A program made the translations under genes and the position numbers. From positions 1 through 28,961 of IMG/VR virus record IMGVR_UViG_3300030061_001073: a DNA stretch of 28,961 nt, one strand, 5' to 3'. The notes beneath the pieces are model-generated. The model saw nothing but the letters and a program-made list of their open reading frames with translations, ran no database searches and was not told the DNA's origin. The DNA is from a virus. Of the stretch, positions 1 to 28,961 are shown one piece after another. Position 1 is the first letter of the stretch, and each line of letters starts with the position of its first letter.

Positions 1-1
1 T

Positions 2-502
2 ACTGATAATAATTTAGGTTTTGGTGTAAATTCATTAAATGCAACTATTTCAGGTGATGAAAACACAGCTATAGGAGTAGGAAGTATGGTTAATTTAACT
101 TCTGGTAGCGACAACACGACTTTAGGTAAAGATGCTGCGTCAGCTTTGTTATCTGGAAATAATAATGTGCTAGTTGGTAAGAACGTAGGTTCTACTTTGG
201 CTACAGGTTCTGGTAATATCTTAATAGGTAAAGAAGCTAATGTCTCTTCAGCTAGTGTTTCAGGAAGCATCGCAATTGGAGGTGCTACTTCTGCTGGAGC
301 AAACGCAATAGCATTTGGAAAAGGAGCTACTGCTGGTGATAATGCTATAGCAATTGGCGGTGGTTCTAATGCTGCTGCTAGCACAATTAGCATTGCAGCC
401 GCTTCGACACCTTTAACGCTAAGTTCTGGTAATAACACAGGAACAGATCAACTACCTATAATGATAAACGGTGTACAGTATTACATAAATATATTTACAT
501 AA
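2..502 (+). CDS. Trimeric fibre protein, C-terminal part (left-truncated)
   Basis: The reading frame is open to the left edge of the window, so the visible 166 residues are only the C-terminal end. It is made of short Gly/Ala/Asn-rich repeats such as SGNNNVLVGK, SGNILIGKEA and GDNAIAIGGG. This is the pattern of the left-handed beta-roll of YadA-type head domains and of trimeric phage fibres. It ends in a compact tail, PIMINGVQYYINIFT, which could cap the trimer. By family knowledge such proteins are thin virion appendages that touch the host surface. An internal ATG at 86 lies inside the repeats and is unlikely to be the true start. The fibre role is inferred from repeat type and phage context; head fibre versus tail fibre cannot be told. 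Confidence 0.7.
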   Translation, partial: TDNNLGFGVNSLNATISGDENTAIGVGSMVNLTSGSDNTTLGKDAASALLSGNNNVLVGKNVGSTLATGSGNILIGKEANVSSASVSGSIAIGGATSAGANAIAFGKGATAGDNAIAIGGGSNAAASTISIAAASTPLTLSSGNNTGTDQLPIMINGVQYYINIFT

Positions 503-506
503 AATA

Positions 507-544
507 TTTCTACACCAGTAGAAAACCAAACTATCAAGTGATAG
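507..544 (+). other. Two small hairpins after the fibre gene
   Basis: Positions 507-513 (TTTCTAC) pair with 518-524 (GTAGAAA) around loop ACCA. Positions 531-536 (CTATCA) pair with 539-544 (TGATAG) around a two-base loop. Neither is followed by a T-run, so these are not classic intrinsic terminators. The 12-mer TACACCAGTAGA overlapping the first hairpin recurs at 592-603 inside the next gene. They may protect the mRNA 3' end or mark a processing site; this is speculative. Confidence 0.3.
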
Positions 545-579
545 TATAAATAACCAACGTTTAATTAAAAACCAAAACA

Positions 580-867
580 ATGACGTTTTTATACACCAGT
601 AGAGATTTTACCTCTACTACACGACCTGATCAAAGAATGATCAACCTTTGGAAACATATTACCGAAAAGAAAAACTGGAGAATAGTACAGTTACCAAATG
701 GATTTTTACAAACTGAATACTTACATCCGGACGAAGACGAGTGGATAGACGTAACAAGACGTGAAACTATTGCCGGTGCTGAACAAGCAATAGATGCATC
801 GATAGAACACTATGCTAAAAAACTTGAGTTCTTACAAGGACCCAAAGTTGTTAAAACATTCGAGTAA
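580..867 (+). CDS. Hypothetical protein, 95 aa
   Basis: A soluble 95-residue protein, not recognised. It is rich in aromatic and acidic residues (TEYLHPDEDEWIDVTRRE near residues 47-64), followed by a helical C-terminal half (AEQAIDASIEHYAKKLEFL). It has no signal peptide or membrane segment. The start is the ATG after the A-rich leader AAAAACCAAAACA, as for its neighbours. It stands between the fibre end and the chaperonin pair, separated from groEL by 26 bases, so it may be co-transcribed with groEL-groES. No function is assigned. Confidence 0.75.
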   Translation: MTFLYTSRDFTSTTRPDQRMINLWKHITEKKNWRIVQLPNGFLQTEYLHPDEDEWIDVTRRETIAGAEQAIDASIEHYAKKLEFLQGPKVVKTFE

Positions 868-893
868 AACCAAATATAATTTAATTAAATCAA

Positions 894-2432
894 ATGAACG
901 AAACAATAGTTAAGCATCTAAACTTCGGTGAAGATGCCAAAGCCGCTGTGTTTAGCGGTATAGATAAACTCACACAAGCTGTTAGCTCTACGCTTGGAGC
1001 TAGCGGCAAGTGTGTTATCTTAGAAGATACAAATGGAAACCCTAAGATAACTAAAGATGGTGTAACTGTAGCAGATTCAGTTATATTATTAGACCCAGTA
1101 GAAAACATGGGGGCAAGGCTTTTAAAAGAAGCAGCTAGAAAAACTGTAACAGAAGCAGGTGATGGCACAACAACAGCAACAGTACTGGCACATGCTATAC
1201 TGCTAGAAGCCGACAAGCATAAAGATTTAAACTCAAGAGATTTAAAACAAGGAATTAACTTGGCTGTAGACAAAGTAGTGCAATACCTTGAGAAACATTC
1301 CTCAGAAGTAAAAGGAGATGTAATTGAACAAGTAGCTACTATATCAGCCAATAATGACCGTGAGTTAGGCCAACTCATTGGTCAAGCATTTAGGTCAGTT
1401 GATGAAACAGGTATAGTTATAATGGAAACACATGACTTACCAGAAACAACTGTAGAAAGCATTGAAGGAGTACAATATGAAAAAGGTTTAATTAATAGCC
1501 ATTTTATTACTAACAAAGAAAATGGTACATCAGAACTTGAAGAACCATTAGTGCTCATTGTAGAAAGTCAAGTAGATAACATACGTAAGATACAAAGTGT
1601 ACTAGAATATGTTATTAAAAACAATAAAGCTTTATTTATTATAGCAGATGTAGAGCCGCAAGTTATGACTGCGCTAGCTATGAATAAAACTAAAGGTAAT
1701 ATTAAAATCAACATTGTAGATGCTCCACACTTTGGCGCTAATAAAAAAGACACATTAGATGATTTAGCAATGTTAACTGGTGCTACTGTTATCAACGAGG
1801 ATTTAGGCGATGATATGGATTTAATACAACCAGAACATTTAGGTGAATGCTTAAAGGTTGTAACTAACAAAGCAGAGAGTATAATCCAAGTAGAAGAAAT
1901 ACCAGAAGTTGTAGAAGAACTAATTAAAAATATTCAAGCAAAGATTAAAAACCAACCTAATCCTAATTTAGTTATAAACTATGAAAAAAGATTAGCTAGA
2001 TTGTCAGCTAAGGTTGCAATCGTTAGAGTTGGTGCTAATTCAGAGGTTGAACTAAAAGAAAAAAGAGATCGTGTTGAAGATGCTATATGCGCTACAAAAG
2101 CCGCGATCAAAGAAGGAATAGTGCCAGGAGGAGGTATAGCTTTGCTCAATGCAGCAAGTAGTGTTACACCTAGGTCTGTGTCAGAACAAGTTTTATTAGA
2201 TGCTATTAAAGCACCTTATAGAACAATACTAGAAAATGCTGGTATAGAAGACTACGAAGTTCCAAAAGTAAAAGGAAGAGGATTAAATGTGGTTACAGGG
2301 AAAACGGTAAATATGGTAAAGTCCGGAATAATAGATCCCTTGCTAGTTACTAAAAGTGCACTAAGGAACGCGGCTTCAGTAGCGACTACTATTTTATCTA
2401 CAGATTGTGTCATTAATAACTTAAGGGCATGA
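894..2432 (+). CDS. groEL: GroEL-type chaperonin (phage-encoded, 60 kDa class)
   Basis: A 512-residue group I chaperonin that would form the ATP-driven folding cage. The three ATP-site aspartates of E. coli GroEL (D52, D87, D398) are matched by D55 in ITKDGVTVA, D90 in AGDGTTTATVL and D396 in RVEDAICATKAAIKEG. The PGGGIALLNAA motif (411-421) and a C-terminal equatorial segment GIIDPLLVTKSALRNAASVA (478-497) are also present. It is shorter than the usual 545-550 residues and ends in CVINNLRA without the flexible Gly-Gly-Met tail that lines the cavity floor in bacterial GroEL. The stop overlaps the groES start by four bases (ATGA), implying coupled translation. Gene order groEL-groES is the reverse of the common bacterial operon. 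Phage GroELs are known in some large phages and in virioplankton; a role in folding capsid or fibre proteins is inferred. Confidence 0.96.
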   Translation: MNETIVKHLNFGEDAKAAVFSGIDKLTQAVSSTLGASGKCVILEDTNGNPKITKDGVTVADSVILLDPVENMGARLLKEAARKTVTEAGDGTTTATVLAHAILLEADKHKDLNSRDLKQGINLAVDKVVQYLEKHSSEVKGDVIEQVATISANNDRELGQLIGQAFRSVDETGIVIMETHDLPETTVESIEGVQYEKGLINSHFITNKENGTSELEEPLVLIVESQVDNIRKIQSVLEYVIKNNKALFIIADVEPQVMTALAMNKTKGNIKINIVDAPHFGANKKDTLDDLAMLTGATVINEDLGDDMDLIQPEHLGECLKVVTNKAESIIQVEEIPEVVEELIKNIQAKIKNQPNPNLVINYEKRLARLSAKVAIVRVGANSEVELKEKRDRVEDAICATKAAIKEGIVPGGGIALLNAASSVTPRSVSEQVLLDAIKAPYRTILENAGIEDYEVPKVKGRGLNVVTGKTVNMVKSGIIDPLLVTKSALRNAASVATTILSTDCVINNLRA

Positions 2433-2689
2433 AAGCAATTGGAAAAAATATAGTGGTGTTACCAGTAAAAGAAACTGAAACAAGAACAAAAGGTGGGTTG
2501 CTATTAGCAGAAGCCCACCGTGAAGATATAAGATACCGCATGGCTAAGGTTGTTACAATAGGAGACGCTGTAGCTGGATTAAAAGCTAATGACACTATTT
2601 ATTATGATAGACACGCTGGGTTTGGTATAGAAATAAAAAACGAAAAACTTACAATAATAAAAGAAGGCGATGTAGTAGTCGTCTTGTAA
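2429..2689 (+). CDS. groES: GroES-type co-chaperonin
   Basis: An 86-residue lid protein for GroEL. The N-terminal strand IGKNIVVLPVKETETRTKGG leads into a mobile loop whose binding tip G22-G23-L24-L25-L26 matches the GGIVL tip of E. coli GroES. The core strands follow (AKVVTIGD, NDTIYYDRHAGFGIEI, KLTIIKEGDVVVVL). It is about 11 residues shorter than E. coli GroES. The loss falls between TIGD and KANDTI, where the roof beta-hairpin of the dome normally sits; phage T4 gp31 also lacks this hairpin (family knowledge). The start codon overlaps the groEL stop by four bases, so the two proteins should be made together. Confidence 0.93.
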   Translation: MKAIGKNIVVLPVKETETRTKGGLLLAEAHREDIRYRMAKVVTIGDAVAGLKANDTIYYDRHAGFGIEIKNEKLTIIKEGDVVVVL

Positions 2690-2700
2690 AAACAAACATT

Positions 2701-3111
2701 ATGGCAAACGGAACATACAATAACCCAAGAGCAGGTACTAATAGCTCAAAGAATAGAATGAAGTCTATGATGAATAAAGTTAATGATCCTAAAAAATCAA
2801 CTTTAGACAAAAGTGATAAAATTTCTCAAGATTATATATTGCCTGAATTAGAAGTATCAAGCAGAGTAGAACAAATTGATGGTGATTTTGAATTTTCTAA
2901 AGATAGAATTTATCATCAACCTAACCCTAAAGTTACTAAGTCTACTTCTAAAGATATAAAAAAGATAATAAGCAATTCACCTAGCTCTAGAGAAATGGAA
3001 GTGAGAAGAGAAGAACAAGATTGGTTAAGTGGTTTAGATGATCCTACACCGGATAAAGATTATTCTAAATTTATGAAGTCTACTGGTAGGTTTCCTAAAA
3101 TTTACAAATAA
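2701..3111 (+). CDS. Hypothetical basic, disordered protein, 136 aa
   Basis: Not recognised. The 136 residues are rich in Lys, Ser, Asp and Pro with little hydrophobic core, so the protein is probably mostly disordered. It starts MANGTYNNPRAG and carries a more ordered-looking patch around EMEVRREEQDWLSGL (residues 99-113). The start context (AAACATT then ATGGCAAACGGAA) is almost repeated before the next gene, and both proteins begin MANG. Together with the genes at 3134 and 3992 it forms a set of small basic proteins that could be virion-internal or DNA-associated; that role is inference from composition and position only. Confidence 0.75.
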   Translation: MANGTYNNPRAGTNSSKNRMKSMMNKVNDPKKSTLDKSDKISQDYILPELEVSSRVEQIDGDFEFSKDRIYHQPNPKVTKSTSKDIKKIISNSPSSREMEVRREEQDWLSGLDDPTPDKDYSKFMKSTGRFPKIYK

Positions 3112-3133
3112 TTAAAATTAAAAAACAAAAATT

Positions 3134-3565
3134 ATGGCAAACGGAAAAAAAGATCCACCAAAATCTATAGGTAAAGCAATTGTTAACACACTTCTTGATC
3201 CATTTGAAGTTAGTAAATCAATAGATAAAATAAACCCTGTTGAAAACATATATGAAATGGGTAAAAAGTTTTATGCCCCAATAACTAATTTGTTTGGAAA
3301 AGAAGAAGATGCTAAACAAGCTACTAAAGGTGGAATAACAAAAAGTGCTCCAAAACCATCTCCTAAGTCATCTTCAACGGTATACATAGGGAAACCACGT
3401 CCTACAGGTACTACAAAACAATCAACTCCTATTAAAGGAGGAATTGACCCTTTACCAAAACAAAAAGCTGATCCACATCCTATTAATAAAAAAATGGAAA
3501 ATACCTATACAGAAAAATTTCAAAATCCTCGCCACGACTTGATAGAAGGAGATAAAAATTTATGA
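3134..3565 (+). CDS. Hypothetical basic protein, 143 aa
   Basis: Not recognised. Residues 1-60 could fold (IVNTLLDPFEVSKSID, NIYEMGKKFYAPITNLFG), and the remainder is a Lys/Pro/Ser/Thr-rich low-complexity tail. It starts MANGKKDPPKS after the leader AAAACAAAAATT, sharing both start context and first four residues with the gene at 2701. Its stop overlaps the next start by four bases (ATGA at 3562-3565), so expression is coupled to the winged-helix-like gene. Possibly a minor virion or scaffold-associated protein; no firm function. Confidence 0.72.
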   Translation: MANGKKDPPKSIGKAIVNTLLDPFEVSKSIDKINPVENIYEMGKKFYAPITNLFGKEEDAKQATKGGITKSAPKPSPKSSSTVYIGKPRPTGTTKQSTPIKGGIDPLPKQKADPHPINKKMENTYTEKFQNPRHDLIEGDKNL

Positions 3566-3990
3566 GAAAACCTACACCACAAGACCTTAAAGATTTAAAC
3601 CTACTTAAACACTATAGAATAATAAGGAAATGGGCTTGTAAAGCAAATGGACTTAACGATGCAGATTTAGAACTTTTAATATATTTAGATTCTTTAGAGC
3701 ATTTTACAAAACAGGATTTTAAAACTGGTCAATATTCTTTTTCTTGGGATAATAGAAGGTGGAATAAATTAATAAAAAAAGATTGGGTTGTAGTATGGAG
3801 ACATCACAATAGAACAACTCAAAAGTATAACATTTATAAAACATCTTTTAAATTTAAACATATTCTAAGTAGAATGTACAGAATAATGTTAGGTGAAGAA
3901 GATTTACCAGATATAAAGAAAAAGAAATCATATACAGACAAAGTTATGGCATTTGCTATGGCAAATGTTAATAACGATAAAACAAGATAA
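3562..3990 (+). CDS. Winged-helix-like (MarR-like) protein, putative
   Basis: 142 residues. The segment LNDADLELLIYLDSLEHFT (31-49) reads as the first helices of a winged-helix fold. SFSWDNRRWNKLIKKDWVVV (59-78) would be the recognition helix and the turn into the wing, WRHHNRTTQKYNIYKTS (79-95) the wing hairpin, and FKHILSRMYRIMLGEEDLP (98-116) the final helix, the order found in MarR-type proteins. It is strongly basic, consistent with nucleic-acid binding. It lies among virion-type small genes rather than beside an obvious operator, so it may be a late regulator or a structural protein that reuses the fold. Fold assignment is by pattern only. Confidence 0.6.
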   Translation: MRKPTPQDLKDLNLLKHYRIIRKWACKANGLNDADLELLIYLDSLEHFTKQDFKTGQYSFSWDNRRWNKLIKKDWVVVWRHHNRTTQKYNIYKTSFKFKHILSRMYRIMLGEEDLPDIKKKKSYTDKVMAFAMANVNNDKTR

Positions 3991-3991
3991 T

Positions 3992-4855
3992 ATGGCAACT
4001 GATACTAGAAACATAGGAGATAAAAAGTCGATACTTGAGCAAACTACTGCGGGTATGCTTAGTTCTGGTTTGAGTACTAAAAAGCAAACTAATGATAATA
4101 CTATAGTTAAGTCAAGTGATGGTTCACCAGTGATAACTGATCCTTCTAAGATTAAACCTAAAAATATTGCAGACATAGCCAAAGAGTCAAACAAGTCTAG
4201 TGGTGAAGGTTCTTTTATAAAACTTAATGAAAAGCAAAAAGACCAAATACAAGCTTCTTATGATAGGAGCAATATGAGGCAGGCTGCTAGATTATTAAAG
4301 AACACAGGTGAAATAGGTACTATAAAATCTGAATATGCAGATGAAAAAAATATAGGGCGTTTAGATTTAAAAAATATAAAAGCTCAAGATAGAATAAATA
4401 AACGTTTAGAAAGTTCAAGAAATAGACTTGATAAAAAAATACTAAAACGTACTGGAGACGCAAGTTTAACTTATAGAAATAGATCCGCTAAACAAGCTGC
4501 TAATGAAGAAAGATTTTCTAATATAGCAAAACAACTTCCTAAACCAATTGATTTAAGTAAAAGTGTTAAAGATATAAGACTTCTTATAGATCAACCAATT
4601 AAAAAAGAATTTTTTAATAAAGGTAAAATAGTTGATGGAGTGTCCATAGGCCGTGGATTTGATAAAAGCACTGTTTCTTCTTCTTCATTTAACAGAGCTG
4701 GAAAATATAACACATCTGAAAGTTTTAAATTTAAAGAATCTGAAAAACCAGGAAAACCTGTGTTTAATTATTCAAATACAAAAAATTATACAAGTGGACA
4801 AGACGCAGAAACTGGAATTAAAAATATTAGTTTTAATATAAATAAATATAAGTAA
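3992..4855 (+). CDS. Hypothetical Lys/Ser-rich protein, 287 aa
   Basis: Not recognised. I place the start at the ATG at 3992, just after the upstream stop and in a leader like its neighbours; an in-frame ATG at 3953 lies inside the previous gene. The protein is basic and low in hydrophobic residues. A central helical stretch (about residues 75-165, with NMRQAARLLKNTGEIGTIKS and RLDLKNIKAQDRINKRLESS) is flanked by Ser/Thr/Lys-rich linkers and an Asn-rich tail ending FNINKYK. Such composition is common in internal virion or ejected proteins, but that is inference. No membrane segment. Confidence 0.72.
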   Translation: MATDTRNIGDKKSILEQTTAGMLSSGLSTKKQTNDNTIVKSSDGSPVITDPSKIKPKNIADIAKESNKSSGEGSFIKLNEKQKDQIQASYDRSNMRQAARLLKNTGEIGTIKSEYADEKNIGRLDLKNIKAQDRINKRLESSRNRLDKKILKRTGDASLTYRNRSAKQAANEERFSNIAKQLPKPIDLSKSVKDIRLLIDQPIKKEFFNKGKIVDGVSIGRGFDKSTVSSSSFNRAGKYNTSESFKFKESEKPGKPVFNYSNTKNYTSGQDAETGIKNISFNINKYK

Positions 4856-4858
4856 AAA

Positions 4859-5260
4859 ATGATAGGTAGAATAGCAGGGGCAGTAATGGGTGGAGTTGGA
4901 TCATTACTTGGCTCTAAAGGAGAAGAAGGTAGAGGTAAAGACTTTTTTAAATCTGTAGCTAAAGGTGCTATAACTGGTCCTGTAGGTACAGGTATTTTAA
5001 AAGGTATAAAAGAAAGAAGAGAGATTAATCAAGCCGAAAGAGATGAAACTCAACGTCAAGAATCTTTAGACGCTTTTATGGCTAGTCAACCTGCGCCTGT
5101 AGATTTAAATCAAGGTAATCAAAATTTTGTTTCACCTCAGCAAACGCCAGGAACTAATGGTACTGCACCAGCTAATCCAGTATTTAATCAAGATAGTTTT
5201 AATAGAATGTCAGCAGTAGCTGATCCAACACAAGATACTTACGGATCTTTATTCACATAA
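4859..5260 (+). CDS. Hypothetical protein with Gly-rich hydrophobic N-terminus, 133 aa
   Basis: Not recognised. Residues 1-19 (MIGRIAGAVMGGVGSLLGS) form a glycine-zipper-like hydrophobic segment. A second weaker one follows (VAKGAITGPVGTGILKGIK, 34-52), and then a charged helix (KERREINQAERDETQRQ) and a disordered Gln/Asn/Pro-rich tail. Short hydrophobic Gly-rich N-termini of this kind occur in phage internal or membrane-interacting virion proteins; here that is only a suggestion. It begins three bases after the preceding stop and shares its direction and leader style. Confidence 0.7.
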   Translation: MIGRIAGAVMGGVGSLLGSKGEEGRGKDFFKSVAKGAITGPVGTGILKGIKERREINQAERDETQRQESLDAFMASQPAPVDLNQGNQNFVSPQQTPGTNGTAPANPVFNQDSFNRMSAVADPTQDTYGSLFT

Positions 5261-5274
5261 TAAAAAGAAATAAA

Positions 5275-5442
5275 ATGCCAAGTTACGGAGAAAAACAAAT
5301 GCCTGCTGGAGTTGATAAAAGCCCAGCAATGAAACCTTTAGGTAAAAGAACAATGAGATCTAAAGATTCAACAATAGCACCAGCGCTTACAATAGATAAT
5401 TGTGAGTATAAAGGTAATGCAGCTATTAGAGCAAACCAGTGA
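5275..5442 (+). CDS. Hypothetical short protein, 55 aa
   Basis: A 55-codon frame from ATG at 5275 to TGA at 5440-5442 with the local style of leader (AAAAAGAAATAAA). The product is basic and polar, starts MPSYGEKQMPAGVDKSPAMK and contains one Cys (Cys43). The KSPAMKPLGKR stretch resembles the KSPM repeats of the protein at 6618. It overlaps the next gene, which begins in another frame before this one ends. Supported by filling an otherwise empty gap and by leader type; function unknown. Confidence 0.55.
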   Translation: MPSYGEKQMPAGVDKSPAMKPLGKRTMRSKDSTIAPALTIDNCEYKGNAAIRANQ

Positions 5443-5599
5443 CATGGGCTTGCAAGATTTAAAGCTGTACTTACTTAATACAGCGTCTTTCACTATAGCT
5501 AGTTTTGACTGGATAGAACCTACTTTAAAAGTTGTATTATTACTTTTGACTATAGGTTATACTGCTCATAAATGGTGGAAGTTAAAGAACGATAAATAA
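5417..5599 (+). CDS. Small single-span membrane protein, 60 aa
   Basis: A short protein with one clear transmembrane helix, TLKVVLLLLTIGYTAHKWWK, near the C-terminus, and a basic tail (KLKNDK). I use the ATG at 5417; an in-frame GTG at 5402 would add five residues (MSIKV) and enlarge the overlap with the gene before. The stop TAA shares its last base with the ATG of the DUF5675-type gene (TAATG), so the two are probably translated together. Being next to a candidate cell-wall enzyme, it could be a holin, pinholin or spanin-like partner. The evidence is position and topology only. Confidence 0.68.
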   Translation: MQLLEQTSDMGLQDLKLYLLNTASFTIASFDWIEPTLKVVLLLLTIGYTAHKWWKLKNDK

Positions 5600-6057
5600 T
5601 GGAAATAAAACTCAAACGTATTGCTGACAATGGAGATGCATCTATAAGCTTATTTTATATAGATGATGAGTTTCAATGTTTTGTAATAGAGGATGAGTAT
5701 AGAACAAAAAAAGTTTACGGAGAAACTAGAATACCTGAAGGTACATATAACATGGACCTAAGGCGTGAAGGAGGATTCCATTCTAGATACTCTAAGAAGT
5801 TTTCTGACCACAAAGGTATGTTATGTTTATATAATAAGCCTAACTGGACTTTAGAAAACGCTGGAATGAGTTTCCAATACATATTAATACATACAGGTAA
5901 CACTGATGAACATACCGCTGGTTGTTTACTACTAAATGATGTAGTCGATGCTAGTAAATTTACTGGAAGTTATTCCACTCAAGCATATAAACGTATCTAT
6001 CCAAAGATAGCAGATTATATCGAAGAGTGTGGACCAGTGCAAATAATAGTAGAATGA
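5599..6057 (+). CDS. DUF5675-like protein, candidate cell-wall-active (lysis) protein
   Basis: 152 residues resembling the DUF5675 family common in phages and Bacteroidetes elements. Family-like motifs are CFVIEDEYRTKKVYGETRIP (27-46), EGTYNMDLR (47-55), KGMLCLYNKPNW (72-83) and ILIHTGNTDEHTAGCLLL (95-112). His98 and Cys109 are spaced in a way that recalls the His...Cys catalytic layout of YkuD-type L,D-transpeptidases, hence a possible peptidoglycan role; this link is inference, not established function. No signal peptide, as expected for a holin-released enzyme. It overlaps the membrane-protein gene before by one base and the next gene by four bases (ATGA). No other endolysin-like gene is visible in the window. 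Confidence 0.75.
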   Translation: MEIKLKRIADNGDASISLFYIDDEFQCFVIEDEYRTKKVYGETRIPEGTYNMDLRREGGFHSRYSKKFSDHKGMLCLYNKPNWTLENAGMSFQYILIHTGNTDEHTAGCLLLNDVVDASKFTGSYSTQAYKRIYPKIADYIEECGPVQIIVE

Positions 6058-6287
6058 ATAGATACGACAAAGACATGATGCATGAAAGAGAATTAATCTA
6101 TGATGCAAAAGGTCAATTACACAAAGCGGATAAAGCTTATAAAAAAGGAGATAAAGGTAAAAAGCAAGAAATGATTCACGACCGTGAATTAATATACGAT
6201 GCTAAAACAGACATACATAAAGAAGACATGGCTAAAAAAAGAGGTATGCATCCTGGTACTCATAAGATTTTAAAACACATGAAGTAG
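6054..6287 (+). CDS. Small charged protein with an internal repeat, 77 aa
   Basis: I place the start at ATG 6054, which overlaps the DUF5675-like stop by four bases; upstream in-frame starts lie inside that gene. The protein is nearly all charged residues and helix formers. It contains a clear duplication: HERELIYDAKGQLHKAD (10-26) and HDRELIYDAKTDIHKED (42-58), separated by a Lys/Gly linker. It ends in a His/Lys-rich tail (MHPGTHKILKHMK). Two copies of a helical hairpin are the simplest reading. Function unknown. Confidence 0.68.
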   Translation: MNRYDKDMMHERELIYDAKGQLHKADKAYKKGDKGKKQEMIHDRELIYDAKTDIHKEDMAKKRGMHPGTHKILKHMK

Positions 6288-6288
6288 C

Positions 6289-6612
6289 ATGTCTTTTAAG
6301 TTAACTGCTCCATATAAAATAGATAATACACCTATATACTTTGTAGAAGAAGAAGATGGTATTTTAGGTAGAGCTAATATAAATGGAACTATTACTATAA
6401 ACAACAAAATAAAAGATCCTAAGCAGTTAGAAAAAATTATAAAACATGAAAAAATTCATGTTGAACAAATGAAAGATGGTAGGTTAGCCTACGATGATGA
6501 AAACATTTATCACCGTAAAAGCGGTAAAGGTAAATGGACAGTTAAAAAAAGAAGTAAAAAAACAAATGGCTCACCGGTAACTTGGTGGGAAAAAGAAGCT
6601 TATAAAAAATAA
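6289..6612 (+). CDS. Putative mini zinc metallopeptidase (HExxH), 107 aa
   Basis: The central motif KHEKIHVEQ carries H53-E54-x-x-H57, the zinc-binding and catalytic signature of zincin peptidases. A downstream segment, TWWEKEAYKK, supplies E101 or E103 as a possible third ligand in the gluzincin manner. An N-terminal beta-rich part (DGILGRANINGTITINN) precedes the active helix, as in minimal zincins. At 107 residues it is very short, so it may be a minimal domain acting on a phage or cell-wall substrate, or an inactive structural relative. It lies one base after the previous stop, within the lysis-type small-gene block. Metal binding is inferred from the motif. Confidence 0.62.
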   Translation: MSFKLTAPYKIDNTPIYFVEEEDGILGRANINGTITINNKIKDPKQLEKIIKHEKIHVEQMKDGRLAYDDENIYHRKSGKGKWTVKKRSKKTNGSPVTWWEKEAYKK

Positions 6613-6617
6613 ATATT

Positions 6618-6947
6618 ATGCCTTACAGTAAAAGCCCAAATAAAATGAAATCACCTATGTATATGAAAGATTTATCAGGTGATGGTAAAATAACAATGAA
6701 AGACGTACTAATTGGTAGAGGAGTTATTGATGCAGACACAAAATATGATCCGATAGCAGACAGAGAAAAAGATGCAATGAAAAAAGGAGATAAATCTGCT
6801 ATGACTATGAAATCACCTATGGAGTTGAAAAAGTCTCCTATGGAGTTAAAGAAATCACCTTACACAATGTATGGTAAAGAAATGTCTCCAGCACAAATGA
6901 AAGGTAAAAGTCCATTAGCTAAATACGGTTGTAGCAAAAGACTATGA
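6618..6947 (+). CDS. Small protein with EF-hand-like loop and KSPM repeats, 109 aa
   Basis: Residues 18-29 (DLSGDGKITMKD) fit the 12-residue calcium loop of an EF-hand or dockerin: acidic or polar residues at loop positions 1, 3, 5 and 12, Gly at 6 and Ile at 8. Around it are repeated basic KSP units: KSPMYMK, then KSPMELKKSPMELKKSPY (65-82), then GKSPLAKYG. The protein is rich in Met and Lys. The leader is AAATATT. Its stop overlaps the next start by four bases. Function unknown; a calcium-binding or virion-linked role is possible but unproven. Confidence 0.68.
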   Translation: MPYSKSPNKMKSPMYMKDLSGDGKITMKDVLIGRGVIDADTKYDPIADREKDAMKKGDKSAMTMKSPMELKKSPMELKKSPYTMYGKEMSPAQMKGKSPLAKYGCSKRL

Positions 6948-7087
6948 AATCTAAAGGATTAGGCGATACGATAGAAAAATTTACTACAATCACAGGTATA
7001 AAGCGATTAGCTGATTCTATACCTGGAGGTTGTGGTTGTGATCATCGTAAAGACTGGTTCAATAAAAACTTTCCTTATAAAAAATAA
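6944..7087 (+). CDS. Conserved-type small protein with CGC motif, 47 aa
   Basis: A 47-residue frame from ATG 6944 (four-base overlap, ATGA) to TAA 7085-7087. The product has a helical N-terminal half (GLGDTIEKFTTITGIKRLAD) and a compact end GGCGCDHRKDWFNKNFPY (28-45). From memory, similar short proteins with a GDTI...TGIK start, a C-G-C motif and an NxxFPY end recur in phages and mobile elements of several phyla, without a known job. Cys30, Cys32 and His34 could bind a metal or form a disulphide. The motif and the coupled start make it credible despite its size. Confidence 0.62.
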   Translation: MKSKGLGDTIEKFTTITGIKRLADSIPGGCGCDHRKDWFNKNFPYKK

Positions 7088-7092
7088 ACATT

Positions 7093-7347
7093 ATGGCTAA
7101 AAAAACAATAACAGAAATCCGAGAAGAACCTGGTATGTCTAATGCTGGTAAATATCCAAATGTCAAAAAAGGAGACTTTTGTGGACCTAAAGGCACTTAC
7201 CCAGTTAACACACTTAAGAGAGCTAAATCTGCCTTAAAGCTAGCGCATAACGCTGGAAAAGGAGAAGGTAGTAAAGGGCGAAGGGCAGTAGAGAAAATTA
7301 AAGCGTGCGTATATAGAAAATACCCTGAATTAAAAAAAGATAAATAG
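7093..7347 (+). CDS. Hypothetical small protein (DUF6582-like pattern), 84 aa
   Basis: A basic 84-residue protein. The stretch GDFCGPKGTYPVNTLKRAKS (27-46) followed by ALKLAHNAGK and KACVYRKYP resembles a small domain often found in phage proteins, in which a FCGP-type loop precedes YPVNTxxRAxxAL and the chain ends in an RKYP motif. I recall this as DUF6582-like, but the name is uncertain. Cys30 and Cys72 may be structural. Leader AAACATT, six bases after the previous stop. No catalytic residues are evident. Confidence 0.65.
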   Translation: MAKKTITEIREEPGMSNAGKYPNVKKGDFCGPKGTYPVNTLKRAKSALKLAHNAGKGEGSKGRRAVEKIKACVYRKYPELKKDK

Positions 7348-7349
7348 TT

Positions 7350-7508
7350 ATGGATAAAATTAAATCGGTGATTGCTTCACCATTATTTAAAGCTGCTTGT
7401 TGCGGAGCAATAGGTTTAATGCTTATAGCAGAGTCACATCCATTATATGCAGGTATTGCATTTGGATTTGGTTTAAGAGAATTTTTACTAGCTTTTAGAA
7501 GTGAGTAA
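7350..7508 (+). CDS. Small hydrophobic membrane protein, 52 aa
   Basis: A 52-residue frame from ATG 7350 to TAA 7506-7508. Two hydrophobic helices are visible: PLFKAACCGAIGLMLIA (11-27) and PLYAGIAFGFGLREFLLAF (31-49), joined by a short ESH turn. The gene overlaps the GTG start of the 3TM holin by eight bases, so the two are likely translated together. A role as holin partner or antiholin is plausible by position. Very short membrane genes are easily missed, and the coupling is the main support. Confidence 0.6.
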   Translation: MDKIKSVIASPLFKAACCGAIGLMLIAESHPLYAGIAFGFGLREFLLAFRSE

Positions 7509-7950
7509 TAAAAAGAAGTTTAAAGAAACTAAAATAGGGGCTTTCCTAAAAAACAAAGCCCCTAAAATATTAGACGGTATAGGAGATATGCTACCAGACA
7601 ATGGAGCGTTTGGTGTAGTAAAAAATCTTATATCAAGTGATAGTAGTATTAGCCCTGAAGACAAAGAGATGGCTTTAAAACTATTAGAACAAGATATTGC
7701 TGAAATGAATAACATTTCTAGCAGATGGCAAAGTGATATGAAAAGTGACTCATGGCTAAGTAAGAATACTAGACCTATGACACTTATATTTCTTACTTTA
7801 GCTATGACAATATTCATAGTATTAGATTCAACGATACTATTAGAAATAAAAGACGGTTGGGTTTCATTAATGGAAGCTTTACTAATCACAGTATATGTAG
7901 CGTACTTTGGATCAAGAGGCGCAGAAAAAATTACAAAAATAAAAAAATAA
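7501..7950 (+). CDS. 3TM-type holin
   Basis: 149 residues. The family-like core is ISSRWQSDMKSDSWLSKNTR (72-91) followed by a hydrophobic helix (PMTLIFLTLAMTIFIVLD, 92-109), a short polar segment, a second helix (VSLMEALLITVYVAYFG, 121-137) and the end RGAEKITK. This matches the 3TM holin family found in gene transfer agents and many marine phages, which permeabilises the inner membrane at lysis. The N-terminal 70 residues are soluble. The start is GTG at 7501, since the first in-frame ATG is 30 codons inside. It overlaps the small membrane-protein gene by eight bases. Confidence 0.83.
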   Translation: MSNKKKFKETKIGAFLKNKAPKILDGIGDMLPDNGAFGVVKNLISSDSSISPEDKEMALKLLEQDIAEMNNISSRWQSDMKSDSWLSKNTRPMTLIFLTLAMTIFIVLDSTILLEIKDGWVSLMEALLITVYVAYFGSRGAEKITKIKK

Positions 7951-7953
7951 AAA

Positions 7954-8514
7954 ATGGCATTAACACAATTTAACCAATGGGAACCAACACTTGACCCAGT
8001 AAATGGAGTTATGGCACAAGAACCAAGACTGTTTGCTCATGATGCTGTAGCAGTTGTTGTAGGTGCTATAAACTTTAGTGCTGCTGATAAAGGTCTTACT
8101 ATTACTAGTGGAGGTACTGGATATTCAGTAGGCGATACAATTACTTATAACGCAGGATCAGCTGCTGGAACAGGATTAGTATTAACAGTTTTAAAAGAAA
8201 CAGGTGGAGTAGTTACAGATTTTACAGTAACGTCAGCTGGGTCACTATATGCAGTTAATGAGAACTTAACTTTTACAGGTGGCGCTGCTAACTTTACAGC
8301 TACAGTAAGTAATATAGATATACCTAACACTCAGAAACGTGGAGCTTGTTTGTATATAGGAGCTGCAGCTGGATTAGCTACATTAACAGTAATAATGGAG
8401 TCTGGTAATCAAGCAGTGTTTAATACTATATCAGGTGGTACAGTTTTACCAATATTAGTAAAAAGAATTACTACAGGTGGTTTAGCTGCTAATGATGTAA
8501 TTGCTTTATTTTAA
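7954..8514 (+). CDS. Putative spike-type virion protein with inserted beta-repeat, 186 aa
   Basis: The N-terminus (to about residue 45) and the C-terminus (RGACLYIGAAAGLATLTVIM to the end, with TVLPILVKRITTGGLAANDVIALF) resemble a short phage spike-base protein with a RGxYIGxAG...PIxVxxVxxTGTTAxDIxALY pattern. Between them, about residues 48-123, sits a Gly/Thr-rich beta-structured insert with two related units (TSGGTGYSVGDTITYNAG and TSAGSLYAVNENLTFTGG). It begins a block of fibre genes three bases after the holin. The spike-base role is inferred from pattern similarity. Confidence 0.65.
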   Translation: MALTQFNQWEPTLDPVNGVMAQEPRLFAHDAVAVVVGAINFSAADKGLTITSGGTGYSVGDTITYNAGSAAGTGLVLTVLKETGGVVTDFTVTSAGSLYAVNENLTFTGGAANFTATVSNIDIPNTQKRGACLYIGAAAGLATLTVIMESGNQAVFNTISGGTVLPILVKRITTGGLAANDVIALF

Positions 8515-8517
8515 GAT

Positions 8518-8685
8518 ATGGCTGGTGCATTAGGTGTAGGATTAATAACACCATTTGAACCTATCTTATTAGATGCGGGTGTATTACCACCAGGTTCTTG
8601 GGATATGGTAACAGAAACAGGTTTTGGTCCGTCTAGTCTTATACTAAGCGAAGCCGGAGATATATTAAAAATAGAAGCATTATAA
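8518..8685 (+). CDS. Hypothetical short protein, 55 aa
   Basis: A 55-codon frame from ATG 8518 to TAA 8683-8685, starting three bases after the preceding stop. The product, MAGALGVGLITPFEPILLDA and onward, is neutral, Gly/Pro-rich and mildly hydrophobic without a clear membrane helix. It lies between two virion appendage genes, fills the gap exactly and shares the MAG start of the next gene. It may be a small fibre-associated or baseplate peptide; function unknown. Confidence 0.55.
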   Translation: MAGALGVGLITPFEPILLDAGVLPPGSWDMVTETGFGPSSLILSEAGDILKIEAL

Positions 8686-8695
8686 AATAAATAAA

Positions 8696-10003
8696 ATGGC
8701 AGGAGTAAAATTTTCAGCATTCACAACAGGAGCTACTACAGCAAATACGCTTATAGTAGGATATGATTCTGTAGCTGGCACAAACAATCAATACACGCTA
8801 GCACAACTAGCAACTGGTTTATCTGATTATATACCTAGTTTTTACACGAACAATGGTTCTTTAACTTCTAATCAAAGAAGAACAGTTACTATGGGTGGAA
8901 CATCTAGCTTAGTTTTTACTGGTGGTGCTGGTGGTAGTTTTTCAACAACCAAAACTACTTGGCCGGTAGGTGGCAGTTACAAAACAGCTGTATTAACATC
9001 TACTACACCCATAACCGCTGGAATGCGTGTTGATGGTCAAAGTGGTGTAATAGCTTCTGTTACTTCTGTAGGTGACGAATACACTGTAGTAAATACCTAT
9101 AATTTTAGTACTTTACCCGCAAGCCCAACAGTATTATATAGTAACAATGTTACAATCGGTGACAAAACTCAAGGAGATGGTATTGGATGGAAAATAACAC
9201 CAGGTGAGGGAGGTTCTAGTGCATTTATGACTATATCAGATACTAACGATGAAAATATACTATTTAAATATGCTAATGGTAATAATCCTGCTATAGCTAA
9301 ACCTAGAATTGTAGGTCTTGGTGAACAAATGGCAAGTGGTGAATATGATGGTAAAGGCGCAATAGCCATAAACTGGCCTAACAATTACAACACTAACTTT
9401 CCTTGGTTAGCCTCGAGTACTTCGGATACTAGTGGATTATGGATATGGGGTGGAGGACATAGGAATACTACAACTTTAATAGGTAAGTATGGAAACAACA
9501 GTGCTGGTAATGATACTGATAGAATATTCCAATGTATTGGTTGGCCTGGTACAACTGCTAATCCTCATACTCAAAGAATATTCACAATAACTACAGATGG
9601 TACAGTTGCAATAGGTGATACTGCTAATAGCGCTACATATAAAGCTGCTACAAACTTAAAAGTTAACGGTCAAGCTTACAGCGTTTTTTATCAACCTGAT
9701 CCAGTTAATGCAACACTAACAATTGACTGGAATAATAGTAACGTTCAAGAAGTAACCTTAGCTGCTGGTGCTCCAACCTTTGCAGCATCAAATCCTAAAG
9801 TTGGTGCGACTTATATTTTAACAATAAAACAAACTGGTACAGTTACTCCTACTTGGACAGGCGTAAAATGGCCTGCTAATACAGCTCCAGTTCTTAGTGG
9901 TAATCTAAAAACAGATGTAATAACTTTAATATGCTATGATGAAGACGCTAACTCTGGCGCTGGTGCATACTACGGTTCTTTTACATTGAATTTCACAACA
10001 TAA
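8696..10003 (+). CDS. Tail fibre-like virion protein, 435 aa
   Basis: The N-terminal module MAGVKFSAFT...TANTLIVGYD...NNQYTLAQLAT (1-40) is a frequent attachment motif of phage appendage proteins. A long beta-rich Gly/Asn/Thr body follows, and a C-terminal domain from about residue 325 (QAYSVFYQPD...TLTIDWNNSNVQEVTLAAG to YYGSFTLNFTT) looks like a small beta-sandwich or trimerising cap. No enzyme motif is visible. It opens the receptor-binding gene block that continues with LamG-type proteins. Fibre or appendage is the likely role; the exact location on the virion is unknown. Confidence 0.72.
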   Translation: MAGVKFSAFTTGATTANTLIVGYDSVAGTNNQYTLAQLATGLSDYIPSFYTNNGSLTSNQRRTVTMGGTSSLVFTGGAGGSFSTTKTTWPVGGSYKTAVLTSTTPITAGMRVDGQSGVIASVTSVGDEYTVVNTYNFSTLPASPTVLYSNNVTIGDKTQGDGIGWKITPGEGGSSAFMTISDTNDENILFKYANGNNPAIAKPRIVGLGEQMASGEYDGKGAIAINWPNNYNTNFPWLASSTSDTSGLWIWGGGHRNTTTLIGKYGNNSAGNDTDRIFQCIGWPGTTANPHTQRIFTITTDGTVAIGDTANSATYKAATNLKVNGQAYSVFYQPDPVNATLTIDWNNSNVQEVTLAAGAPTFAASNPKVGATYILTIKQTGTVTPTWTGVKWPANTAPVLSGNLKTDVITLICYDEDANSGAGAYYGSFTLNFTT

Positions 10004-10013
10004 AACATAACAT

Positions 10014-10655
10014 ATGTTTCCATTTCCTTTTAGTTTTGTCGCACCTGTCGCTAGTGGTTTAGCAGATATAGATAATGTGTATTCTATGGAGTTTGACGGG
10101 GTGGATGATTATATTGATTGTGGTAATACAAATGCACACGCTTCTATTTCTGTTTCTGTTTGGTTTAAAGCTACTACATCTGCTACTTATGAAAGAATAA
10201 TACAAAAAGGGAATAATTCGGGAGGAAGTACAATTGGTTGGGGAATAGGTTATTCATCTTCAAGTGATAAAATAGAAGCATGGTATAGAGTAGGACTAAC
10301 ACAATATGACAGTAAATCTACTACAACAATAAATACTGGAAGTTGGTATAATGTTATCTTTACTTATAACAATGATAGTGTTGACCCAAAACTTTATATA
10401 AATGGAGCACTAGAACCTACTTTAGCTGGCACAAGTGGAAACTTCACTTCTTCAAGTGATAATTTAAACATTGGAAGAAAATCAGGCATAGCAGCTGCTT
10501 TATTTAATGGTTTAATTGACGAAGTAGCAGTTTTCGATTACGTTTTAGATTCAGACCAAGTAGACGAAATTTATAATGCAACTAGTACTGGTAAAACAGC
10601 AGATTTAAGTACAATGGCAACTCCTCCTGTTGCTTGGTATAGAATGGGAGATTAA
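10014..10655 (+). CDS. LamG/concanavalin-like domain protein, 213 aa
   Basis: After a short hydrophobic N-terminus (MFPFPFSFVAPVASGLA) comes one LamG-like jelly-roll domain. YSMEFDGVDDYIDC (23-36) is the typical first strand, SISVSVWFKAT the second, and WYNVIFTYNND, PKLYINGALEPTLAG and LNIGRKSG follow. The ending LIDEVAVFDYVLDSDQVDEI precedes a linker that finishes AWYRMGD. Such domains often bind sugars. The same strand order and linker type occur three times in the next, larger protein, so the two genes probably share ancestry. The N-terminal hydrophobic run could be a short anchor rather than a cleaved signal. Confidence 0.8.
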   Translation: MFPFPFSFVAPVASGLADIDNVYSMEFDGVDDYIDCGNTNAHASISVSVWFKATTSATYERIIQKGNNSGGSTIGWGIGYSSSSDKIEAWYRVGLTQYDSKSTTTINTGSWYNVIFTYNNDSVDPKLYINGALEPTLAGTSGNFTSSSDNLNIGRKSGIAAALFNGLIDEVAVFDYVLDSDQVDEIYNATSTGKTADLSTMATPPVAWYRMGD

Positions 10656-10664
10656 AAAAATTAT

Positions 10665-13600
10665 ATGGCAACACAGTGGATATCACCAACATGGCGAATG
10701 CCTGAAAATAGCAATCAGAGTAAAGTAGATAACTATAGTTTAGATTTTGCTGGTTCAGCTAAAATAGAATACGCAACACCTGTTGATTTAGGAGTTGTAT
10801 CTACTTTTTCATTTTGGATGAATATTGATACAGGCACAACAGGAGCTTTATTTGGTAATACCTTACTTGGTACTTATGAATATATTGTTTATTATTCAGG
10901 TTCTGCATTTTATTTTAAAATAGCTGGTGCATACGCAGATTTTCCCAATGCTGCTACGGCTATAAGCACAGGTCAATGGCATCACGTTGCTTTTGTTAGG
11001 CCATCAGAAAACGAAGTAAAATGTTATATTGATTCTGTATTGACTGATACTATAACTTCGTGGACTGGTACACCAGGTTCAAATCCTATAAAGTTTGACT
11101 TAATTGGTTCAAGACCAGGAGGAGGTTTAGCCTATAGCGGTAAAATAGGACAAATAGCAGGATTTGATTCTGCTCTTACATCTGATCAAGTAACTGCTTT
11201 ATACAACTCCGGTACTCCAGTAAATCCTATGGCTTTATCACCGCTTCCAATAGCTTATTATCCTTTAGGTGGAGGATCAACCGGTGATGCTGCTGTATCA
11301 TCTCCAGCTACTTTAACAGTTCCAAACGATTCAGTGCCAGATGCAACTGTTTTTGATTTTGGAGGTGTAGACGATCAAATAGAATTACCTTCTAATTTTG
11401 TAGCTGCCGGTGAATTTACTTTATCTTTATGGATTAACCCTGATAATGTAATTGATAACAACTTTTTAGGCAATGGAAGTTCTTCAAGTAATTGGTTACA
11501 AATTAAAACAGCATCACAATTAAAAGTAAAAGTATTAAGCACAGTATTAGTATTTAACGAAAGTGGTGGTAATAATTTAACTGCATCTGCTTGGAATCAT
11601 ATTTTAATATATAGAGACGCAAGCAATGATGTGGGTGTATATGTAAATGGACAAACTTTTGGAAGCACTAATAATAATACTAGTACTTTAACTTTAAGTA
11701 CAATAGGTAGAGCAACATCAATATTTTTTGAAGGTGACATAAGTAACACTGCTTTTTGGACCTCAGACCAATCTGCTAACATAGCCACTATATATAATAA
11801 TGGAATTCCTGCAGATATTTCTAGTTTATCACCTGCAATCTGGTATAAACTAAATGTTGATACTAGTAATTGGGATCTAACATCAACAAGTTGGAGTATA
11901 ACTAAAATAGGTAGTCCATATTACAATGGTGCCTCTGATGGAGCTTATGCTCAAAATGGAGTATTAAGAAGTCAAGATACTAATTCTTATACTATAGCTT
12001 CTGGTGATTATTTTCAATGGAATTCACCTACTATATATACTTCGGGTAGTGATATAGTTTTATCTTCTTCTGGAGGAGAGGCTAATGGTCAAACCTCAGG
12101 TGTAGAAGTTATATACCAATATAATATAGACAATACTAGTTGGACAACTTGGCATCAACACACCGACACTGGTACCACTGATCAAGCATATGCTGTTCCA
12201 AGCACATCACCTTTAACGGTTTCTAGTAATATAAAAATTAGAGTACAATTAGCAGGTGGACCTAATAATAATTCTTTTGTAGATGTTTCAGATATAAATA
12301 TAACTGGTGGAACTTCAAGCTATAGCGAAGACTTCAGCAATGTTACGAAATACGGTTGGTTTGGAGGAAGTGAAACTGCTAATCCAACAACTACTGCATG
12401 GATTATTACAGATTCAAGTGGTAACAAAAACACTGGCACGAGTTCAGGTATGACTACAGCAAATCTAGTAACATCTGATTTAACTCGTAGTATTCCGTAT
12501 AGTAGTTATAGTATGGTGTTTGACGGATTGAACGATTATGTTTCTTCCGACAGCGTACCATCTCAATTAAATACTGTTAGTCTTTCTATATGGGTTAAAA
12601 GAAATGGTAATCAAAATACATCAGCAGGAGTTTTTGGTGTAAGAAATGCTGGTGTTGGCAGTGGAAACTTTGGTGTTTGCTGGGATTTAGCATTTAATAC
12701 AACTACTAACAAAATTGAATTTAGAATCGGAGATACTGGGTATAATACTGTAATTCAAGATTCTGCTATGACAGACAATGCTTGGACCCACGTTGTTGGA
12801 ATTGCAGATGGAGCAAATATGTTTTTATATATAAATGGAGTAAAACAAACAGATACAGACACATATTCAACTCCAATAGAAACACCAACAAATAAAATAT
12901 TTATAGGCGCACAAGGCGATATACCAACTACTTATGATTTTACTGGGAATCTTTCAAATGCAGCAGTGTTTAATAAAAGTTTATCTGAAGATGAAATATT
13001 AACTATATATAATGGAGGTGTTCCAAATAGTATCTCTAGTTTATCACCAATTAATTGGTGGAGTTTAGCAGGTGACAGTTATTACAATGGAACAAATTGG
13101 ATATGCCCAGACTTAGGTAGTGCAAGCAACAATGGCACTAGCAGCGGGATGGGTGGAACTGAACTAGTAGGTGATGGTCCAGGTTCTACAGCAAATGGAG
13201 TAGCAACAAGTATGGATATTCCAGTAAACTTAGAAGGTAACGCACCTAATTCTACAAGTAATGCTTTTTCAATAAATATGGATCCAACAGACAGAGTAGA
13301 ATATGACTTAGAAGCTAAAGCTTTTATCAATGCTGCTGGAATAACTGATGCTACACAACAACTAGCAATTAAAACATTAGTTAGTTCATTACAAAGTAAC
13401 AATCTTTGGACTAATATGAAAGCTATTTACCCTATGGTTGGCGGAACTTCAACAACTCATATGTATAACTTAAAAGATCCACAAGATACTGACGCTGCGT
13501 TTAGGTTAACTTTTGAAGGAGGTTGGACTCATTCAACTACTGGCGCTACACCTAATGGAACAAACGGAAGAGCAAATAGTCATCTTGTACCTAATACGGA

Positions 13601-14048
13601 TATTAGTAGTGTAGACGCAATGTCATATGGGTACTATTCAAGAGATACATCTGGTGCTAACGGACTTTATGATATGGGTGCTTATCAAGTTGGAGCAGTA
13701 TCTTTAATGCTAATTAGATTTGGTAATAAATTTTATTATTCTATAAATCAAGCTAATTACGAAACACCAGCAAGTACGGCTACTTCTGGATTATTTGTAG
13801 CTAATAGATCTGGAGCAAGTGCTATAGAAGGCTATATAAACGGCTCAGTATTTGACACAGGTACAGAATCTTCTACAAGTCTTCCTTCAAACGATATGGG
13901 AGTAGGTGGTATTTATGGAACTGGTGGTTATGGTACTAGAGAATGTGCATTCGCTTTTGTATATAATGGATCTTTAGATGCAACTCAAAATTCAAATTTA
14001 TACAATGCTGTTCAAGCATTTAACACAACTTTAGGTAGACAAGTATGA
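10665..14048 (+). CDS. Large multi-LamG receptor-binding fibre protein, 1127 aa
   Basis: Three LamG-like domains are visible at about residues 24-180 (YSLDFAGSAKIEYA), 229-378 (VFDFGGVDDQIELP) and 615-782 (YSMVFDGLNDYVSSD). Each ends in a D(I/A)xxF(D/N)xxLxxxQ/ExxxxYN strand and a linker such as ADISSLSPAIWYKL or NSISSLSPINWWSL. Between domains 2 and 3 an extra beta-rich segment (about 396-563, with QYNIDNTSWTTWHQHTDTGT) interrupts the linker. Residues 871-1127 form a separate C-terminal domain starting DPTDRVEYDLEAKAFINAAG. LamG domains commonly bind glycans, so host-surface polysaccharide recognition is the likely job. It overlaps the following small gene by four bases. Confidence 0.82.
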   Translation: MATQWISPTWRMPENSNQSKVDNYSLDFAGSAKIEYATPVDLGVVSTFSFWMNIDTGTTGALFGNTLLGTYEYIVYYSGSAFYFKIAGAYADFPNAATAISTGQWHHVAFVRPSENEVKCYIDSVLTDTITSWTGTPGSNPIKFDLIGSRPGGGLAYSGKIGQIAGFDSALTSDQVTALYNSGTPVNPMALSPLPIAYYPLGGGSTGDAAVSSPATLTVPNDSVPDATVFDFGGVDDQIELPSNFVAAGEFTLSLWINPDNVIDNNFLGNGSSSSNWLQIKTASQLKVKVLSTVLVFNESGGNNLTASAWNHILIYRDASNDVGVYVNGQTFGSTNNNTSTLTLSTIGRATSIFFEGDISNTAFWTSDQSANIATIYNNGIPADISSLSPAIWYKLNVDTSNWDLTSTSWSITKIGSPYYNGASDGAYAQNGVLRSQDTNSYTIASGDYFQWNSPTIYTSGSDIVLSSSGGEANGQTSGVEVIYQYNIDNTSWTTWHQHTDTGTTDQAYAVPSTSPLTVSSNIKIRVQLAGGPNNNSFVDVSDINITGGTSSYSEDFSNVTKYGWFGGSETANPTTTAWIITDSSGNKNTGTSSGMTTANLVTSDLTRSIPYSSYSMVFDGLNDYVSSDSVPSQLNTVSLSIWVKRNGNQNTSAGVFGVRNAGVGSGNFGVCWDLAFNTTTNKIEFRIGDTGYNTVIQDSAMTDNAWTHVVGIADGANMFLYINGVKQTDTDTYSTPIETPTNKIFIGAQGDIPTTYDFTGNLSNAAVFNKSLSEDEILTIYNGGVPNSISSLSPINWWSLAGDSYYNGTNWICPDLGSASNNGTSSGMGGTELVGDGPGSTANGVATSMDIPVNLEGNAPNSTSNAFSINMDPTDRVEYDLEAKAFINAAGITDATQQLAIKTLVSSLQSNNLWTNMKAIYPMVGGTSTTHMYNLKDPQDTDAAFRLTFEGGWTHSTTGATPNGTNGRANSHLVPNTDISSVDAMSYGYYSRDTSGANGLYDMGAYQVGAVSLMLIRFGNKFYYSINQANYETPASTATSGLFVANRSGASAIEGYINGSVFDTGTESSTSLPSNDMGVGGIYGTGGYGTRECAFAFVYNGSLDATQNSNLYNAVQAFNTTLGRQV

Positions 14049-14260
14049 TAAAAGTAGGTTTATTAACAGAAGAACAAAAAGACAAACTAGTAGGACAATT
14101 ATATGCTCCAGATAGTTACTTTAATCCTATTCAAGATAATAGTGATAATTGGATAATATCTATAGAAGAAATAAATTTTTGTGTTAACACGGAGTTTAGT
14201 TGGGTGAAAACATTACCATTAATAGATTATGTTCCAAAACCTATTACTCCTCCAGAGTAA
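14045..14260 (+). CDS. Small fibre-adjacent protein, 71 aa
   Basis: 71 residues with an N-terminal helix (LLTEEQKDKLVGQLYAPDSY) and an aromatic core (FNPIQDNSDNWIISIEEINF, CVNTEFSWVKTLPLIDYVPK), ending in a Pro-rich tail. It starts on an ATGA overlap with the large fibre gene, so the two are translationally coupled. Short proteins of this pattern often follow fibre genes in Bacteroidetes phages; a fibre assembly chaperone or tip component is possible. About 60 AT-rich bases with no visible feature follow before the next gene. Confidence 0.7.
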   Translation: MIKVGLLTEEQKDKLVGQLYAPDSYFNPIQDNSDNWIISIEEINFCVNTEFSWVKTLPLIDYVPKPITPPE

Positions 14261-14320
14261 AAAAGATTTTAAATAAGTAAATATATAAATAACAATAAGA
14301 TACTAAATAATAATTAAACA

Positions 14321-14569
14321 ATGGCAACAACTTATGCAGTAATAAACTTAACTGATACAAACGCTATTTTATTCAGTCAAGTAAATCAAAGTTCTGCTCA
14401 AACAATGAGAAGAGATTTAGCTAATACTCAAGGTTTATTATCTTACCAGGTTGAACCTAGTTTTATTACTAATGGTTCTTTAACCCCTGTTGAGACAATG
14501 GATCACGCAGCGGCATTAGCACTTATGGCTACAGCAGCTTGGTCGGATCCTAATCCACCAACTGAGTAA
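14321..14569 (+). CDS. Hypothetical protein, 82 aa
   Basis: Not recognised. The protein looks like a compact alpha/beta unit: strand TTYAVINLTDTNAILFSQV, helix QSSAQTMRRDLANTQGLLS, strand YQVEPSFIT and helix MDHAAALALMATAAW, with a Pro-rich end. Neutral charge, no membrane segment. It follows a 60-base A/T-only gap holding no recognised promoter consensus. The position between fibre and terminase modules gives no functional clue. Confidence 0.72.
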   Translation: MATTYAVINLTDTNAILFSQVNQSSAQTMRRDLANTQGLLSYQVEPSFITNGSLTPVETMDHAAALALMATAAWSDPNPPTE

Positions 14570-14594
14570 ATTAAAGTAAATTAAATTAAATTAA
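14570..14594 (+). repeat. ATTAA pentamer repeat leader
   Basis: The 25 bases before the ATG at 14595 contain repeated TTAAA/ATTAA pentamers, with G at only one position and no C. There is no purine-rich Shine-Dalgarno block. Repeats like this may act as an unstructured leader that favours initiation in Bacteroidetes, or as slipped-strand variable DNA that tunes expression. Only the repeat is directly seen. Confidence 0.45.
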
Positions 14595-14843
14595 ATGAAA
14601 ATCAAAGAAGAACAATTAAAAAAAATACAAGAACAACAAGCAGCAGTTACTAAAATCTTAAATGAAGTAGGTTACTTAGAAGCTAATAAACATGGATTGC
14701 TTCATGAGTTAGCAGGAGTAAATGAAGGCATTGAAGAATTTAAAAAAGAGCTTGAAGAAGAATATGGAGCTGTAAATATCAACTTAGAAGATGGTACTTA
14801 CACTGAAATAAAAGAAGAAGAAGCAGCTGTTGGTCATGTCTAA
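14595..14843 (+). CDS. Coiled-coil protein, 82 aa
   Basis: Residues 1-57 are helical with hydrophobic residues spaced for a coiled coil (MKIKEEQLKKIQEQQAAVTK, LEANKHGLLHELAGVNEGIE). Then comes a short conserved-looking end, YGAVNINLEDGTYTEI (56-71). Proteins with this long-helix plus YGxVNINLxDGxY ending are frequent in phages, but I know no function. The leader is the ATTAA repeat. The stop lies eight bases inside the next gene. It may be an assembly factor or oligomerising subunit. Confidence 0.72.
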   Translation: MKIKEEQLKKIQEQQAAVTKILNEVGYLEANKHGLLHELAGVNEGIEEFKKELEEEYGAVNINLEDGTYTEIKEEEAAVGHV

Positions 14844-15063
14844 TGTTATTCGTAAAATAAGTATTGGAGCAGATTATAAAAATGAAGCTATGCACTACTC
14901 CGTAGGCCAATCGGTTTACGGAGGTCATAGCATTTCTAATATACTGTTTGAAGAAGAAGACAATTCTTACAATATATTCATAACTAAAGAAGACGAAGTA
15001 TTGCCTTGGAAAAAGTTTAATTCTAATATGGCAATATCTGTCGAGTATGATCTTCAGTACTAA
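14836..15063 (+). CDS. Hypothetical protein, 75 aa
   Basis: I choose ATG 14836; an in-frame TTG at 14830 adds only two residues. The protein starts MSNVIRKISIGADYKNEAMH and has alternating strands (ISNILFEEEDNSYNIFITKE, LPWKKFNSNMAISVEYDLQY), suggesting a small beta-barrel-like fold. It overlaps the coiled-coil gene by eight bases and the tandem GroES-like gene by one (TAATG), so it is part of that expression unit. Function unknown. Confidence 0.7.
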   Translation: MSNVIRKISIGADYKNEAMHYSVGQSVYGGHSISNILFEEEDNSYNIFITKEDEVLPWKKFNSNMAISVEYDLQY

Positions 15064-15668
15064 TGGAAAGTTTATACCGATTTATCATAAAGCCAAAAGG
15101 TGAACGTTATGATAATGAAAAAAAAGTAGGTGACAAAAGCCTTATAACTAATACTCGTATTGAAACATTCCAGTCTGTTAGTAAGAAGGCAATTGTTATA
15201 GCTTTACCTAAAGCTTATAAAACCGATATAAAAGTAGGTGATGAAGTAATCATACACCACAATGTGTTTCGTAGGTTTTATGACATGAAAGGTAAAGAGA
15301 AGAACTCTGCATCATTTTTTAAGGATGATTTATTCTTTTGTGATATAGAACAAATATACCTTTATAACCGCAATGACAAATGGATATGTAACCTAAACTA
15401 TTGCTTTGTCCACCCTGTTGCATCTCTGGATGAGTTTAGTACATTAAAAGAAGAACCTCTTCTTGGTATAATAAAATATAGTAATAAGTCCTTAGAAGCG
15501 CTAGGAATCACTCCTGGAACCTTAATAACGTTTACACCCAACTCTGAATTTGAGTTTATAGTCGGTGATGAACGTTTATATTGTATGAAATCAAATGATA
15601 TAGCATTAATGCATGACTACGAAGAAGATAAAGTTAAATATAATCCAAGCTGGGCACAAAGCAGTTGA
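15063..15668 (+). CDS. Tandem GroES-like protein, putative second co-chaperonin
   Basis: 201 residues that read as two GroES-type beta-barrels. Domain 1 (about 5-100): first strand YRFIIKPKGE, a 20-residue polar loop (about 20-39) where GroES has its mobile loop, then SKKAIVIALPKAYKTDIKVG and DEVIIHHNV, which match the GxVxAVG...VKVGDxVIF core, and closing strand FFCDIEQIYLY. Domain 2 (about 113-185): YCFVHPVA, EPLLGIIKYSNKSLEALGIT, PGTLITFTPNSEFEFIVGDE and RLYCMKSNDIALM repeat the same order with a shortened loop. Phage lid proteins such as T4 gp31 diverge strongly from GroES, so a capsid-folding role is plausible. Its location just before the terminase genes fits head assembly. Its last 56 bases overlap the next gene. 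Fold assignment is by pattern only. Confidence 0.6.
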   Translation: MESLYRFIIKPKGERYDNEKKVGDKSLITNTRIETFQSVSKKAIVIALPKAYKTDIKVGDEVIIHHNVFRRFYDMKGKEKNSASFFKDDLFFCDIEQIYLYNRNDKWICNLNYCFVHPVASLDEFSTLKEEPLLGIIKYSNKSLEALGITPGTLITFTPNSEFEFIVGDERLYCMKSNDIALMHDYEEDKVKYNPSWAQSS

Positions 15669-15891
15669 GGAATTAATTAAGATCGCTAGAGAACCTATTG
15701 TAGATTCAGAAGATGATATATCTGCAGATAGATTAAAGAATGCAGCAGCAACAAAGAAATTAGCTATTTTCGATGCGTTTGAAATATTAACGCGCATCGA
15801 GAATGAAAAGGAAATGTTAGAGGATAAACCTAAAGAAGAAAAAAAGGAAGAAAAAGCTTTTAAAGGTTTTGCGGAAAGGAGAAGTAAATAA
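15613..15891 (+). CDS. Candidate small terminase subunit, 92 aa
   Basis: A helical 92-residue protein (IIQAGHKAVEELIKIARE, SADRLKNAAATKKLAIFDAF, EILTRIENEKEMLED) with a Lys/Glu-rich tail ending FAERRSK. It lies directly upstream of the large terminase gene and overlaps it by one base, the usual place of the small subunit that recognises DNA and regulates packaging. The length is short for a small terminase and no HTH is obvious. The ATG start at 15613 lies 56 bases inside the previous gene; no later in-frame ATG would preserve the helical core. Confidence 0.6.
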   Translation: MTTKKIKLNIIQAGHKAVEELIKIAREPIVDSEDDISADRLKNAAATKKLAIFDAFEILTRIENEKEMLEDKPKEEKKEEKAFKGFAERRSK

Positions 15892-18110
15892 TGTACGAAC
15901 AAACATTATATACAATATTAAAAGATTATATCAATCCTAAAATACTTAAAAAAAACAATAGGTATAAAAAATGGGAGTATGGGTATAATAAAGAATATGA
16001 TTTTGTAGTTATAAGTAAAGACGGAACTATTGGACAGATATACGAGATTCAAGGTCTCAAAGTTGCAATACCAGAAGAGCATGAACCTTTTAAACGAAGC
16101 AAAGATAAAAAGGAACAATACTGGGAAAAACAAGAATATCCAAAAGAATTAAGTAGGATTAAAAGTGTATTTGATTGGGATGAATATCCTGTAGATTTTA
16201 AAGAAAAATGGTTTGATTATATAGATGAAGAGTTCAGAAAAAGAGATGAAGGTTACTGGTTTTATAACAATGGTATTCCTACTTATATTACAGGGTCTCA
16301 TTATATGTACTTGCAATGGTCAAAAATCGACGTTGGAGCCGCAGACTTTAGAGAAGCAAATAGATTATTCTTTATGTTCTGGGAAGCTTGCAAAGCAGAT
16401 AATAGATGCTACGGAATGTGTTACCTTAAAAACAGACGATCTGGTTTTTCATTCATGTCATCAGCCGAGTTGGTTAACCAAGCAACAATATCTAGTAACT
16501 CTAGATTCGGTATCCTTTCTAAAACTGGAGCAGATGCTAAAAAAATGTTTACAGATAAGGTTGTCCCAATATCCATTAACTATCCGTTTTTTTTCAAACC
16601 GATCCAGGATGGTATGGATCGTCCTAAGACCGAACTGGCATATAGAGTCCCAGCTTCAAAACTTACTAGACGTAAACTAGAATCAAACGAACAGCTAAAA
16701 GAACTAGAAGGTCTTGACACAACAATAGACTGGAAAAACACAGGTGATAACTCTTATGATGGTGAAAAGCTAAAAATACTAGCTCATGATGAAAGTGGTA
16801 AATGGGAACGTCCTGATAATATATTAAATAACTGGAGAGTTACAAAAACCACATTAAGACTAGGTTCTAGAATAGTTGGCAAGTGTATGATGGGTTCAAC
16901 TTCAAACGCCTTAGACAAAGGTGGAAACAATTTTAAAAAATTATTTTATGATTCAAGCGTTGAGAGAAGAAATAAGAATGGTCAAACAAGCTCGGGACTC
17001 TATAGTTTATTCATCCCTATGGAATGGTCCTACGAAGGATACATTGATTCTTATGGACTACCTGTCTTCGATACGCCACAAACTCCGGTCATTGGAGTTG
17101 ATGGAGAAAGAATTGACATCGGAGTTATCGAGCACTGGGAAAACGAAGCAGACGGACTTAAACAAGACCAAGACGGATTAAACGAATTTTACAGACAATT
17201 TCCAAGAACTGAGAAACACGCTTTCAGAGATGAAACAAAACAGTCTTTATTTAACTTAGTTAAAATATACGAGCAAATAGATTACAATGAAGAAATACAT
17301 AATGTAGCTTCTGTAACTAGAGGAAGTTTTCAATGGGAAAATGGAATTAAAGATAGTAAAGTAATATTTTATCCAAACAATGATGGGAGATTTTTAATAT
17401 CATGGGTTCCACCTAAAAATCTTCAAAACAGAGTGATTATAAAAAATGGAGTTAAGTATCCTGGAAATGAACACGTTGGAGCTTTTGGTTGTGATAGTTA
17501 TGATATTAGCGGTACTGTGGATGGTAAAGGTTCTAATGGAGCACTTCATGGATTAACTAAATTTTCAATGGAAGATGCGCCACCAAACCACTTTTTTTTA
17601 GAATATATATCTAGACCACAAACAGCAGAAACATTCTTTGAAGATGTTCTTATGTCATTAGTATTTTATGGAATGCCATTGTTATGTGAAAATAATAAAC
17701 CAAGACTTTTATACTATTTAAAGCGTAGAGGTTATAGAGGATTTTCAATGAATCGTCCTGATAAAGTTTGGAATAAATTATCTACTGCAGAAAAAGAAGT
17801 TGGTGGTATACCTAATTCTAGTGAAGATATTAAACAAGCACACGCCGCGGCTATTGAAACGTATATAGAAGATTATGTAGGATTTAAAGGCGATGACTAT
17901 GGAGATATGTATATGCAACGCACTTTAGAAGATTGGGCTAAGTTTAATATTAATAATAGAACTAAGCATGATGCTTCAATTAGTTCTGGACTTGCTATTA
18001 TGGCTTGTAATAAAAATAAGTATAAACCTAATAAAGACACTGTAAGAACTAAAGTTAATTTAGGTTTTAAAAAATATGATAATAAAGGATCAATTTCAAA
18101 AATAATATAA
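15891..18110 (+). CDS. terL: Terminase large subunit
   Basis: 739-residue DNA-packaging motor. The ATPase motif KNRRSGFS (180-187) is a deviant Walker A with the lysine at the front, the layout of phage lambda gpA (KSARVGYS). Walker B is LKILAHDES, with D300 and E301. The coupling motif is MMGSTSNA (333-340). The nuclease domain begins with AFGCDSYDIS, whose D535 would be the first metal-binding acid of an RNase H-like site, with ENNKPRLLYYLKRRG further on. The N-terminal 150 residues are an extra lysine- and aromatic-rich region. It overlaps the candidate small subunit by one base and is followed after two stop codons (TAATAG) by the portal gene. G+C drops from about 45% near 17100 to below 30% near 17940. 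Confidence 0.92.
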   Translation: MYEQTLYTILKDYINPKILKKNNRYKKWEYGYNKEYDFVVISKDGTIGQIYEIQGLKVAIPEEHEPFKRSKDKKEQYWEKQEYPKELSRIKSVFDWDEYPVDFKEKWFDYIDEEFRKRDEGYWFYNNGIPTYITGSHYMYLQWSKIDVGAADFREANRLFFMFWEACKADNRCYGMCYLKNRRSGFSFMSSAELVNQATISSNSRFGILSKTGADAKKMFTDKVVPISINYPFFFKPIQDGMDRPKTELAYRVPASKLTRRKLESNEQLKELEGLDTTIDWKNTGDNSYDGEKLKILAHDESGKWERPDNILNNWRVTKTTLRLGSRIVGKCMMGSTSNALDKGGNNFKKLFYDSSVERRNKNGQTSSGLYSLFIPMEWSYEGYIDSYGLPVFDTPQTPVIGVDGERIDIGVIEHWENEADGLKQDQDGLNEFYRQFPRTEKHAFRDETKQSLFNLVKIYEQIDYNEEIHNVASVTRGSFQWENGIKDSKVIFYPNNDGRFLISWVPPKNLQNRVIIKNGVKYPGNEHVGAFGCDSYDISGTVDGKGSNGALHGLTKFSMEDAPPNHFFLEYISRPQTAETFFEDVLMSLVFYGMPLLCENNKPRLLYYLKRRGYRGFSMNRPDKVWNKLSTAEKEVGGIPNSSEDIKQAHAAAIETYIEDYVGFKGDDYGDMYMQRTLEDWAKFNINNRTKHDASISSGLAIMACNKNKYKPNKDTVRTKVNLGFKKYDNKGSISKII

Positions 18111-18113
18111 TAG

Positions 18114-20522
18114 ATGCAAATTTATACAAATACAAATAGCACTTTTCCAGATCAGGTAGTACCAGATGCAGAAAAAGCAACGTGGGAGTATGGTCTTCAA
18201 GTAGGTAGAGCTATTGAAGGTGAATGGTTTACTAATTATCGTGGAGCTTATAGGTTTAATACAAATTATAATAACTTTCATAATTTAAGATTATATGCTA
18301 GAGGTGAACAATCTATACAAAAATATAAAGATGAATTATCAATTAATGGTGATTTATCTTATTTAAATCTTGATTGGAAGCCTGTTCCTGTTATACCTAA
18401 ATTTGTAGATATTGTAGTAAATGGTATATCTCAAAGGAACTATGATATAAACGCTTACGCTCAAGACCCTGAATCGTTAAAGAAAAGAACTGACTATGCT
18501 TCTGGCTTACTAAGAGATATTAATGCTGAAGCCTTTATAGCTAAAATACAGCAACGTACAGGAACTAATATGTTTTCTAATAAAGATAGAGAAAATGCTC
18601 CATCTAACCCTCAAGAGCTAGAAGTACATATGCAAATGGACTATAAGCAAGCTGTAGAAGTAGCTGAAGAAGAGGCTATTGAAAATGTATTAGCTAAAAA
18701 TAAATATGATTTAATAAATAGAAGAGTAAACTATGACTTAACAGTTTTAGGCATTGGCGCTACAAAAACTAGTTTTAATAGATCTGAAGGTGTAACTGTT
18801 AAATATGTAGACCCTGTTAATCTTGTTTATTCATATACTGAAGATCCTAACTTTGAAGATATATATTACGTTGGTGAAGTTAAATCTATAAGTTTACCAG
18901 AACTTAAAAAAGAATTCCCTTACTTAACAGCTGATCAATTAAAGAAAATCCAAGAGTATCCAGGTAATCAAGAATATTTAAGAAACTGGAACGGAAAAGA
19001 TAACAATAATAATGTTCAAGTATTATATTTTGAATATAAAACTTATGCTAATCAAGTATTTAAAATAAAGCAAACGCCAAATGGTTTAGAAAAAGCATTA
19101 GAAAAAACAGATACTTTTAATCCACCAGAAAGCGAGAACTTTAAAAAAGCATTTAGAGCTATTGAAGTTCTTTACACAGGTGCTAAAATACTAGGTCATC
19201 CAGAAATGTTAAAATGGGAAATGTCTGAAAACATGACAAGACCTAACTCTAACGTTGTTAAAGTAAATATGAATTACAATATTTGTGCGCCGAGAATGTA
19301 TAAAGGACGCATAGATTCGCTTGTATCAAGAGTTACTGGCTTTGCTGACATGATACAATTAACGCATCTTAAACTTCAACAGGTGATGTCTAGAATAGTA
19401 CCTGATGGTGTTTATTTAGACGTAGACGGCTTAGCAGAGGTTGATCTTGGGAATGGCACTAACTACAATCCACAAGAGGCTTTAAACATGTATTTTCAAA
19501 CTGGTTCGATTGTTGGTAGATCATTAACTCAAGATGGCGATCCAAATCGTGGTAAAGTACCGATACAAGAATTACAAACATCGTCTGGTGGTCAAAAAAT
19601 AAACTCACTTATAAGTACTTATCAGTATTATTTACAAATGATAAGAGACGTAACCGGCCTTAACGAAGCAAGAGACGGTAGTCAACCAGATAAAAACGCT
19701 TTAGTTGGGTTACAAAAACTGGCTGCTGCTAATAGTAATACCGCTACAAGACATATCTTACAAGCTAGTTTGTATTTAACTTTAAGAACATGTGAAAACA
19801 TAACTCTCAGAATAGCTGATGCTTTAATATTTCCCTTAACTAGACAAGCTTTAGAAAGCAGTATATCTAGATTTAATATGCATACATTACAAGAACTTAG
19901 TCAAGTTAACTTGTTAGACTTTGGTATATATCTTCAATTAGAACCTGACGAAGAACAAAAAGCAATGTTAGAACAAAATATACAAGTAGCGCTACAACAA
20001 AACCAAATATACCTAGAAGACGCTATAGATATAAGAGAAGTTAAAAACCTTAAATTAGCAAATGCTTTACTTAAACAACGTAGAAAGAAAAAACTTAAAC
20101 AAGATCAAGCTGCGCAACAAGCAAATATTCAAGCACAAGCTCAAGCTAATGCCGAGCAAGCTGAGAGAGCTGCAATGAATGAAGTACAAAAACAACAAGC
20201 TGTAGCTGAAACTAATATTCAATTTGAACAAGCTAAATCTCAGTTTGAAATACAACGAATGGAACAAGAAGCTGTTATTAAAAAGCAATTAATGGAACAA
20301 AAATTCCAATATGATATGCAATTAGCTCAAGCAGATATTCAAGTAACAGCAGCTAGAGAAAAAGAAATTGAAGATAGAAAAGATAAACGAACTAAACTAC
20401 AAGCGACTCAACAGAGTCAAATGATTAGTCAAAGACAAAATGATTTATTACCAACAAATTTTGAAACCGAAGGTGATAATGAAGCAGGAGGCTTTGGATT
20501 ACAAAACATGGGTCCTGGATAA
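18114..20522 (+). CDS. Portal protein
   Basis: 802 residues directly after the terminase gene. The N-terminal half has portal-type segments (GEQSIQKYKDELSINGDLSY, PVIPKFVDIVVNGISQRNYD), then a core with VDPVNLVYSYTEDPNFEDIY, a central region containing DVTGLNEARDGSQPDKNALV, and a very Gln/Glu/Ala-rich helical end (about 640-780). That end is typical of long portal barrel domains in podoviruses such as P22. Twelve copies would form the vertex ring through which DNA passes. The large size and Q-rich C-terminus match portals of crAss-like and other Bacteroidetes podoviruses from memory, but lineage is not proved. It starts three bases after the terminase stop. Confidence 0.88.
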   Translation: MQIYTNTNSTFPDQVVPDAEKATWEYGLQVGRAIEGEWFTNYRGAYRFNTNYNNFHNLRLYARGEQSIQKYKDELSINGDLSYLNLDWKPVPVIPKFVDIVVNGISQRNYDINAYAQDPESLKKRTDYASGLLRDINAEAFIAKIQQRTGTNMFSNKDRENAPSNPQELEVHMQMDYKQAVEVAEEEAIENVLAKNKYDLINRRVNYDLTVLGIGATKTSFNRSEGVTVKYVDPVNLVYSYTEDPNFEDIYYVGEVKSISLPELKKEFPYLTADQLKKIQEYPGNQEYLRNWNGKDNNNNVQVLYFEYKTYANQVFKIKQTPNGLEKALEKTDTFNPPESENFKKAFRAIEVLYTGAKILGHPEMLKWEMSENMTRPNSNVVKVNMNYNICAPRMYKGRIDSLVSRVTGFADMIQLTHLKLQQVMSRIVPDGVYLDVDGLAEVDLGNGTNYNPQEALNMYFQTGSIVGRSLTQDGDPNRGKVPIQELQTSSGGQKINSLISTYQYYLQMIRDVTGLNEARDGSQPDKNALVGLQKLAAANSNTATRHILQASLYLTLRTCENITLRIADALIFPLTRQALESSISRFNMHTLQELSQVNLLDFGIYLQLEPDEEQKAMLEQNIQVALQQNQIYLEDAIDIREVKNLKLANALLKQRRKKKLKQDQAAQQANIQAQAQANAEQAERAAMNEVQKQQAVAETNIQFEQAKSQFEIQRMEQEAVIKKQLMEQKFQYDMQLAQADIQVTAAREKEIEDRKDKRTKLQATQQSQMISQRQNDLLPTNFETEGDNEAGGFGLQNMGPG

Positions 20523-20531
20523 ACACCATTA

Positions 20532-20550
20532 TTAATTATTATATTATATT
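20532..20550 (+). promoter_or_regulatory. A/T-only leader shared with the gene at 23662
   Basis: The 19 bases TTAATTATTATATTATATT lie immediately before the scaffold ATG and recur exactly at 23638-23656 before another start, where one more ATATT unit is added. No G or C is present. It could be a translation leader of the Bacteroidetes type, or part of an AT-rich phage promoter. The repetition is seen; the role is inferred. Confidence 0.45.
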
Positions 20551-21738
20551 ATGTCAGAAGAAATAAAAGAAACTCCTACAGGTGAATTAGAACAAGGGGA
20601 GTTTAAAATAAAAAAGAAACCTAAAAAACTTGCTAATAAAAAACCGCAAGAAACAGTAAAGCTAGATTTAGCTAAAAAAGAAGAACCTAAAAAGGAAGAA
20701 GTAAAACAAGAAATAAAAGAAGATGCCGTACAAGGGGAAACAACTGAAAGCGTGCAAAGCTCAGGAGAGAAAAGCAAAGAAAGCAGGGAAGAGACCAAAG
20801 TGGAAGTGCCACACTCCGAAAAAGAAGAAACGATAGCAACTATTACTGAAATTACTGAACAACCTAAAGCGGAAGAAGAAGTAAAATATCCAGAACCAGA
20901 ACCTCAACCAGAAATAAATTTACCAGAAAATATAGAAAAATTGGTTAATTTTATGAAGGAAACTGGTGGAGATATTAATGATTATGTTAGGTTAAATGCT
21001 GATTATACTAATATAGATGATACAGCATTATTAAAAGAATATTACAAACAAACTAAACCTCATTTAGATCAAGACGAAATTGAATTTATTATGGAAGATA
21101 AATTTGATTATGACGAAGATATAGATGAAGATCGCGATATAAGAAAAAAGAAACTCGCGAAAAAAGAAGAAATTGCAAGAGCAAAAAACTTTTTAGAAGA
21201 GACCAAGAGTAAATATTACGACGAGATCAAGTTGAGACCGGGCGTTACTCAGGAACAACAAAAAGCTATGGAGTTCTTCAATAGATACAACAACGAACAA
21301 CAAAACGTTAAAAAGCAACACGAGGAGTTTAAGAACACTACTAAAAATTATTTCACTAAAGATTTCAAAGGTTTTGAGTTTAATTTAGGAGAAAAAAGAT
21401 TTAGTTATAATGTTCAAAACCCTGAAAATGTAGCTGATAACCAGTCAAATTTAACAAACTTCGTTAAGACGTTCTTAGACGATAAAGGTAATGTTAAAGA
21501 TTACGAAGGTTATCACAAAGCAATTTATGCTGCTAGAAATGCTGATACTATTGCAAACCATTTTTATGAGCAAGGCAAAGCCGATGCAATTAAAGATGTT
21601 ACTGCAAAATCTAAAAATATAAATGAAACTGTTAGAAGTACTACTCCTGGCGACGTATATATAAATGGATTAAGAGTGAAAGCAATAAATGGCGTTGATA
21701 GTTCAAAGTTGAAATTTAAAGGAAAAAAACAAAAATAA
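20551..21738 (+). CDS. Putative scaffolding protein, 395 aa
   Basis: Sits between portal and major capsid genes, the standard place for a scaffold. Residues 1-125 are low complexity, Lys/Glu/Pro-rich (KIKKKPKKLANKKPQETVKL, then acidic EKEETIATITEITEQ). The middle is acidic and helical (EFIMEDKFDYDEDIDEDRDI, then KKLAKKEEIARAKNFLEETK). The C-terminal region is mixed (GDVYINGLRVKAINGVDSSK) and ends in a basic KFKGKKQK. An acidic helical body with a basic end that can touch the capsid shell is a scaffold hallmark. No protease motif is seen, so a maturation protease would have to lie elsewhere or be absent. Confidence 0.72.
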   Translation: MSEEIKETPTGELEQGEFKIKKKPKKLANKKPQETVKLDLAKKEEPKKEEVKQEIKEDAVQGETTESVQSSGEKSKESREETKVEVPHSEKEETIATITEITEQPKAEEEVKYPEPEPQPEINLPENIEKLVNFMKETGGDINDYVRLNADYTNIDDTALLKEYYKQTKPHLDQDEIEFIMEDKFDYDEDIDEDRDIRKKKLAKKEEIARAKNFLEETKSKYYDEIKLRPGVTQEQQKAMEFFNRYNNEQQNVKKQHEEFKNTTKNYFTKDFKGFEFNLGEKRFSYNVQNPENVADNQSNLTNFVKTFLDDKGNVKDYEGYHKAIYAARNADTIANHFYEQGKADAIKDVTAKSKNINETVRSTTPGDVYINGLRVKAINGVDSSKLKFKGKKQK

Positions 21739-21757
21739 AAACTAAAAACTAAAAATT

Positions 21758-23221
21758 ATGAGTTTTGCAACAAGTGGGAGTTTTCCCGCGTCTATTGTTC
21801 CAATGCAACAAAGAGTTACAGTTCAAGATAATTACCTTGACTTTAACAACTTAGGCGTTTCACAATGGGCACAACAATATTTACCTGAGCTTTATGAGCA
21901 AGAGGTAGAAAGATACGGAAACAGAACTTTATCTGGTTTCTTGAGAATGGTTGGCGCTGAAATGCCAATGACATCTGATCAAGTAATTTGGTCTGAACAA
22001 AATAGATTACACGTAGCTTATGATACTGTTCAAGTAACTCAACCAGGAGCACATCCTGCAGCTACAATTACAATTACTCCTCAAGGTGGTGAAACTACTT
22101 GTGGTGTAAGAGTTGGTAATACTATTTTAGTTTCTGATAACGCTACAGGTTTAGTAACAACTAAATTATTAGTAGTTGGTGAAACTACAGCTTTTGTATT
22201 TACTTGTCAAGCTTATGATGGTGCTATGCCAGCTGGAATTGTAACAGGTGCTGCTACTTGTAGCTTATTTGTATATGGTTCTGAATTTCCAAAAGGAAGT
22301 AATGGAATGACTGGTGCTATTGAGCCTACTTTATCTACTTTTAACAACTCTCCAATTATCATGAAAGATAATTATGAGTTAAGTGGTTCTGATGCTGCTC
22401 AAATCGGTTGGATTGAAGTTGCTACTGAAGATGGAACATCTGGATTCTTATGGTATTTAAAAGCTGAGTCTGAAACAAGACTAAGATTTGAAGACTATAT
22501 GGAGATGTCAATGGTTGAAGGTGAATTAATGAGCACAGGTGGTACTGCTTTTGGTGGTAATTTTGCCCCAGGTGGTGCTGCTCAAAACATCAAAGGTACA
22601 CAAGGTTTATTTGCTGCTATCGAAGCAAGAGGTAATGTATATTCTGGTTTTGCTGGAGCTGCTGCTCCTGGTTCTGGTGCTTTAGGTGATTTCGATGAAA
22701 TCCTTAAAAACTTAGATAAGCAAGGTGCTATTGAAGAAAACATGTTATTCTTATCTAGATCTACTGCGTTAGATTTTGACGATATGATTGCTGCAATGAA
22801 CGGAGCTTATGCTTCTACAGCTGCTGCTTCTTATGGTCTTTTTGACAATGAAGCTGATATGGCATTAAACTTTGGATTTTCTGGTTTTAGAAGAGGTTCT
22901 TATGACTTCTACAAAACTGATTGGAAATATCTAAATGATGCTACAACTAGAGGATTAGACAAGGAGATTGATGGTGTACTTGTTCCTGCTGGAACTTCTA
23001 CAGTATACGATCAAATGTTAGGTGCTAATATCAGACGTCCATTTTTGCACGTAAGATATAGAGCTTCAGAAACAGAAGATAGAAGATTTAAATCTTGGAT
23101 CACTGGTTCTGTTGGAGGTGCTTACACTTCTGATCTTGATGTAATGAGAGTTAATTTCTTATCTGAAAGATGTTTAGTAACTCAAGCTGCTAATAACTTC
23201 GTGTTATTCAAAGGAGCTTAA
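21758..23221 (+). CDS. Major capsid protein (HK97-fold expected)
   Basis: 487 residues. The order scaffold-capsid, the size and the helical N-terminal region (WAQQYLPELYEQEVERYGNR, followed by an aromatic, acidic segment) fit a major capsid protein. A beta-rich region (about 100-200) could be the extended loop or an insertion domain. GSEFPKGSNGM is followed by KDNYELSGSDAAQIGWIEVA and a helix with RLRFEDYMEMSMVEGE, and the C-terminal axial-type region includes RRPFLHVRYRASETEDRRFK. The leader has two AAAACTA-type repeats, and the codon usage is regular, as expected for a highly expressed gene. The HK97 fold is inferred; it is the probable main client of the phage chaperonins. Confidence 0.86.
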   Translation: MSFATSGSFPASIVPMQQRVTVQDNYLDFNNLGVSQWAQQYLPELYEQEVERYGNRTLSGFLRMVGAEMPMTSDQVIWSEQNRLHVAYDTVQVTQPGAHPAATITITPQGGETTCGVRVGNTILVSDNATGLVTTKLLVVGETTAFVFTCQAYDGAMPAGIVTGAATCSLFVYGSEFPKGSNGMTGAIEPTLSTFNNSPIIMKDNYELSGSDAAQIGWIEVATEDGTSGFLWYLKAESETRLRFEDYMEMSMVEGELMSTGGTAFGGNFAPGGAAQNIKGTQGLFAAIEARGNVYSGFAGAAAPGSGALGDFDEILKNLDKQGAIEENMLFLSRSTALDFDDMIAAMNGAYASTAAASYGLFDNEADMALNFGFSGFRRGSYDFYKTDWKYLNDATTRGLDKEIDGVLVPAGTSTVYDQMLGANIRRPFLHVRYRASETEDRRFKSWITGSVGGAYTSDLDVMRVNFLSERCLVTQAANNFVLFKGA

Positions 23222-23251
23222 TAATTATTAACATTTAAAAATATAGAAATT

Positions 23252-23596
23252 ATGAGTAATTACATAAAAGCCGTAAAAACTGTAGCGACTGGTTCAGCTG
23301 CTGAAATAGTAGATCTAATAGACACTGATGATGTAGCTCACATCACATCTTCTGGTGCTACAGATTTACAATTTGTATATAGAGCTGCAACTGGAGCTAC
23401 TACAGCAAGTAATATTGCTGTAACTGTTACTGTTGCTGCTGGATCTAGCGCAGCTGAAAATTTAGCTGCAGCTCAAAAAGCAGTTATTGCTGCACAACAA
23501 AATCCAGGAAGTATGCCTTATTTATTCGAGTACGGAATAAATGGAGCTGCTCCACAACTTATTAGTTCAATAGCTGTTGACGCAGTTGCTATTTAA
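23252..23596 (+). CDS. Small capsid-associated protein, 114 aa
   Basis: 114 residues, Ala/Thr-rich with alternating strands (YIKAVKTVATGSAAEIVDLI, SNIAVTVTVAAGSSAAENLA) and one helix (AENLAAAQKAVIAAQQ). The compact beta-type fold, the place directly after the major capsid gene and the strong terminator behind it suggest an abundant head protein such as a decoration or cement protein. It has no membrane or signal segment. The assignment rests on position and composition. Confidence 0.68.
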   Translation: MSNYIKAVKTVATGSAAEIVDLIDTDDVAHITSSGATDLQFVYRAATGATTASNIAVTVTVAAGSSAAENLAAAQKAVIAAQQNPGSMPYLFEYGINGAAPQLISSIAVDAVAI

Positions 23597-23613
23597 TAAG
23601 TAAACAATAATAA

Positions 23614-23639
23614 GATCCCGCTTCGGCGGGGTCTTTTTT
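23614..23639 (+). terminator. Intrinsic terminator with UUCG tetraloop
   Basis: GATCCCGC (23614-23621) pairs with GCGGGGTC (23626-23633) around TTCG, giving a C(UUCG)G loop, and six T follow. It is preceded by an A-rich stretch. It stands 17 bases after the small capsid-associated gene and would end most capsid transcripts. Confidence 0.93.
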
Positions 23640-23661
23640 AATTATTATATTATATTATATT
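23638..23661 (+). promoter_or_regulatory. A/T-only repeat leader after the terminator
   Basis: TTAATTATTATATTATATT plus one further ATATT unit runs from the terminator T-run to the ATG at 23662. It is the same leader as at 20532-20550, one unit longer. As it follows a terminator, it or the terminator region may contain a promoter, though no known consensus is visible. Role inferred. Confidence 0.42.
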
Positions 23662-24435
23662 ATGGAAGAAACAAAAGAAAAAAAGTCTACTAAAAAAGTA
23701 GATACTTGGGAGTATAAAGATAGAAGTTATTATCTATTAGGAAATAAAACTCCTTTAACATATACAGTAATGTCAAAACACTCAAGAAGATATCCTTGTG
23801 TTTGGTTTGATCCAGATAAAGGTTATGAAAGAGAATTGCGATATGCTACTAATCAAAAGTCTATTTTTGTTGATGAACAACAAGGACCAGCAACTTTAGC
23901 GCATATTGTTTTTAAAGAAGGACATTTATTTATTAAAAAAGAAAAAAAAGCTTTACAACAATTTTTAGATAAACACCCGCACAATGGTGTATTATTTGTT
24001 GAGTTTGATCCTATAGCTACAGCTGAAGATCAATATGATTCTTTAGAAATGGAATTAGAAGCTATGAATGTAGCAACCCATATGGATATAGATCAATTAG
24101 AAGCTATATTAAGAGTTGAAGTAGGAACTAGTGTAAATCAACTATCTAGTAAAGAGTTAAAAAGAGATGGATTACTATTTGCAAAAAAGAATCCTAAACT
24201 ATTTTTAGACCTTGCACAGGATGAAAACGTTGTGCTTAGAAACTTTGCTATACGAGCAACAGAAGCTAATATTATTTCATTAGCAGATGATCAAAGAACA
24301 ATTAAATGGGCTAGTAATGGTCGTAAACTAATGACTGTTCCATTTGATGAAAACCCATATTCAGCTATGGCTGCGTGGTTTAAAACAGATGAAGGACTTG
24401 AAGTTTATAAATCAATAGAGAAAAAACTTAAATAA
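23662..24435 (+). CDS. Hypothetical head-module protein, 257 aa
   Basis: Not recognised. It starts with a Lys/Glu-rich tail (MEETKEKKSTKKVDTWEYK), followed by a mixed alpha/beta part (SRRYPCVWFDPDKGYERELR, GPATLAHIVFKEGHLFI, NGVLFVEFDP) and then a helical half (AMNVATHMDIDQLEAILRVE, NPKLFLDLAQDENVVLRNFA). It lacks signal or membrane segments. It is bracketed by strong terminators on both sides, so it forms its own transcription unit or is made only by read-through. Genes in this place are often virion or neck proteins, but there is no motif to prove it. Confidence 0.72.
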   Translation: MEETKEKKSTKKVDTWEYKDRSYYLLGNKTPLTYTVMSKHSRRYPCVWFDPDKGYERELRYATNQKSIFVDEQQGPATLAHIVFKEGHLFIKKEKKALQQFLDKHPHNGVLFVEFDPIATAEDQYDSLEMELEAMNVATHMDIDQLEAILRVEVGTSVNQLSSKELKRDGLLFAKKNPKLFLDLAQDENVVLRNFAIRATEANIISLADDQRTIKWASNGRKLMTVPFDENPYSAMAAWFKTDEGLEVYKSIEKKLK

Positions 24436-24450
24436 CAAGTAACTATAAGT

Positions 24451-24480
24451 AAGGGTGGTATTCTGCCACCCTTTTTTTTT
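24451..24480 (+). terminator. Intrinsic terminator
   Basis: AAGGGTGG (24451-24458) pairs with CCACCCTT (24466-24473) around a seven-base loop, TATTCTG, followed by a run of T to 24480. It lies 15 bases after the gene at 23662 and 12 bases before the next ATG. Confidence 0.92.
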
Positions 24481-24492
24481 AAAAATATTAAA

Positions 24493-25215
24493 ATGGCAAT
24501 AAACGTAAATACAGTATATACTACAGTGTTATCTATATTGAATAAAGAACAAAGAGGCTATATGACACCTGATGAGTTCAATAAAGTAGGAACACAAGTG
24601 CAACTTGAAATTTTTGAAAAATATTTTGAAGATTTAAATCAACAATTACGTGTGCCATTACAAGTGGCTCAGATGGATTCTGAGTATGCTGATAGAATAA
24701 AAACTACAGAAGAAAAAATATCTATATTTGAAACAAGTAACGACCTTACTTACGCTGCTGGTAGTTTTTCTATGTCTGTTGCAAATCCTGCAATACATAG
24801 AATAGGTACATTACAATACGAACCAAATGGTTCACTTCCTGTAGAAATACAAAGACTTACCCAAAAAGAATATAACTTAGTACAAAGATCTAAATTAACT
24901 GCTCCAACAAAGCAATGGCCTGTATATAAAGAAGAAGGTGATTTATTTTATGTATATCCAGACACAATACAAGGCAAAGTAATGGCATACTACATTAAAA
25001 AACCAAGTGATGTTGTTTGGGGTTTTACTGCTGGTAGTTTAGGTCAATATACATACTCAGCTGCAGCGTCAACAGATTTTGAGTTAGATGCTATAGAACA
25101 AACAGAGGTTATATTAAATATACTTATGTATGCTGGAGTAATAATAAGAGATCCACAAATAGTACAAACAGCAGCTTCAATGGTGCAACAAGATGAAGTA
25201 AATCAAAAAAGCTAA
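24493..25215 (+). CDS. Putative head-tail connector protein, 240 aa
   Basis: 240 residues. The N-terminal helical part contains RGYMTPDEFNKVGTQVQLEI followed by FEKYFEDLNQQL. A middle beta-rich region (YAAGSFSMSVANPAIHRIGT, QRLTQKEYNLVQRSK) includes a WPVYKEEGDLFYVYPDTIQG segment. The C-terminus is helical (AIEQTEVILNILMYAGVIIR). This is a recurrent neighbour of the next gene in marine phage genomes, from memory, and the position after capsid genes and before the neck gene fits a portal-binding adaptor or ring protein. Function is by position and general fold pattern. Confidence 0.65.
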   Translation: MAINVNTVYTTVLSILNKEQRGYMTPDEFNKVGTQVQLEIFEKYFEDLNQQLRVPLQVAQMDSEYADRIKTTEEKISIFETSNDLTYAAGSFSMSVANPAIHRIGTLQYEPNGSLPVEIQRLTQKEYNLVQRSKLTAPTKQWPVYKEEGDLFYVYPDTIQGKVMAYYIKKPSDVVWGFTAGSLGQYTYSAAASTDFELDAIEQTEVILNILMYAGVIIRDPQIVQTAASMVQQDEVNQKS

Positions 25216-25218
25216 TAT

Positions 25219-26337
25219 ATGTCACTTATAACAGAAACTAACGAAGAATATTACGCAGGGCAACATAGTTTTGTAGGTGATGGTGTTACTACAGAATTTC
25301 CTACAACTTTTAATACGCCATTAAGTACTGATGCTGTTACTCAAAACTTTACTGTTTCTGTAAATGGTGTCGCTGTAACTCCCGCTACGTTAGCAACTAA
25401 TCCACAAACAGTAGTTATCAATCCAGCGCCAGGTAATGGATTAATTGTAATTGTAAAATTAAATGTTACATCTATATGGAATAACTATGGTAGTTATGCT
25501 TATTTAACACTAAATGATATTATAGATAACTTTTTAGTTGGATATGTTGGACATGGTAAATTAGTGTCTAGTGCTAAAAGAACAGATGTGTTATTTCATG
25601 CTAAGCGTGGATTACAAGAGTTTTCATATGATACTTTAAAAAGTATTAAATCACAAGAGGTAACTATACCACCAAGCTTGTCACTGCCAATACCACAAGA
25701 CTATGTTAATTATGTACAACTATCTTGGATTGACAACTTAGGTGTTAAGCACATTATATATCCGACTACATTAACAAGTAATCCATATACAGTCCCAGAA
25801 CAAGATGGTGATGGTCAAATTATACAAGACACTAATGGTGAGAATATAGAGACTGCATCGTTAACTGATGAAAGATGGAAGTCTGCACCTGATTATCAAC
25901 TAAGTGGAAACTTTAATATTAATTTACAAAACACTGGTGTATATAATTGGAACTGGGCTAAATTAGCATATGGACAAAGATATGGATTAAACCCACAGAC
26001 TAGTCAAAAAAATGGTTGGTTTACTATAAATGAAAGAGAAGGTAAGTTTTCTTTTAGTAGTAATTTAAACGACAGATTAATAATATTAGAATACATTTCT
26101 GACGGATTATCTTCTGATTTAGATACTAAAGTACCTAAAATGGCAGAAGAAGCAATGTACATGCATATAGCTTACTCTATGTTAGCCGGACGACAAAATG
26201 TACCAGAGTATATTGTAAATAGATTTAAGAAAGATAGAAGAGCAGCGCTAAGAAATGCTAAAATAAGATTAAGTAATATCAAGTTAGATGAGTTTGTACA
26301 GGTAATGAGAGGTAAGTCTAAGTGGATAAAATCATAA
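25219..26337 (+). CDS. Putative neck/connector protein with N-terminal beta module, 372 aa
   Basis: 372 residues. Residues about 10-88 form a beta-rich module with FVGDGVTTEFPTTFNTPL and FTVSVNGVAVTPATL. The apparent core begins NNYGSYAYLTLNDIIDNFLV and continues with RTDVLFHAKRGLQEFSYDTL, IPQDYVNYVQLSWIDNLGVK and a helical end (KDRRAALRNAKIRLSNIKLD). From memory, core-like proteins are common in marine phages downstream of the capsid. Its place between the 240-residue connector candidate and the large protein at 26343 suggests a head-tail joining role. Three bases separate it from the gene before and five from the gene after. Confidence 0.66.
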   Translation: MSLITETNEEYYAGQHSFVGDGVTTEFPTTFNTPLSTDAVTQNFTVSVNGVAVTPATLATNPQTVVINPAPGNGLIVIVKLNVTSIWNNYGSYAYLTLNDIIDNFLVGYVGHGKLVSSAKRTDVLFHAKRGLQEFSYDTLKSIKSQEVTIPPSLSLPIPQDYVNYVQLSWIDNLGVKHIIYPTTLTSNPYTVPEQDGDGQIIQDTNGENIETASLTDERWKSAPDYQLSGNFNINLQNTGVYNWNWAKLAYGQRYGLNPQTSQKNGWFTINEREGKFSFSSNLNDRLIILEYISDGLSSDLDTKVPKMAEEAMYMHIAYSMLAGRQNVPEYIVNRFKKDRRAALRNAKIRLSNIKLDEFVQVMRGKSKWIKS

Positions 26338-26342
26338 ATTAA

Positions 26343-28961
26343 ATGGCTGAAATAAAAAATTTATTCGTAAAATCCAAAATGAATAAGGACCTAGACGCTA
26401 GGTTACTTACAAATGGAGAATATAGAGATGCACAGAATATATCAGTAAGTAAATCTGAAGGAGCTGATGTAGGAGCTGTAGAAAATATTTTAGGTAATAT
26501 AGAACTTATTGATTTTGAAACTATAGTAACTACTGCTGTTACTAATAAATATGCTGATTATTCTTCTATACAATTAAATGCTATTGATTTTAAAAATCTA
26601 GAAGTTATTGGTCAAGCACCTAATTTACAAACAAATAGTGTTGTTGTTTTTTTAACGGATTGGACAGATACATCTAATACAAAAATAAACGATTTTCCTA
26701 ATGGAGCATTAACTGCAACAGGCCGTACAGGTACTTTATATTATGCGGGAGCAGGATGTTTTATATGTTATTATAATTTTCAAACTGGAGTTTCAGCTGT
26801 ATTAGCAGCAGGTAGTTTTTTAAATTTTTCAAAAACACATCCTATGCTAGGTATGGATTATTTGGAAGATTTTTTATATTTTACAGATAATCGTAACCAA
26901 CCTAGGAAAATTAATATAAACACAGCTTTATCTAGACCTTATACAAATAGTGATCCTTACTACAGAACAGAAGACAATCTTAGTGTTTGTAAATATTCTC
27001 CTTATGAACCTATTGGATTTGTTGATATTGCTAATAATAGCACATTGATAAATGCTACTGATCAGTATTTACCATCTAACATTACTACTTCTTTAGCACT
27101 CGCTAGAGCAAAAAATGGAAGTTATTTTGAATTAAAAGCACCTACAGGTTCAGGAGGTTTTTCAATTGGTGATCAAGTAGGTGACGGTACAAGTCCTTTA
27201 GGTGAGATAAGTATTCCAAGTCATGGACTTAAATATCCTATCACGGTTATAAGTGATCCTGTTGGTGATTTTACTGGTATAAATATAATTCCTAATAAGG
27301 TACCAGAAGACATACCTGTTGATACAGTAGTTACATTAAGCAGAAATAATCCTCAATATGATTCAGCTTTTTCTGGTGATCCAGATTTAATAAAAGAAGA
27401 ATTTCCTAGATATAGTTATAGATATAGATATGATGATGGAGAATACTCGCTTATGGCACCTTTTAGTCAAATAGCTTTTATTCCTGAACAATTTGGATAT
27501 TTTTCCTATGGAGATGAACAAGACGCAGCCGAATCAGGTATAGTTAAATTTGTAGAAAACAGAGTTGATAAAATATTTATGCAGATTCCTATGCCGGCTG
27601 CAGCTCCTTATCTTCTTAAAAATTCATTTAAAATAAGTGAACTACAAATACTAGTAAAAAACGCAGGTGATTCTACTGTTAAAGTAATAGACGATCTGTC
27701 TATAGATGATATCAGTTTTACTAATTCTTTATATTCTTATCAATACGATTCGACTCAACCTTTTAAAACTTTACCAGAAAAAGTTATAACTAGAGTTTCA
27801 GACAAAGCGCCTATTAGAGCAGCTTCTCAAGCTATTATTGGTAATCGTGTTGTATATGGCAACTTTTTAGATAAACACACGCATCCATTGGCTTTAGATT
27901 TTGGAGCAAAGATTAATCAAAAAAATAATTTAGCTACAAGTAATTTAAGAAAAGAATATCCTAACCATACTTTAAAACAGAATAGAACTTATCAATTAGG
28001 TTTAGTATTAATGGATAGATATGGTAGAAGCTCAGGTGTTATTACGTCTAATAATTTAACTAGTACATCTGGTTTTTCAAATTCTAGTATATTTGCAGGC
28101 TATACTAATGGTGGTGCATTCGCAAGAGATTGGCCAGGAAATTGTCTTGAATTACTATTAAACGAACCTATACCGTCTTTTATGTCTGAAGAAGGATATC
28201 CTGGTTTATATAGTGAAAAAAATCCTTTAGGTTGGTATAGTTATAAAGTTGTAGTAAAACAAACTGAACAAGAATATTATAACGTATATGTACCTGGTGC
28301 TATAGCTGGTAACATTACATGGAATAAAAAAGAAGAAATTACTAAAACTGTTCATAGCACATCTGGAGCTACTTTTACACTAACTAACGCAACAGATTTA
28401 CAACCAGGAATGACAGTAATAAAAAATAATAAATCTACTGGAGTTTTTATTACAGATACAGCTGCTGCACCAGCCATTGATTTAAGTGAAGATATATCAG
28501 ATCTATACCCTAACAATAGTGAGATTATTTTTCAACAAATAACATATCCCACGTATCTTAATCCTTATACTACTTCTAACATTGTGTTATTTGGGGATAA
28601 TATAAATAAAGTTCCAAGAGATTTAAATCAAGTAGGTCCAACAGATCGTATTTATTCTAGTGATGTAAGATTGTTTAATAGAGTTAATCCCATTTATGAT
28701 GGTAGTATTCCTTTATTTTACAATACTCAACATACTTTTGCTTCACCTTTAGTAGGTGATGAAGCTGTATCGATTAGACCTTTTAGGGATTTAGGTGAAT
28801 GGACTTTACAGTCTTCAAGATACTACCCAGTAGCTAATGAATACAATGCAACAAGCGCAACTGCAAATGCAGAAATAGGTGCTGAAAAACTTCAATTATT
28901 TTACAAAGCTGAAGACAATCCATTCATAGCTACTATAACTACTAATAGTTTAATAGGTGTT
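26343..28961 (+). CDS. Large neck/muzzle or stabilisation-type virion protein (right-truncated)
   Basis: Open frame from ATG 26343 to the right edge, 873 codons without a stop, so the C-terminus is missing. The N-terminus has NKDLDARLLTNGEYRDAQNI (14-33), followed by SVSKSEGADVGAVENILGN. A second strong motif is YFTDNRNQPRKINI starting at residue 179, and QLGLVLMDRYGRSSGVIT lies at about 549-566. This order, a 'DxRxLxxGxYRxAxNI' start with later TDNxxxPRKIN and DRYGR motifs, is typical of large beta-rich structural proteins in Bacteroidetes and marine podoviruses, possibly related to P22 gp10-like stabilisation or crAss-like muzzle proteins. That link is inferred. It follows the neck genes by five bases. 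Confidence 0.78.
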   Translation, partial: MAEIKNLFVKSKMNKDLDARLLTNGEYRDAQNISVSKSEGADVGAVENILGNIELIDFETIVTTAVTNKYADYSSIQLNAIDFKNLEVIGQAPNLQTNSVVVFLTDWTDTSNTKINDFPNGALTATGRTGTLYYAGAGCFICYYNFQTGVSAVLAAGSFLNFSKTHPMLGMDYLEDFLYFTDNRNQPRKININTALSRPYTNSDPYYRTEDNLSVCKYSPYEPIGFVDIANNSTLINATDQYLPSNITTSLALARAKNGSYFELKAPTGSGGFSIGDQVGDGTSPLGEISIPSHGLKYPITVISDPVGDFTGINIIPNKVPEDIPVDTVVTLSRNNPQYDSAFSGDPDLIKEEFPRYSYRYRYDDGEYSLMAPFSQIAFIPEQFGYFSYGDEQDAAESGIVKFVENRVDKIFMQIPMPAAAPYLLKNSFKISELQILVKNAGDSTVKVIDDLSIDDISFTNSLYSYQYDSTQPFKTLPEKVITRVSDKAPIRAASQAIIGNRVVYGNFLDKHTHPLALDFGAKINQKNNLATSNLRKEYPNHTLKQNRTYQLGLVLMDRYGRSSGVITSNNLTSTSGFSNSSIFAGYTNGGAFARDWPGNCLELLLNEPIPSFMSEEGYPGLYSEKNPLGWYSYKVVVKQTEQEYYNVYVPGAIAGNITWNKKEEITKTVHSTSGATFTLTNATDLQPGMTVIKNNKSTGVFITDTAAAPAIDLSEDISDLYPNNSEIIFQQITYPTYLNPYTTSNIVLFGDNINKVPRDLNQVGPTDRIYSSDVRLFNRVNPIYDGSIPLFYNTQHTFASPLVGDEAVSIRPFRDLGEWTLQSSRYYPVANEYNATSATANAEIGAEKLQLFYKAEDNPFIATITTNSLIGV

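Follow-up and report, generated by a model that had tools for sequence, protein, structure and literature searches.

We show here that a stretch of viral DNA carries what is very probably a functional group I chaperonin operon, long resident in a short-tailed phage that itself probably infects a Bacteroidota host. The stretch, hereafter the window, spans a whole IMG/VR record (28,961 bases), and because genes run off both its ends it is probably a genome fragment. On its plus strand groEL (894..2432, 512 aa) comes first and groES (2429..2689, 86 aa) starts on the groEL stop codon, the two open reading frames sharing the ATGA at 2429..2432 (plus strand), as a preliminary description of this DNA had stated. 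Both frames are intact. The groEL product matches Pfam Cpn60_TCP1 (E 5e-55), with PF00118 covering 1-487 of 490 at 187.5 bits against a cut-off of 34.3, and PHROG groEL (E 1.5e-133); the groES product matches Pfam Cpn10 (E 3.5e-11, over the Pfam cut-off) and PHROG groES (E 1.6e-12). The AF2 model of GroEL (pLDDT 85.9) matches GroEL entries at a TM of about 0.89, and the best matches of the GroES model (pLDDT 87.6) are GroES folds. Compared with relatives at 74-79% identity, groEL shows a dN of 0.14-0.19 and a dS of about 0.9-1.2, and the resulting dN/dS of about 0.13-0.17 indicates that the gene is under purifying selection.

The phage lineage can be followed by its terminase large subunit (15891..18110, plus strand; PHROG terminase), which shares 63% identity with its MW202828 counterpart and 45% with those of the Flavobacterium elemo podophages, the remaining matches being from Cellulophaga, Tenacibaculum and Maribacter phages. 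MW202828 is an uncultured podovirus with a 60.9-kb circular genome from Manatee Spring, and its layout, including that of the late genes, resembles the window: groEL-groES is followed by lysis and unknown genes, the terminase, the portal and structural genes. Where the hosts of these terminase relatives are known, all are Flavobacteriia, from which we infer that the window likely comes from a marine relative of phages infecting Flavobacteriia and that its host likely belongs to the Bacteroidota. A tRNA scan and an Rfam scan of the whole window were both empty. The first gene of the window, of which the 3' end is present (2-502), encodes a structural or tail-spike-like protein rich in repeats (PHROG 6002 and 4636). 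At 10665-14048 lies the gene for a virion protein, as is likely, of 1127 aa that contains three concanavalin-A-like lectin (Laminin_G_3) domains and would serve in host recognition or glycan binding.

The order of the two chaperonin genes is shared well beyond the window. Searching IMG/VR with GroEL and GroES of the window, and adding the window's own locus, we obtained 160 window-clade loci on about 145 contigs; because window-like sequences served as queries, the figures describe the sampled clades rather than all viruses. In the window clade groEL precedes groES in 159/159 loci with both genes, and in 157 of them the two are adjacent. The same order was found in all 13 such loci of the elemo clade and in 78/78 of the MW202828 clade. 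In contrast, bacterial operons run groES-groEL, as had been assumed: this was the order in 78/78 bacterial loci with detectable groES, drawn from those retained because their GroEL came closest to that of the window. A search for bacterial operons with the reversed order found none among these 78 loci and thus did not refute long residence. Given that groEL-groES is fixed in three viral clades, the reversed order is a trait of the whole phage lineage, part of which (the elemo phages) is cultured and annotated. The order supports long residence, but as a lineage trait it is less surprising than the preliminary description implied. It has probably been described already, and Marine et al. 2017 (ISME J 11:2479) reportedly linked the order of the large and small subunit genes to GroEL phylogeny in the virioplankton. 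Other phage pairs run groES-groEL, namely those of immuto, Calle_2 and phi38:1, with one gene between, and those of SJC03 and MT835992, and in the Vibrio phages YC, Va1 and 1.244 groEL is present with no groES detected nearby.

Although groES starting within the groEL stop codon had also drawn attention, the overlap by itself is ordinary in this genome, and only the order of the genes is notable. Nine of the 33 gene junctions that we listed for the window overlap, three by exactly 4 bases, and in nearly all relatives groEL and groES overlap by 1-28 bases, mostly 17, 4, 1, 20 or 23. We considered whether the 4 shared bases are a special signal and rejected this, since like overlaps occur throughout the window and relatives vary (1, 4, 14, 17, 20, 23 bases). 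Unlike in the window, groEL and groES of the MW202828 clade are more than 150 bases apart in 54 of 78 loci, with other genes inserted between them in the loci inspected, and the frequent separation of these pairs indicates that tight coupling is not required. The inserted cargo is variable (loci L268, L291, L293, L310, L336 and L343); it includes a protein of 280 aa (MKHSLHSSFYPHID...) and a family of 82-95-aa proteins that recurs and contains NI.GAY.GE.TP.

The pair had been proposed to be a long-resident viral chaperonin rather than a fresh host capture, and both halves of this proposal are supported. We looked for a position of the GroEL inside one bacterial genus at high identity, but the closest cellular GroEL among the matches listed (GTDB species genomes) is only 43% identical. 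In a mixture-model tree of bacterial and viral GroELs, from which crAss cr111_1 and Vibrio YC (very divergent, with long branches) and the jumbo-phage GroELs were left out, the window, MW202828 and elemo clades are each supported at 100/100, and the branch separating the window clade from the set of all sampled bacteria receives 100/97. An AU test rejects joining the window clade to the Flavobacteriaceae GroEL used as representative (p 0.008). Long residence also fits the length of the branches, 1.1-1.5 changes per site, that carry the three viral clades with the reversed order. Phages do capture chaperonins recently: the GroELs of SJC03 and LR756501 fall inside the Bacteroidota, as recent captures would, and SJC03 keeps the groES-groEL order. 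For the window, however, it is extremely improbable that a groE operon was freshly captured from the host and its gene order recently rearranged, the order being fixed across about 145 related viral contigs, and host capture was rejected on identity, gene order and tree together.

Whether the three groEL-groES clades inherited one pair is a separate matter. They group together at 94/90 in the mixture-model tree, albeit on long branches (1.1-1.5 changes per site), so that long-branch attraction may have joined clades that gained reversed pairs independently. The AU test only just rejects placing the three viral clades with the Bacteroidota (p 0.048), and although the window and MW202828 share 63% identity in the terminase, they share only 34% in GroEL, a gap that could reflect replacement in one lineage. 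Still, we regard such convergence as unlikely: besides the support under the mixture model, the GroES proteins of the window and MW202828 clades share an MK-IGK start and an RY segment at 39-47% identity, and the terminases group the same phages. GroEL and GroES distances are strongly correlated when all three clades are compared (r 0.785) but only weakly so inside the window clade (r 0.27); in either case 0/2000 permutations were as high, which is consistent with a long shared history of the two genes. We favor a single lineage of reversed pairs, which the elemo phages and MW202828 share with the window along with the missing Gly-Gly-Met tail, a related terminase and, near the latter, another Cpn10-like protein, even though their GroELs are only 39% (elemo) and 34% (MW202828) identical to that of the window.

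The window proteins are about 40% identical to E. coli GroEL-GroES and share with them the fold, the ATPase residues and the GroES loop, but they differ in gene order, in lacking the Gly-Gly-Met tail and the inter-ring segments, in the apical groove and in having no GroES roof. The catalytic residues noted earlier, D55, D90 and D396, are the counterparts of E. coli D52, D87 and D398. None of them varies among the 148 full-length window-clade GroELs sampled, some of which come from the same contig; the GDGTT motif is also present in the window GroEL. The protein ends in ...VINNLRA, so the reported absence of the Gly-Gly-Met tail is correct, and this tail, encoded in 67/78 bacterial loci, occurs in 0/159 of the window clade. 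In the apical domain Y203 is replaced by H in 133/148 and L234 by Q in 134/148 window-clade sequences, both being positions that bind substrate and GroES in E. coli.

Two equatorial segments are missing. GroEL residues 422-431 (2157..2186, plus strand) form a shortened loop in which E. coli 429-435, including E434, is absent; this segment is 7 residues shorter in 148/148 window-clade GroELs and is retained in bacteria. Residues 451-462 (2244..2279, plus strand) are coil in the model where the helix with E. coli S463/V464 is missing. The S463 column is gapped in 148/148 window-clade sequences and the V464 column in 143/148, the alignment-free spacing from motif to motif around these residues is usually 11-12 residues vs 17-18 in bacteria, and the AF2 model has no helix between 449 and 482. 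In E. coli GroEL, E434 has a role in the ring contacts, and so do the residues changed in the single-ring mutant. In E. coli GroEL and mitochondrial Hsp60, ring-ring contacts come from the S463/V464 region and the helix D loop (PMC7174398). The loss of both segments carrying the E. coli inter-ring contacts suggests that window-clade GroELs may form single or loosely paired rings; this reading is drawn from the deletions alone, and other ring contacts could form. Each of the three clades has its own pattern of equatorial deletions: elemo GroELs mainly show the first (429-435) shortening, and those of the MW202828 clade mainly a slightly shorter second segment. The GroEL of Cellulophaga phage Calle_2 (L164) is also shortened in the S463/V464-helix segment, yet its order is groES-x-groEL, indicating that the deletion does not follow gene order. 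The phage-encoded Cpn60 proteins of the jumbo phages EL, OBP and AR9 likewise differ from E. coli GroEL in their ring-ring contacts and are single-ring or ring-splitting by the literature, although they have no groES annotated beside them and are only about 23-28% identical to the window GroEL over the aligned parts.

The 86-aa GroES has a Cpn10 fold with a GG-hydrophobic mobile loop. Its GGLLL tip, described as kept, lies at residues 22-26, within the mobile loop and following segment (TKGGLLL...REDIRY; 2480..2536, plus strand). Among 50 relatives G23 and R35 are invariant, and T20, L24, L26 and Y36 are conserved in at least 90%; the bacterial PDTAKEKP is absent from the viral GroES. The roof hairpin is also absent, its region (2561..2593, plus strand) being coil at residues 45-55 of the model, and the segment measures 15 residues vs 19 in a Flavobacteriaceae GroES (L174) and 24 in E. 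coli. Roof loss as a feature unique to phage was considered and rejected, the GroES of Sulfurovum (L185) being equally short. T4 gp31 is likewise a phage lid without a roof loop over the dome (PMC6318259). However, gp31 has the longer mobile loop and partners the GroEL of the host, whereas the window phage brings its own GroEL, and the fold match of the window GroES is weaker to gp31 than to bacterial GroES.

The GroES also bears on how the GroEL would work. The chaperonin of phage EL (gp146) has open rings, was unable to refold rhodanese and does not interact with the GroES of E. coli (PMC7185714), and with its altered groove residues the window GroEL might in the same way be an open ATP-driven holdase that is not capped by GroES, the small GroES-like protein having another role. 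We consider this improbable, given that in almost all relatives groEL is adjoined by a gene for a GroES with an intact GG-hydrophobic loop, which varies in step with GroEL across clades, while phage EL is far more divergent and lacks a groES beside its chaperonin gene. A GroES-capped chaperonin thus remains our preferred reading.

A second putative co-chaperonin of 201 aa is encoded near the terminase (15063..15668, plus strand) and matches PHROG_13932, "co-chaperonin GroES" (E 2e-17). Its C-terminal half aligns with bacterial GroES at an hhalign probability of 94.7%, scoring 45.5 vs 17.9 for the best of 40 column shuffles; its N-terminal half aligns over its length, but the score of 22.3 is barely above that of the best shuffle (21.0). 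The protein has no Pfam match, and a comparison of its family with the PDB gave nothing significant. As judged from these profile alignments, it has one clear C-terminal and one possible N-terminal Cpn10 domain; two such domains in one chain would make it a Cpn20-like tandem. In MW202828 and the elemo phages its relatives are likewise encoded close to the terminase, annotated in elemo as chaperonin cpn10, and others occur in Cellulophaga and Maribacter phages. The position of the gene near terminase and portal suggested a role in virion assembly, which for this co-chaperonin we offer as a guess. Directly upstream of groEL lies a conserved companion gene (580..867, plus strand) with homologues in relatives. 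Its 95-aa product has no Pfam or PHROG match and 46 positions conserved in more than 85% of sequences; among the 141 window-clade loci whose upstream sequence could be read, 105 have a homologue ahead of groEL, mostly at a distance of 23-33 bases, and none was detected in elemo or MW202828-clade loci.

Taken together, we propose that groEL would be translated first and groES would follow via the overlap, probably by translational coupling. Heptameric GroEL rings would bind unfolded phage proteins, likely virion proteins, and hydrolyze ATP with the intact D52/D87/D398 set, and the conserved loop residues suggest that the 86-aa GroES caps GroEL through its GGLLL loop. With no Gly-Gly-Met tail, a changed apical groove, a roofless lid and deleted equatorial segments, this would be a specialized machine in which GroEL may work as a single ring or a loosely joined pair. 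The pair would have been acquired long ago, probably once, and then kept by the phage lineage and diverged with it. In a more speculative form, which is doubtful as a whole, a naturally single-ring GroEL in common marine phages would use the small roofless GroES for general cycling and the large two-domain Cpn10 for capsid or portal proteins.

Virioplankton GroEL groups resemble the window in being common marine phage GroELs that are divergent from those of bacteria. Phage chaperonins, notably GroEL in marine Bacteroidetes phages, are already known (PMC5332604, PMC8407431, PMC11590407), and 36 genomes of the "group 2" phages of marine Bacteroidetes carry a GroEL related to that of Cellulophaga phages (PMC5332604). 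Within a limited literature search, we found no description of the ring-contact deletions or of one GroEL with two co-chaperonins.

These observations indicate that a phage lineage has kept and remodeled a complete chaperonin over long evolution and has not merely borrowed a host gene. The need for a second ring has been studied mainly with engineered single-ring GroEL and with mitochondrial Hsp60. If the ring-contact deletions give a single ring that cycles with GroES, these phages would provide a natural test of that need. The second co-chaperonin near the terminase, in turn, would make it possible to test whether chaperonin specificity is tied to virion assembly.
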